Below, one piece after another: positions 1 to 64,000 of a stretch of 64,000 nucleotides of DNA; the stretch's first letter is position 1; each line of letters begins with the position of its first letter. The stretch is from Variovorax brevis. GTDB lineage: Bacteria; Pseudomonadota; Gammaproteobacteria; Burkholderiales; Burkholderiaceae_C. The DNA lies in assembly GCF_030317105.1 (NCBI RefSeq), contig NZ_JASZYG010000008.1, positions 248,001 through 312,000 of the forward strand, given 5' to 3'. The translations under genes and the position numbers were made by a program. Under the pieces are notes generated by a model, which was not told the origin of the DNA, made no database searches, and was given only the letters and a program-made list of their open reading frames with translations.

Positions 1-249
1 ACCGCGCGCGGCGGCTTGATCAACGAGACGGACTTGCTGGCCGCGTTGCAAGCGGGTCAGGTGGCCAGCGCTGGTCTTGACAGCTTCCATGTCGAGCCAA
101 TGACCTCGGGCCATCCGTTCCAGGGCGCGCCCAACCTGATCCTGAGCCCGCACATCGGCGGCGTGACGAGCGACGCCTACGTGAACATGGGTGTGGCCGC
201 CGCGAAAAACGCGCTGGAAGTGATCGCGCGGCAAGCCGCGGTCGCCTGA
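1..249 (+). CDS. D-isomer-specific 2-hydroxyacid dehydrogenase, C-terminal part (5' end outside window)
   Basis: The reading frame is open from the first base, so the gene begins upstream of the window; only the last 82 residues are visible. They match the end of the NAD-binding domain of the D-2-hydroxyacid dehydrogenase family, which interconverts 2-oxo acids and (R)-2-hydroxy acids. The helix after the catalytic Arg region reads RGGLINETDLLAAL, the Glu loop is DSFHVEPM, and the catalytic His lies in LSPHIGG. The substrate cannot be told. The next gene, an MFS permease, starts 44 bases downstream and is probably co-transcribed. Confidence 0.85.
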   Translation, partial: TARGGLINETDLLAALQAGQVASAGLDSFHVEPMTSGHPFQGAPNLILSPHIGGVTSDAYVNMGVAAAKNALEVIARQAAVA

Positions 250-293
250 CCCTGCGCTCTCTCCCAATCTAAGTATCACATTGGAGACAAGAC

Positions 294-1613
294 ATGCAAG
301 TCGATCGCACCCCCGAGGCGGCACTGGAAAAGGCAACGATGCGGCGCGTCACGCTGCGCCTCGTGCCCTTCCTGATGCTTTGCTATTTCTTCGCGCTGCT
401 GGACCGCGTGAACGTCGGTTTCGCCGCGTTGCAGATGAATCAGGACCTCGGCCTCTCGGCGGCGGTCTTCGGGCTGGGCAGCAGCCTGTTCTTCGTCGCG
501 TATTTCCTCGTGGAAGTGCCGAGCAACCTGGCACTGGAGAAGTTCGGCGCACGGCGCTGGATTGCCCGCATCATGATCACCTGGGGCATCATTTCTGCGG
601 GCATGGCCTTCGTCGTGGGGCCGTATTCGTTCTACGGCATGCGGCTGCTGCTGGGCGCGGCAGAGGCTGGGTTCTTCCCGGGCGTCCTTTTGTTCCTGAC
701 CTACTGGTTCCCCGCCGCATACCGTGCCCGGATCATCGCGATCTTCATGGTGTCGATCCCGGTTGCCAGTTTCATCGGCTCGCCGGTCTCTGCGCTCTTG
801 CTTGAACTCAATGGCGTCCTGGGGCTGAAGGGCTGGCAATGGCTCTTCATCCTGGAGGCAGTGCCGACCATCCTGCTGGGTCTGGCGTGCCTGCGCATCC
901 TCACCGACCGGCCCGCCAACGCAAAGTGGCTGTCGGAAGAGCAACGTGCCTGGCTGCAAGGCCGCATCGAGGCGGACGGGGGCAAGAAGGCGGCCATTGG
1001 CCACATGTCGATCTGGCAGCTTTTTCGCAACAAGCATTTCCTGGTGATGGCGATGGTTTGCGCGGGCGCTTCGGCCACTGGCACGGCGCTTTCCATCTGG
1101 CAGCCGCAAATCATCAAGGGCTTTGGGCTCAGCAACCTGGAGACCGGGTTCATCAACTCTGTTCCCTACGGCATCGCGTCCGTGTTGATGGTTCTGTGGG
1201 GACGTCATTCGGACCGCACCGGTGAGCGCCGCTGGCATACCGCCCTGGCTCTCCTGCTGATTGCCTGCGGCCTCGGGGCGCTGTCGCTCACCAAGGGCAT
1301 GCTCGCGCCGACGGTCATGTTGCTGAGTTGCGCACTGATTGGCGCCTACTCGTTCAAGGGTCCTTTCTGGGCGCTGTCGTCGACCTGGATGTCACCCAGG
1401 GCGGCGGCCGCCGGGTTGGCTGGCATCAATGCGATTGCAAACCTGGTCGGCGGTGGCGCGATCTCGCTGGTGGGCTTGATCAAGGAGTCGACGGGCAGCT
1501 TTGCACTTGCGCTCTTGCCCCTGGTGATCTTGACCTCTGTGGGTGCCCTCAGCGTCCTGTGGATGACGCGCCAGCCCCATTCCGGCGCGTCTGCTGCGGC
1601 GACTCCAGCCTGA
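294..1613 (+). CDS. MFS transporter, anion:cation symporter (ACS) type
   Basis: A 439-residue inner-membrane permease with about 12 hydrophobic segments and a central hydrophilic loop near residues 195-235. The N-terminal LLDRVNVGFA motif and the EVPSNLALEKFGARRW stretch are typical of the ACS group, which imports organic anions such as tartrate, phthalate, glucarate or hydroxyphenylacetate by proton symport. The start is supported by a GGAGA Shine-Dalgarno motif about 8 bases upstream. It sits between a 2-hydroxyacid dehydrogenase and an SMP-30 lactonase, so a hydroxy acid or sugar acid is a reasonable but unproven substrate. Confidence 0.88.
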   Translation: MQVDRTPEAALEKATMRRVTLRLVPFLMLCYFFALLDRVNVGFAALQMNQDLGLSAAVFGLGSSLFFVAYFLVEVPSNLALEKFGARRWIARIMITWGIISAGMAFVVGPYSFYGMRLLLGAAEAGFFPGVLLFLTYWFPAAYRARIIAIFMVSIPVASFIGSPVSALLLELNGVLGLKGWQWLFILEAVPTILLGLACLRILTDRPANAKWLSEEQRAWLQGRIEADGGKKAAIGHMSIWQLFRNKHFLVMAMVCAGASATGTALSIWQPQIIKGFGLSNLETGFINSVPYGIASVLMVLWGRHSDRTGERRWHTALALLLIACGLGALSLTKGMLAPTVMLLSCALIGAYSFKGPFWALSSTWMSPRAAAAGLAGINAIANLVGGGAISLVGLIKESTGSFALALLPLVILTSVGALSVLWMTRQPHSGASAAATPA

Positions 1614-1646
1614 ATCCCGTCCCATCAGGCAACGCAGGAGCCTCGC

Positions 1647-2570
1647 ATGCACCTTCTTCAGACTCCGGTTGTTCGCGACGCCGAGACGTTCACGAGCATG
1701 CCGGCCCACTACCGACGCACCAATGTGCGCTCGGCCTGGGCTGACGCAAACCGCGGTGGCGCGCCGGTCGATTCCTTTCTGGAGGGGCCGGTGTTCGATG
1801 GCGCGGGCAATCTCTACGTCACCGACATTCCCTTTGGCCGGATCTTCCGGATCGATGCGAGCGGCGAATGGGATCTCGTCGCGGAGTACGACGGCGAGCC
1901 CAACGGAATGAAGTTCCTCAACGACCGTGAATTGTTGATTGCCGACTACAAGAACGGTCTGATGCTGTGCGAGATATTGAGCGGCGCGGTACGACCGTTT
2001 CTCGCACGCCGCAACAGCGAACGCTTCAAGGGCATCAACGACCTGGTGTTCGATTCGAGCGGCAACCTCTACTTCACCGATCAGGGTCAGACCGGCATGC
2101 ACGACCCGACCGGTCGGCTGTACCGCCTGCGTCCGGGCGGACAGCTCGACCTGCTGCTGTCAAACGCGCCGAGTCCAAACGGGCTGGCCCTATCTCCGGA
2201 CGAGAAGGTCCTTTACCTCGCCGTGACCCGAGGAAATGCCGTGTGGCGCGTGCCACTGCTCGAGGACGGCAGTGTCGCCAAGGTGGGCCAGTTCTTCACG
2301 TCCCATGGTCCCAGTGGTCCCGATGGAATTGCTGTCGATCAGCAAGGCCGGGTGCTTGTCGCCAACCCCGGCCTGGGCTACGTGTGGGTGCTGAACCATC
2401 GCGCGGAGCCGGTACAGGTACTGCGAAGCACCCAGGGCATGTCGCTGACGAATATTGCCTTTGGCGGCGTCGATCGCCAAGCGCTTTACTGCACCGAGTC
2501 AACGAGCGGAACTGTCCTGCGGGCAGAACTCGATGTGGCGGGCCTTCCAGTGCACCGGGGGCAACCATGA
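1647..2570 (+). CDS. SMP-30/gluconolactonase/LRE family protein
   Basis: A 307-residue six-bladed beta-propeller of the SMP-30/gluconolactonase family, which uses one divalent metal to hydrolyse lactones. The usual ligands are visible: Glu in SFLEGPVFD, Asn in SPNGLALSPD and Asp in GPDGIAVD. There is no signal peptide, so it should be cytosolic. Its stop overlaps the start of the next gene in an ATGA, indicating translational coupling. With the permease upstream it suggests uptake and hydrolysis of a lactone or sugar-acid derivative. Confidence 0.87.
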   Translation: MHLLQTPVVRDAETFTSMPAHYRRTNVRSAWADANRGGAPVDSFLEGPVFDGAGNLYVTDIPFGRIFRIDASGEWDLVAEYDGEPNGMKFLNDRELLIADYKNGLMLCEILSGAVRPFLARRNSERFKGINDLVFDSSGNLYFTDQGQTGMHDPTGRLYRLRPGGQLDLLLSNAPSPNGLALSPDEKVLYLAVTRGNAVWRVPLLEDGSVAKVGQFFTSHGPSGPDGIAVDQQGRVLVANPGLGYVWVLNHRAEPVQVLRSTQGMSLTNIAFGGVDRQALYCTESTSGTVLRAELDVAGLPVHRGQP

Positions 2571-3055
2571 GCATTCATGAAACCCACAATCGCCGCGCCT
2601 TCGTGAAGTCCGTTGCCGGCCTTTCTGGTGTCGCGCTCGGATTGGGGGGATGCGCCGTCGCCACGCTGGGACCGATGGTCCGTGGCGAGAAGACTGCCGT
2701 TCCGTATTCCGAGGGGACCGAGGCTCCGGCCACTGCAGTGCCTGTGGGTGCGACCGATTGCCACCACCACATCTTCGACCCGCGCTTTCCGCGCCCGAAC
2801 GGGCGTACCGGCATCTGGGGCACCGTGGAAGACTACCGCTTGCTGCAACGGCGCCTGGGCTTGTCGCGCTCGGTGATCGCATCGCCATCGAGCTACGGAT
2901 TCGACAACCGCTGCCTGGTCGACGCACTCGACGCATTCGGCAACAGCTCGCGCGGTGTCGCCGCGGTCAAGTTCGACGACAGCGATGCCGAGCTCCAGCG
3001 GCTCCATCGCCATGGTGTTCGCGGCAACCCATCCCGACTTTATTGGACGCAATAA
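2567..3055 (+). pseudogene. truncated amidohydrolase (2-pyrone-4,6-dicarboxylate hydrolase-like), N-terminal half only
   Basis: This 162-residue frame starts with a Tat-like signal (NRRAFVKS) plus a lipobox-like GLGGCAV, then a metal motif DCHHHIFDPRFP and the family stretch EDYRLLQRR. It aligns well with the first half of the intact 302-residue paralogue at 12047-12955 up to the shared GVRG. There it diverges into nine unrelated residues and a stop, so the second half of the TIM barrel, with the late Asp of the WGSDWPH motif, is missing. The 75 bases before the next gene hold no remnant. The 3' half has been deleted and the product is probably inactive. It is coupled to the SMP-30 gene by an ATGA overlap. 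Confidence 0.8.
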
Positions 3056-3130
3056 GACCCTTGCGTCGCACATCCCGCAACGCAGTCCATGAACCCACCT
3101 CACCCGAATCTTTAACTTGAAGGAGACACC

Positions 3131-4798
3131 ATGAAAGCATCTGACCTGTTCGTCAAGGCCCTGGAAAACGAGGGCGTAGACCGCATCTTCGGCGTGCCAG
3201 GCGAAGAAAACCTCGACGTCGTGGAGTCGCTGCGCGGCTCCAGCATCCAGCTCGTCCTGACGCGCCACGAGCAATCGGCGGCGTTCATGGCGGCAACGCA
3301 CGGTCGCCTGACGGGCAAGCCGGGCGTCTGCATGGCAACGCTGGGGCCTGGCGCGCTCAACCTGGTCACTGGCGCGGCCTATGCGCATCTTGGCGCCATG
3401 CCGATGATCCTCATCACCGGGCAGAAGGCGATCATGACGGCCCGCCAGGCGCGCTTCCAGATCGTCGACATCGTCGCAACGATGAAGCCGCTGACGAAAT
3501 CATCGCGGCAAATCGTGAGTGCGGCCAGCATTCCGACGGTTGTGCGGGAAGCCTTTCGGCTTGCAATGGAAGAGAGACCCGGCCCGGTCCATCTCGAACT
3601 GCCGGAGGATGTCGCCGCCGAGCAGGTGCCTGACGACATCACCATCGTCGATGTGCACCCGGTCGAGCTTCCTGCCGCGCAGGACGCTTCCATCGACAGG
3701 GCTGCGGCGCTGCTGATGGCGGCGAAGCGCCCGTTGGTGATGTTCGGCGCCGCGACCAACCGACCGCGGCTCGAAGGCGAACTGACGGACTTCGTGCGCC
3801 GCACGCGCATCCCGTTCTTCAACACGCAGATGGGCAAGGGCACCGTCGCGGGCATCGGCAGTGCGGATGGAGGTACCGAGTTGTGGATGGGCACGGCGGC
3901 ATTGACCGAGCGCGACTATGTGCACGAGGCCATCGACAAGGCCGATCTGATCTTGTCCATCGGCCATGACACGATCGAGAAACCACCGTTCATCATGGGC
4001 GCCAAGGGTCCCAAGGTGATCCATGTGGGCTACACGCCAGCCATCGTTGAGCAGGTGTTCTTTCCGCACGCCGAAGTGGTGGGCGACGTCGGCTCGAGCC
4101 TGACGCGCCTGGCGGACAAGGTGGAGGGCAAACTGCCCAACGCCGCCGCGCTGGTTCCGATGCGCGAGAGCATCCTGAAACGCACGCTGGACCGCGCCAC
4201 CGAATCCCGCTTTCCGCTGACGCCGCAACGCATCGTCCACGACGTGCGGGAAGTCATGCCGGCCGATGGCGTGGTGGCGCTCGACAACGGCATGTACAAG
4301 ATCTGGTTTGCCCGTTGCTACCGCACGCGCAGTGCCAACGCGCTGTTGCTTGACAACGCGCTCGCGACCATGGGCGCCGGTCTGCCCTCGGCCATGATGG
4401 CTGCGCTGCTGTATCCGGATCGGCGCGTGATGGCCGTGTGTGGCGACGGCGGCTTCATGATGAACTCGCAAGAGCTCGAGACCGCCGTGCGGCTGAAGCT
4501 GAACCTGGTGGTACTCATCATCCAGGACGACGCCTACGGAATGATTCGGTGGAAGCAGGCGGTCGATGACTTCAACGATTGGGGCTTGACCTTCGGCAAT
4601 CCTGACTTCGTCAAGTACGCCGAAGCCTATGGTGCGAAAGGGCGTCGTGTCGAATCGGCCGAGTCGTTGGTGCCGACGCTGGAAGCGGCGTTCCGTGAAG
4701 GTGGCGTGCAACTGGTCACCGTGCCCGTCGACTATGCGGAAAACAGCCGCGTGCTTGTCGATGAACTCAGGAACCGTGTTCCGGAGGTGGCGCTGTGA
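3131..4798 (+). CDS. ThDP-dependent enzyme, acetolactate synthase large-subunit-like
   Basis: A 555-residue thiamine-diphosphate enzyme with all three domains of the acetolactate synthase/benzoylformate decarboxylase superfamily. The activating Glu is residue 47 in LTRHEQSAAF, followed by the GPGALNLVTG loop. The cofactor motif near residue 438 starts GDGGFMMNSQELE and continues to IIQDDAYGMIRWK. No small regulatory subunit gene is nearby, so a catabolic role on 2-oxo acids (carboligation or decarboxylation) is likelier than branched-chain amino acid synthesis. It has a strong AAGGAGA ribosome site. Its stop overlaps the GTG start of the alcohol dehydrogenase. The exact substrate is unknown. 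Confidence 0.85.
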   Translation: MKASDLFVKALENEGVDRIFGVPGEENLDVVESLRGSSIQLVLTRHEQSAAFMAATHGRLTGKPGVCMATLGPGALNLVTGAAYAHLGAMPMILITGQKAIMTARQARFQIVDIVATMKPLTKSSRQIVSAASIPTVVREAFRLAMEERPGPVHLELPEDVAAEQVPDDITIVDVHPVELPAAQDASIDRAAALLMAAKRPLVMFGAATNRPRLEGELTDFVRRTRIPFFNTQMGKGTVAGIGSADGGTELWMGTAALTERDYVHEAIDKADLILSIGHDTIEKPPFIMGAKGPKVIHVGYTPAIVEQVFFPHAEVVGDVGSSLTRLADKVEGKLPNAAALVPMRESILKRTLDRATESRFPLTPQRIVHDVREVMPADGVVALDNGMYKIWFARCYRTRSANALLLDNALATMGAGLPSAMMAALLYPDRRVMAVCGDGGFMMNSQELETAVRLKLNLVVLIIQDDAYGMIRWKQAVDDFNDWGLTFGNPDFVKYAEAYGAKGRRVESAESLVPTLEAAFREGGVQLVTVPVDYAENSRVLVDELRNRVPEVAL

Positions 4799-5922
4799 AG
4801 ACGCGCGCCGCCGTTCTTTACTCGATGGATTCGAAACCGCCGTATGCGCAGTCGCGGCCGTTGCATATCGAGGAGGTCGACTTGGCGTCGCCGGGCCCCG
4901 ATGAAGTGATGATCAAGGTCGTGGCCGCCGGGCTGTGCCACTCCGATCTGTCGGTGATCAACGGCGACCGTCCGCGCCCGATGCCGATGGCGCTGGGGCA
5001 TGAAGCTGCTGGCATCGTCGAGGAGGTGGGCGAGGGCGTGACGGACCTTTCCGTCGGCGACCATGTCGTCGTCGTGTTCGTGCCAAGTTGCGGCCACTGC
5101 GCGCCCTGCGCGGAAGGCCGGCCTGCGTTGTGCGAACCGGGCGCTGCGGCCAACGGTGCCGGCACCCTGCTCTCGGGGGCGCGGCGACTGAGCCGTGGCA
5201 ACGAGCCGCTGAACCATCAACTCGGCTGCTCGGTGTTCGCGGAGTACGCCACGGTGTCGCGGCGCTCGCTCGTGAAGATCGATCCAAGCGTTCCGTTGCA
5301 CGAGGCGGCGCTGTTTGGCTGCGCCGTGCTCACCGGCGTGGGCGCGGTGGTCAACACGGCCAAGGTACAGGCCGGTGCATCGGTGGCGGTCATTGGCTTG
5401 GGAGGCGTGGGCCTGGCCGCACTCATCGGCGCGCATGCGGCCGGGGCGCGACAGATCATTGCCATCGACTTGGCCGACGACAAGCTGGAGCAGGCGCGAA
5501 CGCTCGGCGCCACGCACACGGTCAACGCCGGTCAAGCCGATGCGCTGGAGCAGATCCGCACGCTGAGTTCGGGCGGGGTCGAGTTTGCCTTCGAGTTCGC
5601 AGGTTCGGTACGTGCCTTGGAGCTGGCTTACAAGATCACGCGCCGTGGCGGCATGACGGTGACGGCCGGGCTGCCGCCGGCCGCCGCGCTGTTCCCTGTT
5701 CCTGCCGTGAACCTCGTGGCCGAGGAGCGCACCCTCAAGGGCAGCTACATCGGGACATGCGTGCCGTCGCGCGACATTCCGCGCTACATCGCGCTCTACA
5801 AGCAGGGCCGCCTGCCGGTGGACAAGCTCCTGACGGGCCGCCTGAAACTCGACGACATCAACCACGGCTTCGACCTGCTGCACGAGGGCAAGGCGATCCG
5901 GCAAGTGGTGGAGTTTTCATGA
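4795..5922 (+). CDS. zinc-dependent alcohol dehydrogenase (MDR superfamily)
   Basis: A 375-residue medium-chain dehydrogenase. The catalytic zinc site shows Cys in AAGLCHSDLSV and His-Glu in LGHEAAGIVEEVG; the structural zinc site is the four-Cys loop CGHCAPCAEGRPALC. The nucleotide-binding motif is GLGGVGLAALIG. The long form with the structural zinc resembles class III and aryl-alcohol dehydrogenases. The GTG start lies inside the preceding stop (GTGA), and its own stop overlaps the start of phaE, so the ThDP enzyme, this enzyme and PhaE should be made together. Interconversion of the aldehyde produced by the upstream enzyme is an inference. Confidence 0.88.
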   Translation: MKTRAAVLYSMDSKPPYAQSRPLHIEEVDLASPGPDEVMIKVVAAGLCHSDLSVINGDRPRPMPMALGHEAAGIVEEVGEGVTDLSVGDHVVVVFVPSCGHCAPCAEGRPALCEPGAAANGAGTLLSGARRLSRGNEPLNHQLGCSVFAEYATVSRRSLVKIDPSVPLHEAALFGCAVLTGVGAVVNTAKVQAGASVAVIGLGGVGLAALIGAHAAGARQIIAIDLADDKLEQARTLGATHTVNAGQADALEQIRTLSSGGVEFAFEFAGSVRALELAYKITRRGGMTVTAGLPPAAALFPVPAVNLVAEERTLKGSYIGTCVPSRDIPRYIALYKQGRLPVDKLLTGRLKLDDINHGFDLLHEGKAIRQVVEFS

Positions 5923-6809
5923 TGGCCGGGCCGAACGATGCCATGCCGCCGTGGATGAACGCGTGGGCGGACAGCATGCCGCCTTTCATGAAGGCGATGT
6001 TTCCAGGGGTGCCAGATGCACCTGCGGGCGAGAGCGCGAAGTCGTCGATGGAAGAACAGTTCGAGGCGCTGCATGCCACGTGGAAGGAGTCCATCCAGAA
6101 GTGGACCGCCCTGGCAAAGGAGGGGTCACGCCCCGATGCCTTGACGCCCGAAGCCTTGGCCGCATTGTTTTCCCCGGCGCGCTGGAGCGGCCCCGGCGCG
6201 GACTTCGACGCTGGCCTGCGCGATGTGCTGGAAGGGCCGAAGTACGCCACCTTGTGGAACATGGACCGCGAACTGCTGCAACTGCAGCAGCGCGCGACCG
6301 AGCGCGACAAGGCGGTGCGGGCCTATCAGGAGATCGAGCGGAAGGCGTGGAACAAGGCCTTCGAGCGCTTCACCGCGTCCTTCATGGAGAAAGGCGAAGC
6401 GCCGCCGACATGGCGCGGCATGACCGATCGCTGGCTCGCCATCGCCAACGACACGCTCATCGAGGCGCACCGCACGGACGAGTTCGTGAACACCCAAAGC
6501 CGCATGCTGCGCACTGCGTCGGAGTACCGATTGCAGGAGCGCCATCTGGCCGAAGCATGGTGTGCGGCGACCCACATCCCCACGCGCACGGAGATGGATG
6601 AAATGCAGCGCGTGGTCACGGAGCTTCGGCGCGAACTGCGCCTGCAACGGCGCCAGCTGGCCGCTTTGACGACGGCGCCGACCCCCGGCACGAAGACCCC
6701 GCCGCCGCGCACCCCGAGCAAGCCAGAGCCCCAAGGTCGTACCGACGCTCCCAAGAACACACGCCGCACCGCCGCCGCCAAGAAGGCGCGCCGGCCAGCC
6801 AAAGCCTGA
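5919..6809 (+). CDS. phaE: class III poly(R)-hydroxyalkanoate synthase subunit PhaE
   Basis: A 296-residue mostly helical protein with the PhaE layout: a Trp/Met-rich N-terminus (MPPWMNAWADSMPPFMKAM), a long helical body, and a second conserved block around residues 165-235. PhaE is the non-catalytic partner that activates PhaC in class III synthases, which polymerise (R)-hydroxyacyl-CoA on granules. The last 45 or so residues are rich in Pro, Ala, Lys and Arg, like the tails of granule- and DNA-binding phasins. The start overlaps the previous stop (ATGA; a second Met follows at once). phaC begins 11 bases downstream, which strongly supports the call. Confidence 0.85.
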   Translation: MMAGPNDAMPPWMNAWADSMPPFMKAMFPGVPDAPAGESAKSSMEEQFEALHATWKESIQKWTALAKEGSRPDALTPEALAALFSPARWSGPGADFDAGLRDVLEGPKYATLWNMDRELLQLQQRATERDKAVRAYQEIERKAWNKAFERFTASFMEKGEAPPTWRGMTDRWLAIANDTLIEAHRTDEFVNTQSRMLRTASEYRLQERHLAEAWCAATHIPTRTEMDEMQRVVTELRRELRLQRRQLAALTTAPTPGTKTPPPRTPSKPEPQGRTDAPKNTRRTAAAKKARRPAKA

Positions 6810-6820
6810 AGGCCCCCGCC

Positions 6821-7927
6821 ATGACAGCCCTCAAGAAATCCCCCGCTGCCGCAGCGCTCGCCGAGTTCAGCGACTTCACACTGAAGATGGCGCGCGGCCA
6901 GATGCTGCTCGGCAAGATCAAGGACGAACACGTCGAGATCGCCACGGCTGACAAGGAAGTTGTCTTTCGCGAAGACAAGACGACGCTCTACCGCTACAAG
7001 CCCACGGCCAAGCGAACGCTGGGCGTTCCCGTGCTGGTCGCCTACGGGCAGGTCGGCCGCTACACGATGACGGACCTTCAGGAAGACCGCTCGATGCTGC
7101 GCAACCTTCTTGCGCTCGGCGTCGATGTCTACGCAGTGGACTGGGGCAGCCCCACCCGCAGCGACCGATGGCTGACCTTCGAAGACTACGTCGACGTCTA
7201 CCTGAACGACTGCATCGAGTTCATCTGCCGCGAGCACGAGATCCCGGCGATCAACCTGCTGGGCATCTGCGAAGGCGGCATCTTCTCGCTGTGCTACGCG
7301 GCCTTGTACCCGGAGCGCATCAAGAACCTGATCCTCACGATCACGCCTGTCGACTTCCATCAGGACCAGGCCGAGGGCCGACTCAACCACGGCCTGATGA
7401 ACCTGTGGACCCGCGGCATGAGCGCGGAAGACGTTGATCGCCTGATCGAAGCCAACGGCAACCTGCCCGGTGAATTGATGAGCTACGTTTTCGCGCAGAT
7501 GACGCCCGGCGCGACCCTCTCAAAATACAACGTCGGCCTGCTCGACACCTTCGACGACGAGAAGAAGTTGCTCAACTTCCTGCGCATGGAAAAGTGGCTG
7601 GCCGACCGGCCGCACCACCCGGGCGAGGCGGCGAAACAGTTGCTCGTGAACCTCTACAAGAACAACGAGTTGATCCACGGCGAATTCGAGTTGGGCGGGC
7701 GCAAGGTCGATCTGGCGGACATCCGCATGCCGGTCCTCAACGTATTCGCCAAGGACGATCACATCATCCCGCCGAAGACCACGCAGGCCCTGCGCGGTGC
7801 CGTCGGCAGCAAGGACTATTCGGAGATCGGCCTCGATGGCGGCCACGTCGGCGTGTTCGTCAGCGGCAAGTCGCAGGGGGTGCTCGGCAAGGGCATCTTC
7901 GACTGGCTCAAGAAGCGCGATCGGTAG
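6821..7927 (+). CDS. phaC: class III poly(R)-hydroxyalkanoate synthase subunit PhaC
   Basis: A 368-residue alpha/beta-hydrolase-fold polymerase, the short length expected for class III PhaC (class I enzymes are near 590). The modified lipase box is GICEGG with nucleophile Cys150. The catalytic Asp is in AKDDHIIPP (312 or 313) and the His is His342 in GGHVGVF. The 29-residue step from Asp313 to His342 equals the step in the Allochromatium enzyme. It polymerises (R)-hydroxyacyl-CoA thioesters, normally 3-hydroxybutyryl-CoA, with release of CoA. Betaproteobacteria usually carry class I PhaC, so a class III pair inside a catabolic operon is notable. Confidence 0.92.
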   Translation: MTALKKSPAAAALAEFSDFTLKMARGQMLLGKIKDEHVEIATADKEVVFREDKTTLYRYKPTAKRTLGVPVLVAYGQVGRYTMTDLQEDRSMLRNLLALGVDVYAVDWGSPTRSDRWLTFEDYVDVYLNDCIEFICREHEIPAINLLGICEGGIFSLCYAALYPERIKNLILTITPVDFHQDQAEGRLNHGLMNLWTRGMSAEDVDRLIEANGNLPGELMSYVFAQMTPGATLSKYNVGLLDTFDDEKKLLNFLRMEKWLADRPHHPGEAAKQLLVNLYKNNELIHGEFELGGRKVDLADIRMPVLNVFAKDDHIIPPKTTQALRGAVGSKDYSEIGLDGGHVGVFVSGKSQGVLGKGIFDWLKKRDR

Positions 7928-7930
7928 CCG

Positions 7931-8902
7931 GTGGCCAGGCGTCAACACGTCACGACGGAACCTCGGCTGAAGGAGGTGTTGGTGATTGGTCACGGCGGCT
8001 TTCGCAAGCTTGCCTACGCGGAATGGGGGCCGGAGAAGGCAGAGCGCACGGTGGTCTGCGTGCACGGTGTGTCACGCACTGGCCGGGACGTTGACGTGCT
8101 GGCTTCCGCGCTGGCCGCGGAAGGCGTTCGGGTCGTTGCGCCTGATCTCCCCGGACGCGGACGCAGCGAGTGGCTCGCGAAGCCGGCGCACTACACGGAC
8201 CGGGCCTACACCGGTGCGTTGTCCACGCTCATCGCCCGGCTCGATGTCGAGACGGTGGACTGGATCGGCACCTCGCTGGGCGGCCACATCGGCATGCTGA
8301 TGGCTTCCGAACAGCAGACGCCAATCCGCAAACTCGTGCTCAACGACTTCGGAGCGCGCGTGTCCGCCTCGGCGCTGCGGCGCATCGGTGCCTACCTGGG
8401 CAAGCGTTGGCGATTCGCATCCGTGGAAGACCTCGAGGCCCACCTGCGCGAGATCCACGAACCCTTCGGCAACCTCACCGATGCGCAATGGCAGCACCTG
8501 GCGAAATACAGCGCCGCGCCGGACCCGGCTGGCGGTGTCCGCTTCCATTTCGACCCGGCCATCGGCATGCGCTTCGGCATCCCGATTTACCTGGACGTGG
8601 TGCTGTGGCAGCTGTGGGACAGGATCGAATGCCCGGTGCTGATCCTGCGCGGCGAGGACTCCGACCTGTTGAGCGAAGCGACGACGCGGGCGATGCTCGA
8701 TCGCGGCCCGGCAGCCAGGGCCGGCCAGGTGAGCGTTGTCGATGTACCCGAGTGCGGGCATGCGCCTGCGCTCATGGATGCGAGCCAGATCGCGACCATC
8801 CAGGACTTTCTCTTTCCGGCCAGACCTCGCGCAAGTGGCCGGGCGCGTTCGTCCGTCGCAGCCTCGCGTGCGGGCCGTTCCAACCCTGCGAGCACACCAT
8901 GA
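7931..8902 (+). CDS. alpha/beta hydrolase
   Basis: A 323-residue alpha/beta hydrolase. The nucleophile elbow is GTSLGG (Ser115), the acid lies in the RGEDSDLL loop near residue 240, and the base is His277 in ECGHAPAL; the oxyanion region is CVHGVSRTGRD. No signal peptide is seen. It starts with GTG three bases after phaC and its stop overlaps the next start (ATGA). In this setting an ester or thioester of a hydroxy acid, or intracellular polymer, is a plausible substrate, but the family is too broad to say. The final 30 residues are low complexity (Ala, Arg, Ser). Confidence 0.82.
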   Translation: MARRQHVTTEPRLKEVLVIGHGGFRKLAYAEWGPEKAERTVVCVHGVSRTGRDVDVLASALAAEGVRVVAPDLPGRGRSEWLAKPAHYTDRAYTGALSTLIARLDVETVDWIGTSLGGHIGMLMASEQQTPIRKLVLNDFGARVSASALRRIGAYLGKRWRFASVEDLEAHLREIHEPFGNLTDAQWQHLAKYSAAPDPAGGVRFHFDPAIGMRFGIPIYLDVVLWQLWDRIECPVLILRGEDSDLLSEATTRAMLDRGPAARAGQVSVVDVPECGHAPALMDASQIATIQDFLFPARPRASGRARSSVAASRAGRSNPASTP

Positions 8903-10960
8903 AGCAAGACAAGATCGTCACGGCCGAGGAAGCTGTCGCCTTGATACGCGATGGCGATTCGGTGAGTTGCTCGGGCTTCGTCGGCATCGGCACGCCGGAG
9001 GCGCTGATCGAGGCGCTGGAGAAGCGTTTTGTCGAAACGCAGGGTCCCCGCGACCTCACGCTGATCTTTGCCGCGGCGCCGGGCGACGCCAAGGAGCGCG
9101 GGCTCAACCGGCTCGCGCATGCGGGGCTGGTCAAGCGGGCCATTGGCGGCCACTGGTCGCTCGTGCCCAAGCTCGCAAAGCTGGCCACGGACAACCTCAT
9201 CGAGGCGTACAACCTTCCGCTCGGCGTTGTCTCGCACTTGTACCGCGACGTGGCGGCGCACCGTGCGGGGAGCTTGAGCAAGGTCGGCATGGGCACCTTC
9301 GTCGACCCGCGCAACGGCGGCGGCAAGATCAACGCGCGAACCACCGAAGACCTGGTGCGCGTGATGGACATCGACGGCGAGGAATGGCTGTTCTACAAAG
9401 ACCTTCCCCGTGAACGTAGCGCTGATCCGCGGCACCACCGCCGATGCGTCCGGCAACGTCACGATGGAACGCGAGGCGCTGGTGCTGGACGCGCAGGCGG
9501 CCGCGATGGCGGCACGCAATGCCAACGGCCTGGTCATCGCGCAGGTGGAGCGCATCGCCGCCACGGGCTCGCTGGATGCGCGCAGCGTGGTGGTGCCCGG
9601 CGTGCTGGTCGATTGCGTCGTGCTGGCGCCTGCGTCATCGCACCTGCAGACCTACGGCACCGACTACAACGCCGCCTTCTCCGGCGAAATCCGCGTGCCC
9701 ACCGACAAGATCGAACCGCCGCCACTGGACGAGCGAAAGCTCATCGCGCGGCGTTGCGCCTTCGAATTGCCGCTGGGCGGCGTCATCAACCTGGGCATCG
9801 GCGTGCCGGAGGTGGTGGCCGCCGTGGCCGCCGAAGAGCGCGTGCTGGACGACCTGACGCTCACGGCCGAGCCCGGCGTGATCGGCGGCATGCCGCAGGG
9901 CGGGCTGGACTTCGGCGCGGCGGTCAACGTGCAGGCGCTGCTGCACCAGAACCAGCAGTTTGATTTCTACGATGGCGGCGGGCTCGACCTCGCATGCCTG
10001 GGCATGGCGGAGATCGACCGCGTGGGCAACGTCAACGTGAGCCGTTTCGGGCCGCGCCTGGCGGGGGCGGGTGGTTTCATCAACATCAGCCAGAACGCCC
10101 GCCGGCTGATCTTCGCGGGTACGTTCACCGCGGGCGGGCTGGAGGTGTCGGTGGAAGATGGCAAGGTGCGCATCCACGCCGAAGGCAAGGTGCGCAAGTT
10201 TGTCGATGCGGTCGAGCAGATCACCTTCAGCGGTGCGCAGGGGGCGGCCAAGGGTCAGTCGGTGCTCTACGTGACGGAGCGTTGCGTGTTCAGGCTGCAA
10301 CCGGAAGGCTTGCAACTGATTGAGGTGGCGCCGGGCATCGACGTGGAGCGCGACATCCTCGCGCACATGGCGTTCCGGCCGGTGATCGGCACCGTGGCCA
10401 CCATGGACGCACGCATCTACCGCACCCGCTCGATGGGCCTCGCAGCCGTGCTGCAAGACCTCCAGCTTTCCGACCGCCTCACCTACGACGCCGGGCGCAA
10501 CACGCTCTTCGTCAACTTCGAGGGCATGGTGATCCGCAGCATGGAAGACATCGAGAGCGTGCGCCGCGTGTTCGAGGCGCTGTGCAGCCAGTTCGACCGC
10601 AAGGTGAACGTGATCGTCAACTACGACGGCTTCAAGCTCGACGACATGGTGAGCGAGCCCTATGAAGAAATGGTGGCCGCGCTGCGGGCGAAGTACTACG
10701 CCACCGGCCGGCGCTACAGCACCAGCGCTTTCATGCGCGCGAAGCTGGGGGGCGCGTTGCAGTCTCGCCAATCCTCAGCTCGCGTCTTTGAGACACGCGC
10801 CGAGGCAGCGGAATTTCTGCGGAGTCGCCCGAACGCCGCAACGTCTGCCCCGAAAAGTCAGAACGCAGAATTGCAAAAGCCAAATCTATCAATAGCAAGA
10901 AAAGATCGATTGGACCAGCGGGATCCATCCGTGAATACTTCATCCACCAACCGCTGTTGA
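8899..10960 (+). pseudogene. acyl-CoA:carboxylate CoA-transferase (YdiF/propionate CoA-transferase type), interrupted by a one-base frameshift
   Basis: Two frames together encode one family I CoA-transferase. The first (from 8899) has the N-terminal CoA-transferase domain with GFVGIGTPEALI and runs in register to EEWLFYKDLP. The second continues from VNVALIRGTTAD to the end, including the catalytic Glu (codon 9869-9871, LTAEPGVIGG). The join falls in a run of four C at 9406-9409: three C would restore the family sequence. A GTG at 9410 could restart translation, but no Shine-Dalgarno is evident. The family moves CoA between acyl-CoA and carboxylates such as acetate, propionate, lactate or 3-oxo acids. 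The C-terminal 60 residues extend past the usual end and are polar. Whether the shift is a real mutation or a base-calling error is open. Confidence 0.85.
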
Positions 10961-11003
10961 GCCCTGATCAACAGCACCCCCGCAAAAATCTGGAGACAAG
11001 CAA

Positions 11004-12011
11004 ATGGAATTTTTTCGCCGCACCGGCGATGCATCGCATCGCCTCACCTTTGCCGTCGGGACCGCCGTTGCAATGGCCACCACGCTTCCCGCACTGTCAG
11101 CGCATGCGCAGGCGTACCCCACGCGGCCGATCAAGCTGATCGTGCCATTCCCGGCGGGCGGGGGAACAGACCTCATCGCACGCGAAGTAGCCAACAAGGT
11201 CGCAACGCAGCAAGGCTGGACCATCATCGTTGACAACAAGCCAGGCTCTGGCGGCAACCTGGGCGTGGATGCAGCCGCCAAGGCGCCACCTGATGGCTAC
11301 ACGTTGGTTCTGGGTCAAACCAGCAATCTGGCGGTCAATCCGACGCTGTACGCCAAGCTGCCCTACAACCCGCAGAAAGATCTGACGGCGGTGGGTTTGG
11401 TGGCCAGTGCGCCGCTGGTGCTCGTGGTGGCGACGAATTCTCCCTACAAGACGCTCGCCGACGTCATTGCGGCCGCCAAGGCCAAACCGGAGTCGCTCAA
11501 CTACGCCAGTTCGGGCAGCGGAACGGTTGCCCATCTCGCGGCCGAACAACTGCAGAAAACCGCCAACGTGAAGTTCACGCACGTGCCATACAAGGGTGCG
11601 GCGCAAGGTTCCACCGATCTGATCGGCGGACAGATCCAGATGTACATGTCGTCCATTCCGACGCTCATTGGCCACATCAAGAGCGGCAAGATGCGAGCCA
11701 TCGCAGTGACCTCGGCCAAGCGCGCTGACGACCTGCCGAACGTGCCAACAGTCGCGGAATCGGGCTACAAGGGATTCGAGGCGGTCACCTGGTTCGGCAT
11801 TGCAGGCCCGGCCGGCTTACCCAAGGACGCCGTGACAAAGCTGAATGGTGCCTTCAACAAGGCACTGGAAACGCCGGAAGTGCAGAAGAAGCTGGGCGAG
11901 CAAGGCGCCGACGTCATCGTTGGCACACCTGACAAGTTCAGTGCCCTGATCAAGGATGACATCGTCCGATGGGGCGCGATCGTCAAGGAATCGGGCGCCA
12001 AGGTCGACTGA
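11004..12011 (+). CDS. Bug family tripartite tricarboxylate transporter substrate-binding protein
   Basis: A 335-residue periplasmic receptor with a signal peptide ending near residue 36 (LSAHAQA), followed by the Bug signature YPTRPIKLIVPFPAGGGTD and the PPDGYTL loop. Bug proteins bind small carboxylates and deliver them to TctAB-type permeases; no tctA or tctB is in the window. A TGGAGA ribosome site precedes the ATG. It follows the CoA-transferase by 43 bases and precedes an amidohydrolase, so it probably senses or binds a substrate of this operon. Confidence 0.9.
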   Translation: MEFFRRTGDASHRLTFAVGTAVAMATTLPALSAHAQAYPTRPIKLIVPFPAGGGTDLIAREVANKVATQQGWTIIVDNKPGSGGNLGVDAAAKAPPDGYTLVLGQTSNLAVNPTLYAKLPYNPQKDLTAVGLVASAPLVLVVATNSPYKTLADVIAAAKAKPESLNYASSGSGTVAHLAAEQLQKTANVKFTHVPYKGAAQGSTDLIGGQIQMYMSSIPTLIGHIKSGKMRAIAVTSAKRADDLPNVPTVAESGYKGFEAVTWFGIAGPAGLPKDAVTKLNGAFNKALETPEVQKKLGEQGADVIVGTPDKFSALIKDDIVRWGAIVKESGAKVD

Positions 12012-12046
12012 CGCACGTTTGACGCTCACACCGCCAGGGGCGCGAG

Positions 12047-12955
12047 ATGCAAACCATGAGCGACGAGACGGTCACCGCACCGTTCTCGGCGGGGGAGGGG
12101 CGCACGCCGGTGAACGTCCCGCCGGGTGCCTGCGATTGCCATGTGCACGTCTATGACGCGAAATTTCCTGCGGTGCCGGGTGCACGGCTCACGCCACCGG
12201 ATGCCACAGTCGCGGACTACCGATTGCTGCAACGGCGCACCGGTACCGGGCGCGTCGTCTTCGTCACACCATCGACCTATGGCACCGACAACCGGCCCAT
12301 GGTCCACGCACTTGCCGCATTCGGCGCATCAGCGCGGGGCGTTGCGGTCATCGACGAACGGATCAGCGACGACGAATTGCAATCGATGCATGACGCTGGC
12401 GTTCGAGGCATTCGTCTGAACCTGTCGCTGGGTGTCGTCGGTTCGTCGGGCCAGATTGAAAACCTTGCAGCGCGCATCGCGCCAAGGGGCTGGCACCTGC
12501 AGTTGCTGGCGCCGCCCGACACGCTGGCGCAACTCGGTTCGCGCTTGGACCGCCTGCCGGTCGACATCGTGTTCGACCACTTCGGTCGCATTGCACCGTC
12601 CATGGCGAACCACCATCCGGCTCATGCGCTCGTCTTGCGGATGCTCGCCAGTGGGCGGGCATGGGTGAAGCTGTCAGGTTGCTACATCGTGAGTGAATCG
12701 GGCGCTCCCGATTACGAGGACGTGACGCCCTTGGCGCGCGAGTACTTGCGCATTGCGCCGAAGCGCGTGCTGTGGGGAAGCGACTGGCCCCATGCCTCTG
12801 CGTCGGCCGGGCATCAATCCATGCCGGACGACGCCCACCAGATGACCTTGTTGGCCTGCTGGGCCGATGACGACGCCGCGCTGCAGCGCGTACTGGTCGA
12901 CAACCCGGCCGCGCTGTACGGATTCTCCCCACCGAATTTGAAGGACTCCTTATGA
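12047..12955 (+). CDS. amidohydrolase, 2-pyrone-4,6-dicarboxylate hydrolase-like
   Basis: A 302-residue TIM-barrel amidohydrolase. The N-terminal metal motif is CDCHVHVYD, a mid-barrel His is in VFDHFGR, and the C-terminal Asp is in WGSDWPH. The pattern is that of the LigI-like group (lactonases acting on dicarboxylate lactones) without a signal peptide. A second Met three codons in is an alternative start. It is the intact paralogue of the truncated gene at 2567. Its stop overlaps the start of the next Bug receptor (ATGA), so enzyme and receptor are coupled. The reaction, probably hydrolysis of a lactone or cyclic ester, is inferred from family. Confidence 0.85.
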   Translation: MQTMSDETVTAPFSAGEGRTPVNVPPGACDCHVHVYDAKFPAVPGARLTPPDATVADYRLLQRRTGTGRVVFVTPSTYGTDNRPMVHALAAFGASARGVAVIDERISDDELQSMHDAGVRGIRLNLSLGVVGSSGQIENLAARIAPRGWHLQLLAPPDTLAQLGSRLDRLPVDIVFDHFGRIAPSMANHHPAHALVLRMLASGRAWVKLSGCYIVSESGAPDYEDVTPLAREYLRIAPKRVLWGSDWPHASASAGHQSMPDDAHQMTLLACWADDDAALQRVLVDNPAALYGFSPPNLKDSL

Positions 12956-13938
12956 AAGTCACTTCCCGCCGCGCGTTCTGCGCCGCCGCCGTCACGCTGC
13001 TTGCTCTTGCAGGCGCTCCCGCCACCGCGCAGTCCAACTGGCCGGCTGGCAAGCCCATCACCTGGGTCGTGCCGTATCCGCCGGGCGGGACGACCGACAT
13101 ACTGGGCCGTGCCATCGCGGTTCGCCTGGGCACCGCGCTTGGAACCACCGTGATCGTCGACAACAAAGCCGGCGCGACCGGAACGATTGGCTCCGGCTAC
13201 GTCGCCAAGGCAGCGCCGGACGGCTACACCTTGCTCGGTACGTCGATCGGCCCGCAAGCCATCGTGCCGAACCTCATGCAGAAGATGCAGTACGACCCGG
13301 TCAAGGCCTTTGCGCCGGTGTCGCTGATCGGCACGGTCCCGCATGTACTGGTCGTTGGCAACTCGCATTCATTCCGCTCCGTGGCCGAATTGGTTGCGGA
13401 TGCCAAGGCGCGACCGCGGGCGCTTTCTTTTGCGTCTGGCGGCAACGGAACCGTCCTGCAGATGCAGGGGGAGCTGCTGGCCCTGCAGACCGGCGCGAAG
13501 ATGACACACGTCCCCTACAAGGGCGACACGCCCGCGGTCCAGGACGTGTTGGCAGGTCACGCGAGCTTCATGTTCGCGCCCATTGCGGCCGCGTTGCCGC
13601 ATGTGCAGAGCGGTCGGTTGAAGGCGCTGGCCGTGACCTCGTCCACGAGGATCAAGTCCTTGCCGGAGGTTCCGACGATGGCCCAAGCCGGCATCAAGGA
13701 CTTTGTCGTCGAGCAATGGCAGGCGGCGTATGTGCCTGCGGGCACGCCCCAGCCCATCGTGCAGCGTCTGCACCAAGAGATCGTTCGAATCCTCAAGGAC
13801 CCCGAGGTGGTGGCCATGGCCGACAAGCTTGGCGTCACCCTGATCGGTAGTTCGCCGCAACAGCTTGCCGACACCCAGAAGACCGACCTCGCCAAGTGGG
13901 CGCGGGTCATCAAGGACGCCGGCATCAAGGCTGACTAG
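12952..13938 (+). CDS. Bug family tripartite tricarboxylate transporter substrate-binding protein
   Basis: A 328-residue receptor with a signal peptide ending near residue 26 (APATAQ) and the motifs ITWVVPYPPGGTTD, VIVDNKAGATG and APDGYTLLG. It is translationally coupled to the amidohydrolase upstream (ATGA). The ligand is presumably the amidohydrolase substrate or a relative. Membrane partners are absent here, as is usual for Bug receptors scattered in Burkholderiales genomes. Confidence 0.9.
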   Translation: MKVTSRRAFCAAAVTLLALAGAPATAQSNWPAGKPITWVVPYPPGGTTDILGRAIAVRLGTALGTTVIVDNKAGATGTIGSGYVAKAAPDGYTLLGTSIGPQAIVPNLMQKMQYDPVKAFAPVSLIGTVPHVLVVGNSHSFRSVAELVADAKARPRALSFASGGNGTVLQMQGELLALQTGAKMTHVPYKGDTPAVQDVLAGHASFMFAPIAAALPHVQSGRLKALAVTSSTRIKSLPEVPTMAQAGIKDFVVEQWQAAYVPAGTPQPIVQRLHQEIVRILKDPEVVAMADKLGVTLIGSSPQQLADTQKTDLAKWARVIKDAGIKAD

Positions 13939-13968
13939 GCGCTCACAACATATCCAACGGAGACACCC

Positions 13969-14964
13969 ATGACCTACGCTTTCGAAAACACTCGCCATCT
14001 CGCGCTGGCCTCGGCTGCCGCTCTCGTCATCTGCGCAATTCCTGCGGGGCCACTCATGGCCCAAGGTGCGTATCCCACCAAGCCGGTCAAGATCGTCGTG
14101 CCGTACCCACCGGGCGGCGCTGTCGACCAGGTGACCCGAAAAGTCGCGCAGAAGCTGACCGAGCAAACCGGACAGAGTTTTTACGTCGAGAACAAGGCCG
14201 GCGCCACCGGCACCATTGGGGCGCAACAGGTTGCCAAGTCGGCGGCCGACGGCTACACGCTGATGGCAAACGACACCACCTACACGATCCTGCCGCACGT
14301 CTTCAACAAGCTGCCTTTCGATCAGCAGGCGGACCTGGTTCCAGTGGTCGGCTTCAACTTTGCGCCGATGGCGCTGGTGGTGCCAGCCGACTCCCGCTTC
14401 AAGACACTGGCCGACCTGATCGCCTATGCCAAGGCCAACCCCGACAAACTCAACTACGGCACGGGCGGCGCAGGCACGACGCCGCACTTCGCCACCGAGG
14501 CATTGGCGAGCGCAGCCAACATCAAGGTGACGCACGTGCCCTTCAAGGGCGCGGGCGAGGCGACGATTGCCTTGCTCTCCGGCACGATTGACTTCCAGAT
14601 CGCGTCAACGCCGGGGATCATGGGTCAGGTCAAGGGGGGCAAGGTCAGGCTGCTGGGCATCAGCGGCGACAAACGGCTCGCGGCCCTGCCGAACGTGCCC
14701 ACCTTCGCAGAGGCGGGCGTGAAGGGCTATGGCGTCATCAACTTCACTGGCTTGTGGGCTCCCAAGGGCACACCGCTATCAGCCGTCCAAAGGCTGCAAA
14801 AGGAGGTGACGACTGCAATGGCCAGCGCCGATGTGCAGCAGTTCTCCAATGACCTCGGGTCGGTCCCGTCGGTTGTTGCGGGCGACGCGTTCAGCGAGAT
14901 GCTCAAGGGCAACACACAGCTTTGGGCCAAGGTCGCAGCTACGGCAAAGGTGGAAAAGCAATAG
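13969..14964 (+). CDS. Bug family tripartite tricarboxylate transporter substrate-binding protein
   Basis: A 331-residue receptor with a signal peptide ending near residue 32 (PLMAQG), then YPTKPVKIVVPYPPGGAVD, ENKAGATGTIGA and AADGYTL. The ribosome site ACGGAGA lies 8-10 bases before the ATG. It follows the previous Bug gene by 30 bases and closes the plus-strand array. The two adjacent receptors differ throughout and probably bind different ligands. No hairpin with a T-run is evident after the stop. Confidence 0.9.
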   Translation: MTYAFENTRHLALASAAALVICAIPAGPLMAQGAYPTKPVKIVVPYPPGGAVDQVTRKVAQKLTEQTGQSFYVENKAGATGTIGAQQVAKSAADGYTLMANDTTYTILPHVFNKLPFDQQADLVPVVGFNFAPMALVVPADSRFKTLADLIAYAKANPDKLNYGTGGAGTTPHFATEALASAANIKVTHVPFKGAGEATIALLSGTIDFQIASTPGIMGQVKGGKVRLLGISGDKRLAALPNVPTFAEAGVKGYGVINFTGLWAPKGTPLSAVQRLQKEVTTAMASADVQQFSNDLGSVPSVVAGDAFSEMLKGNTQLWAKVAATAKVEKQ

Positions 14965-15050
14965 TGGTTGAGGAGTGACAAGGGCCCTCGCGGCCACACG
15001 AAAGCCAGCACAAAAACGTGTGAAACCACGCGAGGGACGCAGCAGCGACA

Positions 15051-15248
15051 TTGATCGCCTCAGCGACGACTTCTTTGGGAACCGCCGTGCTGTACATCCC
15101 GCGCGACACGCTCGACGCCGCCTTGCCGCAGCCGATGCGCCTGCACGGCTTGTCGCCCGACAACGCGTGCGCGCACCTGCTGGCACCGCAAGAGCTGCCC
15201 GTGCTCCCGGCAGCCGCGACGCTGCTATCGCGATTCGTGCTTGTCTGA
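15051..15248 (+). pseudogene. fragment of an AraC-family regulator (N-terminal sensing domain)
   Basis: A short frame whose translation includes AVLYIPRDTLDAALPQPMRL and then HGLSPDNACAHLLA. This matches the stretch VLTVFIPRASLDALMPRQLDL/HGVVPMGACSTILA of the intact AraC-type regulator at 21344-22405. About 50 residues of similarity remain, and neither the start of the sensing domain nor any HTH domain follows. The rest of 14965-15224 shows no other gene. It is best read as the relic of a regulator that once served the upstream catabolic array. Confidence 0.55.
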
Positions 15249-15593
15249 CTTGTAGCGATGCTCGGCCGCCTCCAGATGGCGACGGAACACGCTCGACACC
15301 AGGTCGATGCCGATGCCACCGAAGAGGGCGGGAATCAGGTAGAGGCCGATCGCCAATTCAGAATCGAAGAAGTTGTCGAAGTGCGATGGCGACTTGCTCG
15401 CGGCCGCCTGCAGGCCATGCAGCATGCTCACGTCGGCCGCCGCAATCACTACCAGCGTCAGGCCGAGCCAGAACACCGACCCGGACGAAATGGCGCGACG
15501 CTTGCGCAACGACAGGTAAAGGCACAGCGGCACCACGAAGGACGCCACGACGGCGATCCAGAAGCGCAGCTCGACGAAGACGGATCCGGTCAT
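15225..15593 (-). CDS. small integral membrane protein of unknown function
   Basis: I do not recognise this 122-residue protein. It has three clear hydrophobic segments: about residues 8-25 (FWIAVVASFVVPLCLYLSL), 37-58, and 85-108 (LAIGLYLIPALFGGIGIDLV). It ends in a charged tail rich in His, Arg and Lys. The start chosen is the Met of MTGSVFVELRFW; a longer frame adds 31 polar residues that do not look like protein. Its last 24 bases overlap the AraC fragment on the other strand. It could be in one unit with the cupin gene upstream. Confidence 0.65.
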   Translation of the reverse strand: MTGSVFVELRFWIAVVASFVVPLCLYLSLRKRRAISSGSVFWLGLTLVVIAAADVSMLHGLQAAASKSPSHFDNFFDSELAIGLYLIPALFGGIGIDLVSSVFRRHLEAAEHRYKSDKHESR

Positions 15594-15657
15594 GAACAAG
15601 ACCCCGGCGCTCGGCACTGCGTGTCCTCGCTGCCCGCCGTTGGGATGCGCGCAGCGC

Positions 15658-16164
15658 TCATGGCGCCTCGCCATCGAATCCGCCACCGCCCACCTTCAGC
15701 GGAGCGCCCAGCAGCACGACGCCCCAGCGCCGGCCGAAGCTGCGCAGTGCGGCACGGTCGGTGGCCTTGCCATCGAGCAGCGCGGCCAGCTCGCGAAAGA
15801 AGCGCACGGCGTCGATGCCCGGCTCGATGATCACCTGCTGGCGCGCGCCGGTGCCCGTCACGTTGACGAAGGCGCGGGCCGCGCCGGCGGGCACGCGCAC
15901 CAGGTCGCCGCGCCGCGCGATGAAGCGCCGGCCGTCGACTTCGAAGAGGTAGCGGCCGGTCACGATCTCGAAGGTCTCGGACTCGGCGCGCCGGTGCAGC
16001 GGCGGGCCGAAGCCGGCCGCGTTGGTGGTCTCGATGACCGTGGCCTGCGCCTTGTCGGCCTCGAACGGAAAGCGCACCCGCACGGTGAGCCCCAGCGCCG
16101 GGATGCGGATGATCGGCTCCTCGCGCCGCGGCCGGGCCGTGCTGACGATCGCCTCGCCGCTCAC
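15658..16164 (-). CDS. cupin domain-containing protein
   Basis: A 168-residue single-domain cupin. The first cupin motif is GFGPPLHRRAESETFEIVTG, with His and Glu metal ligands (one usual His is Arg here), and the second is GDLVRVPAGAARAFVN, lacking its usual late His. The domain order resembles quercetin dioxygenase-like cupins, but the altered ligands make enzymatic activity doubtful. The GTG start lies in the stop of the upstream gene (GTGA overlap), which fixes the start and argues for co-expression with the Gly/Cys-repeat protein. Confidence 0.75.
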   Translation of the reverse strand: MSGEAIVSTARPRREEPIIRIPALGLTVRVRFPFEADKAQATVIETTNAAGFGPPLHRRAESETFEIVTGRYLFEVDGRRFIARRGDLVRVPAGAARAFVNVTGTGARQQVIIEPGIDAVRFFRELAALLDGKATDRAALRSFGRRWGVVLLGAPLKVGGGGFDGEAP

Positions 16165-16511
16165 TTCCAGCCGCCGTCCGGGAGGCGTCCGTGATACGGC
16201 GTGTTGCGGCAGTGGCCCCACGGCCCGTGCCAATAGCCGGGCGGGCAACCATTGCTCACGACAGGCCGCGGCTGGTAGTAGCCGCCGGGCAGCGGGCCGT
16301 AGTAAGGCGTGTAGCGGCAATGGCCCCAGGGGCCGCGCCATCCGTTGGGCCCGCAACCGCCGGAGACCGGCACGATCATCGAAGCGTCGACCGCCACGGC
16401 GCCCGGCGACTGCGTGGCGCTGGCGGCGCTCGCAGCGCCCGTGGCCGCCACGAGGGTGCTGATGAAGGCAGCTGCCAGCAGCTTGTGTTTCCAGTTGGAG
16501 GACATGGCCAT
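16161..16511 (-). CDS. small secreted protein with two Gly/Cys-rich repeats (GCG_CRPN-like)
   Basis: A 116-residue exported protein. Residues 1-30 form a signal peptide (MAMSSNWKHKLLAAAFISTL through ASA). The mature part carries two copies of a roughly 21-residue unit: GCGPNGWRGPWGHCRYTPYYG and GCPPGYWHGPWGHCRNTPYHG differ at few positions and each has two Cys. This resembles the GCG_CRPN family of small secreted proteins, whose role is unknown. A Met three codons in is an alternative start. It lies between a carboxypeptidase-regulatory-like secreted protein and a cupin. Confidence 0.7.
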   Translation of the reverse strand: MAMSSNWKHKLLAAAFISTLVAATGAASAASATQSPGAVAVDASMIVPVSGGCGPNGWRGPWGHCRYTPYYGPLPGGYYQPRPVVSNGCPPGYWHGPWGHCRNTPYHGRLPDGGWK

Positions 16512-16520
16512 GTGTCCCGT

Positions 16521-17006
16521 TCAGGAGCTTGCGCTCACGCCGGTGCCGGCCGGCCACACGAACACGCTGTGCGCGGGCGCGCCCGTGCGCACGTCGATGC
16601 GCTGGGTGAGCGTGCGGCCGGCGAAGGTGGCCTGCACGTCGTAGCGGCCCGGGAGCAGCTGCGCGAGCAGGAAGGGGCCTTGCGTGACCACATCGCGCAA
16701 CACCGGCTGGCCGGATGCGTCGCGCACCGTGACCTGCACGTCGGACGCAAAGGCCGCGCGCTTGCCGTCGCGGATCGCGAACTCGAAGCTCGCGGGCCAC
16801 TGGTTGCTGGCGTGTTTCATCAGGGCAGCCTCGCCCGCGCCGATGCCGCCGCTGACGTACTCGACGCCGGCGTCATTGACGTAGACGGTCGGGCTGTCGT
16901 CGGCTTGCGCCGCGATCGCGCCGAGCAGGGCGGCGCCGGACACGGCCAGCACGGCAAGGGGTTGCCAGGGGCTGCGCCTTGGCGGGGTATTGCAATGGGA
17001 TTGCAT
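16521..17006 (-). CDS. secreted protein with carboxypeptidase regulatory-like (beta-sandwich) domain
   Basis: A 161-residue exported protein starting at MQSHCNTPPRRSPW; a longer frame upstream lacks protein-like composition. A signal peptide ends near residue 35 (GAIAAQA). The mature part has the pattern of a small beta-sandwich like the carboxypeptidase regulatory domain: VQVTVRDASGQPVLRDVVTQ, then GPFLLAQLLPGRYDVQATFAG and TLTQRIDVRTG. Such domains bind surfaces or other proteins and are not enzymes. The next gene starts 10 bases beyond its stop. Confidence 0.68.
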   Translation of the reverse strand: MQSHCNTPPRRSPWQPLAVLAVSGAALLGAIAAQADDSPTVYVNDAGVEYVSGGIGAGEAALMKHASNQWPASFEFAIRDGKRAAFASDVQVTVRDASGQPVLRDVVTQGPFLLAQLLPGRYDVQATFAGRTLTQRIDVRTGAPAHSVFVWPAGTGVSASS

Positions 17007-17309
17007 GTCGAATTCCTCATCGATGCGGGTCTCGCCCGCGGGTTGGTTGTGAAGGTCTTCCGCACGCCGCACGAGTGCATTGATTGCGGTGAAGAAATGG
17101 TAGGAACGGGCACCTGCGGTGTGTGGCCGCTGCATCCCATTTCGTGCCCCGGCGTTTCACGCGTTGATGCGCTGCAAGTCCGCGCATGGAGACGCACAGG
17201 CATGAATTGGGATGCACGCACCACTTCAGATCGCGCGTCGCTTCTAAATTCAACGGCGTACGTTTTCGTACGCATCCATTCATCCATCACTCACCGACGA
17301 GAACCCGAA
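17007..17309. other. divergent intergenic region
   Basis: These 303 bases separate the minus-strand secreted-protein genes from the plus-strand lipoprotein gene and must hold promoters for both. No convincing ORF is present. The one clear structure is the inverted repeat at 17256-17273 listed separately. Confidence 0.6.
17256..17273. promoter_or_regulatory. perfect 7-bp inverted repeat with TTTT loop upstream of lipoprotein gene
   Basis: GCGTACG-TTTT-CGTACGC is a perfect inverted repeat with a four-base centre. It ends 36 bases before the ATG at 17310. It could be a repressor operator or a hairpin in the 5' leader; the centre is T-rich but no T-run follows, so it is not a classic terminator. 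Confidence 0.45.
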
Positions 17310-17570
17310 ATGTCCCAACTGAAAGCCTTCTTCCTCGGCGCGCTGTGCGTCGCATCGCTGAGCGCCTGCGCGGCTTCGTTCGCCCTCTCGCATCCCAACT
17401 TCCAGAGCGCGGAAGAGGCGATGCAAGCGGCCATCAACCACATCCACTCGGCGCAGAACGTGAACGGCCCGACCTTCGGCGGCCACGCCGGCCGCGCCGT
17501 GGAACTCATCCAGCAAGCGCAGTCCGAAGTGGCGATCGCCGACGAGTACCACCAGGGCCGCCGCTGGTAA
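17310..17570 (+). CDS. small lipoprotein
   Basis: An 86-residue protein with a lipoprotein signal: MSQLKAFFLGALCVASLSAC, with the lipobox Cys at residue 20. The mature part is one or two amphipathic helices (FQSAEEAMQAAINHIHSAQN and HAGRAVELIQQAQSEVAIAD), resembling small four-helix or DUF4398-like lipoproteins. Function is unknown. It is 12 bases upstream of the FUSC-family membrane protein. Confidence 0.7.
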   Translation: MSQLKAFFLGALCVASLSACAASFALSHPNFQSAEEAMQAAINHIHSAQNVNGPTFGGHAGRAVELIQQAQSEVAIADEYHQGRRW

Positions 17571-17582
17571 GCCGGTGGCGAT

Positions 17583-18644
17583 GTGGTGACACGCGTGCGG
17601 ATGGCATCGGCCCTCCATTGGCTGGACCGCGTCGACCCCGGCGCGCATCGGCGCGTCAAGGGCCTGCGGTTGGTCACGGCCTATGGCATTGCCGCGCTGA
17701 TGGGTGCGTCGCTCGCGGCGACCGCTGCTTCGCCGCAGACCGCGCCACTGGCCGTGCTGGCCGGTGGCTTTGCGTTGTGGGCCAGCGTGTGCGAAGGCCG
17801 CACGACGCGCTTCGAATCGGCGCGCGACCTCGGCTTGATGTCGGCGAGTGCCGTGCTGGGCGCCGCGTTCACGGCGGCGCTCACGCCATGGCTCGCGCAC
17901 AGCGGCCAGGTGGTGCCTGAATCCACGCTGGTGCTCGGCGCCTTTGCCGTCGGCTTCTCCAAGCGCTGGGGCATCCTGGGCAGCGGCATGGGTTCGCAGT
18001 TCTTCATCGGGCAATTGTTGGCCTACGGACTGCAGCTGACGGGCGCGGACTTCGCGACGATCGCCATCGCCGGCCTGATCGCCGCCGTCGCCTCCATCGT
18101 GCCGCGCATGCTCAGCGGGCCTGCCGAACTGCCCACACCCACGACGCCAACGCCCGCCGTCGCGACCTACCGGTGGCTCGACGCCGAAACCGTGATGGGC
18201 CTGCAGGCGGCGCTCGCGGCGCTGGTCATCGTGGGATTGAATGGCTTCATCGGGCTCATCGAATCGGTGTGGGCCATGGCGGCCTGCACCTTCGTCATCA
18301 CCAGCACCGCCGCGGGCACGGTGGCGCGCATCCGCCAGCGCGTGATCGGCACCGCCATCGGGCTTCCGCTCGGCCTGGCCTGCCTGCCGCTGGCCGAGCA
18401 CGTCGCCGTGGTCGTGTGGACGGCCGCGGCGATCGCGATGATCATCTACGCGGTGGCGCTTCCCGAGCACTACGACGTGGCATGCGGCGCCTACACCTTC
18501 ACGCTGGTCGTCACGCTTGCCGCGAGTGGCGAGCATTCATTGCTGCTGCTGTCGGCCAGGCTGTGGGAGACGCTGCTCGGCGGCGCACTCGGCCTGGTGG
18601 CCGCGAGCTTTTTCTTTCCGCTGCGCGAACTGCCTGCGTCGTGA
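17583..18644 (+). CDS. FUSC family membrane protein
   Basis: A 353-residue protein with two blocks of hydrophobic helices (about residues 28-135 and 195-345) separated by a hydrophilic linker near 160-185. This is the layout of the FUSC/aromatic acid exporter group; the second block carries the family-like RIRQRVIGTAIGLPLGL. The first candidate start is GTG at 17583; an ATG six codons in is an alternative. Family members such as AaeB export aromatic acids, but this single short copy lacks the periplasmic adaptor gene. The stop overlaps a GTG that could start the next gene. Confidence 0.75.
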   Translation: MVTRVRMASALHWLDRVDPGAHRRVKGLRLVTAYGIAALMGASLAATAASPQTAPLAVLAGGFALWASVCEGRTTRFESARDLGLMSASAVLGAAFTAALTPWLAHSGQVVPESTLVLGAFAVGFSKRWGILGSGMGSQFFIGQLLAYGLQLTGADFATIAIAGLIAAVASIVPRMLSGPAELPTPTTPTPAVATYRWLDAETVMGLQAALAALVIVGLNGFIGLIESVWAMAACTFVITSTAAGTVARIRQRVIGTAIGLPLGLACLPLAEHVAVVVWTAAAIAMIIYAVALPEHYDVACGAYTFTLVVTLAASGEHSLLLLSARLWETLLGGALGLVAASFFFPLRELPAS

Positions 18645-18667
18645 GCCACTTCAACCGACTACTTTCC

Positions 18668-19126
18668 ATGTCCTACTTCATCATCGTGACTGTCCTCATG
18701 TTCCTGGCGCCCGCGGCGTGCATTGCATTCGCGGTGTTGGCGCATCACGCAGCGCTCGACTGGGCGCTCGCGCTCCATTGGTTCGCGTTCTGGATCGTCG
18801 GTGCGCGGTTGGGCAGCGCCGGGTTACGGCAGATGCTCAAGCCTGCGTACACGGCGCGAGACATCCTCGGCCTGGAAAGCGATGAGTCCTTGATCCTCGT
18901 GCGCGAACTTGGCTTCGCCAACACGGCCTTCGGGACCATCGGCATCCTGAGCCTGTGGTGGCCTGCGTGGGCCGCGCCTGTTGCGATCGCGGGGGCCGTG
19001 TTTCTCGGGCTCGCAGGCGTCAATCACATGGCGCAGCCGCACCGCAATGCGCGCGAGAACTTCGCGATGCTCACCGACCTTGTCGGTGCCTTGATCCTCG
19101 CGGCTTGCGTGTGGGGCGCGGCGTAG
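18668..19126 (+). CDS. small integral membrane protein (DUF6790-like)
   Basis: A 152-residue protein with four hydrophobic segments: about residues 3-25, 30-48, 90-115 and 130-150. Between the second and third lies a polar loop containing MLKPAYTARDILGLESDESL. Start choice: the ATG at 18668; a GTG at 18641 overlapping the FUSC stop would add nine residues and is a real alternative. It resembles small uncharacterised membrane proteins of the DUF6790 type. No reaction can be assigned. Confidence 0.65.
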   Translation: MSYFIIVTVLMFLAPAACIAFAVLAHHAALDWALALHWFAFWIVGARLGSAGLRQMLKPAYTARDILGLESDESLILVRELGFANTAFGTIGILSLWWPAWAAPVAIAGAVFLGLAGVNHMAQPHRNARENFAMLTDLVGALILAACVWGAA

Positions 19127-19150
19127 TCAACAGTTGCAAGGAGAACGACA

Positions 19151-19654
19151 ATGACCATTCGCTTGCTCAAAACAGTCATGGTGCTGGCCGTGGGCCTGTG
19201 GGCCCTGCTCATCGCTGCCGACAACATCTTCGACTACGACTCCAATTGGCACTTCGTGCAGCACGTGCTCTCCATGGACACGGTGTTTCCTGACAACGCG
19301 CTGAAGTGGCGCGCCATCACCAGCCCGATGATTCAGTCGATCGGCTACTGGGCCATCATCGCGACCGAGTTCGTGATGAGCGCTCTGTGCCTGGCCGGCG
19401 CATGGGCCCTGTGGCGCGGGCGCCGCGACCGCCTTGTCTTCATCGCCGCCAAGCCGCTCGCAGCCTGCGGGCTCGTGCTGGTGTTCCTGCTCTACTTCGT
19501 CGGCTTCGTGGTCGTCGGTGGCGAGTGGTTCTGCATGTGGCAATCGCAGATATGGAACGGCCAAGCCAAGGCCGTGATGTTCCTCACCTGCGCGATGCTG
19601 GTGCTGATCGTGCTGCTGATGCGCGAAGAAGGCGACAACCCCATCAAGACATGA
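19151..19654 (+). CDS. DUF2165 family small integral membrane protein
   Basis: A 167-residue protein with four transmembrane segments. The family features are ADNIFDYDSNWHFVQHVLSM after helix 1 and GGEWFCMWQSQIWNGQ before helix 4. Function is unknown. A clear AAGGAGA ribosome site precedes the ATG. The stop overlaps the beta-lactamase start (ATGA), so the two are translationally coupled. Confidence 0.82.
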   Translation: MTIRLLKTVMVLAVGLWALLIAADNIFDYDSNWHFVQHVLSMDTVFPDNALKWRAITSPMIQSIGYWAIIATEFVMSALCLAGAWALWRGRRDRLVFIAAKPLAACGLVLVFLLYFVGFVVVGGEWFCMWQSQIWNGQAKAVMFLTCAMLVLIVLLMREEGDNPIKT

Positions 19655-20454
19655 ATCGACGACAACTGATCCTTTCGGCCGCGCCCCTCTTCGTGGCCGG
19701 CAAGGCGCTGGCCGCCAGCGACATCCAGGAACGCTCGGACTGGTCCGCCGTCTTCACGGCATCCGATGCGCAAGGCACCATCGCCGTGGTGGACGGCCGC
19801 CGCGGGCGCGAGGCCACGCGGGTCTTCGACCGCCAGCGCGCAGCCCGGCGCTACACGCCCGCCTCCACCTTCAAGGTGCCCCACAGCCTGTTCGCGCTCG
19901 ACGCCGGCCTGTTGCGCGACGAGTTCCAGGTGATCCCGTGGGACGGCGTCCAGCGCTCCGTCCCCGCATGGAATGCGGACCAGGACCTGCGCAGCGCCAT
20001 GCGCAATTCCACCGTCTGGGTGTTCGAGCGCTTCGCCAGGGAACTGGGAACCAAACGCGAGACGGAGTACCTTCAACGAATCGGCTATGGCAATGAACTG
20101 GCGACCGGCGCGCAGCCCTTCTGGGTCGAAGGCGATCTGGCGATCTCGGCGCTGGAGCAAGTGGCTTTCCTGCAAGCGCTCTATCGCAACCAGTTGCCGT
20201 TCCGGGTCCAACACCAGCGACTCGTGAAGGACGTGATGGTCAACGAGGCCGGCCCCGACTGGATCCTGCGCGCGAAAAGCGGCTGGAGCGGAAAGGTCGG
20301 CTGGTGGGTCGGTTGGGTCGAATGGCCGAGCGGCCCGGTGTTCTTCGCGCTGATCATCGACACGCCCAAGCGCATGTCCGACCTGCCCAAGCGAATGGAC
20401 ATCACGCGGCGGATCCTTCGATCGCTCGATGCCTTGCCGCAAGCCGCGTCTTGA
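19651..20454 (+). CDS. class D (OXA-type) beta-lactamase
   Basis: A 267-residue exported protein with a signal peptide ending near residue 21 (GKALAA). The serine beta-lactamase class D motifs appear in order: STFK (active Ser and carbamylated Lys) near residue 72, STV in RNSTVWVFERF, YGN in RIGYGNELATG, the Trp region PFWVEGDLAIS, and KSG in RAKSGWSGKVGWWVGW. The length is normal for OXA enzymes. It hydrolyses beta-lactams in the periplasm. It sits among small membrane protein genes, with no resistance island or mobile element near, so it looks like a resident chromosomal gene. Spectrum cannot be predicted from the sequence. Confidence 0.88.
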   Translation: MNRRQLILSAAPLFVAGKALAASDIQERSDWSAVFTASDAQGTIAVVDGRRGREATRVFDRQRAARRYTPASTFKVPHSLFALDAGLLRDEFQVIPWDGVQRSVPAWNADQDLRSAMRNSTVWVFERFARELGTKRETEYLQRIGYGNELATGAQPFWVEGDLAISALEQVAFLQALYRNQLPFRVQHQRLVKDVMVNEAGPDWILRAKSGWSGKVGWWVGWVEWPSGPVFFALIIDTPKRMSDLPKRMDITRRILRSLDALPQAAS

Positions 20455-20472
20455 CGCCGCGTGTCACGCGCG

Positions 20473-21165
20473 TCACTTTCCGGCAGGCTGGAGGTCTGTC
20501 GCCGGGTGCGTCGCCAGGAAGTTCTGCTCGCAGTAGTCGCCGCCACGTTGGAGCATGGAGCGGTTCAGCGCGTTGGCCAGGCGGGCGTCGCGGTCGAGGT
20601 AGGCATCGGCGACGCGCAGGCGGTCGGCGGCGAGCGATTTCACCTGCGCCTCGCTCATCTTGCCGATGCGGCGGAACCAGCTGATCTTCCATTTCAGCGA
20701 GTCGAGCACCTCGATCACCAGCGCGTTGCCGCACAGCCGCGCTTCTTCGGCAAGGTAGGCCTCGATGAGCACCATGTACTCCTCGCTGCCCTGGTCCGAC
20801 CGGTCGGCGGCCAGCGCAGCGGCGTGGGCGCGCAAGGCCCTGAGCGCTTCATCCGGCGCGTTGGCGACGATCGCGTCCGAGATGTAGGCGTGCAGCGCTG
20901 CGCGCAACGCATAGAGGTCGCGGATCGCCTGCGCGGAGACCGGCGTGACCTGCGGCCGTCGCCGGGCGGTGAGCGTGACCAGGCCGTACTGGTTGAGGAT
21001 CAGCAAGGCCTCGCGCACGGGCGTGCGGCTGGTGCCGAAGCGGTTGGCGATGTCCACCGAATTGACGATGCTGCCCGGCGGCAGTTCGCCGCGGATGATG
21101 CTGCCCCGCACCGATTCGACGATGGTGTCGACGGTGATGTCCTCGGTCGCCTGGGGCTGATTCAT
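20473..21165 (-). CDS. GntR family transcriptional regulator, FCD domain
   Basis: A 230-residue regulator. The N-terminal winged helix (residues 10-75) has IIRGELPPGSIVNSVDIANR followed by TSRTPVREALLIL; the C-terminal all-helical FCD domain (85-215) has the metal-binding pattern with Asp and His-type residues partly replaced. FCD proteins respond to small carboxylates. Two TGTCGACA-centred palindromes lie upstream (21188 and 21248), suggesting autoregulation and control of the divergent AraC gene. Confidence 0.88.
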   Translation of the reverse strand: MNQPQATEDITVDTIVESVRGSIIRGELPPGSIVNSVDIANRFGTSRTPVREALLILNQYGLVTLTARRRPQVTPVSAQAIRDLYALRAALHAYISDAIVANAPDEALRALRAHAAALAADRSDQGSEEYMVLIEAYLAEEARLCGNALVIEVLDSLKWKISWFRRIGKMSEAQVKSLAADRLRVADAYLDRDARLANALNRSMLQRGGDYCEQNFLATHPATDLQPAGK

Positions 21166-21187
21166 GTGAATTAGTTTCGATATTCAA

Positions 21188-21195
21188 TGTCGACA
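21188..21195. promoter_or_regulatory. candidate GntR operator, proximal
   Basis: The palindrome TGTCGACA lies 23 bases before the GntR start. It shares its core with the site at 21250-21257, 62 bp away centre to centre, close to six helical turns. Confidence 0.5.
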
Positions 21196-21247
21196 GTGTA
21201 GCGAGGAGATTGTAAAAATAGTGGACAAACGGGCGTTCCGTCCATAA

Positions 21248-21259
21248 AGTGTCGACACT
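21248..21259. promoter_or_regulatory. candidate GntR operator, distal
   Basis: AGTGTCGACACT is a perfect 12-bp palindrome between the divergent GntR and AraC genes. Its core equals the proximal site. Family FCD operators often have a TNGTNNNACNA form, which fits. Confidence 0.55.
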
Positions 21260-21343
21260 CTCAGCGCGAAAGCCTTCCACTCAACGCCCGCCCCACGCAC
21301 CCAGACGCGTGACATGCAGGCCTGAAACCCCCGGAGCCTTGGC

Positions 21344-22405
21344 ATGACACTCTTGTGCGATGACGACCTGTTGCTTCCCGCAGAAAGCTTCGAGACCGCG
21401 GAAGGTGCACCGAAGGAACGGCTGGAGCGCTGGCGCGAATGCGTGGGCCCGGCGCTGGACGTCAGCCTGCCCTCGGATCACATGCCGCAGGATTGGGCTT
21501 CCCGCACGACGGGCTGGAACCTCGGCGGCGTGATGGTCGTGCGTGGCCACTACAGCGCGCAGACCCTCACCCGCACGCCCGCGAGCATCGCGCGCGACAA
21601 GCTCGACCACTACGTGCTGCACCTGAACCAGGCGCCCCACACCATGCATCTCGACGCCAACGGCCGCCGCACGAGCGTCGGGCCACGGCAGTTGCTGGTG
21701 AGCGATTTCGCGCAGCCGCGTTCGGTGTACTGCGAGGGTGACGTGCTGACGGTGTTCATCCCGCGCGCGTCGCTCGATGCGCTGATGCCGCGCCAGCTCG
21801 ACCTGCATGGCGTGGTGCCGATGGGCGCCTGCAGCACCATCCTGGCCAGCCACTTGCAATCGCTTTCCACGCTGCTGCCGCGCATCACGCGCAAGGAGGC
21901 GCCGGACGCCATGGTCGCCACGCTGCAACTATTGGCAGCCAGCCTCGCGCCATCGATCGACATGCTCGGCCTTGCACGGCCCGCCATGGAAAGCACCTTG
22001 CTGCGCCAGATCCGCAAGTACATGGAAGAGCACCTGACGGAAGAAGACCTGGGCACCGACAGCATCTGCGCCCATTTCCATATCTCGCGCTCCACGCTCT
22101 ACCGGCTCTTCGAAGCCGATGGCGGCGTGCTCAACTACCTGCAGGACCGCCGGCTCTTGCGCATCCATGGCCTGCTGGCATCGCCGACGCAGCGGAGCTA
22201 CCTGGGTCGCATCGCGGCGGACAACGGCTTCAAGAGCGCGACGCACTTCAGCCGCGCGTTCCGCGCGAAGTTCGGCTACAGCCCGCGCGAGACGCGCACC
22301 GGGCAGGCCTGCGTCACAGGCTCGGGTGCGCGTGGCGCGCAAGGTGTGGCGGCGCTGGATTCCACGTTCGGACGGTGGCTGACTTCTGCGCCTGCCGTCG
22401 CGTGA
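21344..22405 (+). CDS. AraC family transcriptional regulator
   Basis: A 353-residue regulator with an N-terminal AraC-binding-like sensing domain (about residues 30-210). The C-terminal double HTH (about 225-325) shows DSICAHFHISRSTLYRLFEA and the second helix pair GFKSATHFSRAFRAKFGYSP. The ligand is unknown. It is divergent from the GntR gene with two palindromes between. A fragment of a related sensing domain survives at 15051-15248. Confidence 0.88.
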   Translation: MTLLCDDDLLLPAESFETAEGAPKERLERWRECVGPALDVSLPSDHMPQDWASRTTGWNLGGVMVVRGHYSAQTLTRTPASIARDKLDHYVLHLNQAPHTMHLDANGRRTSVGPRQLLVSDFAQPRSVYCEGDVLTVFIPRASLDALMPRQLDLHGVVPMGACSTILASHLQSLSTLLPRITRKEAPDAMVATLQLLAASLAPSIDMLGLARPAMESTLLRQIRKYMEEHLTEEDLGTDSICAHFHISRSTLYRLFEADGGVLNYLQDRRLLRIHGLLASPTQRSYLGRIAADNGFKSATHFSRAFRAKFGYSPRETRTGQACVTGSGARGAQGVAALDSTFGRWLTSAPAVA

Positions 22406-22419
22406 GTAGCGTGCGCTAC
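22406..22419. other. short perfect inverted repeat between convergent genes
   Basis: GTAGCG-TG-CGCTAC sits directly after the AraC stop, in the 72-base gap to the convergent AEC gene. It could fold into a small hairpin. No T-run follows on either strand, so terminator function is only possible. Confidence 0.25.
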
Positions 22420-22477
22420 AGATCGCGCGCAGAGGCCTTCAGCCAAAGCATCCGGACCTCCATGAACAACGCCTGCG

Positions 22478-23431
22478 TCACGCCGCCCACCCCAGCACCG
22501 GCCCCAGCAACCACAAGATCACGCTGATCGTCACGAACGACAGCACCGTCGCCAGCAGCAGCGCTGCAGCGCACATGTCCTCGAACCCATACCGCTGCGC
22601 CAGGATGGGGTAGATGCTCAGCATCGGCACGGCCGCAAAGACCACCGCCGCCGCACGCAGGGTGTCGTCCTGTGGCGGCAGCAGCCACATCATCAGACCC
22701 ACCGCCAAGGGGTGCAGGATCAGCTTGCCCAGCGCAATGGCCGTCACGTCGCGCCGCATGCCCTTGGTCTTCAAGCCCACCAGCGTGCCGCCGATGACGA
22801 ACAGCGATACCGCCGCTGACGACATGGCCAGCATGTTGATGGTGCGCGCCAGCACCCCGGTGATGGGGATGCCGATCAACGAGACCGCGAAGCCGCCGAC
22901 GATCGCCAGGATCACCGGGTTGCGCCCCAGCTGGATCATCGACTGCACGATGATGCGATGCCATTTGCCGCCGCCCGCGCGGCCGCTGTCGGCCATCACG
23001 AGCGTGAGTGGAATCATGAGCAGGTTTTCCACCAGCATGCACATCGCCAGGCCCACCGCCGCGGACGCGGGGCCGGCCACCAGGATGGCGATCGGGTAGC
23101 CGATGAAGCCGCTGTTCGAACTCGCGCAGCCCAGCCCGCACAGCGCGCTCAGGGTGAAGCTCTTGCCCTGCCAGCGCCAGCCCCAACCGAAGGCGGCCAG
23201 CATCACGGTGAGCGAGCCGATGGCGTAGCCCAGCACGTAGCGCCCGTTCATGACCTCGCTCACCGGCCGTTGCGACAGGGCCGTGAACACCAGCGCCGGG
23301 AGTGCGAACCGGACGACGTAGGTGCCCAGCACGCGCATGTCCAGCTTGGTGAAGACGCCGAATCGTCCCGCGAGGAAACCCAGCGCGATCACGAGGTAGA
23401 TGGGTCCGGTGATGGCGAGGGTTTGCAGCAT
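22478..23431 (-). CDS. AEC family transporter (auxin efflux carrier/malonate carrier type)
   Basis: A 317-residue membrane protein with about ten hydrophobic segments in two five-helix halves, as in the auxin efflux carrier superfamily. It starts MLQTLAITGPIYLVIALGFL and has the family-like GCASSNSGFIGYPIA (helix 4 region) and GGTLVGLKTKGMRRDV between the halves. Bacterial members such as MdcF move malonate and related carboxylates. The substrate is not evident here because the neighbours are an acetyltransferase and an AraC regulator. Confidence 0.85.
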   Translation of the reverse strand: MLQTLAITGPIYLVIALGFLAGRFGVFTKLDMRVLGTYVVRFALPALVFTALSQRPVSEVMNGRYVLGYAIGSLTVMLAAFGWGWRWQGKSFTLSALCGLGCASSNSGFIGYPIAILVAGPASAAVGLAMCMLVENLLMIPLTLVMADSGRAGGGKWHRIIVQSMIQLGRNPVILAIVGGFAVSLIGIPITGVLARTINMLAMSSAAVSLFVIGGTLVGLKTKGMRRDVTAIALGKLILHPLAVGLMMWLLPPQDDTLRAAAVVFAAVPMLSIYPILAQRYGFEDMCAAALLLATVLSFVTISVILWLLGPVLGWAA

Positions 23432-23480
23432 GGGGCGCGCGGGTTCAGCTGTGGACGAAAAACCGTTGCTTCATGACAAG

Positions 23481-23933
23481 TCAAAGCCTCTTGCGGTAGA
23501 AAACGCGCTCGTAGCCGCCTTGGGCCCGGCGGTCGTACTCGACGTAGCCAATGCGCGGATACAGCAACTGGTTCTCCGTCATCCTGGCGTTCGTGCAAAG
23601 GTAAATCGATTTGAAGCCTCGCCGGCGAGCCTCGTTTTCGGCAAACACCAGCAATGCGCGGCCCACCCCGGTGCCCTGAATCGCCGGCGACACTGCAACG
23701 GTGTCGATGTAGAAGCCGTCCGTGGTCTCGTACTGAACCAGAACACCCACCACGCGTGCATCCAGTTCGGCGACCCAGACTTCGCCTTCGGCGGTGAGGG
23801 CCGCGTAGTCGGAAAGCATGGGCGCTGGCGGCTTGCCGATGCGCTCCACATAGGGCTCGAAAGCAGCATTGACGCAGGCTGCCGCCGCGACAGCATCACC
23901 GTCGCGCGCCGCACGGACCGTGACGGCGCTCAT
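23481..23933 (-). CDS. GNAT family N-acetyltransferase
   Basis: A 150-residue GNAT domain. The acetyl-CoA loop is AIQGTGVGRALLVFAE (a Gln-x-x-Gly-x-Gly/Ala type motif), preceded by the beta strand GFYIDTVAVSP and followed by YLCTNARMTENQLLYPRIGYV. The acceptor is unknown. The start overlaps the stop of the DUF1272 gene (ATGA), so the two are coupled. Confidence 0.85.
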   Translation of the reverse strand: MSAVTVRAARDGDAVAAAACVNAAFEPYVERIGKPPAPMLSDYAALTAEGEVWVAELDARVVGVLVQYETTDGFYIDTVAVSPAIQGTGVGRALLVFAENEARRRGFKSIYLCTNARMTENQLLYPRIGYVEYDRRAQGGYERVFYRKRL

Positions 23934-24178
23934 GGCCCGGCCGTGCAGCCCCCGGGCTTGAACACCCGCGTGCTCGAGGCCGGGAATTTCGCGAGCTTGT
24001 CGGCCGGCCGTCGCGGTCGGGGGATCAGTTCACCGCCGCAGTTGGGACAACGTCCGCCAAGGCGCTGCTGCGCGCAGTCACTGCAGAACGTGCATTCGAA
24101 GGAGCAAATACGGGCATCGGCCGAATCGGCCGGCAAGTCGCGGTCGCAGCACTCGCATCCGGGACGCATCTGGAGCAT
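23930..24178 (-). CDS. DUF1272 family Cys-rich small protein
   Basis: An 82-residue protein with eight Cys in a zinc-ribbon-like array: CECC near residue 9, then CSFECTFCSDC and CPNCGGELIPRPRRP. This matches DUF1272 in both spacing and length. The start is the Met of MLQMRPGCECC. Role is unknown; metal binding is likely from the Cys pattern. It is translated in coupling with the GNAT enzyme downstream. Confidence 0.82.
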   Translation of the reverse strand: MLQMRPGCECCDRDLPADSADARICSFECTFCSDCAQQRLGGRCPNCGGELIPRPRRPADKLAKFPASSTRVFKPGGCTAGP

Positions 24179-24287
24179 GGCGCAGGCCTTCCGTGAAAGC
24201 AGGTGCGCCAAGCTTAAACGACGGCGTGGTCGCCGGTTCGGGTTCTTCCTTTTCTTCCGCGACGCGCGCATTTGCCAAATGGAATGC

Positions 24288-25544
24288 TCAGCCCACCGGC
24301 TGCAAGCGGCCTTGCTCCGCGCGCGCGCCACGCGGAAACGCAAACGCAATGGCCACCGCGCCCAGGCCCACGGCCAGCGAGCCGATGTACATCCACGCAT
24401 AGCTGCCGGAGCGGTCGTAAAGCCAGCCGCCCAGCACGGGGCCCAGCGCCATGCCCAGGCTGGACACCATCGTCGCGGCGCCGAGCACCGTGCCCAGGAT
24501 GCGCGCGCCGAAGTAGTCGCGGGCCAGCACCGCATAGAGCGGCATCACGCCGCCATAGGCCATGCCGAAGACGATGGCCACGGCATAGAAGCCGTTCAAT
24601 TGATTCACCAGCAGGTAGCTCGCTGCCGCAAAGGCCTGGATCAGCAAGCCGGCGATGAGCACCCGCTTGGCGCCCAGCCGATCCGCCAGCACGCCGAACA
24701 GCAGGCGCCCGCCCAGTCCCGCCGCGCCTTCCATGCTGTAGATGGTGACGGCAGCGAAGGTCGGCAAGCCGCAGCCGATCGCATACGACACCGTGTGGAA
24801 GATCGGTCCGGAATGCGCGGCGCAGCAGGCGAAGAAGGTGGCGCTGAGCACCAGGAACGCGCGTGAGCGCAGCGCCTCCCCGACCCGCATCGGTGGCCCT
24901 GCTGCAGGCGCCGGCGCAACCGTCGTCGCGTCTCCGGCGGCCGTGCCCGGCGCGGCGCGGATGAACCACACCGCCGGCAGCAGCAGCGCCCACGCGCCGA
25001 TGCCGATGATCAACTGCGCCGTGCGCCAGTCGTAGTGCGTGACCAGCCAGGCCGCGAATGGAGAGATGGACATGGGCGCCACGCCCATGCCGGCCGACAC
25101 CAGTGAAACGGCCAGGCTGCGATGCCGGTCGAACCAAGACGCGGTGGTCGCGATCACCGGCGCAAAGAAGCTGCCCGCGGCAACGCCCGTCATCACGCCG
25201 AAGCAAAGCTGAAACTCGATCAGGCTCGATGAACGGCTGGCCAGCACGGCCGACAACCCCAGCAACACCGTGCCCGCCAGAACGACGACGCGCGGGCCGT
25301 AGCGGTCGCTCAACGCGCCCCAGCCGAAGCCGGCCACGCCCATGCTCAAGAAGGCCAGCGTCATCGCGGCGGAGATGCCCGCGCGCGACCAGCCTGTCGC
25401 TGCACCCATGGGCGCCAGGAAGACGGCCAGCGAGAACACGACACCAATGGCCACGCAGGTCATCAGCGCACCTGCGGCCACGATGGACCAGTTGGAATCG
25501 GGCGCGTCATGCGCACCCGGGCGGAGAGCGGCTTGGCTGGTCAT
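24288..25544 (-). CDS. MFS transporter, oxalate/formate or monocarboxylate type
   Basis: A 418-residue permease with 12 predicted helices. Loop 2-3 carries GALSDRYGPRVVVLAG and loop 8-9 carries FGVLADRLGAKRVLIAG, the paired MFS motif A. The overall pattern (TGWSRAGISAAMTLAFLSMG early on) is that of the OFA/monocarboxylate porter-like group. Substrate is unknown. It follows the MmgE/PrpD and solute-binding genes on the same strand after a 191-base gap, with its own candidate operator at 25571-25592. Confidence 0.85.
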   Translation of the reverse strand: MTSQAALRPGAHDAPDSNWSIVAAGALMTCVAIGVVFSLAVFLAPMGAATGWSRAGISAAMTLAFLSMGVAGFGWGALSDRYGPRVVVLAGTVLLGLSAVLASRSSSLIEFQLCFGVMTGVAAGSFFAPVIATTASWFDRHRSLAVSLVSAGMGVAPMSISPFAAWLVTHYDWRTAQLIIGIGAWALLLPAVWFIRAAPGTAAGDATTVAPAPAAGPPMRVGEALRSRAFLVLSATFFACCAAHSGPIFHTVSYAIGCGLPTFAAVTIYSMEGAAGLGGRLLFGVLADRLGAKRVLIAGLLIQAFAAASYLLVNQLNGFYAVAIVFGMAYGGVMPLYAVLARDYFGARILGTVLGAATMVSSLGMALGPVLGGWLYDRSGSYAWMYIGSLAVGLGAVAIAFAFPRGARAEQGRLQPVG

Positions 25545-25570
25545 CGGTCCTGCTCCAAGGGGGTTGAAAA

Positions 25571-25592
25571 TAGTGAACTGAATGGTTGACTA
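25571..25592. promoter_or_regulatory. candidate operator upstream of MFS gene
   Basis: TAGTGAAC-TGAATG-GTTGACTA is an inverted repeat with 7 of 8 paired positions, 27 bases before the MFS start. It is AT-rich relative to its surroundings. No regulator gene is adjacent, so the binding protein is unknown. The rest of 25593-25735 shows nothing recognisable. Confidence 0.4.
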
Positions 25593-25735
25593 TAGCGACC
25601 TTGGCCTTGACCCGAACGTCGGCGCGGGTATCCGTTCGTCGTGTGACGCCAGAACGATGGAGGCGGGCACACGCATGCGCGCCACGCGCCTTCGCGAACC
25701 ATGAGGAGACGACTGCGTGCTGCGCCCGCTCCCGC

Positions 25736-26557
25736 TCAGACGCCGCCGCGCCGGGGCGCCACTGCCGCGCCCTCGATGCCGTGCCGCTTCAGCGCATCCG
25801 CCACGAAGCCAGACGCTTTCATCTCCTCGATGAAGCTGCTCAGCCACGCCTGCGCCGCCGTGCGACCCTTGGGCACGCCCATGGCCTGCTCGATCACCAT
25901 GAAGCGGCCAGGCAGCAGGCGCACGCCGCCCACGCGCTTCGCATCTGCTTCGAGTTGCTGCTTCACGCCGGCAGCCACGTCCAGCTTCTGTGCGAGGAAC
26001 ATGTCGGTGACCGCGGGTGACGTTGGCGCATGCGCCAGTGTCGCCATCTTCAACTCGCGCGTGAGGTACAGGTCGTAGGCGCTGCCACGTCCCACGACCA
26101 CGCGCGTGCCGGTGTGGTCGACCTCCTCGTTGCGCTGCAGCGGTGATTCATTGCGCACCAGATAAGCGCCTTCAATGATGACGTAGGGCGCGGTGTAGTC
26201 CATGTCGGCCGCGCGCACCGGATCGATGGCAACGAAGGCCATGTCCACCTGCCGCGCCTTGATGGCCTCGACGACGCTGCCGGCGGAATTGAACTGCACC
26301 AGTTCCACAGGCAAGCCCAGCCCGCGCCCTGCTTCGCGCGCAAGGTCCACCGACACGCCGTGCGGCTCGCTGCCCGGTCCCCGAGTGGCGAGGATCGGAT
26401 TGCCGAAGTTGATGGCGGCGCGCAGCTTGCCGGTGCCACCCAACTGCGCGATGGCCGCGGCGCGTGGGTCGGGCACCGGCCCGGCGCAGCCCGTGAGTGC
26501 GAGTGCGCCTGCGGCGGTGCAGAAGGCGCGACGGGTGCCGCTCGGAAGGTGGTTCAT
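25736..26557 (-). CDS. family 3 extracellular solute-binding lipoprotein (amino-acid ABC type), orphan
   Basis: A 273-residue periplasmic binding protein. The N-terminus has twin Arg (TRRAFCTAAG) and a lipobox LALTGCAG with Cys at residue 24. The domain shows the family 3 pattern: PHGVSVDLAREAGRGLGLPV, then IKARQVDMAFVAIDPVRAADMDYTAPY. No ABC permease or ATPase gene is near. It lies 55 bases downstream of MmgE/PrpD on the same strand. It may serve as a stand-alone receptor or use a distant permease. Confidence 0.85.
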   Translation of the reverse strand: MNHLPSGTRRAFCTAAGALALTGCAGPVPDPRAAAIAQLGGTGKLRAAINFGNPILATRGPGSEPHGVSVDLAREAGRGLGLPVELVQFNSAGSVVEAIKARQVDMAFVAIDPVRAADMDYTAPYVIIEGAYLVRNESPLQRNEEVDHTGTRVVVGRGSAYDLYLTRELKMATLAHAPTSPAVTDMFLAQKLDVAAGVKQQLEADAKRVGGVRLLPGRFMVIEQAMGVPKGRTAAQAWLSSFIEEMKASGFVADALKRHGIEGAAVAPRRGGV

Positions 26558-26612
26558 GTGCTTCGGTCTCTCGCTGGTCAGACGGTCATCGGTTCGCGCC
26601 GGATCACGCGGA

Positions 26613-27983
26613 TCACGGACGCGCCAGCCCCGTCAGCGCGCGCACATCCGCCGCCTCGCCCAGCGACCAGCACGAACGCAGCAGTTCGTCGGTGCGCTGT
26701 TGTCCGATGATGGCATCCGACATGCCGTGGAACTTGCGCTCCAGGTCGGTGTCGCTCATCGGCCTTTGCAGCGAGCCGATGGCGTGCTCGACGAACACAT
26801 GTTCGAATCGACCGTCGTTGAGCACCGCGGTGACGTCGACGCTGGCTTCGTCGATGCCGTCATCCACCGTGGCGACGACCTTGCGGCGCAGCGCGACGAC
26901 GTCGGGGCGCGAGACGATGTCGTCCGCAAACTCTTCCCCCGCCGCGCGGCCGAAGATCAAGCCCGCGGCGCAGCCGTGGAACACGCTGAACTTGCCTTGC
27001 AGCCCATCGGCCGGCTCCTTCTTGCCCGTGAGTTCGAGCACCAGCGAATGCACCTTGAGTTCGATGCGCTCCACCTGCTCGGCCTTCACGCCGCGTTCGC
27101 GCAACTGCACGCAGGCATCGATGCTGGGGTGGATCACGATGCCGCAGGCAAAGGGCTTGTAGCTGTTGAAGGAAATCTCGAAGCGCTCGCCCAGTTCGTC
27201 CGTCACTTCGTTCCACGCGTATTTCGTCGACACCACCTGCGCCCATCCACGCGGCGCTTCGATGGCCTTCGGGCTCGACGTGTAGCCGTGCTGCGCCATC
27301 AACGCGGCCATGAGTCCGGCCCGCGCCGCACCGCCGGGATGGAAGGGCTTGGTCATGGTGCCGAATTGCTCGCGCAAACCCACCGGCTGCGACGCCGCAA
27401 TGCCGAGCGCCATCTGCGTCCTGTCCGCGTCGAGCCCGAGCAGGCGCGCGCAACCCGCCGCCGCACCGAACATGCCCGTGGTGCCGGTGATGTGCCAGCC
27501 GCGGTCGTAGTGCTCGGGGTACACGGTGTTGCCCAGCCGGCACGCGACGTCGATGCCCAGCACCAGCGCGTCGAGCACCGCGCGCCCGCTCGCGCCGGTG
27601 TGCTCGGCAAGGGCAAGTACGGCCGAGGCCACGGGGCCAGCCGGGTGGATGATGGTCTTGAGGTGCGTGTCGTCGAAGTCGAAGGTGTGCGAACTGATGC
27701 CGTTGAGCAGCGCCGCATTGGCGATGTCGACTTTCTCGGCGCGGCCGAGGATGGTGGCCTGCGGCGCAGGCTGCAGCACCTGCACGGCCGCCAGTGCAGC
27801 GTGCACCGCTTCATGCTGCGCGGCACCCACGGCGCAGCCCAGCCAGTTGAGGAATGTGCGATGCGCCTCGTGATCCACCGCGTCGCTCCAGCCGCGCGAG
27901 GGATGGCCCGCGACGTACTCGGCAAGGATGCGGGTGATGGGCGGTGCGTTGTGGTCTGCTGCGACCTGTGTGTTGCGTGCCAT
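26613..27983 (-). CDS. MmgE/PrpD family protein
   Basis: A 456-residue member of the MmgE/PrpD family, whose known members are 2-methylcitrate dehydratase, cis-aconitate decarboxylase and iminodisuccinate epimerase. The family features are the all-helical N-terminal domain (residues 10-270; GISSHTFDFDDTH with the active-site Asp-His pair), then FHPGGAARAGLMAALMAQ and a smaller C-terminal domain beginning near YKPFACGIVIHPSID. The reaction is not deducible. The Bug receptor gene lies 17 bases upstream and a solute-binding gene 55 bases downstream, so a di- or tricarboxylic acid substrate is likely. Confidence 0.87.
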   Translation of the reverse strand: MARNTQVAADHNAPPITRILAEYVAGHPSRGWSDAVDHEAHRTFLNWLGCAVGAAQHEAVHAALAAVQVLQPAPQATILGRAEKVDIANAALLNGISSHTFDFDDTHLKTIIHPAGPVASAVLALAEHTGASGRAVLDALVLGIDVACRLGNTVYPEHYDRGWHITGTTGMFGAAAGCARLLGLDADRTQMALGIAASQPVGLREQFGTMTKPFHPGGAARAGLMAALMAQHGYTSSPKAIEAPRGWAQVVSTKYAWNEVTDELGERFEISFNSYKPFACGIVIHPSIDACVQLRERGVKAEQVERIELKVHSLVLELTGKKEPADGLQGKFSVFHGCAAGLIFGRAAGEEFADDIVSRPDVVALRRKVVATVDDGIDEASVDVTAVLNDGRFEHVFVEHAIGSLQRPMSDTDLERKFHGMSDAIIGQQRTDELLRSCWSLGEAADVRALTGLARP

Positions 27984-28000
27984 GTCGTGTGCCTCAAGAA

Positions 28001-28972
28001 TCAGTTTTCGAGTTCGATCTTGCGTTCGCGCGCCAGCTGGGTCCAGCGCGCCACGTCGGCGCGGATGTAGTCGCCGAATGCCTGCGACGACATCGGCATC
28101 GGCTCCACCGCTTCGATGGCCAGCTTGTCGGCCAGGTCGGGCGCCTTGAGCACCGTGTTGAGCGTGTCGTTGAGTTGCTTGACCACGTCAGCGGGCATGC
28201 CTGCCGGACCGACGACGCCATACCACTGCATGGCGTCGAAGCCCGTCAGGCCGAGTTCCTCGAGCGTTGGCACGTCCTTGATCTGCGGATGGCGTGTCTT
28301 GCCTGTTACGGCGATGGGCCGCGCGCGCCCCGAGTTGATGTACTGCATGGCCGCTGCCAGGCCGGGGAACATGGCCTGCGTCTGACCGCCCAGCAAGTCG
28401 GTGAAGGCCGGCGCCACGCCGCGGTAGGGCACGTGCGTCATCTCCGTGCCGGTTTGCTGCTTGAACAGTTCCATCGTGAGGTGCGTGAGCGAGCCCAGGC
28501 CGGCCGAGCCGTAGCTGAACTTGCCCGGGTTGCCCTTGACGTAGGCGACGAACTCCTTGAAGTCCTTGGCCGGCACGTCGATGTTGAGCACCAGCACATT
28601 GGGCGTGCCGCCGATCATGCCGATGGGCGTGAAGTCCTTGACCGGGTCGTAGGGCAGCTTGCGCGTGGCGGGACTGGTACCGTGCGTGGCGACATAGCCC
28701 TGCATCAAGGTGTAGCCATCGGCGGGTGCACGCGCCGTGTTCTGCGATGCGATGACGCCGCCGCCGCCGCCCTGGTTGTCCACCACGAAAGTCTGGTTGA
28801 GCAGCTTGCCCCAACGCTCCGTGACCGTGCGCCCGACCATGTCGCTGCCGCCGCCCGCTGCCACCGGCACGATGTAGCGGATCGGCTTGTTGGGGAAGGC
28901 CTGTGCACCCGCAAAGCCGTGCAGCCCCAGCAAGGCCGAGGGAATGGCGAGGTTGAAAGCGCGGCGTTGCAT
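28001..28972 (-). CDS. Bug family tripartite tricarboxylate transporter substrate-binding protein
   Basis: A 323-residue receptor with a Tat-like start (MQRRAFNLAIPSALLG) and cleavage near residue 24 (GAQA). The mature protein has FPNKPIRYIVPVAAGGGSD, VVDNQGGGGGVIASQ and PADGYTLMQG. It is the first gene of the operon leading to MmgE/PrpD. The promoter should lie in 28973-29108, where I see no clear operator. Confidence 0.9.
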   Translation of the reverse strand: MQRRAFNLAIPSALLGLHGFAGAQAFPNKPIRYIVPVAAGGGSDMVGRTVTERWGKLLNQTFVVDNQGGGGGVIASQNTARAPADGYTLMQGYVATHGTSPATRKLPYDPVKDFTPIGMIGGTPNVLVLNIDVPAKDFKEFVAYVKGNPGKFSYGSAGLGSLTHLTMELFKQQTGTEMTHVPYRGVAPAFTDLLGGQTQAMFPGLAAAMQYINSGRARPIAVTGKTRHPQIKDVPTLEELGLTGFDAMQWYGVVGPAGMPADVVKQLNDTLNTVLKAPDLADKLAIEAVEPMPMSSQAFGDYIRADVARWTQLARERKIELEN

Positions 28973-29108
28973 GGGGCGGTCTCCTGTTCACGATCAGTGT
29001 TGAGGTGCTGACGCCTGTGGAGACTAATGAAAAACAACTGGCGCGCGCATCAGGCTTACGACTACGGGAAAGCGCTGCATCGCGGTCAACGGGGTGTGGA
29101 AAAGCGCC

Positions 29109-29531
29109 TCACAAGGCGCGCCATTCGTCCAGGCAGTGCGCGGCCAGCGCCGTGACCCAGCACCGTTCGCCCGGATCGAAGGCAAGGCCGAATCGCGGCG
29201 AGACGAGCATGCCGGCCCGTTCGAACAGCGCCGGGTCTGAAGTTCGCACAAAGGACGCCAGCACGCCGAAGGGCACCGACACGTTGCCGAATTGAAGCAC
29301 CGGCGCCTGCTGCGTGATTTCTTCCAGCCGGCCGCAGTCCTGAAAGCGGTAGATCACATCGCCGTAGTCCAGTTCGTTCAGGCCGATGCCGTTGCGGCAC
29401 ACAAGGGCGGGCGTGCCGCGCAGGCGCAAGACATCCTCCTGCGTGGCCGAGAAAGAAACGTCGTCGACGCGTATGAAGGGCTCCAGTTGCATGGCGCCGT
29501 TCAGTATGCGCGCGAGCGGCGAAGTGGGCAC
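29109..29531 (-). CDS. conserved-looking protein of unknown function
   Basis: I do not recognise this 140-residue protein. It is soluble with mixed alpha/beta composition and no signal peptide or repeat. A more likely start is the Met at residue 14 (MQLEPFIRVDDVSFSA, position 29492), because the preceding residues are less protein-like. It contains DYGDVIYRFQDCGRLEEI and a C-terminal helix with CWVTALAAHCLDEW. It stands alone between an operon on its own strand and the AI-2E fusion gene transcribed away from it. Confidence 0.5.
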   Translation of the reverse strand: MPTSPLARILNGAMQLEPFIRVDDVSFSATQEDVLRLRGTPALVCRNGIGLNELDYGDVIYRFQDCGRLEEITQQAPVLQFGNVSVPFGVLASFVRTSDPALFERAGMLVSPRFGLAFDPGERCWVTALAAHCLDEWRAL

Positions 29532-29665
29532 TTCCCGTCATCGCCCAGTTCACCAAGGCCGTGGGCGCGTGTCCTGCAAGCTTTGGGTGATCCGTCCGGC
29601 AGTCCGGAGAGGGGTGCGTCACCACACTCAAGATGACCGTCATCCCGGCGGCACGAGGCGGAGGC

Positions 29666-32167
29666 ATGGTGGATAGAGACAACCCGGACGAGCCCGTCGA
29701 GCATTTCGGCGAACGCGCCCGCGCGCAAGGTCGCGATGCGCTCGCGCAAGCGGCAGGTGTGCCCGCGCCGCAGGAGCGGTCGATTCATCACCTGCTGCCC
29801 GAACTCAAGCTGCTTATCGGCCTGGCCACGGCCGGCCTCATCATCGGTGCGCTTTATTTCGGGCGCGAGATCCTCATGCCACTGGCACTCGCGCTGCTGC
29901 TGGGTTTCATGCTCGATCCGCTGGTCGTGCGCCTGCGCCACTGGGGCCTGCCGCGAATGCCGGCTGTCGTCGTGGTGGTGGTGTTCGCGCTCACCATGCT
30001 CGGACTGGCGGGCGCATTCCTGGGCAGCCAGGTGAGTTCGCTGAGCACGCAGCTGCCCACCTACCAGAGCAACATCAAGACCAAGCTGCGCGACCTGCGG
30101 CAAAGCGCGAACAAACCCGGCCTCTTCGACGGCGCCGTGAAGACCTACGACACCTTCAAGCATGAGGTCGAAGGCACGGCAGACGCCAAGCGTGGCGCGG
30201 GTCCGCCACCGCCGCAGCGCGTGGAAGTCGAGCCGCGTCGGCCGGCGCCGCTGGAGCAGGCAGTGCAATGGCTGGAGGCCAGCAGCGGGCCGCTCGCGCA
30301 GGCCGGCATCGTGCTGGTGTTCATGGTGCTGATCCTGCTCGACCGCCTGGATCTGCGCGACCGGCTGCTGCGTCTGTGGGGCGGCACGCTGCATCGCTCG
30401 ACCGACGCCATGGACGAAGCCGGGCGGCGCATCAGCCGCTACCTCACGATGCAGCTCGTGGTGAACCTCAGCTACGGCGTGCCGATGGCGGCGGGCTTGT
30501 GGATCATCGGCGTGCCGGGCGCGATCCTCTGGGGCGCGGTGGCGGCGGTCATGCGCTTCGTGCCTTACGTGGGGCCGCTGATCGCTTCGATCTTTCCGGT
30601 TGTGCTGGCCTTTGCGGTGGACCCGGGATGGACGATGGTGTTGTGGGTCATCGGGCTCATCGTCGTGCTGGAACTCGTCAGCAACAACCTCATCGAGCCT
30701 TGGCTCTATGGCGCGAGCACGGGACTGTCGGCCATGTCGCTCATGGTCGCAGCCACCTTCTGGACGGCGCTGTGGGGCCCGGTGGGGCTGATCATGTCGA
30801 CGCCGCTCACGGTGTGCCTGCTGGTCATCGGCCGGCACCTGCCGCGGCTGAAGTTCCTGGATGTTCTGCTGGGCAGCCAGCCCGCGCTGGATACGCCGTC
30901 GCGCATCTATCAACGCGTGCTGGCCGGCGACGTGGACGAAGCGATCGAGCTGGCCGCCAAGCAGGTGGCCGACGCGGACCTGGTTGCGTTCTATGACGCG
31001 TCGGGCCTGCCTGTGCTGCGCATGGCCTCCAGCGATCACACGGTGGTGGCGACGGCCGAGCATCGTCATCGGGTCGTGGTCGGCATGGACGCGCTCCTCG
31101 ATGCGCTGCGCGCCGACTTCTCGGGTGGCTTTGCCGAGGGGATGCGGCCGACGGTGGTGTGCATCGGCGGCAAGTGGGAAGTCGACACGCTCGCGGCCAA
31201 GATGCTTGCGCACGCTCTCACGCTGCAGGGCCAGCATGCCGACCATCGCCCAGCCGCGACGCTGAGCGCGGACTACATCGCGGGGCTGGACCTCACGGAC
31301 GCGCAGGCGGTGTGCTTGTCGTACTTCAGCACCGACCCGCGCGAGGATGCGGCGCACTTCTGCCGCCGGCTGCGCCGCCGCTGGCCCGACGTCAAGATCG
31401 TGCTCGCCCTGTGGAATGCGCCGCCCGAACTGCTCACGGAGGATGCGAGCAGTTCAGTGCGCGCCGATGCGGTTGTCACCTCGATGAGCGAGGCCATCAT
31501 CCGGCTGGCGGAACTCACGGGCGTCAATCTCAGCGAAGGCTTTGTGCAGGCGCCCGTGCTGGCCACGGACCCCAAGCGCCTGGAGGCGCTCAACGCGAGC
31601 GGGGCACTCGACGCACGCGCCAAGCCGATCTTCGACCTGGCGGCCAAGCACGCGGCGGACATCTTCGATGTGCCGATGGCGATGGTGTCACTCATCGACG
31701 CCACCGAGCAGATCACGGCGGGCTCCTTCGGCAACTTGCCGATGGCGGACGCGCCGTCGCAGGAAGAGGAAGCGCAAACGGGCGGTCCGAGGCTGCCCCG
31801 ATCCGTGTCGCTGTGCGGCCACGTCGTCGCCGATGCGCGCACGCTGGTGGTGCCAGACCTGACGCGCGACTTGCGCTTTGCGGGCAACCCGGCCGTGCAG
31901 GCGCGGGGCATGCGCTTTTATGCCGGGGCTGCGCTGCGCAATGAAGACGGCCTGGCCATCGGCACGCTGTGCATCCTGGATGTGGAGGCGCACACGCTCA
32001 GCAAGCGGGAAGTGCACCTGCTGGAATCCATGGCCACCGACGTGATGGAGGCCTTGCGCGAGGCGGCGGCGAAATGGGGCGAAGCGATCACGGTGCCTGT
32101 GAAGGCGGATCAAGTCGTCGGGCCCACGGCCATCGTGGGGCAACTGGTGCCGATGCCTGAAGGTTGA
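29666..32167 (+). CDS. AI-2E family transporter fused to a cytoplasmic region ending in a GAF domain
   Basis: An 833-residue protein. Residues about 40-385 form the AI-2E/PerM-type permease: paired N-terminal helices from LLIGLATAGLIIGALYFGRE, a large soluble loop near 115-220, then helices with VMRFVPYVGPLIASIFP and ELVSNNLIEPWLYGAS. Residues about 390-640 are a soluble alpha/beta region with VVCIGGKWEVDTLAAKMLAH and FCRRLRRRWPDVKIVLALWN, which looks receiver- or cobalamin-domain-like but is not assigned. Residues about 650-815 resemble a GAF domain (MVSLIDATEQITAGSFG, SLCGHVVADARTLVVPD, FYAGAALRNEDGLAIGTLCI). Typical family members are near 350 residues. The ATG at 29666 follows GGCGGAGG; a Met 11 codons upstream lacks a ribosome site. 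Confidence 0.82.
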   Translation: MVDRDNPDEPVEHFGERARAQGRDALAQAAGVPAPQERSIHHLLPELKLLIGLATAGLIIGALYFGREILMPLALALLLGFMLDPLVVRLRHWGLPRMPAVVVVVVFALTMLGLAGAFLGSQVSSLSTQLPTYQSNIKTKLRDLRQSANKPGLFDGAVKTYDTFKHEVEGTADAKRGAGPPPPQRVEVEPRRPAPLEQAVQWLEASSGPLAQAGIVLVFMVLILLDRLDLRDRLLRLWGGTLHRSTDAMDEAGRRISRYLTMQLVVNLSYGVPMAAGLWIIGVPGAILWGAVAAVMRFVPYVGPLIASIFPVVLAFAVDPGWTMVLWVIGLIVVLELVSNNLIEPWLYGASTGLSAMSLMVAATFWTALWGPVGLIMSTPLTVCLLVIGRHLPRLKFLDVLLGSQPALDTPSRIYQRVLAGDVDEAIELAAKQVADADLVAFYDASGLPVLRMASSDHTVVATAEHRHRVVVGMDALLDALRADFSGGFAEGMRPTVVCIGGKWEVDTLAAKMLAHALTLQGQHADHRPAATLSADYIAGLDLTDAQAVCLSYFSTDPREDAAHFCRRLRRRWPDVKIVLALWNAPPELLTEDASSSVRADAVVTSMSEAIIRLAELTGVNLSEGFVQAPVLATDPKRLEALNASGALDARAKPIFDLAAKHAADIFDVPMAMVSLIDATEQITAGSFGNLPMADAPSQEEEAQTGGPRLPRSVSLCGHVVADARTLVVPDLTRDLRFAGNPAVQARGMRFYAGAALRNEDGLAIGTLCILDVEAHTLSKREVHLLESMATDVMEALREAAAKWGEAITVPVKADQVVGPTAIVGQLVPMPEG

Positions 32168-32173
32168 ACCAGA

Positions 32174-33013
32174 CTAGAGGTTGTCGCCCGCCGACAGCGA
32201 CGGCGTCTGCGCAATGCGCTCCGAAATCACGCGGCAGGCTTCCAGCAGAGGCGCCACATAGGCCTGTTGCGGATCTTCCTTCTGGCGAAACATCAGCGTG
32301 CTCACGCTGATGGCCGCCACCGGCGCGCCCGAGGCGCCGCGGATGGCGCAACCGAAGCAATAGATGCCAGCCTCGTTCTCTTCGCTGTCCACCGACCAGC
32401 CGCGCTCGCGCGTCTGCCGGATCTGCGTGCGCAGGGCGGCTTGCTGCACCACGGTGTGTTCGGTGTAGCGCGGCATGGGCAGGCCCTTGACCAGTGCTTC
32501 GCAAGCCTTCTCATCCAGCGCCGCCAGGTAGGCCTTGCCGACCGCCGTCGAGTGCAGCGACACGCTGGTGCCGATGCGCGAGGCCATGCGCACGGCGCTC
32601 GGGCTTTCGAGCTTCTCGATGTAGACCATGCTGGTGCCGTTGGGCACGGCCAGGTGCACTGTTTCGCTGGTCACGTCGCGCAGGCGCTTGAGTTCGTCGA
32701 CGGCCGTCAGGCGCAGCTCCGACCGGCCCCAGCTTCGACTGGCGAGCTGGATCAGGCGCGGGCCGAGCGCCAGCGTGGCGTTGCGCTGGTGTTCCACCAG
32801 CAGCCCTTCTGCCACCAGCGCCGCGGCGATGCGATGCACCGTGGGCCGCGGATAGCCGCTGGCGCGCATCAGCGCACCGACGTTCATGGGCTCCTCGGCG
32901 TCGGCCACCAGTTGCAGCACGTGCATGAACTTGGAGAACGCGGCCGTGCCCGCGACCTGGGCGGATGCAGGTGTGCGGGTGGCGGGAGCAGCAGGGGTCC
33001 GTGATGCGGGCAT
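32174..33013 (-). CDS. IclR family transcriptional regulator
   Basis: A 279-residue regulator. The N-terminal winged helix (residues 25-85) includes MNVGALMRASGYPRPTVHRI; the C-terminal effector domain (100-275) includes TSVSLHSTAVGKAYLAAL and GIYCFGCAIRGASGAPVAAI, with the typical late Cys-containing pocket. A low-complexity Pro/Ala/Thr tail precedes the HTH. It is the last gene of the minus-strand operon starting at the cupin and likely controls it. Confidence 0.88.
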   Translation of the reverse strand: MPASRTPAAPATRTPASAQVAGTAAFSKFMHVLQLVADAEEPMNVGALMRASGYPRPTVHRIAAALVAEGLLVEHQRNATLALGPRLIQLASRSWGRSELRLTAVDELKRLRDVTSETVHLAVPNGTSMVYIEKLESPSAVRMASRIGTSVSLHSTAVGKAYLAALDEKACEALVKGLPMPRYTEHTVVQQAALRTQIRQTRERGWSVDSEENEAGIYCFGCAIRGASGAPVAAISVSTLMFRQKEDPQQAYVAPLLEACRVISERIAQTPSLSAGDNL

Positions 33014-33069
33014 GAAAGGCGGCGGAATGAGGGGCCGGGCGATTATCCGGCCCCTGCGAGCGAAGCCGC

Positions 33070-33789
33070 TCAGGACACCATGTACCCGCCATCCACCGGC
33101 AGGATCACCCCCGTCATGAACGAGGCCGCGGGCGTGCACAGGAACATCGCCGCGCGCGCCACGTCGTCCGGCGTGCCCCAGCGCGCGAGCGGTGTGCGCG
33201 CCAGGATCGGACCGGCGCGGGCCGGGTCGTCCTGCAAGGCCTTCGTCAAGGGCGTGGCGATCCACCCCGGCGCGACGGCGTTCACGCGGATGCCGTCCGG
33301 TGCATAGCTGATGGCCAGCGACTTGGTGAGTTGCGCCACGCCGCCCTTGCTCGCCGCATAGCCCGGCACCAGCCCGCCACCGAAGAAGCTCAGCATCGAA
33401 GCGGTGTTGACGATGCAGCCCTTGCTCGCCTTCAGGCGCTCGCGCGTCATCGAGCACACGCGCATGGTGCCTGTGAGGTTGACGGCCAGCACTTTCTGGA
33501 ACACCTCGAGGTCGTGCTCCGCGCCGCGCTGGATGATGCCCGCGCAGTTGAAGACGATGTCGAGCCGGTCGATGCCGCTCAATGCAGCCTCGAGGCTGGC
33601 CTCGGAGGTGACGTCGGCTTGCTTGACTTCGACCGCATCGCTCAGCGTGCCGTCGCCGCCACCGAGACCGATGGCCGTCACCTGCGCGCCAAGCGCAGCC
33701 AGGTGATTGGCGATGACGGCGCCGATGCCTTGCGTGGCGCCGCTCACCAGCGCCCGCTTGCCCTTGAAAAGTCCTGCCTCGTAGGTCAT
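33070..33789 (-). CDS. SDR family oxidoreductase
   Basis: A 239-residue short-chain dehydrogenase. The cofactor motif is SGATQGIG near residue 16, then NCAG at 87 and the catalytic YAASKGG (Tyr-x-x-x-Lys) preceded by the Ser of NTASMLS. C-terminal GVILPVDGGYMVS is the usual ending. No signal peptide. It begins 11 bases after the Bug gene stop. It probably oxidises or reduces a hydroxy/keto intermediate of this operon. Confidence 0.88.
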   Translation of the reverse strand: MTYEAGLFKGKRALVSGATQGIGAVIANHLAALGAQVTAIGLGGGDGTLSDAVEVKQADVTSEASLEAALSGIDRLDIVFNCAGIIQRGAEHDLEVFQKVLAVNLTGTMRVCSMTRERLKASKGCIVNTASMLSFFGGGLVPGYAASKGGVAQLTKSLAISYAPDGIRVNAVAPGWIATPLTKALQDDPARAGPILARTPLARWGTPDDVARAAMFLCTPAASFMTGVILPVDGGYMVS

Positions 33790-33800
33790 CGTGCCTGCTG

Positions 33801-34784
33801 TCAGTTCTTGATGTCGAGCTTGGTGATCAGCGTCTTGAAGTAGGCGCTGTCCTTGGCCATCTCCGCCTTGAAGGCGACGTCGTCGGCATATGCAAAGCCC
33901 AGGTTCTGCTTGGCCAGCACTTCGCGGAACGCCGGTTCATCGGAGGCCTTCTTCGTCACGTCTTTCAGGTAGGCGATGACTTCGGGCGGCGTGTTCTTCG
34001 GAGCCGCGATGCCGCGCCAGGTGCCGATGACCAGGTCGATGCCGCGTTCCTTCAGCGTGGGCACTTTCTCGAAGCCGGCCACGCGCTGGTTGGCCATGAC
34101 GGCCAGGGTCTTGAGCTTGCCGGCCTGCACGTAGGTCGTGACTTCGGCCGGGCTCACTGCCACCGCGTCGATGTGGCCACCCATCAGCGCGAGCACCGCG
34201 GGCGCGGCGCCCTGGAATGGCGTGTGATTGAACTTCACGTTGGTCTTGTCTTCCAGCGCGGCGGCTGCCAGGTGCCAGATGGAACCGTTGCCGGCGTTGC
34301 CCATGCTGATCTTGCCGCTGTCCTTCTTCGCGGCGGCCAGGAATTCCTCGACCGTGTTCCACGGTGCGTCGGCGCGCACGGTGATGGCGGCCTGGTCGGC
34401 GTTCAGGCGCGCGATGGGCGCGAAGTCGTCGTAGGTGAACTTCGCCAGGCCCATGTGCGGCAGCGTCGTCACTTCGACCGTGAGCACGGCCAGGCGATAG
34501 CCGTCGGGCTTGGCGTTGACCACGTCCTGCCAGCCGATGGCACCGCTGGCGCCCGGCTTGTTCACGATGATGACGCTCTGCGGCATGTGCTTGTGCGTGG
34601 CTTCGGCAAAGGCGCGCGCCAAGGCGTCGGTGCCTCCGCCCGCCTGGAAAGGCACGACGAGTTCGATGGGCTTGTTGGGGAAGGCCTGTGCTTGCGCCAG
34701 CGTGGGGCCAGCGGCCAGCAGGGCGGCAGCGGGCAGCAGGCCGAGCACCGCACGGCGGCGCAGGTTTTGGACGAGTGTTTTCAT
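33801..34784 (-). CDS. Bug family tripartite tricarboxylate transporter substrate-binding protein
   Basis: A 327-residue receptor with signal peptide ending near residue 33 (TLAQAQA), then FPNKPIELVVPFQAGGGTD, IVNKPGASGAIGW and KPDGYRLAV. A GGAGACAA-type ribosome site lies before the ATG. It sits between two SDR genes in the operon led by the cupin, so its ligand is probably the growth substrate of that operon. Confidence 0.9.
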   Translation of the reverse strand: MKTLVQNLRRRAVLGLLPAAALLAAGPTLAQAQAFPNKPIELVVPFQAGGGTDALARAFAEATHKHMPQSVIIVNKPGASGAIGWQDVVNAKPDGYRLAVLTVEVTTLPHMGLAKFTYDDFAPIARLNADQAAITVRADAPWNTVEEFLAAAKKDSGKISMGNAGNGSIWHLAAAALEDKTNVKFNHTPFQGAAPAVLALMGGHIDAVAVSPAEVTTYVQAGKLKTLAVMANQRVAGFEKVPTLKERGIDLVIGTWRGIAAPKNTPPEVIAYLKDVTKKASDEPAFREVLAKQNLGFAYADDVAFKAEMAKDSAYFKTLITKLDIKN

Positions 34785-34842
34785 GGTTTGTCTCCGTTGG
34801 GTTGAATGGATGAGAGCGGGCCGAAGCGCATCGGCCAAAGAT

Positions 34843-35580
34843 CTAGTACGTTGCGCGCCCACCTGAAAGGTCGAACACCGACCCGGTGTTGAAGGTGCAG
34901 GAGCCCGAGCACAGCCAGGCCACCATCTGCGCCACTTCGCTGCTTTCGCCAAGGCGCTGCATGGGGCTCTTGTCGATCATGGTCTGCACATGCGAGAACG
35001 ACATCTGCGCGAGGATGGGCGTGTTGACGGCCGCCGGCGCAATCGCGTTGACGAGGATGCCGGTGGTGGCCAGCTCCTTGCCCAGCGACTTGGTGAGCGC
35101 GAGCACACCCGCCTTGGCCGCGCTGTACGCCGATGCGTTGGGCGTGCCCTCCTTGCCGGCCAGCGAGGCGATGTTGACGATGCGACCCGCGCCCGCCGCA
35201 CGAAGATGCGGCACCACCGCGCGGCACACGTTGAAGGTGCCCACAAGGTTCACATCGACCACGCTGCGCCACACGCCCGGATCGAAAGCATCCAGCGGCA
35301 TGGTCGGACCCGTGAATCCCGCGCTGTTGATGACGAAGTCCATGCGTCCGAATCGCTGCCGCACTGCCTGCGCTGCGCGCTCGACGCTGGCGTAGTCGGT
35401 CACGTCCAGTTGCCAGGCATCGTCGCTTCGGGACTCGGGCGCCATGTCCCAGATGGCCACGCGCGCACCGAAACTGCGCAGCAGTGCTGCCACTTCCGCG
35501 CCGATGCCGCTCGCGCCGCCGGTGACGATGGCCACGGCGCCGGCAAAGTCGTATCTCGCGCGCCCGTAGGGGAGGCTCAT
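34843..35580 (-). CDS. SDR family oxidoreductase
   Basis: A 245-residue short-chain dehydrogenase with TGGASGIG (residues 20-27), NSAG near 85, the active Ser in IVNIASLAGKEGTPN and YSAAKAG (Tyr-x-x-x-Lys). The end NTGSVFDLSGGRATY is normal. Start overlaps the cupin stop (ATGA), fixing the start codon. It differs clearly from the second SDR in the same operon, so two oxidation steps, or two stereoisomers, are likely. Confidence 0.88.
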   Translation of the reverse strand: MSLPYGRARYDFAGAVAIVTGGASGIGAEVAALLRSFGARVAIWDMAPESRSDDAWQLDVTDYASVERAAQAVRQRFGRMDFVINSAGFTGPTMPLDAFDPGVWRSVVDVNLVGTFNVCRAVVPHLRAAGAGRIVNIASLAGKEGTPNASAYSAAKAGVLALTKSLGKELATTGILVNAIAPAAVNTPILAQMSFSHVQTMIDKSPMQRLGESSEVAQMVAWLCSGSCTFNTGSVFDLSGGRATY

Positions 35581-36104
35581 CGGATGAACTGCTTGACGTA
35601 GTCCGCGCCCAGGCCCACTTCCTCGAAGTGCTTCCTGCACATGTCGATCTTGGTGAACACGTCTTCGTAGCCCATGCCCTTGCCCCAGGGGTCGGTGTAG
35701 TACATGACACCGTTCACCTGGAAGTAGGTGATCATTTCTTCCACGTCTTCGGGCACGTAGAGTGTGTGCGTTTCACCGGGCGGCTCGAAGACGTAGCTGC
35801 CTTCGGTGGCTTCCCAGTCGTGTTCCAGGTAGCGCCAGCGGCCCTTCAGCACGAAGCCATGCACCGCCTGCGGGTGGCGATGGCGGCTGAGCACGCCCGA
35901 CTTGCGAACCTTCAGCAGGTTCATCCAGTAACCCTGGCTGGCGTTCAGGCACAGCGGTCGAAACCAGACGTTCTCGGCCTGCGGCACCCACAGGCGTTCG
36001 TCCTTGGGGATGGCGTGTTGCACCACGATTTCAGGCAGCGCATCCGGCGGGTTCGGGTATTGGTAAGGGGTCTTCGGATTCGGGTCGGCGGCATCGGTGG
36101 GCAT
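35577..36104 (-). CDS. 2,4'-dihydroxyacetophenone dioxygenase family cupin
   Basis: A 175-residue cupin with the layout of the dihydroxyacetophenone dioxygenase family: ERLWVPQAENVWFRPLCLN, then the metal motif SRHRHPQAVHGFVLKG and the second motif EPPGETHTLYVPEDVEEM, ending YEDVFTKIDMCRKHFEEVGLG. Characterised members cleave an aromatic hydroxyketone with Fe(II). The start chosen is MPTDAADPNP, with GGA ten bases upstream; an ATG at 36119 lies inside the inverted repeat and has no ribosome site. It heads an operon with two SDRs, a Bug receptor and IclR. Confidence 0.82.
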   Translation of the reverse strand: MPTDAADPNPKTPYQYPNPPDALPEIVVQHAIPKDERLWVPQAENVWFRPLCLNASQGYWMNLLKVRKSGVLSRHRHPQAVHGFVLKGRWRYLEHDWEATEGSYVFEPPGETHTLYVPEDVEEMITYFQVNGVMYYTDPWGKGMGYEDVFTKIDMCRKHFEEVGLGADYVKQFIR

Positions 36105-36113
36105 GTTGTGCGC

Positions 36114-36147
36114 GTCCATAATGTGGATGAATGGCCATATTATGGAC
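36114..36147. promoter_or_regulatory. inverted repeat between divergent cupin operon and LysR gene
   Basis: GTCCATAAT at 36114-36122 and ATTATGGAC at 36139-36147 are perfect 9-bp inverted arms, 16 bases apart. The site lies just upstream of the cupin start and about 50 bases before the LysR start. It is AT-rich within GC-rich DNA. It is the best candidate for the binding site of the LysR regulator. Confidence 0.55.
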
Positions 36148-36196
36148 ATATGAGGCCGGATTCGGCAAGGCTGCGTTAACCCTTAGAGTTCCGACG

Positions 36197-37477
36197 GTGA
36201 AGGCCAAACCCCACAACAAGGTGATCGACAGCGCCTATGCAGCGGCGCTTGGGATCAACCTGCGTCACCTGCGCGCCGTCACCGCGGTGGCGGCGGCGGG
36301 CAGCATTTCGGGCGCGGCGGAAGGGCTCTATCGCGTGCCTTCCGCGGTCACGCGATCGATCTCCGAACTGGAGGGTGCACTGGGCCGTCCGCTTTTTGAT
36401 CGACGCTCGCGCGGCATGGCCCTCAACGCCTATGGCGAACTGGTGCTCGCGCGTGCGCGGCGTGTCGAGCATGAGTTCGCGCAAGCGCAGGCACAACTCG
36501 TGGCGCGCGGCGGCATGCGCGCATCGGCCGATGTGAATTCGCTCTTTGCGTCGATCCTCAACGGACGGCGGCTGGCGGTGGTCGCGAGCCTGGCCGAGAA
36601 GCGCAACATGCCCTCGGTGGCGCATGAGTTCGGCATCACGCAGCCGGGCATCAGCGCGGCCGTGAAAGACCTGGAAGAGGGGTTGGGCGTGGCCTTGTTC
36701 GACCGCACGGCGCGCGGGCTCGCGCCAACGCCGGCGGGCGACATCGTGGCCTTCTACTTCAAGCGGGTGCTGGCCGAGTTGCGTCACATTGGCCCGGACA
36801 TCGCGGCGAGCGAAGGCACGGTGCAGGGGAGCGTGCACGTGGGTGCCTTGCCCCTGGGGCGTACGCAGATCCTGCCGCTGGCCATTGCGTCGCTGCTCGC
36901 ACGCCATCCGCTCGTGCACGTGGCCACGGTGGAGAGTCCATATGACGCGCTCGCCGCATCGCTGCGCAGTGGCGACGTCGACTTCATCTTCGGCGCGCTG
37001 CGCAGTGCCGCCGAGACGAAGGACCTGCAACAAGAGGCGCTGTTCGAAGACCGCATCTCCGTCATCGCGCGTGCTGGCCATCCGCTGGCGCACGCCCGGC
37101 GCATCGACTTCGACACCTTGCGCAAGGCGCGTTGGGTGCTGTCACGGCACGGTGCGCCTTCGCGCGAACTGCTGGAGCGCTTTTTCTCCGATGCGCAGCA
37201 GGCGCCGCCCGTGCCGGCGGTGGAAACCGGCGACTTGGCCTTGCTGCGCGGCCTGCTGATGGAAAGCGACATGCTCACCGCCATCTCGGCGCATCAACTG
37301 CGCTACGAGATCCGCGACGGCAGCCTGGTGGTGCTGGACTTTCCGCTCGACGCGACGCGCCGCGACATCGGCCTCACGCAGCGACTGGGTGCATTCCCGT
37401 CGCCGGGCGCGCGTGCGTTGATGGAGGAAATTCGCACGGTGCTGGCGCAGTCGCCGGACTTTCGCGGCGGGGCGTGA
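36197..37477 (+). CDS. LysR family transcriptional regulator with two tandem HTH domains
   Basis: A 426-residue protein, longer than the usual 300 or so. It carries two LysR-type winged helices: the first about residues 19-75 (INLRHLRAVTAVAAAGSISG to LGRPLFDRR), the second about 122-180 (NMPSVAHEFGITQPGISAAV to GVALFDRTARG). The effector domain (about 205-420) follows with VHVGALPLGRTQILPLAI. The GTG start at 36197 is chosen because the first HTH then begins near residue 19; an ATG at 36131 would place coding sequence inside the inverted repeat, so the start is uncertain. It is divergent from the cupin operon and probably regulates it. Confidence 0.82.
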   Translation: MKAKPHNKVIDSAYAAALGINLRHLRAVTAVAAAGSISGAAEGLYRVPSAVTRSISELEGALGRPLFDRRSRGMALNAYGELVLARARRVEHEFAQAQAQLVARGGMRASADVNSLFASILNGRRLAVVASLAEKRNMPSVAHEFGITQPGISAAVKDLEEGLGVALFDRTARGLAPTPAGDIVAFYFKRVLAELRHIGPDIAASEGTVQGSVHVGALPLGRTQILPLAIASLLARHPLVHVATVESPYDALAASLRSGDVDFIFGALRSAAETKDLQQEALFEDRISVIARAGHPLAHARRIDFDTLRKARWVLSRHGAPSRELLERFFSDAQQAPPVPAVETGDLALLRGLLMESDMLTAISAHQLRYEIRDGSLVVLDFPLDATRRDIGLTQRLGAFPSPGARALMEEIRTVLAQSPDFRGGA

Positions 37478-37482
37478 ACCTC

Positions 37483-38223
37483 TCAGCCTTCGAGGTTCTC
37501 GTGGTGCGCAATCGCACCGCGCTTCCAGTAAGCGGCCGCACGGATGGCGTGGCGGTCATGGCCCTTGTCCTCGACGAGGATGCGGCGCAGCAGCGCCATG
37601 GTCGAGGCCTCGCCTGCGCACCAGGCATAGCCTTCGCCGGCGGGCAGTTCGAGGGCGCGCACCGCTTCGACCAGCGCTTCATCGCTGTTCACCCATTGAA
37701 TTTCTGCGTCTGCGTGCGTGGCGAACTGGCGCCGGTCTGAGGGCTCGACGTTCAGGAGCACGATGGCGCGCGCACCCGGCGGCAGTTCTTCAAGGCGACG
37801 TGCGACCGCGGGCATGGCCGTTTCGTCGCCGACGAGCAGGTGCCAGTCGTAGTCCAGCGGCACGATGAAGGAGCCGCGCGGACCGCCGATGGTCGCGCGA
37901 TGACCCGGCGCGGCCGCGGCGGCCCATTCGGCTGCGGGGCCGTCGCCGTGCAGCGCGAATTCCAGCGTGAGTTCGTTGGCGACCGGGTCGTATTTGCGTG
38001 GGGTGTAGTCGCGCATCACGCGTTCGGTGTCGTCGGCGCCGAGGATCAACTTGACGTGGTCGTCGAAGGACGCACTCACGAAGTCGGCCAGCGACTCGCC
38101 TGCCAGCGTGATGCTGCGGAAGTTCGGTGTGAGCGCGTCGACGCGCACGACTTCCAGGTCGCGCCGCTTCGTTTCGTGGCGCACACGCTCCACGCGGCGC
38201 TTGGCTTGGGATTCTTCATTCAT
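37483..38223 (-). CDS. siderophore-interacting protein (NAD(P)H-dependent ferric-siderophore reductase family)
   Basis: A 246-residue flavin reductase of the SIP/ViuB family. The FAD-binding domain shows MRDYTPRKYDPVANELTLEF (Arg-x-Tyr-Thr motif), and GPRGSFIVPLDYDWHLLVGD follows. The C-terminal half has the SIP domain with EGYAWCAGEAS and a final GHDRHAIRAAAYWKRGAI. It reduces ferric siderophores in the cytosol to release iron. It is divergent from a MarR regulator. No siderophore biosynthesis or receptor gene is nearby. Confidence 0.88.
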   Translation of the reverse strand: MNEESQAKRRVERVRHETKRRDLEVVRVDALTPNFRSITLAGESLADFVSASFDDHVKLILGADDTERVMRDYTPRKYDPVANELTLEFALHGDGPAAEWAAAAAPGHRATIGGPRGSFIVPLDYDWHLLVGDETAMPAVARRLEELPPGARAIVLLNVEPSDRRQFATHADAEIQWVNSDEALVEAVRALELPAGEGYAWCAGEASTMALLRRILVEDKGHDRHAIRAAAYWKRGAIAHHENLEG

Positions 38224-38242
38224 TCCGGAATCTTCCAATTGA

Positions 38243-38253
38243 TTGATAATGTC
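38243..38253. promoter_or_regulatory. candidate MarR operator half, upstream copy
   Basis: TTGATAATGTC matches the first 11 bases of the site at 38274-38286 with one mismatch and lies 31 bases (three helical turns) from it, in the intergenic region between the reductase and marR genes. Confidence 0.35.
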
Positions 38254-38260
38254 CCCTATC

Positions 38261-38728
38261 ATGCGCAAACCAATTGACAATGTCAACCATAAGGACGTTG
38301 CCCCCGAGAACGAGGTGCTCGACCTGATCCACGCCGTCATGCACCAGTACCGCTCGCAGCAATACCGCGTGCTGCGCGACGGTCCGCACGACGTCACGCA
38401 CATGGACAGCAAGGTGCTGGGCTTTTTCGGCCGGCATCCGGGCGCGACGCAAAGCGATCTGGCGCAGCACAGCGGGCGCGACAAGGCGCAACTGGCGCGG
38501 CTCATCAAGGGGCTGCGCGACCGTGCGCTGCTCGAGGCCACGGTGGACGAGGGCGATCGTCGCAACGTGCGGCTGACGCTCACGCCCGAGGGCGCGGCGA
38601 TCCAGCGCACCTTGCAGCGACAGGCCCGCAAGCTGAGCGCACAGGCCGTGGACGGACTCAGCGACGCCGAGCGCGCCCAACTGGTCGCGCTGCTGGGGAA
38701 GGTCAATGACAACCTGCGAGCCGGCTGA
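38261..38728 (+). CDS. MarR family transcriptional regulator
   Basis: A 155-residue winged-helix regulator. The HTH is in FFGRHPGATQSDLAQHSGRD followed by KAQLARLIKGLRDRALLEAT, and the wing is DEGDRRNVRLTLTPEG. The ATG at 38261 is preferred; a TTG frame upstream adds six residues. Codons 5-9 overlap the palindrome at 38274-38286, so the protein may bind its own gene start. It is divergent from the siderophore-interacting reductase. Confidence 0.85.
   Translation: MRKPIDNVNHKDVAPENEVLDLIHAVMHQYRSQQYRVLRDGPHDVTHMDSKVLGFFGRHPGATQSDLAQHSGRDKAQLARLIKGLRDRALLEATVDEGDRRNVRLTLTPEGAAIQRTLQRQARKLSAQAVDGLSDAERAQLVALLGKVNDNLRAG
38274..38286. promoter_or_regulatory. candidate MarR operator (perfect palindrome)
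   Basis: TTGACA-A-TGTCAA is a perfect inverted repeat of two 6-bp arms around one base. It lies within the first codons of marR, a position that would let MarR block its own transcription. Confidence 0.45.
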
Positions 38729-38747
38729 GCCATAATCGAAAGCCATA

Positions 38748-38761
38748 CGTTAGCGTTAACA
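38748..38761. promoter_or_regulatory. candidate LacI-family operator before lacI-type gene
   Basis: CGTTAGCGTTAACA matches the common LacI-family consensus TGTTAGCGCTAACA at 12 of 14 positions. It lies 14 bases before the TTG start of the regulator, consistent with autorepression. Confidence 0.5.
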
Positions 38762-38775
38762 TCGGAGCCATCTAT

Positions 38776-39807
38776 TTGACGCAGCAAAGCACGCCCGGCC
38801 GCAGCGCAAGGCGCGGCAGTGGAGGCATCACGCTCAACGACGTCGCCAAGCTCGCGGGGGTGTCGGCGATCACGGCGTCGCGCGCGCTCAACACGCCGGC
38901 GGTGGTGACGCCCGAGACGCGAGAGAAAGTGCGGCTCGCGGTCGAGCGCACGGGCTACGTGCCCAACCTGCTGGCGGGCGGCTTGGCTTCCAACCGCAGC
39001 CGGCTGGTGGCCGCGGTGGTGCCGACGATTGCGGGGCCCGTCTTCCTCGAAACCATCCAGGCGCTCACTGAAGCGCTGGCCGAGAACGGCTACCAGCTCA
39101 TGCTGGGGCAAAGCGGCTACGAGAACTCGCGCGAGGACGCGCTCATCGACGCCATCATCGGCCGGCGGCCGGATGGCATCGTGCTGACCGGCATCCTGCG
39201 CTCGCCCGAGGGCCGGCGGCGCCTGCTGGCCTCTGGCATTCCCGTGGTCGAGACCTGGGACCTGACGCCCACGCCCATCGACATGCTGGTGGGCTTTTCC
39301 CACGAGAAAGTGGGCGCCGCCACGGCGCAGTACCTGCATGGCAAGGGCTACAGGCGTCCCGCCATCGTCACGGGCGACGACCGCCGCGCCAACCTGCGGC
39401 GCGCGGGCTTCGAGCAGGCGTGGAAGGCGCTTGGCGGCGGCAATGTGCAGGTGCAAAGCGTCCCGGCGCCCACCACGCTGGGCAGCGGACGATCGGCGCT
39501 CTCGCAACTGCTGGCGGCGGACGCGGGCATCGACGTGGTGGCCTGCAGCTCGGACGCGCTGGCGCATGGCGTCATCACCGAGGCGCAGGCACGCGGGCTG
39601 AAGGTGCCGGACGACATTGGCGCGATCGGCTTCGGCGACCTCGAATTTGCGCAGCACGCCCACCCGGCCATCACCACCGTGCGCATCGACGGCACCGGCA
39701 TCGGCCGGCAGGCCGCGCGATTCATCGTCGAGCGCGCACAGGGGCGGGAGGTCGACCCCAAGGTGGTCGATCTCGGTTTCTCCCTGATCGAACGCGCAAG
39801 CGCGTAA
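38776..39807 (+). CDS. LacI family transcriptional regulator
   Basis: A 343-residue LacI/GalR-type repressor. The HTH and hinge are ITLNDVAKLAGVSAITASRA and GYVPNLLAGGLASNRS (residues 17-78), followed by the periplasmic-binding-like effector domain. It resembles the gluconate-repressor branch (PTIAGPVFLETIQALTEAL). The start is TTG at 38776. It precedes an IlvD/Edd dehydratase operon and a second LacI-type operator lies there (39868-39883), so it probably represses sugar-acid use. Confidence 0.88.
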   Translation: MTQQSTPGRSARRGSGGITLNDVAKLAGVSAITASRALNTPAVVTPETREKVRLAVERTGYVPNLLAGGLASNRSRLVAAVVPTIAGPVFLETIQALTEALAENGYQLMLGQSGYENSREDALIDAIIGRRPDGIVLTGILRSPEGRRRLLASGIPVVETWDLTPTPIDMLVGFSHEKVGAATAQYLHGKGYRRPAIVTGDDRRANLRRAGFEQAWKALGGGNVQVQSVPAPTTLGSGRSALSQLLAADAGIDVVACSSDALAHGVITEAQARGLKVPDDIGAIGFGDLEFAQHAHPAITTVRIDGTGIGRQAARFIVERAQGREVDPKVVDLGFSLIERASA

Positions 39808-39867
39808 CGCCTCCGTAACAGGTTGATTACCCGGTTGACGGGCCGCGAACATGCTGCTTATGATCGA

Positions 39868-39883
39868 ATGACAGCGCTACCAT
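39868..39883. promoter_or_regulatory. candidate LacI-family operator before dehydratase operon
   Basis: ATGACAGCGCTACCAT is a 16-bp palindrome with 12 paired positions and the AGCGCT centre typical of LacI-family sites. It lies 54 bases before the dehydratase ATG and resembles the site at 38748-38761. Confidence 0.5.
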
Positions 39884-39937
39884 GCGATGTGCAGATTCGC
39901 CTCATTCCATGCGGAAGCGCCATTCGAGACAAACACC

Positions 39938-41677
39938 ATGACCTCACGCAAGAAGCCCGAAGACCTCCGCTCCCACCGCTGGTACGGCGTCAAGGATCTG
40001 CGCAGCTTCGGCCACCGCTCGCGCACCGCGCAGATGGGGCTGAGCCGCGACGACTACATCGGCAAGCCGGTCATCGCCATCCTCAACACGTGGAGCGACA
40101 TGAACTCCTGCCACACGCACTTCAAGCAGCGCGTGGAAGAGGTCAAGCGCGGCGTGTGGCAGGCAGGCGGATTTCCGGTGGAGATTCCCACGCTGAGCCT
40201 GGGCGAGGCCTTCCAGAAGCCGACCACCATGCTCTACCGCAACATGCTCGCCATGGAGGCAGAAGAGTTGCTGCGCTCCTACCCGGCCGACGGCTGCGTG
40301 CTCATGGGCGGCTGCGACAAGACCACGCCCGGCCTCGTGATGGGCGCACTGGCCATGAACCTGCCGACCATCTTCGTGCCCGCCGGGCCGATGCTGCGCG
40401 GCGACTACAAGGGCACCTTTCTCGGCTCCGGCTCCGACACGTGGAAGTACTGGGCCGAACTGCGCGCCGGCAACATCAGCGAACAGGACTGGCAGGACGT
40501 GGAAGACGGCATCGCCCGTTCGCCCGGCACCTGCATGACGATGGGCACGGCCAGCACCATGACCAGCGCGACGGAAGTGCTGGGGCTCACGCTGCCTGGC
40601 GCCTCGTCGATTCCTGCCCCGGACTCGCGCCACGCGATGATGGCCACGCACACCGGCAAGCGCATCGTCGAGATGGTGTGGGAAGACCTCAAGCCGCTGG
40701 ACATCCTGACGCCCGCATCATTCGACAACGCGGTGACGGCCGTGCTCGGCCTCGGTGGCTCGACCAACGCCATCGTGCATTTGATCGCGATGGCGCGGCG
40801 TGCCAGCGTGCCGCTCGACCTGGCACGCTTCGACGAACTGGCGCGCGCCACGCCGGTCATCGCCAACCTGCGCCCGGGCGGCAAGTACTTGATGGAAGAC
40901 TTCTTCTACGCGGGCGGACTGCGTGCCTTCCTCGCCGAGATGGGGAGCCTCATCGACGGCAGCCAGAAGACGGTCAACGGCAGGACGCTGGGCGAGAACA
41001 TCGCCGGCGCACAGGTCTACAACGCCGACGTGATCCGGCCGCGCAAGGAAGCCCTGCTCGAAAGCGGCGGCCTCGCCGTGCTGCGCGGCAATCTCGCACC
41101 CGACGGTGCCGTCATCAAGCCTGCGGCGATGGAGCAGCACCTGCGCCGCCACACGGGGCCGGCGGTGGTCTTCAAGAACTACGAAGACCTCGCCGCGCGC
41201 ATCGATTCGCCCGATCTGCCGGTGACCAAGGACAGCGTCATCGTGCTGCAAAGCGCCGGTCCGCAAGGCGCACCGGGCATGCCCGAGTGGGGCCAGTTGC
41301 CGATTCCGCAGAAGCTCCTGAAGGAAGGCGTGCGCGACATGGTCCGCATCAGCGATGCGCGCATGAGCGGCACCAGCTACGGCGCCTGCGTGCTGCACGT
41401 CACGCCCGAATCGCATGTGGGCGGTCCGCTGGCGCTGGTGCGAGACGGCGACCTGGTCACGCTCGACGTCGATGCGCGACGCATCGACATGAACGTCAGC
41501 GACGACGAACTCGCCCAACGCCGCGCCGAATGGAAAAAGCCGATCCCCAAGTTCGGCCGCGGCTACGGCGTCATGTTCCTCAAGCACGTGCAGCAGGCCG
41601 ACACCGGCTGCGACTTCGACTTTCTGGCACCGGACTACGCCGACGCTTCCAGCGGCAGCGAGCCGGACATCCACTGA
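39938..41677 (+). CDS. IlvD/Edd family sugar-acid dehydratase (L-arabinonate dehydratase-like)
   Basis: A 579-residue iron-sulfur dehydratase, the exact length of the characterised L-arabinonate dehydratase. Cluster Cys candidates are in [23 protein letters not shown] and [13 protein letters not shown], with the Lys-rich region [20 protein letters not shown] near the C-terminus. It converts an aldonate to a 2-keto-3-deoxy aldonate. The ATG at 39938 is preferred over a TTG/ATG frame upstream. It opens the operon Bug-Bug-RraA-Bug-dehydrogenase and is preceded by a LacI-type operator. Other pentonates or hexonates are possible substrates. Confidence 0.87.
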
Positions 41678-41704
41678 CACCCCAGCAACTCACGAAAGAA
41701 CCGC

Positions 41705-42712
41705 ATGGAGACGAAACCTCTCTGGACCCGCAGGCGCCTTGGCCGACTCGCAGCGCATGCCGCACTCGCAGCCTTGCCACTGGCACCGCTCGCCGCCGGC
41801 GCACAGGTGCCGGCCGACTGGCCATCGCGCCCCGTCACCTTCGTGGTCCCCTTCGCTCCGGGCGGCGGCACCGACATCGCGGCGCGGCTGCTGGCGGTTC
41901 GCCTCGGCAAGAAGTGGGGCCAGTCGGTGGTGGTGGACAACCGCACCGGCGCGGGTGGCATCGTCGGCATGGACGCGGTGGCCAAGGCCAAGCCTGACGG
42001 CTACACCTTCCTCATCGGCAACGTGGGCACGCAGTCGATCAATCCGTCGCTCTACAAGATGGCCTACGACCCGGACAAAGCGTTCATGCCCGTGTCCTTG
42101 TTCGCGGACCTTCCCTTTGCCTTCGTGGTCAATCCGTCCGTGCCCGCCAAGACGCCGAAGGAATTGATCGCGCTGGCCAAGGCCTCGCCGGACAAGTACA
42201 CCTTCGCAAGTTCAGGCAGCGGTGGCTCGCCGCACCTGACGGCCGAGATCTTCCAGCAGGCTGCGGGCATCAAGCTCGTGCACGTCCCGTACAAGGGCGG
42301 CGGACCGGCGATGGGCGACCTCATGGCGGGCCACGTCGACATGCTCTTCGCGTCGATCCTCGAAACCTCCGGCTACGTGAAGACCGGCAAGCTACGAGCA
42401 CTCGCCGTGACCAGCGCCCAACGTTCGCCCGCGATGCCGGACGTGCCCACGCTGGCCGAACTGGGCGTGCCCAATGCCGAGTCCGGTTCTTGGGTGGCCT
42501 TGCTCGCGCCCGCCGGCTCGCCGCCAGCGCTGGTCGACAAGATCTCCGCCGACGTGAAAGAGATCGTGGCGTCCGAGGACATGCGCCAAGCGCTCATCGC
42601 GCAAGGCGCCACGCCGCGCGGCACCACGCCCGCTGAACTGCAAAAGACCATCGACGCCGACAAGGCGCGCTATGGACAGGTCATCAAGACGCGCGGCGTA
42701 CGCGTGGAGTAA
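41705..42712 (+). CDS. Bug family tripartite tricarboxylate transporter substrate-binding protein
   Basis: A 335-residue receptor with signal peptide ending near residue 34 (LAAGAQ), then SRPVTFVVPFAPGGGTD, VVDNRTGAGGIVG and KPDGYTFLIG. It is 27 bases after the dehydratase stop. As part of the LacI-controlled operon its ligand is probably a sugar acid. Confidence 0.9.
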   Translation: METKPLWTRRRLGRLAAHAALAALPLAPLAAGAQVPADWPSRPVTFVVPFAPGGGTDIAARLLAVRLGKKWGQSVVVDNRTGAGGIVGMDAVAKAKPDGYTFLIGNVGTQSINPSLYKMAYDPDKAFMPVSLFADLPFAFVVNPSVPAKTPKELIALAKASPDKYTFASSGSGGSPHLTAEIFQQAAGIKLVHVPYKGGGPAMGDLMAGHVDMLFASILETSGYVKTGKLRALAVTSAQRSPAMPDVPTLAELGVPNAESGSWVALLAPAGSPPALVDKISADVKEIVASEDMRQALIAQGATPRGTTPAELQKTIDADKARYGQVIKTRGVRVE

Positions 42713-42720
42713 GACGCCTC

Positions 42721-43722
42721 ATGAACGACTTCAATCCACAACGCCGCACGGTGCTGCAAGCCGGCGCCGCGATGGTGCTGGGCACCCCGCTTCTGGCCGC
42801 TTCGCAGTCCGCCGAAGCCCACTGGCCAACGCGCGCCATCACCTACGTCGTGCCTTTCACGCCCGGCGGTTCCACCGACGTGATCGGCCGCGTCATCGCG
42901 CAGAAGCTCGGCGAGGCGCTGGGCCAGCCGGTGATCGTCGACAACAAGCCGGGCGCGGCCGGTGCGGTGGGCGCGGGGTACGTTGCCAAAGCCAAGCCCG
43001 ACGGCTACACGCTCTTCGGCGGCACCATCAGCACACACGCCATCAACGCGAGCCTCTACAAGAACCTGCCCTACGACCCGGTGAAGGACTTCGATCCGAT
43101 CTCGCTCGTGGCCTTCCTGCCCAACGTGCTGATCGTCGATCCGAACCTGGGCGTGAACTCGGTGGCGGACCTGATCACGCTGCTGAAAAAAGACCCGACC
43201 AGGCGAACCTTTGCCTCCTCGGGTGCGGGCACGTCCACCCACCTTGCGGGCGAAATGTTCGGCGACCTCATCGGCGTGAAGCTCACGCACATTCCGTACA
43301 AGGGCACGCCGCCGGCGATGCTCGACGTGTCATCGGGGCAGGTCACCTTCATGTTCGACCAGGTCACTGCCGCGCTGCCGCTGGTGAAGGCCGGCAAGCT
43401 CAAGCTGCTGGCCGTGACCACCGCCAAACGCATGGCGCTGCAGCCTGAGTTGCCCACGATGCAGGAAGCGGGCGTCAAGGGCTTCGAGATGGCGTCGTGG
43501 CAAGCGGTCTACGCACCCAGGGGCCTGCCTGCGCCGATCGCCCAGCGACTGTCCGCCGAGATCACGAAGATCCTGCAAATGCCGGACGTGAAGGACAAGC
43601 TCACCAACCAGCTCGGCATGGACGTGGTGGCCGGCTCGCCCGCGCAACTCGCGGCGCTGATGCAGAAGGAAATTCCGCGCTGGGGTGAGCTGGTGACGAA
43701 ATCCGGCGCAAAGCCCGACTAG
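42721..43722 (+). CDS. Bug family tripartite tricarboxylate transporter substrate-binding protein
   Basis: A 333-residue receptor with a Tat-like start (QRRTVLQAGAAMVLG) and cleavage near residue 37, then ITYVVPFTPGGSTD, IVDNKPGAAGAVGAG and KPDGYTLFG. It starts 8 bases after the previous Bug gene. The two neighbours share the fold motifs but differ elsewhere, so distinct ligands or receptors for related isomers are likely. Confidence 0.9.
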   Translation: MNDFNPQRRTVLQAGAAMVLGTPLLAASQSAEAHWPTRAITYVVPFTPGGSTDVIGRVIAQKLGEALGQPVIVDNKPGAAGAVGAGYVAKAKPDGYTLFGGTISTHAINASLYKNLPYDPVKDFDPISLVAFLPNVLIVDPNLGVNSVADLITLLKKDPTRRTFASSGAGTSTHLAGEMFGDLIGVKLTHIPYKGTPPAMLDVSSGQVTFMFDQVTAALPLVKAGKLKLLAVTTAKRMALQPELPTMQEAGVKGFEMASWQAVYAPRGLPAPIAQRLSAEITKILQMPDVKDKLTNQLGMDVVAGSPAQLAALMQKEIPRWGELVTKSGAKPD

Positions 43723-43727
43723 CTTTT

Positions 43728-43835
43728 GCTCGCCCCCAGGCTGCGCGCACTTCGTGTCGCTCCGCCAACCCCTCGCTGAGGGCAATGCCAGCGGCCCGGC
43801 AAAGCCGGTTCCGCGGTATTCCTGGAAAAGAAATC
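43728..43835. repeat. possible interspersed palindromic repeat of Comamonadaceae type
   Basis: The 141-base gap before the RraA gene begins CTCGCCCCCAGGCTGCGCGC and continues ACTTCGTGTCGCTCCGCCAA, then contains GCGGCCCGGCAAAGCCGGTT with a CCGGC/GCCGG pairing. From memory this resembles intergenic repeats common in Variovorax and Acidovorax genomes. No second copy is visible in this window, so the call is tentative. Confidence 0.4.
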
Positions 43836-43863
43836 TGTGACCCTATCAACTTGCAGGACCGAC

Positions 43864-44592
43864 ATGAACCAAGACACTCCACTCTCCAGCGAAGCGCGCG
43901 AACTGCTGCGGCACGTGAGCGTTGCCACGCTCTGCACGCAACTTTTCAAGCGCGGCTTTCGCAACGTCTACCTGCAAGGCGTCGGCCGGCTCACAAGGCC
44001 GAGCGGCGGCAATCTGGTCGGCCCGGCCTTCACGATGCGCAACATCCCGGCGCGTGAAGACCTCGACCAGATCAGCGCCTTCGACGACCCGAACCACCCG
44101 CAGCGAAAGGGCATCGAAAGCGTGCCGGAAGGCCATGTCCTCGTGATCGACTGCCGCGGCGAAAAGCGCGTGGCTTCGGGCGGCCAGATCCTCACGACGC
44201 GCCTCAAGGTGCGCGGCGCCGCAGGGCTCGTGTCCGATGGCCCGGTGCGCGACAGCGGCCCGATCTCGCAGATGGATTTTCCGGTGTACTGCGCAGGCGG
44301 CAGCGCACCGCTGAACCTCATCCATCACCACGCCATCGACCTCAACGTGCCCATCGGCTGCGGTGGCGTGGCGGTGTATCCGGGCGACGTGGTGGTCGGT
44401 GACGACGAAGGCGTGGTCGTGATCCCGCAGCACCTGGCCGAAGAGGTGGCGCGCGACGCGACCGAGCAGGAAAAGATGGAAGCCTTCGTGCTCGAACGCG
44501 TCGAAGGCGGCGCGAAGCTCGCAGGCACCTACCCGCCGAATGCGGACACCAAGGCAGCCTTCGAAGTCTGGCGCAAGGCGAAGGGGATCTGA
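43864..44592 (+). CDS. RraA family protein (4-hydroxy-4-methyl-2-oxoglutarate aldolase-like)
   Basis: A 242-residue RraA-fold protein. The core shows VLVIDCRGEKRVASGGQILT and then GLVSDGPVRDSGPI, with the Asp-Arg pair of the pyruvate-binding site, followed by GGVAVYPGDVVVGDDEGVVV. Family aldolases cleave 4-hydroxy-2-oxo acids to pyruvate plus a carbonyl compound using a divalent metal. After an aldonate dehydratase this fits cleavage of the 2-keto-3-deoxy acid, though the family also has non-aldolase members. The stop shares one base with the next start. Confidence 0.83.
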   Translation: MNQDTPLSSEARELLRHVSVATLCTQLFKRGFRNVYLQGVGRLTRPSGGNLVGPAFTMRNIPAREDLDQISAFDDPNHPQRKGIESVPEGHVLVIDCRGEKRVASGGQILTTRLKVRGAAGLVSDGPVRDSGPISQMDFPVYCAGGSAPLNLIHHHAIDLNVPIGCGGVAVYPGDVVVGDDEGVVVIPQHLAEEVARDATEQEKMEAFVLERVEGGAKLAGTYPPNADTKAAFEVWRKAKGI

Positions 44593-45566
44593 TGACCATG
44601 CAACGCAGATCCCTCATCAACGCCGCTGCCGCACTGGCATTCGGCGCGTCCCTGCCGGCGATGGCGCAAGGCTTCCCGGGCAAGTCCATCACCATCGTCG
44701 TGCCGGCCTCGCCGGGCGGCGCCATCGACCTGGCGGCGCGCCTCATCGGGCAAAAACTGACGGAAGCCTGGGGCCAGCCGGTGGTCATCGACAACCGCGC
44801 GGGTGCCACCGGCATCATCGGCACCGACCTCGTCGCCAAGAGCCCGCCGGACGGCCACATGCTGGCGCTGGTGGCCAGCAGCCACGCGATCAATCCGGGC
44901 ATGGTCAAGAAGCTGCCCTTCGACACCATCAAGAGCTTTGAGCCGGTGGTGCTCACGCACGTGGTGCCGCTGGTGCTGATCGTCTCGCCGGAACTGCCGG
45001 TGAAGTCGGTGAAGGAACTCATCGCCTATGGCAAGGCCAACCCCGGCAAGCTCTCGTTCGCGTCGAGCGGCACCGGCGGCGCGCCGCATTTCTCGGGCGA
45101 ACTGTTCAAGTCGATGACGGGGCTGGACATGGCGCACATCCCCTACAAGGGCAGCACGCTCGCGCATCCGGACCTCATCAGCGGACGCACCTCGCTGATG
45201 TTCGACACCGTGGCCGCGGCCAATGTGCAGGTCAAGGCGGGTCGCCTGCGCGCACTGGCGGTGACGACGGCGAAGCGCTCCAGCGTTCTGCCCGAAGTGC
45301 CCACGATGCAGGAGGCCGGCGTCGCCGGCTACGAGACCAGCACCTGGGGCGGTTTGCTCGCGCCGGCCGGCACGCCGAAGGCCACGGTCGCCAAGCTCAA
45401 CGCCGAGGTCAACCGCATCCTCGCCTTGCCGGACGTGCGCAAGACTTTGCAGGACAACGGCATCGAACCCGGCGGCGGAACGCCCCAACAGTTTGGCGAC
45501 TTCATCGGCACCGAGATGGTCAAGTGGGCCAAGGTCGCCAGGGACGCCGGCCTCCAGCCCGTATGA
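44592..45566 (+). CDS. Bug family tripartite tricarboxylate transporter substrate-binding protein
   Basis: A 324-residue receptor with a Tat-like start (MQRRSLINAAAALAFGASL) and cleavage near residue 26 (AMAQG), then ITIVVPASPGGAID, VIDNRAGATGIIG and PPDGHMLALV. It is the third Bug receptor in this operon; its start overlaps the RraA stop and its stop overlaps the next start, so expression is coupled on both sides. Confidence 0.9.
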   Translation: MTMQRRSLINAAAALAFGASLPAMAQGFPGKSITIVVPASPGGAIDLAARLIGQKLTEAWGQPVVIDNRAGATGIIGTDLVAKSPPDGHMLALVASSHAINPGMVKKLPFDTIKSFEPVVLTHVVPLVLIVSPELPVKSVKELIAYGKANPGKLSFASSGTGGAPHFSGELFKSMTGLDMAHIPYKGSTLAHPDLISGRTSLMFDTVAAANVQVKAGRLRALAVTTAKRSSVLPEVPTMQEAGVAGYETSTWGGLLAPAGTPKATVAKLNAEVNRILALPDVRKTLQDNGIEPGGGTPQQFGDFIGTEMVKWAKVARDAGLQPV

Positions 45567-46537
45567 ACATCCCCTCCCGCAACACCACGACGAACCCCAT
45601 GCCCAAGACACGCGTGCTGCAACACGGCCGGCTGCTGCCGGCGCTCGAAGCCCGACTCGCCGAGACATATGACCTTCATCCGCTCTGGAGCGAGTCCGAC
45701 CCGCAGGCCTACCTGGCCGCGCACGGCGGCGAGTTCACCGCACTCGTGACCTCGGCGCGTTTCGGTGCCGACGCGGCGCTGATCGCGGCGATGCCGAAGC
45801 TCAAGGTCATCTCCAGCTTCGGCGTGGGCCTCGATGCGCTCGATCTCGAAGCGGCCCGCGCACGCGGCATCGCGGTCGGCTACACGCCCGACGTGCTCAA
45901 CGATTGCGTGGCCGACACCGCCTTCGCGCTGGTGATGGACGTGGCGCGGCGCATCAGCGCGTCGGACCGCTTCGTGCGGCGCGGCGACTGGCGCAAGGGC
46001 CAGTTCCCGCTCGCGACCAAGGTGTCGGGCAAGAAGCTCGGCATCCTCGGCATGGGCCGCATCGGGCGGGTGATTGCGCGCCGCGCATGGGGCTTCGACA
46101 TGGAGGTGCGCTATCACAACCGGCGCCCGCTGAGCGACGTGGACTATGGCTACGAGCCCACGTTGAAGTCGCTGGCCGAGTGGGCCGACTTCCTGGTGAT
46201 CGCCAGCGCCGGCGGTGCGGAAACGCGCGGCCTCGTGTCGCGCGACATCCTCGATGCGCTGGGTCCGCAGGGCTACCTCATCAACATCTCGCGCGGCACC
46301 GTGGTCGATGAGCAGGCATTGCTCGAAGCGCTGCAGCACCATCGCATTGCCGGTGCGGGCCTCGACGTGTTCGAGGACGAACCCAACGTGCCGGAAGCGC
46401 TGTTCGAACTCGACAACGTCGTGCTGCTGCCGCACCTGGCGAGCAACACGCAAGAAACGCGGGCGGCCATGGCACAGCGCGTGGAAGAGAACCTGGCGGC
46501 CTTCCTCGCGGGGCACCCGATGATGAGCGCGGCCTGA
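45563..46537 (+). CDS. 2-hydroxyacid dehydrogenase (glyoxylate/hydroxypyruvate reductase-like)
   Basis: A 324-residue NAD(P)-dependent dehydrogenase. The dinucleotide motif is GILGMGRIGRVIA, the substrate Arg is in ISRGTVVDEQ, the Glu is in DVFEDEPNVP and the catalytic His in LLPHLASNT. It reduces glyoxylate, hydroxypyruvate or similar 2-oxo acids. The ATG at 45563 overlaps the Bug stop (ATGA); an in-frame ATG at 45599 (MPKTRVLQHG) is equally plausible. It may recycle the small aldehyde or 2-oxo acid from aldol cleavage. The sdaA gene on the opposite strand ends six bases away. Confidence 0.86.
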   Translation: MNIPSRNTTTNPMPKTRVLQHGRLLPALEARLAETYDLHPLWSESDPQAYLAAHGGEFTALVTSARFGADAALIAAMPKLKVISSFGVGLDALDLEAARARGIAVGYTPDVLNDCVADTAFALVMDVARRISASDRFVRRGDWRKGQFPLATKVSGKKLGILGMGRIGRVIARRAWGFDMEVRYHNRRPLSDVDYGYEPTLKSLAEWADFLVIASAGGAETRGLVSRDILDALGPQGYLINISRGTVVDEQALLEALQHHRIAGAGLDVFEDEPNVPEALFELDNVVLLPHLASNTQETRAAMAQRVEENLAAFLAGHPMMSAA

Positions 46538-46543
46538 AGGTCC

Positions 46544-47944
<1,401 letters not shown>

Positions 47945-48057
47945 CGTGCCGTTGGGCTTTGACCAGCGCGTTTGCCGCCGGCGCTTGGCATCGCTGGGTG
48001 ACCGGGAATTCGGGCACCAGCAGGCACGATTCGCCGCTTCGGGCCATCATCGCGCCC

Positions 48058-49056
48058 ATGGTTCCGTTCTCCATCCTCGATCTCTCCCCCATCTGCGAGG
48101 GCGGCAACGCCGCGCAGTCCTTTCGCAACTCGCTTGCATTGGCGCAGCACGGCGAAAAGCTGGGCTTCACCCGCTATTGGCTGGCGGAGCACCACGGAAT
48201 GCCCGGCATTGCCAGTGCGGCAACGGCCGTGCTGTTGGCATTCGTCGGTGCGGGCACCTCGACGATCCGCATCGGCGCCGGTGGCGTCATGCTGCCCAAC
48301 CATTCGCCGCTCGTGATTGCGGAGCAGTTCGGCACGCTCGAATCGCTTTATCCGGGCCGCGTCGATCTGGGACTGGGCCGCGCACCGGGTTCCGACCAGC
48401 GCACCGCGCGTGCCCTGCGCCGCGACCTGGACACCAACTCCGACCAGTTTCCGCAGGACGTGATCGAGCTGATGGACTTCATGTCGCGCGAGCCGCGCCA
48501 GAGCGTGCTCGCCGTGCCGGGACGCGGGCTCGAAGTGCCGATCTGGATCCTGGGCTCCAGCACCTTTGGCGCGCAACTCGCGGCGCACCTGGGCCTTCCC
48601 TACGCCTTCGCATCGCACTTCGCGCCGCAGCAGATGATGCAGGCCATCGAGATCTACCGCGAGACCTTCAAGCCCTCGGCGCAGTTGTCCAAGCCCTATG
48701 TGATGCTGGGCTTCAACGTCTTTGCGGCCGACACGGACGAAGAGGCGCAGTTTCGTGCCAGCTCGTGGCAACAGGCTTTCGTCAACCTGCGCAGCGGCCG
48801 GCCGGGGCAGCTTCCGCCGCCGGTGGAGGGTTATCGCGATCGCGTCGGGCCGGCGGAAAAGGCCTTGCTCGACTCGGTGTTGTCGTGCTCAGCAGTGGGC
48901 TCGCTGCCCACCGTGCGCGACAGCGTCGAAGCCTTCGTGGCGAAAACCGGTGCGGACGAACTCATGATCACCTCGCAGGTCTTCGACCATGCGGCGCGCC
49001 TCAAGTCCTACGAGCTTGTCGCGCAGCTGCGCCAACGCGCGCCCAGCGCGGGCTGA
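48058..49056 (+). CDS. LLM class flavin-dependent oxidoreductase
   Basis: A 332-residue luciferase-like TIM-barrel protein. Family marks are [19 protein letters not shown], then [20 protein letters not shown] and [14 protein letters not shown]. It uses reduced FMN (or F420 in some relatives) and the substrate is unknown. The ATG at 48058 is chosen because the frame before it does not look like protein. It stands alone, divergent from sdaA and convergent with mnmA, whose stop is three bases away. Confidence 0.87.
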
Positions 49057-49059
49057 CGG

Positions 49060-50169
49060 TCAGCCGACCTGCGCGATCACCCCGCCGCCCAGGCACACGT
49101 CGCCGTCGTACAGCACAGCGGACTGGCCGGGCGTCACGGCCCATTGGGCCTGCGCAAAGTCCAGCCGAAACGCGCCGTTGGCGCCGTCGGACAGGTCGCA
49201 GCCTGAGTCCGCCTGCCGGTAGCGCGATTTGGCCGCGTAGCCGCCGGTTTGCGGCGCCTCGCCGGCCACCCAGCTTGCGTCATCGGCTTCCAGTGCGTTG
49301 GACAGCAGCCACGGGTGCTCATGCCCTTGCACGATCCACAGCGTGTTGGCCTTCATGTCCTTGCGCGCGACGAACCATGGCGCGTGGTCGCCGCTGCCGC
49401 GCGGCGCCTTCTTGTCCTTCACGCCGCCGATGCCCAGTCCCTGGCGCTGCCCCAGCGTGTAGAAGGACAGGCCCTGGTGCTGGCCCAGCACCCTGCCCCG
49501 CTCATCGCGGATCGGCCCCGGCTCCTTGCTGATGTAGCGGTTGAGGAACTCGCGAAACGGCCGCTCCCCAATGAAGCAGATGCCGGTCGAGTCCTTCTTC
49601 TTCGCATTTGGCAGGCCGATCTCGTCGGCAATGCGGCGCACCTCGGTCTTGTGCAGTTCGCCCACCGGGAACATCGTCCTGGACAACTGCTGCTGGTTGA
49701 GCCGGTGCAGGAAGTAACTCTGGTCCTTGCCGGGGTCGAGCCCCTTGAGCAACTCATGGCGCTGCGTGGCCTCGTTGAAGCGTACGCGGGCGTAGTGGCC
49801 GGTGGCGATCTTCTCTGCGCCCAGGCGCATCGCATGGTCCAGGAAGGCCTTGAACTTGATCTCCGCGTTGCACAGCACGTCGGGGTTGGGCGTGCGCCCC
49901 GCCTGGTACTCGCGCAGGAATTCGGCGAACACGCGGTCCTTGTAGTCGGCCGCGAAGTTCACGTGCTCGATCTCGATGCCCAGCACGTCCGCGACGCTGG
50001 CCGCATCCACGAAGTCGATGTTGGAAGAGCAGTACTCGCTGTCGTCATCGTCTTCCCAGTTTTTCATGAAGATGCCGATGACTTCGTGGCCCTGTTGCTT
50101 GAGCAGGTGCGCCGTCACCGCGGAATCCACGCCGCCGGACAAACCCACCACCACACGTTTTTTCGTCAT
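49060..50169 (-). CDS. mnmA: tRNA 2-thiouridine(34) synthase MnmA
   Basis: A 369-residue enzyme that places sulfur on wobble uridine of Lys, Glu and Gln tRNAs with ATP. The PP-loop is [10 protein letters not shown] (residues 9-18). The catalytic Cys pair is in [12 protein letters not shown] and [12 protein letters not shown]. The C-terminal beta-barrel ends [15 protein letters not shown], as usual. The longer upstream frame is not protein-like. The Nudix gene nudJ lies on the same strand 44 bases upstream, as in Escherichia coli. Confidence 0.95.
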
Positions 50170-50213
50170 GGCGCCATTTTCCCAGCCCGCGCAAGCCGCT
50201 GCGCGCGTGCGGA

Positions 50214-50708
50214 CTATTCGTCGTGGACCGAGGGATCGACGTGAATGAGCGACAAGGGATGGCGTTGCCCTGCCAGGTAGTCTTCCACGCATTGCAGCAG
50301 CAAGGGGCTGCGATGGCGGTCCACGCTGGCGCGGATCTCGGCTGGCGTCATCCACAGCGTGCGCACGATGCCGTGGTCCAGCGCGCGCCCGGGCTCCTGC
50401 GCGCCGAGTTCGCCCGTGAAGGCAAAGCGCAGGTAGGTGACGTCGCTCGCGTCGTTGTCGGCGTCGCCATCGCGGCGCGACCGGGCCATGTAGATGCCGA
50501 CGAGCGCGGTCGGCGTGAAGTGGTGCGCCGTCTCTTCAAGGGTCTCGCGCGCGCACCCGTCGGCAGGCGTTTCGCCGAGGTCGAGGTGGCCGGCGGGCGA
50601 ATTGAGCTTCAAGCCCTCAGCCGTTTCTTCCTCGACCAGCAGGAATCGCCCGTCGCGCTCGATCACGGCTGCGACCGTGACATTGGGCTTCCAGCGAGTG
50701 GCGACCAT
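50214..50708 (-). CDS. nudJ: Nudix hydrolase, NudJ-like
   Basis: A 164-residue Nudix hydrolase. The Nudix box is [20 protein letters not shown], with the conserved Gly and Glu residues. Its neighbour is mnmA, the arrangement of nudJ in gammaproteobacteria; NudJ there acts on thiamine pyrophosphate precursors and nucleotides. The start [16 protein letters not shown] is chosen because the frame upstream runs into the next gene's end. Symbol assigned by context and family; substrate not shown. Confidence 0.8.
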
Positions 50709-50713
50709 GATGG

Positions 50714-53119
50714 CTATTCGTAGGCGGCTTTGGAAATATTGCCGAGCGTACTCGGGGTTGGCTTGGGAAGCACCAGCGTGACGGTGCAACCTGCATTTTC
50801 CGCGCTGTCGATCTCCACGCTGCCGCCGTGGCGCTGCATCGCGGTGCGCACCAGCAGAAGGCCCAAGCCCACGCCATGCACGTCCGGGTGCGACTCGCGG
50901 TGAAGGCGGTGAAAGGGCTGGAACAACTGCGGTTGAAGCTCGGCCGGGATGCCCGGCCCCTGGTCGCGGATGCCGATCGCCCAATGCGCCCGGCGCTCGG
51001 TGATGGTGCACAGCAACTCGCTGCCCGGCGGGGAATACTTGAGCGCATTGCCCAGGACATTGGTGAGGGCGCGCGGCAGCAGGCTGCGGTCGCCGATGCA
51101 GGGCGCCTCTTCGAGCGTGGTGTCCAGCCGCACGAGGACGTCGCGCGTGCGGGCTTCGGCCCAGGCGTTGTCGATGGCCAGCGTGGTCAGCTCGACCAGG
51201 TCCACCAGTTCGGCCTTGAAGGGCTGCGCCTCGGCTCGCGCCAGGTTGACGAAGCCATCCGCCAGTTCCAAGCCCGTGCGTGCGTGGCGCTCGATGCGCT
51301 GCAGGAGCAGGTCGCGCGGCAGCATCGAGGGCTGCGCGCGGGCCAGTTCGACCACCGTGAGGATCGACGCACTGGGCTCGCGGATGTCGTGCGAAATAAA
51401 GCGCAGGGCCTCGTCGCGCTGGCTTTGGGCGCGTCGCATCTTGGTGATGTCCACCAGCGCGATCATCCAGCCGGCGTAGGTGTTGCCGGCATCGAAGAAG
51501 GGCACGCAGCGCAGCAGGAGGATGCGGCCCGAGGCGTCTTCAGCTTCGCCGGCAATCGGCTGCGGGTTGTCCGAACTCAGCGCGCCGGGATGGATCATCG
51601 GCTCGCCCGTGTTGCGCGAACGGATGTCCGCCAGCAGCGTGTGGGCGTCCTTGCCCACGAGTGCCCATGCCTCGCTCTGCCAGTGCCTGGCGGCCGAGCG
51701 ATTGGCGGTGAACACCACGCCCAGGCGGTTGAGCACAAGGGTCGCATCCGGCAGGTGATCGACGCCGTCGCGCACGAAGCGGTGCAAGTCGCGCACCCGT
51801 TGCACGGCGGCAGCGGTGGCGTCGATCTCGCGATCGAGGAAGTCGCCGTCCAGCTGGGCGTTGTTGGGCATGGACATGCCGTCGAGCACCGTGTTGAGCT
51901 CGCGGGTGCCGCGGCGCAGGAACCGGTAGGCGGCCGTGAGGCGCATGAGGCTCCACAGCGGATACACGAGCAGCAGGCCGCCCAGGCCCGCCGCCGGGGC
52001 AAAGCGGATGCCGAGCAGGGGCTGGGCCATTTGCAGGCCGGTGCGCGCGGCCAGCACGGTCAGGATCAGCACGAACACACCCAGTGGGCCCAGCCGCAGC
52101 AAGCCCACGAGCACGATCACCAACGGCACCAGGTTGAACACCAGGTTCTCCCACGTCGACGCCGGCACGATGTGGCGGTCGCTGATCAGGCCTTGCAACA
52201 CGGTCGCAAAGATCTCGACGCCGGGCACCAGCCCGAACTGCGTGGGGGCCGAACTCGCGAACACATCGCCCAGCGCACCGGCAGTGGCGCCGATCAGGAC
52301 GTACTTGTCCTTGAAGAGGGTGGGTGGCACCTGGCCGCGCAGCACGTCGATGTAGGAAACCGTCTGGAAGGACGACGCGTGCGAGGCAAAGTAAAGCAGT
52401 TCGTGGTCGCGTCGCTTCCACAGGCCCGCTGGCGGCGAGGTCATGGGGCCGTTGCTTGCCGACGGCTGGGGTGCCGGTTTTCCGGCGGCAGCCTGCTGGA
52501 TCGCCAGTGCAAAATGGGGCCAGTCCCGGCCCGGAAAACCTTCCTGCAAATAGACACCACGTGCCACGCCGTCGTCGTCGATGGAAAGGTGGGCATGTCC
52601 CAGCGCCGTCGCCGCTCCGGCCAGCAGCGGGATCGGGAGCACTTCGGACTGGAAGCTTGACTCCCTGCCCGGTGCCTGCAAGGCCATGGGGAGCACCACG
52701 CAGCCGCTCTCCTTCATGCGACGGGCCAGCAAGGCGTCGTCGCCCGGATGGGCCTTGTCTTCGTCGGTGAGCAGCAGGTCCAGTCCGATGCAGCGGGGTT
52801 GTCCTGGAGCGATCTGGCGCAGGACTTCGGCGTGCAGGGCCCGGCGCCAGGGCCAGCGCCCGATGGCTTCCATGCTCTTGTCGTCGATCGCGACGATCAC
52901 GATGTCGCGCGACGCCTCCGGCCTGAACGCGTTCAGCGTGTTTTCCTGCAGCATCCGGTCAAAGCGCGGCAGTCCTTGCGTGACCGTCACGTACGACACG
53001 AGCGTGATCAGGCCCGCTCCCAGAAACAGCCAGGACGCGCGTCGGCGCACCAGCGCAAGCACGCGGCGCGCGCGGCTCGGAGGCTTCGGCGATGCGGTTT
53101 CTGAAGGAGTGAACGGCAT
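50714..53119 (-). CDS. CHASE2 domain-containing sensor histidine kinase
   Basis: An 801-residue sensor kinase. A TM helix near residues 31-48 is followed by the extracytoplasmic CHASE2 domain (about 65-310, with VAIDDKSMEAIGRWPWRRAL and FKDKYVLIGATAGALGDVF). Three TM helices at about 320-400 and a PAS-like region with LVLNRLGVVFTANRSA follow. The kinase core has the H-box RFISHDIREPSASI, the N-box LTNVLGNALKYSPPGS and G-boxes DQGPGIP and GVGLGLLLVRTAM. The signal is unknown. Gene order is response regulator, small secreted protein, kinase, all on one strand. Confidence 0.9.
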   Translation of the reverse strand: MPFTPSETASPKPPSRARRVLALVRRRASWLFLGAGLITLVSYVTVTQGLPRFDRMLQENTLNAFRPEASRDIVIVAIDDKSMEAIGRWPWRRALHAEVLRQIAPGQPRCIGLDLLLTDEDKAHPGDDALLARRMKESGCVVLPMALQAPGRESSFQSEVLPIPLLAGAATALGHAHLSIDDDGVARGVYLQEGFPGRDWPHFALAIQQAAAGKPAPQPSASNGPMTSPPAGLWKRRDHELLYFASHASSFQTVSYIDVLRGQVPPTLFKDKYVLIGATAGALGDVFASSAPTQFGLVPGVEIFATVLQGLISDRHIVPASTWENLVFNLVPLVIVLVGLLRLGPLGVFVLILTVLAARTGLQMAQPLLGIRFAPAAGLGGLLLVYPLWSLMRLTAAYRFLRRGTRELNTVLDGMSMPNNAQLDGDFLDREIDATAAAVQRVRDLHRFVRDGVDHLPDATLVLNRLGVVFTANRSAARHWQSEAWALVGKDAHTLLADIRSRNTGEPMIHPGALSSDNPQPIAGEAEDASGRILLLRCVPFFDAGNTYAGWMIALVDITKMRRAQSQRDEALRFISHDIREPSASILTVVELARAQPSMLPRDLLLQRIERHARTGLELADGFVNLARAEAQPFKAELVDLVELTTLAIDNAWAEARTRDVLVRLDTTLEEAPCIGDRSLLPRALTNVLGNALKYSPPGSELLCTITERRAHWAIGIRDQGPGIPAELQPQLFQPFHRLHRESHPDVHGVGLGLLLVRTAMQRHGGSVEIDSAENAGCTVTLVLPKPTPSTLGNISKAAYE

Positions 53120-53187
53120 TTTGGAACGCGTGTCGAAGGCTGCCCCTGAGGGCGGCGCATTCTATTCGGGGGGCGCAGCGCGGCCTG

Positions 53188-53496
53188 CTAGCCGCGAACG
53201 CTGGCGATGGCGCCAGGCGAGTTCAGGTCGAAGAGACGGCCGCGCGGGCGTGGTGCCATTCGCTTCGACCCATCACCCATGGGGCCGTTGTGTCCGGCGT
53301 TGTCCAAAGGCGAAGAGCGTTTTTCGACGGATTCGGACGGGACCCGGACGACCGAGTCGTCGGCGAGCCGAAGCATCAGGCAGGGTTCGTCTTCAGTACA
53401 CGCCGTGGTGTCAGCCCCCACGGCAAGTTGCGCAGACGCAGCGCCCGTCCAGAGCGCCAGCAGTGCGATGGCTCGGGACAGGGCGATGCGATTCAT
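53188..53496 (-). CDS. small secreted protein of unknown function between regulator and kinase
   Basis: A 102-residue protein with a signal peptide ending near residue 22 (MNRIALSRAIALLALWTG to ASAQ) and an acidic stretch with a Cys pair (CTEDEPC). The rest is low in hydrophobics. I do not recognise a domain. Its start overlaps the response-regulator stop (ATGA). Position between regulator and CHASE2 kinase suggests it may sense or modulate the extracytoplasmic domain, which is inference. Confidence 0.6.
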   Translation of the reverse strand: MNRIALSRAIALLALWTGAASAQLAVGADTTACTEDEPCLMLRLADDSVVRVPSESVEKRSSPLDNAGHNGPMGDGSKRMAPRPRGRLFDLNSPGAIASVRG

Positions 53497-54224
53497 GCTG
53501 CAGCGCCTTCGTCGGCCGACCCAAACGCGGACAGGGACGCCACTTCAACCGTTTCCAGTCGATAGCCCAGGCCATACACCGCGGACAGCAGGAAGCCGTT
53601 GGCCGGACGCAGCGACAGCTTGGTGCGAAGGCGCGAGATGTGCGTGTCGAGCGAACGCGAGGGCTCTTCCGGTCCACGACCCCACACCGCTTCGCGAAGG
53701 TGTTCGCGTGACAGGAGGCGGCCAAGATTCTGGAAGAGGAACAGGGCGAGTTCGTATTCGCGGTGCTTCAGGTCGACCGTCTGGCCGTCCACCTGCAGCG
53801 TGCGCGACTGCGGGAAGAAGTGGTAGGGGCCGAAATGGAGCTCGACCTCATGCTGGCTCGGATACGCGCGCCGCAGCAAGGCACGCACGCGCGCCTCGAG
53901 TTCGGGCACGCGGATCGGCTTGACCATGAAGTCATCGGCTCCGGCCGCCAGTCCCGCAACCATGTCCGCCTCTTCGCGGCGGTTGGTCACGAACAGGATG
54001 GGAATCCGGCTGGCAAGTTCTTCGCGCACCCACTTGACGACCGCCGGCCCCGAAATATCGGGCAGCGTCCAGTCAAGGATGAGCAGGTCGAAGGACTGCA
54101 AGCGCAGATCGCGCAGTAGCGCTTTCCCCTCCGTATAGACATGGCATTCGTGTTCGATGCCGTTCATGGTGTGACGGATTAATTCGAGCTGAGACAGCTC
54201 GTCGTCAAGTGCTGCGATTCGCAT
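53493..54224 (-). CDS. OmpR/PhoB family response regulator
   Basis: A 243-residue regulator. The receiver domain (residues 1-120) has the acidic pair in IAALDDELSQ, the phosphorylated Asp in LLILDWTLPDISG (about residue 53), TN near 79 and the late Lys of KPIRVPELEARV. The winged helix (about 130-228) has LKHREYELALFLFQNLGRLL and SRSLDTHISRLRTKLSL. It partners the CHASE2 kinase in the same operon. Confidence 0.9.
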   Translation of the reverse strand: MRIAALDDELSQLELIRHTMNGIEHECHVYTEGKALLRDLRLQSFDLLILDWTLPDISGPAVVKWVREELASRIPILFVTNRREEADMVAGLAAGADDFMVKPIRVPELEARVRALLRRAYPSQHEVELHFGPYHFFPQSRTLQVDGQTVDLKHREYELALFLFQNLGRLLSREHLREAVWGRGPEEPSRSLDTHISRLRTKLSLRPANGFLLSAVYGLGYRLETVEVASLSAFGSADEGAAA

Positions 54225-54259
54225 AGTTGTTTCATCCCTGTATCTTGTGTGCCTTCAGT

Positions 54260-54287
54260 CTATTACTGATCGCGGAGTTAGAGTCAA
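54260..54287 (-). promoter_or_regulatory. candidate sigma70-type promoter for the response-regulator operon
   Basis: Read on the minus strand, TTGACT (54287-54282) and TAATAG (54265-54260) are separated by 16 bases; the -35 is strong and the -10 is weak. The start codon is 36 bases downstream of the -10. Confidence 0.3.
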
Positions 54288-54418
54288 ACAGCAATAGTTG
54301 CGACTGTCAACTCTCGCGCGAAATGTCACGGTCAACCGCACCGTTGTTGATCGAATGTGGGAAACTTCCGCCACAAAAATCAGAACATGCTGTAGGAGGC
54401 TGAAATCTGAACAAATGT

Positions 54419-54434
54419 TGCCCAAAACTGGGCA
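54419..54434. promoter_or_regulatory. symmetrical element upstream of pntA1
   Basis: TGCCCA-AAAC-TGGGCA is a perfect 6-bp inverted repeat with a 4-base loop, 65 bases before the pntA1 ATG. It could be an operator or a leader hairpin; there is no adjacent T-run. Confidence 0.35.
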
Positions 54435-54498
54435 CCGAAACGTCTTCGGGTAAGCTCGGCGGGTTTTTCGCTGTCCCGCTGCCCTGAGGAGATCTTCT

Positions 54499-55629
54499 AT
54501 GCTGATTGGCGTGCCTGCCGAGACCACGGCCGGTGAAACCCGAGTGGCCGTCACACCCGAGACGGCCAAAAAGCTCGTTGCTTCGGGGCACACCGTCCGG
54601 GTGCAATCCGGCGCTGGCGTCGCGGCCAGCGTCACTGACGCGGCCTACCAGGCGGCCGGCGCGGAAATCGTTGACGCGGCAGGCGCTTTTGGCGCCGAAA
54701 TCGTACTGAAGGTGCGATCGCCCTTCGACAACGAGACGCCCCTCATGAAGCCGGGTGCCGTTCTCGTCGGCATGCTCAATCCCTTTGACGGAGCCGGGCT
54801 GCAGCGCCTGGCGACGGCGGGCCTCACCAGCTTTGCGCTGGAAGCGGCGCCCCGTACGACCCGCGCCCAAAGTATGGACGTACTGTCGTCTCAAGCCAAC
54901 ATTGCAGGCTACAAGGCCGTGATGATGGCGGCCGACAAATACCAGCGTTTTTTCCCGATGCTGATGACAGCCGCCGGCACGGTGAAGGCCGCCCGCGTGG
55001 TCATCCTGGGCGTCGGCGTGGCCGGCCTGCAGGCGATCGCCACGGCCAAGCGTCTGGGCGCGGTGATCGAGGCATCCGACGTTCGACCGAGCGTCAAGGA
55101 GCAGATCGAGTCGCTGGGCGGCAAGTTCATCGAGGTGTCGTACGACACCCAGGAAGAAAAGGACGCGGCCGAAGGCGTGGGCGGCTATGCCCGCCCGATG
55201 CCGCCGAGCTGGCTGGCGCGTCAGCAGGTCGAAGTCGCCAAGCGCGTGGCGCTGGCCGACGTGGTGATCAGCACCGCCCTCATCCCCGGCCGCGCTGCCC
55301 CGACCCTCATCACCGAGGACATGGTCAAGTCGATGAAGGCTGGCTCGGTCATCGTGGACATCGCGGCGGGCAAGGGCCCGGACGGCGTGGGCGGCAACTG
55401 CCCGCTGTCGGAAGCGGACCGGACGGTCGTCAAGCATGGCGTGACCATCGTGGGCGAGACCAACCTGCCGGCATTGGTGGCGGCCGACGCCTCGGCGCTG
55501 TACGCGCGCAACGTGCTGGACTTCCTCAAGCTCGTGCTGCCCAAGGAAGGCGGCCTGAAGATCGATCTCGAAGACGACATCGTGGCCGCGTGCCTGATGT
55601 CGCGCGACGGTCAAGTCACGAAGAAATAA
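54499..55629 (+). CDS. pntAA: proton-translocating NAD(P) transhydrogenase subunit alpha-1
   Basis: A 376-residue soluble domain I subunit that binds NAD(H). It opens MLIGVPAETTAGETRVAVTP, with RSPFDNETPLMKPGAVLVGM and the dinucleotide motif VVILGVGVAGLQAIATAKRLG. This split form (alpha-1 separate from a small membrane alpha-2) occurs in many bacteria. Together the three subunits couple hydride transfer from NADH to NADP+ to proton flow inward, supplying NADPH. The start has a GAGGAG ribosome site. alpha-2 follows after 22 bases. Confidence 0.94.
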   Translation: MLIGVPAETTAGETRVAVTPETAKKLVASGHTVRVQSGAGVAASVTDAAYQAAGAEIVDAAGAFGAEIVLKVRSPFDNETPLMKPGAVLVGMLNPFDGAGLQRLATAGLTSFALEAAPRTTRAQSMDVLSSQANIAGYKAVMMAADKYQRFFPMLMTAAGTVKAARVVILGVGVAGLQAIATAKRLGAVIEASDVRPSVKEQIESLGGKFIEVSYDTQEEKDAAEGVGGYARPMPPSWLARQQVEVAKRVALADVVISTALIPGRAAPTLITEDMVKSMKAGSVIVDIAAGKGPDGVGGNCPLSEADRTVVKHGVTIVGETNLPALVAADASALYARNVLDFLKLVLPKEGGLKIDLEDDIVAACLMSRDGQVTKK

Positions 55630-55651
55630 GCATTTTCGCGAGGAGAAGACC

Positions 55652-55975
55652 ATGGATCCCGTCAGCCACACAGTCATCAACCTGATCATCTTCGTGCTCG
55701 CCATCTACGTGGGCTACCACGTGGTGTGGACCGTCACGCCGGCGTTGCACACGCCGCTGATGGCGGTGACGAACGCCATTTCGGCCATCGTGATCGTGGG
55801 CGCCATGCTGGCGGCCGCGCTCACCGAAACGACCCTGGGCAAGACCATGGGTGTGCTCGCGGTGGCGCTGGCGGCCGTGAACGTGTTCGGCGGCTTTTTG
55901 GTCACGCGGCGAATGCTGGAAATGTTCAAGAAAAAGGACAAGAAGGCGCCCGCTGAAAAGGGGAACGCAGCATGA
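55652..55975 (+). CDS. pntAB: NAD(P) transhydrogenase subunit alpha-2
   Basis: A 107-residue membrane subunit with three TM helices (about residues 8-30, 37-58 and 64-85) and a lysine-rich tail (FKKKDKKAPAEKG). This is the membrane part of the alpha chain in split transhydrogenases. Its stop overlaps the pntB start (ATGA), fixing the order and coupling. Confidence 0.93.
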   Translation: MDPVSHTVINLIIFVLAIYVGYHVVWTVTPALHTPLMAVTNAISAIVIVGAMLAAALTETTLGKTMGVLAVALAAVNVFGGFLVTRRMLEMFKKKDKKAPAEKGNAA

Positions 55976-57459
55976 GCATGAATGTCGTCACGCTGCTGTA
56001 CCTCGTTGCCAGCATCTGCTTCATCCAGGCCCTGAAGGGCCTGTCGCATCCCACGACGTCCATCCGCGGCAACATCTTCGGCATGGTCGGCATGGCCATC
56101 GCCATCCTGACGACCGCGGCGCTCATCGTTCAGCTCTCGGGTGGCAAGGCCATCGGCATGGCCTGGGTGCTGCTGGGCCTCGTGGTCGGTGGCGGCTACG
56201 GCGCCTATCGCGCCAAGACCGTCGAGATGACGCAGATGCCCGAACTGGTGGCCTTCTTCCACAGCATGATCGGCCTGGCGGCCGTGTTCATCGCGGTGGC
56301 TGCTGTCGTCGAGCCGTGGGCTTTCGGCATCACGCAGGCGCCAGTCGCTGCTGCCGTCGGCGTCAACACGCCCGAAGGCGCCTTCATCGTCGATGGATTC
56401 CTGCGCTACGGCATCCCGGCAGGCAACCGGCTGGAGCTGTTCCTGGGCGCCGCCATCGGTGCCATCACCTTCAGCGGCTCGGTCATCGCCTTTGGCAAGC
56501 TCTCGGGCAAATACAAGTTCCGCCTGTTCCAAGGCGCACCGGTGCAGTTCAAGGGACAGCACATGCTGAACCTGATCCTGGGGCTGGTCACGATCGGCCT
56601 GGGCCTGGTGTTCGTGTTCACCGAAAGCTGGTACGCATTCCTGCTGATGGTGGTGCTGAGCTTCGTGATGGGCGTGCTCATCATCATCCCGATCGGCGGC
56701 GCGGACATGCCGGTGGTGGTGTCGATGCTCAACAGCTACTCGGGTTGGGCGGCCGCGGGCATCGGCTTCAGCCTGAACAACGCGATGCTGATCGTGGCCG
56801 GCTCCTTGGTGGGCTCTTCGGGTGCGATCCTGAGCTACATCATGTGCAAGGCGATGAACCGCTCGTTCTTCAACGTGATCCTGGGCGGCTTCGGCGGCGA
56901 GGCGGCCACGGCCGGTGGCGCGGCCAAGGAGCAGCGCCCGGTCAAGAGCGGCAGCGCAGACGACGCGGCCTTCGTGCTGAGCAACGCCGAAACCGTGATC
57001 ATCGTGCCGGGCTACGGCCTGGCCGTGGCGCGCGCGCAGCACGCCGTGAAGGAACTGGCAGCGAAGCTCACCGAGCACGGCGTGACGGTGAAGTACGCCA
57101 TCCATCCCGTGGCAGGCCGCATGCCGGGCCACATGAACGTGCTGCTCGCGGAGGCCGAAGTGCCCTACGACCAGGTGTTCGAAATGGAAGACATCAACGG
57201 CGAGTTCGGGCAGGCTGACGTGGCCATCATCCTGGGCGCCAACGACGTGGTGAACCCTGCCGCGTTGCAAAAGGGCACGCCGATCTACGGCATGCCGATC
57301 CTGGAGGCGTACAAGGCCAAGACAGTGATCGTGAACAAGCGCTCGATGGCAGCAGGCTATGCTGGCCTGGACAACGAGCTTTTCTACATGGACAAAACCA
57401 TGATGGTCTTCGGCGATGCCAAGAAGGTGGTCGAGGACATGGGCAAGGCCATCGAGTAA
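55972..57459 (+). CDS. pntB: NAD(P) transhydrogenase subunit beta
   Basis: A 495-residue subunit. The N-terminal half is membrane helices (about residues 5-285, with GGADMPVVVSMLNSYSGWAA); the C-terminal domain III (310-495) binds NADP(H) and includes IIVPGYGLAVARAQHAVKEL and then HPVAGRMPGHMNVLLAEAEV, DVAIILGANDVVNPAA and RSMAAGYAGLDNELFY. All are the usual features. The operon is probably constitutive or tuned by the intergenic elements upstream. Confidence 0.95.
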   Translation: MSMNVVTLLYLVASICFIQALKGLSHPTTSIRGNIFGMVGMAIAILTTAALIVQLSGGKAIGMAWVLLGLVVGGGYGAYRAKTVEMTQMPELVAFFHSMIGLAAVFIAVAAVVEPWAFGITQAPVAAAVGVNTPEGAFIVDGFLRYGIPAGNRLELFLGAAIGAITFSGSVIAFGKLSGKYKFRLFQGAPVQFKGQHMLNLILGLVTIGLGLVFVFTESWYAFLLMVVLSFVMGVLIIIPIGGADMPVVVSMLNSYSGWAAAGIGFSLNNAMLIVAGSLVGSSGAILSYIMCKAMNRSFFNVILGGFGGEAATAGGAAKEQRPVKSGSADDAAFVLSNAETVIIVPGYGLAVARAQHAVKELAAKLTEHGVTVKYAIHPVAGRMPGHMNVLLAEAEVPYDQVFEMEDINGEFGQADVAIILGANDVVNPAALQKGTPIYGMPILEAYKAKTVIVNKRSMAAGYAGLDNELFYMDKTMMVFGDAKKVVEDMGKAIE

Positions 57460-57516
57460 TTCCCCGGAGCGCGGCGCAACAAAGCCGCGCCAGTTAGTGA
57501 GACAAGAGACATTTCA

Positions 57517-59193
<1,677 letters not shown>

Positions 59194-59218
59194 CGCTGAC
59201 GCGATTTGTCCTGACCGC

Positions 59219-59236
59219 CGGCTGAAGTTCCAGCCG
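59219..59236. other. short hairpin after fadD, weak terminator candidate
   Basis: CGGCTG-AAGTTC-CAGCCG gives a 6-bp stem and 6-base loop in the 99-base gap between fadD and the permease gene. No T-run follows, so intrinsic termination is doubtful. Confidence 0.25.
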
Positions 59237-59292
59237 CAATAGGGGTTCTGCCGCCTTCACGGGCCGGCATCGCTCTTGCATATTCGTGCGCA

Positions 59293-60297
59293 ATGCTCCG
59301 ATTCCTTCTGACACGCGTGAGTCTTCTCGTGCCGACCTTCATCGGCATGACGCTGCTCGCCTTCTTTTTGATCCGGCTGGTGCCGGGCGATCCCATCGAG
59401 ACACTGGCCGGTGAACGCGGCATCGACGCCGCGCGCCATGCCGAACTGCTCAAGGCCTATGGCCTGGACCAGCCGCTCATCACGCAGTACTGCATCTACG
59501 TGCTGCGCGTGCTGCAGGGCGACCTCGGCAAGTCGATGATCACGCAGGAACCGGTCATGACCGAGTTCCTTTCGCTGTTCCCCGCGACGGTCGAGCTGGC
59601 GCTTTGTGCCATGGTGTTCGCTTTGCTGCTGGGCATTCCCGCCGGCATCATCGCGGCGGTGCGGCGCAACTCCGTGTTCGACCACGGCGTGATGGCGGTG
59701 TCGCTCACCGGCTATTCGATGCCCATTTTCTGGTGGGGGCTGCTGCTGATCCTGTTCTTTTCGGTGCAGCTCGGCTGGACGCCGGTGTCGGGCCGCATCG
59801 CGGTGCAGTATTTCGTCGAGCCGAGCACGGGCTTCTTGCTGATCGACTCGCTCAAGTCCGACGAGCCCGGTGCCTTCTGGTCGGCGCTCAAGCACCTCAT
59901 CCTGCCGGCCATCGTGCTCGGCACCAATCCGCTGGCGGTGATCGCGCGCATGACGCGCTCGGCCATGCTCGAGGTGCTGGGCGAGGACTACATCCGCACC
60001 GCGCGTGCCAAGGGCTTGTCGAAGTTTCGCGTGGTGGCGCTGCATGCGCTGCGCAACGCGCTGATCCCGGTGGTCACCGTGATCGGCCTGCAGGTGGGCG
60101 TGTTGTTCACCGGGGCCATCCTCACCGAGACGATCTTCTCCTGGCCCGGCGTGGGCAAGTGGCTCATCGAGGCGATCGGCCGGCGCGACTACCCCGTGCT
60201 GCAGGGAGGCATGTTGCTGCTGGGCGTGATCGTGATGGTGGTCAACCTGCTGGTCGACGTGGCGTACGGCGTCATCAACCCGAGGATCCGGAAATGA
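59293..60297 (+). CDS. dipeptide-type ABC transporter permease (DppB-like)
   Basis: A 334-residue permease with six TM helices. It starts MLRFLLTRVSLLVPTFIGMT, the DppB/OppB-type beginning, and has the cytoplasmic EAA loop RTARAKGLSKFRVVALHALR. It pairs with the DppC-like gene that begins in its stop (ATGA). Together they form the channel for peptide or nickel uptake; the substrate depends on the binding protein at the window edge. Confidence 0.92.
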   Translation: MLRFLLTRVSLLVPTFIGMTLLAFFLIRLVPGDPIETLAGERGIDAARHAELLKAYGLDQPLITQYCIYVLRVLQGDLGKSMITQEPVMTEFLSLFPATVELALCAMVFALLLGIPAGIIAAVRRNSVFDHGVMAVSLTGYSMPIFWWGLLLILFFSVQLGWTPVSGRIAVQYFVEPSTGFLLIDSLKSDEPGAFWSALKHLILPAIVLGTNPLAVIARMTRSAMLEVLGEDYIRTARAKGLSKFRVVALHALRNALIPVVTVIGLQVGVLFTGAILTETIFSWPGVGKWLIEAIGRRDYPVLQGGMLLLGVIVMVVNLLVDVAYGVINPRIRK

Positions 60298-61202
60298 CGG
60301 CGCCTGCATCCTTGCCCGTGGTGGTGAACGGGCCTTCGGCGCCGCCCGGACCGTGGCGCGAGTTCTGGGGCGCGTTCTCGGCGAACAAGGGCGCCGTGGC
60401 GGGCCTCGCCGTGATCGCGCTGCTGCTGACGGTCGCATTGCTGGCGCCGTGGATCGCGCCGCATGCACCCAACCAGACCGACAGCGCCGCCTTCCTGCGG
60501 CCACCGGCTTGGCAAGAGGGAGGCTCGATGCAATACCTGCTGGGCACCGACGCCATCGGCCGCGACATCCTCTCGCGCCTGATGTTCGGCGCGCGCCTGT
60601 CGCTGTCGATCGGCATCGCGGTGGTCGCGCTGTCAATCGCAGTGGGCATCGCGCTCGGGCTGATCGCGGGCTTCGCGCGCGGCATCGTCGAGATCGCGAT
60701 CATGCGGCTCATGGACATCATCCTGACGCTGCCGAGCCTGCTGCTGGCCATCGTCATCGTGGCGATCCTCGGGCCGGGGCTCATCAACGCGATGCTGGCC
60801 GTGGCGGTGGTGGTGTTGCCGCACTATGTGCGCATCACCCGCGCAGCGGTCATTACCGAGGTCTCGCGCGACTACGTGACGGCCGCGCGCCTGAGTGGTG
60901 CGGGGCTCTTGCGGCTGATGTTCCTTGAAGTGCTGCCCAACTGTGCCGCGCCACTGATCGTGCAGGCCTCCTTGGGCGTGTCCACCGCCATCCTCGATGC
61001 GGCGGCGCTGGGCTTCCTCGGCCTGGGCGCACAACCGCCGTCGCCGGAGTGGGGCACCATGCTCGCCGACGCGCGTGAATTCGTGCTGCGCGCCTGGTGG
61101 GTCGTGACCTTTCCGGGCCTGGCCATCCTGGCCGCGGTGCTGGGGTTCAATTTACTGGGTGACGGCTTGCGCGACGCGCTCGACCCGAAACTGAAACGCT
61201 GA
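60294..61202 (+). CDS. dipeptide-type ABC transporter permease (DppC-like)
   Basis: A 302-residue permease with the DppC pattern: a hydrophilic N-terminus, a first helix near 30-55, then [20 protein letters not shown] (substrate-family signature) and the EAA loop [20 protein letters not shown]. The start overlaps the DppB-like stop (ATGA). The ATPase gene follows at once. Confidence 0.92.
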
Positions 61203-61203
61203 C

Positions 61204-62232
61204 ATGGCACTTCTCGAAATTCAGGACCTCCACGTCGAGTTCCCCACGCAAGGCGGCATCATGCATGCAGTCGAAGGCGTGAGCCTGCAGGTCGACGAGG
61301 GCGAAGTGCTCGGCATCGTGGGCGAGTCGGGCTCGGGCAAGAGCGTCACGATGATGGCGCTGATGGGCCTCATCGCCTCGCCGGGCAAAGTGAGCGCGAC
61401 ACACCTGCGCTTTGCCGGCAAGAACCTGCTGGGCCTGTCCGACCGCGAGCGCCGCGCACTTGTCGGCAAGGACGTGGCGATGATCTTCCAGGAACCCACG
61501 ACCAGCCTGAACCCCTGCTTCACGATCGGCTTCCAGCTCGTGGAGACGCTGCGGCTGCACCTCAAGCTCGACAAGCGCGCAGCCCACAAGCGCGCCATCG
61601 AACTGCTGGAGCAGGTCGGCATTCCGGCCCCGGCTTCGCGCATCGGCGCCTATCCGCACCAGCTTTCCGGCGGCATGAACCAGCGCGTGATGATCGCGAT
61701 GGCCATCGCCTGCAATCCGCGCCTGCTGATCGCCGACGAGCCTACGACGGCCCTGGACGTGACCATCCAGGCGCAGATCCTCGACCTGCTGCGCAGCCTG
61801 CAGAAAGAGCGCGGCATGGCGCTGGTGCTCATCACGCACAACATGGGCGTGGTCGCCGACATGGCGCAGCGCGTGGCCGTGATGTACGCGGGGCAGGTGG
61901 TGGAGCAGCAGCGCGTCGATCGCCTGTTCGCCGCGCCGCAGCACCCCTACACCGAGGCGCTGCTCGCCGCATTGCCCGAACGCGCCGCGCCCGAAGGCCG
62001 GCTCGCCACGATTCCCGGCGTGGTGCCCGGCGTGCATGACCGGCCCGCGGGCTGCCTGTTTGCGCCGCGCTGCAACTACGCCACCGCGCATTCGCGTGCG
62101 GTGCGGCCCGAACTGCGTGCCATTCCCGGCAGCGAGGGCGGCCTGGTGCGATGCCACTACGCACTGGGCGATCCCAACCGCGCCGCGCTCATCGAGCGCG
62201 ATGGCCCGCAACCCGTGGAGGCCCTGCCATGA
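61204..62232 (+). CDS. dipeptide-type ABC transporter ATP-binding protein (DppD-like)
   Basis: A 342-residue ATPase. Walker [10 protein letters not shown] (residues 39-47), Q-loop [13 protein letters not shown], signature [12 protein letters not shown] and Walker [13 protein letters not shown]. The C-terminal oligopeptide/dipeptide ABC domain shows [13 protein letters not shown], typical of DppD with its Cys-containing motif. It overlaps the next gene start (ATGA). Confidence 0.93.
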
Positions 62233-63248
62233 CGACGCGCGACGAAATCGTCGCCGAAGCCAGGGACCTGCAAAAGGTATACGACATCCGCCGCGGCATG
62301 TTCCGCGCGCCTGCGCACCTGCAGGCCGTGGGCGGCGTCTCCTTCACCCTGGCGCGTGGCCGCACCCTGGCCGTGGTCGGTGAGTCCGGCTGCGGCAAGT
62401 CCACGCTGGCGCGCATGGTCACGCTCATCGAGAAGCCCACCGCCGGCACGCTCTCGCTGGTAGGCATGGACGCTGTGAATCCGCCGTCCGGGCGCAAGCG
62501 CGAGCTGCGGCAGGCGGTGCAGCTGGTGTTCCAGAACCCCTATGGCTCGCTGAACCCGCGCAAGAAGATCTCGGCCGTTCTGGAAGATCCGCTGGCCATC
62601 AACACCACGCTGGGCAAGACAGAGCGCGCGGCCAAGGCGCGCGAGATGCTGTCGCGCGTCGGCCTGCGGCCGGAGTACGCCAATCGCTACCCGCACATGT
62701 TCTCCGGCGGGCAGCGCCAACGCATCGCCATCGCGCGTGCGCTGATGCTGCAGCCACGCCTGCTGGTGGCCGATGAACCGGTGTCTGCGCTCGACGTGTC
62801 GATCCAGGCGCAGGTGCTCAACCTGCTGGCCGACCTGCAGAACGAACTGGGGCTGGCCTATCTCTTCATCTCGCACGACCTCGGCGTGGTGCGCCACATC
62901 GCGCACGACGTGCTCGTGATGTACCTCGGTCACGCGGTAGAGCAGGGCCCGAAGGCGCGGATCTTCGCGCGGCCATTGCACCCGTACACGCAGGCTTTGC
63001 TCGCGTCGACGCCGGGCTTGGCGGCGGGTCAGCGCATCGTGCTGCAGGGCGAATTGCCCTCGCCGCTGAACCCGCCCACCGGCTGCGTGTTCAACACGCG
63101 CTGCGCGCATGCGACCGACCGCTGCCGCGCTGAACGGCCTGTGTTGCGCGCACTCGACGAAAGGATGGTGGCATGCCATCACGCCGAGAAGTTTATTGAT
63201 GGTGCAGCCGGTGTGGCTCCCCATAATCCGCAGCTTGCGCCGGCCTGA
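62229..63248 (+). CDS. dipeptide-type ABC transporter ATP-binding protein (DppF-like)
   Basis: A 339-residue ATPase. Walker [14 protein letters not shown], signature [15 protein letters not shown], Walker [15 protein letters not shown] and C-terminal [19 protein letters not shown]. It is the DppF partner of the preceding gene. The start is ATG at 62229 in the DppD-like stop. Confidence 0.93.
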
Positions 63249-63308
63249 AGGCGGGCGCGCAACCCTTTCCCTCTCCCCTGTGTCTCCCTGTCTGAAGGAG
63301 TTTTCGCA

Positions 63309-64000
63309 ATGACAAGCAAGTCCCCTGTCGCGCGTCGCGTTCGTGCCGCCGCAACCCTGATCGTTCCCGTTGCCTTTGCGCTGGCCTGTGGCGCCGCGGC
63401 GGCCAAGACGCTCGTTTATTGCTCCGAGGGCAGCCCCGAGAATTTCTACCCCGGCGTGAACACCACCGGCACCTCCTTCGACGTGACCACGCAGGTCTAC
63501 AACACCATCGTCGAGTTCGAGCGCGGCGGCACCAAGGTCGTGCCGGGCCTGGCTGAAAAGTGGGACATCTCGGCCGACGGCACCGAGTACACCTTCCACC
63601 TGCGCAAGGGCGTGAAGTGGCACACCACGAGCAAGAGCTTCAAGCCCACGCGCGACTTCAACGCCGACGACTTCATCTTCATGATCGAGCGCCAGTGGAA
63701 GGAAAACGACCCCTTCTTCAAGGTCACCAGCCCCAACCATTCCTACTTCAACGACATGGGCATGCCCAAGCTGTTGAAGTCGGTCGACCGTGTTGACGAC
63801 TACACGGTCAAGATCGTGCTGAACAAGGCCGAGGCGCCGTTCCTGTCGAACCTGGCGATGCAATACGCCGGCATCCAGTCGAAGGAATACGCCATTGCCA
63901 TGCTCAAGGCCGGCACGCCCGAGAAGGTGGACCAGGACCCGATCGGCACCGGCCCCTTCTACCTCGTGCAGTACCAGAAGGACGCGATCATCCGCTTCAA
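63309..64000 (+). CDS. dipeptide-type ABC transporter substrate-binding protein (3' end outside window)
   Basis: The first 230 residues of a family 5 solute-binding protein (DppA-like). Signal peptide: residues about 1-32 ([10 protein letters not shown]). The mature start [19 protein letters not shown] and the stretch [13 protein letters not shown], then [20 protein letters not shown], are standard for dipeptide-binding proteins. It is preceded by GAAGGAG at 63294-63300, a good ribosome site. The frame runs off the end, so the C-terminal half and any later genes are unseen. Confidence 0.9.

Follow-up and report, generated by a model that had tools for sequence, protein, structure and literature searches.

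An AI-2E-type permease fused to a probable degenerate cobalamin-type module and a GAF domain in Variovorax brevis and other proteobacteria

The only description of an AI-2E transporter joined to a cobalamin-type domain that we found in the open-access literature is that of HaAI-2E (WP_052573826; FEBS J 2024, PMC11796333). In the accessible part of that paper, HaAI-2E is composed of an AI-2E part, a CBD and a diguanylate cyclase, with an Arg at the position of the cobalt-ligating His. It bound hydroxocobalamin, but not the adenosyl or methyl form of cobalamin, was called light-independent and served as a negative control for light sensing. Members of the AI-2E family may differ in function, and the available text of another study treats one of them as a Na+(Li+)/H+ antiporter (PMC7221264). 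The protein described here contains the AI-2E-CBD unit, which, judging from the accessible literature, has appeared in print once, as HaAI-2E, with a different third domain. Compared by description only, both proteins consist of an AI-2E part, a cobalamin-type domain lacking the cobalt His and a signalling-type domain. In HaAI-2E the third domain is a diguanylate cyclase and Arg takes the place of the His, whereas the fusion protein has a GAF domain and Asp. No account of the GAF-bearing form was found in the open-access literature searched.

The window is the whole 64,000-nucleotide stretch of Variovorax brevis DNA that was analysed. Translation of its ORFs gives a single stop-free frame of 833 residues at 29666-32167 on the plus strand. 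An alternative in-frame ATG lies at 29633, 33 bases 5' of the ATG at 29666, and would give a product of 844 aa; GGCGGAGGC precedes the ATG at 29666. The fusion gene stands alone on its strand, as all eight flanking ORFs examined are on the minus strand. One of these, an ORF of 140 aa (29109-29531), is divergent from the fusion gene and has no Pfam match at E 0.001. The features are as follows:

29666..32167, plus strand: whole gene, 833 aa (844 aa from the alternative start at 29633)
29813..30829, plus strand: AI-2E/PerM permease domain, residues 50-388 (Pfam PF01594, E 3.2e-49; TqsA 7nb6, Z 25.4 over 319 residues)
30893..31117, plus strand: predicted four-helix cap, residues 410-484, with H466-R467 (AlphaFold model; conservation); helices at 410-419, 423-436, 439-460 and 464-484 in the AlphaFold model
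31154..31519, plus strand: predicted Rossmann (B12-binding-like) domain, residues 497-618 (AlphaFold models; fold matches; profile alignment)
31628..32056, plus strand: GAF domain, residues 655-797 (Pfam PF01590, E 1.1e-12; Dcsbis 4zmu, Z 23.1 over 169 residues)
32090..32164, plus strand: tail of low confidence, residues 809-833, ending in a conserved xGQxVP-like motif (pLDDT <50; motif counts)
Flanking ORFs, all minus strand: SBP_bac_3, MmgE/PrpD, TctC, the 140-aa ORF, IclR, SDR, TctC, SDR

An earlier note on this DNA had placed an AI-2E permease in the first 385 residues and a GAF domain further on in the same frame, with no stop between them and with neither a kinase nor a cyclase domain, and all of this is borne out. 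The Pfam AI-2E match scores 168.3 bits against a cut-off of 34.3 and covers positions 2-322 of the 327 in the model; the GAF match scores 49.1 bits against 22.4. Besides AI-2E and a B12-binding match below threshold, GAF is the sole further domain by Pfam, and no kinase or cyclase family was matched in the chain by Pfam or NCBIfam. The NCBIfam matches, all below their cut-offs, are three of the AI-2E type and NifA across the GAF part. In the full AlphaFold model the permease has the fold of TqsA, the E. coli AI-2 exporter (rmsd 4.5, 25% identity). The TqsA chain of 344 residues leaves no room for a module, whereas the fusion protein carries the module and GAF. The three other AI-2E matches in the window's genome lie in open frames of 363-430 aa, the usual size. 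Regarding the GAF domain, its nearest structure is that of Dcsbis (30% identity), a GAF-diguanylate cyclase of P. aeruginosa; the GAF fold is common to both, but the Dcsbis chain continues into the cyclase, whereas the GAF domain of the fusion protein is terminal except for the tail. Weaker relatives of the GAF domain alone (30-40% identity) occur in other proteins of the window's genus, and the fusion GAF is therefore of a common kind. The order AI-2E, middle module, GAF is near certain.

LuxS was found in none of 20 carrier genomes, the window's genome (99.8% complete) included; the control search recovered it in five of 14 known genomes, E. coli and B. subtilis among them. Self-made AI-2 is therefore doubtful as a substrate, and since the 20 genomes are carriers of the fused module, so is the name 'AI-2 exporter' for this protein. 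Judged from these gene contents, export of self-made AI-2 is unlikely.

The region between permease and GAF had been read as an unassigned alpha/beta stretch. The alpha/beta part of that reading stands, corresponding to the Rossmann domain, whereas 'unassigned' no longer does, as the fold is recognisable. According to the models, the region is very likely a degenerate cobalamin-type module (PF02607 + PF02310 fold) with a four-helix cap, in which the cobalt ligand has been lost. The structure prediction that the earlier note proposed gave a confident fold: the module alone has a mean pLDDT of 87 and a pTM of 0.86, and in the full-length model (75-row alignment, overall pTM 0.67) 20 of the 21 ten-residue blocks at 411-620 reach at least 90, with weaker values (block means of 65-79) at 351-410, the junction with the membrane part. 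Four helices (410-484) are followed by a domain of alternating strands and helices (497-618). In a Foldseek search with the module model, B12 and SCHIC proteins appear throughout the 50 rows listed, with a best E of 3.4e-6. A structural second look, which re-examined the Foldseek matches and is no independent search, placed only cobalamin or SCHIC types at ranks 1-47, the later of which match the Rossmann part only. The top match is photocobilin 8j2y (Z 19.2, 204 residues, rmsd 3.3), and others include AppA SCHIC (Z 18.0-18.1), a MerR-type B12 domain (16.8), AerR (16.0), MetH (15.3) and CarH (~14). Another Rossmann fold for this region was rejected, as the first other fold, a CpaE chain, appears only at rank 48 (Z 11.3), behind the cobalamin-type domains.

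Several of the cobalamin/SCHIC-type matched domains are known to sense cobalamin, heme or light, according to the accessible parts of the papers concerned (PMC10979010, PMC9144470, PMC11796333). Photocobilins and CarH (8j2y, 8j2w, 5c8d) have the module fold in common with the fusion protein (Z 14-19), as well as the EH pair of the cap (E465-H466), but they have a cap Trp and a cobalt His, both absent here. AppA SCHIC (4heh, 4hh0-4hh3) has the same four-helix cap and Rossmann domain as the fusion module (Z 18-19, 14-15% identity), and the cobalt ligand position is altered in both. Its heme His lies two positions away from the site of the cobalt His, a place at which the fusion protein has no His; it also differs in the loop past strand 3, which has five residues in the fusion protein (554-558) and eight in AppA as reported in the accessible text of PMC9144470.

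Sequence comparisons point the same way. The Pfam B12-binding family (PF02310) matches residues 505-580 below its cut-off (E 0.0012, 19.1 bits for the whole protein against 32.1; E 8.6e-5, 22.8-23.1 bits for the module fragment alone against the same cut-off), and a match at E up to 1 is present in eight of 12 module members. A profile of the module aligned collinearly over 189-190 columns with a profile of 14 Burkholderiales B12-type proteins (P 9e-6 and 9e-5). The score was 37.2, whereas 50 column shuffles reached no more than 24.7 and reversal gave 13.6; for the deeper alignment A5 and the same B12-type profile it was 32.8, with corresponding values of 21.0 and 20.0 (P 4.5e-4). This B12-type set, judged by eye to be mostly MerR/LitR-like proteins, comprises 14 of 17 fetched loci, two having been left out for lack of the frame-picking motif and one (L167) for a wrong frame. 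Alignment with 30 MetH-type regions was not significant for either profile (P 0.16 and 0.23), and searching solved structures by the module sequence alone gave no credible match (best E 0.1). Alignment A3 has 75 of the 81 possible rows (the window protein and 80 loci, without L046, L050, L076, L083, L097 and L106), and A5 has 74, L090 being left out as well. Mean column conservation over 75 rows is 0.65 in the cap (401-490), 0.57 in the Rossmann part (491-625), 0.72 in AI-2E and 0.57 in GAF. These values and the confident predicted fold rule out a mere linker, the unconserved stretch that the earlier note had named as grounds for abandoning its reading.

In the profile alignment the DxHxxG motif falls on E505-V-D507-T-L-A510, and the cobalt-ligating His is thus replaced by Asp507. 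The conservation of this site was followed in a comparison set of 115 rows (without L046, L050, L083, L097, L106 and L194), where GAF labels rest on aligned length over 650-800, with Pfam run on six rows. The window protein and some near-copies are counted among the 83 GAF-bearing rows (L057 and L122 do not differ across the tree columns), and the 32 rows labelled GAF-less include L104, so labelled because its contig ends and excluded from motif and tail counts, which use 31 GAF-less rows. Asp occupies position 507 in 83/83 GAF-bearing rows and in 31/32 labelled GAF-less, and the window protein has no His at 503-511, the cobalt His of GxxH being absent. As the cobalt His has given way to Asp507, ordinary B12 binding by the module appears unlikely. 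The AppA-type heme His would be expected at 505 or 509 in the profile register, where the window protein has E505 and L509; a His lies near Asp507 in three of the 83 rows, at 508 in L078 and L125 and at 509 in L120. The last, from Acinetobacter, has its His two residues past the Asp507 equivalent, one possible place for an AppA-like heme ligand. H466 of the EH pair is kept in 78/83 GAF-bearing rows and E465 in 65/83, and H466, W504 and H516 occur together in 75/83; the eight rows without the full set include L100 and L125, which lack all three. In the 32 rows with the GAF-less label, W504 and H516 each occur once, in the contig-end row L104. Two pairs of cysteines are also frequent in the GAF-bearing rows: C499 and C550 are both Cys in 70/83, and C717 and C769 are Cys in 73/83 and 74/83, respectively.

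The fusion is real and conserved and did not arise by chance, and its architecture is kept in many environmental proteobacteria. AI-2E, module and GAF recur together in 83 rows, window protein included. A pattern scan of 84,980 species genomes with the C-terminal 442 residues, which overlooks distant members, gave 116 pattern matches, 105 of them relatives. Among the best 80 of these 105, at least 400 of the 442 query residues are matched in 77 loci, and the carriers are Comamonadaceae, other Burkholderiales, Bradyrhizobium, Bosea, Paracoccus, Acinetobacter and others. Variovorax and other Comamonadaceae are the closest named relatives. The scan of viral contigs gave 34 pattern matches and zero relatives. 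The module is present in 200 plasmid records, 75 of them from Sinorhizobium, and where the 60 matches listed carry an annotation it is AI-2E transporter. The best two plasmid matches (Comamonadaceae and Nitrobacter) align as one uninterrupted stretch that covers 92% and 89% of the length, with 63% and 53% identity. The form without GAF is commoner than the GAF-bearing one. The module was found in 32 of 398 genomes of the window's phylum, two near threshold, mostly in frames of 627-741 aa, and Pfam confirmed GAF in five of the 32, the long frames L185 and L186 having none. Within the window's genus, the module is matched in 22 of the 101 genomes (15 at E <1e-70), so that the gene counts as accessory; the copy in one of them is chromosomal, since that genome consists of a single contig. 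Another genome of the genus has what is apparently a decayed copy, the module appearing as four matches in three frames (G530, contig C4, 3375-4069).

A tree of 80 of the 115 rows, made by a quick method and with two long branches meeting (L005, L193), can be explained by one change of GAF state, with an unstarred SH-aLRT of 85 on the GAF branch. Shuffled GAF states need ~23 changes on average, and 0/500 shuffles were as low as the observed one; the GAF-bearing tree rows were mostly sought on purpose with GAF-bearing queries. L100 and L125 branch apart from the 50 other GAF-bearing tree rows and have a GR-type site in place of H466/W504/H516, which suggests that GAF was acquired earlier than this signature. 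In Acinetobacter, two plasmid copies adjoining an IS1 element (L036, L037) match only from residue ~150 and are therefore without the first helices. Regarding the gene neighbourhood, no neighbour is conserved across the family in 86 loci (80 genome, five plasmid and the window). The largest common neighbour cluster, of ABC type and on both strands, covers 15/86 loci, and several clusters of 6-7 loci are lineage-bound, with examples in Acinetobacter among others. No Pfam family occurs in more than four of 107 neighbour proteins, picked from 127 ORFs by omitting 12 of >700 aa and eight look-alikes, with 12 loci skipped.

We propose, with a probability of roughly 0.55, that the fusion protein acts as a pentameric exporter, which a cytosolic module gates by sensing a ligand or redox state. 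Within a single membrane protein, an AI-2E-type exporter, presumably pentameric as TqsA is, would carry on its cytosolic C-terminus a sensory module made of the cobalamin-module fold without cobalt ligand, followed by GAF. This module would bind a cytosolic small molecule or answer to redox state, the change would be relayed via the cap helices and the short linker (389-409) into the membrane part, and export would thereby be opened or closed. We infer the pentamer, the cytosolic side of the module, the ligand and the gating. This mechanism is favoured by the domain order and its conservation, by the confident module fold with its sensor-type matches, by a diguanylate cyclase GAF as the nearest relative and by the joint retention of H466, W504 and H516. 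The diguanylate cyclase that follows the AI-2E-CBD unit in the described part of HaAI-2E also fits a signalling role. Against it stand the lack of a family-wide partner gene among the neighbours, the absence of an output enzyme from the chain, the patchy, accessory occurrence in the genus, the more weakly modelled permease-module junction and the selective cobalamin binding and light-independence described for HaAI-2E (PMC11796333, accessible text). A more specific and tentative version, which we think has a rather small chance of being right, is that the defunct cobalamin site was remodelled in the clade with GAF so as to accommodate a different cofactor, for instance heme, some other tetrapyrrole or a metal, with H466, W504, H516 and D507 among the candidate residues. 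The redox or ligand state of this cofactor would, together with the GAF ligand, directly gate the pentameric exporter. If true, this would be a ligand-gated AI-2E exporter.

The cap and Rossmann domains could instead serve only assembly or partner binding. The soluble half might be mainly a docking platform, binding a partner as AppA SCHIC binds PpsR and allowing the transporter to recruit or sequester a regulator at the membrane. The AppA-PpsR complex ranks high in the fold matches (4hh3, Z 18.1) and the SCHIC-PpsR contact is described in the accessible text of PMC9144470. Moreover, the predicted disordered tail, which may be an extra docking peptide, has the loosened xGQxVP motif in 56/83 GAF-bearing rows and 0/31 GAF-less ones (the stricter motif in 49/83, with shuffled tails averaging 0.6). 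However, no conserved neighbour gene offers itself as the partner, and the old cofactor-site residues W504, E505 and D507 are conserved as well, so we regard docking as a rather unlikely main role. That the extension is a structural relic, stabilising the oligomer and sensing nothing, would suit the lost classical ligand, the missing partner and the patchy distribution; it is improbable given that the conservation of module and GAF is little below that of the transporter and that several residues are near-invariant.

Continued corrinoid binding by the module in a His-independent mode, which would make the exporter answer to cobalamin status, is suggested by the fold and Pfam resemblance to B12 modules and by HaAI-2E, which, in the text available (PMC11796333), bound hydroxocobalamin without that His. 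Yet the invariant Asp507, the absence of Trp from 448-460, the place of the CarH-type cap Trp, in all 83 GAF-bearing rows and the failure of HaAI-2E to bind adenosyl- or methylcobalamin leave this quite improbable. A translation restart near residue 400, giving two products, could use in-frame GTG and ATG codons at 373-474, and the annotation splits one Acinetobacter plasmid copy into two genes. Another such copy with the same neighbour proteins is nevertheless annotated as one gene, no clear Shine-Dalgarno sequence was seen by eye ahead of the internal codons, and membrane and GAF parts share one open frame across the 83 GAF-bearing rows. We therefore find no sign of the split product that the earlier note had considered, and a restart is hardly credible.

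Overall, the soluble half of the fusion protein is likely to have a regulatory role, and an intracellular signal probably controls the putative exporter via its C-terminal module. AI-2E proteins are widespread, but little is known of what they transport and how they are controlled. Here a control part has apparently been built into the exporter chain itself, from a fold with relatives that sense cobalamin, heme or light. A soluble domain with a ligand that can be searched for directly would open a route to finding out when these exporters transport, and perhaps also which substrates.
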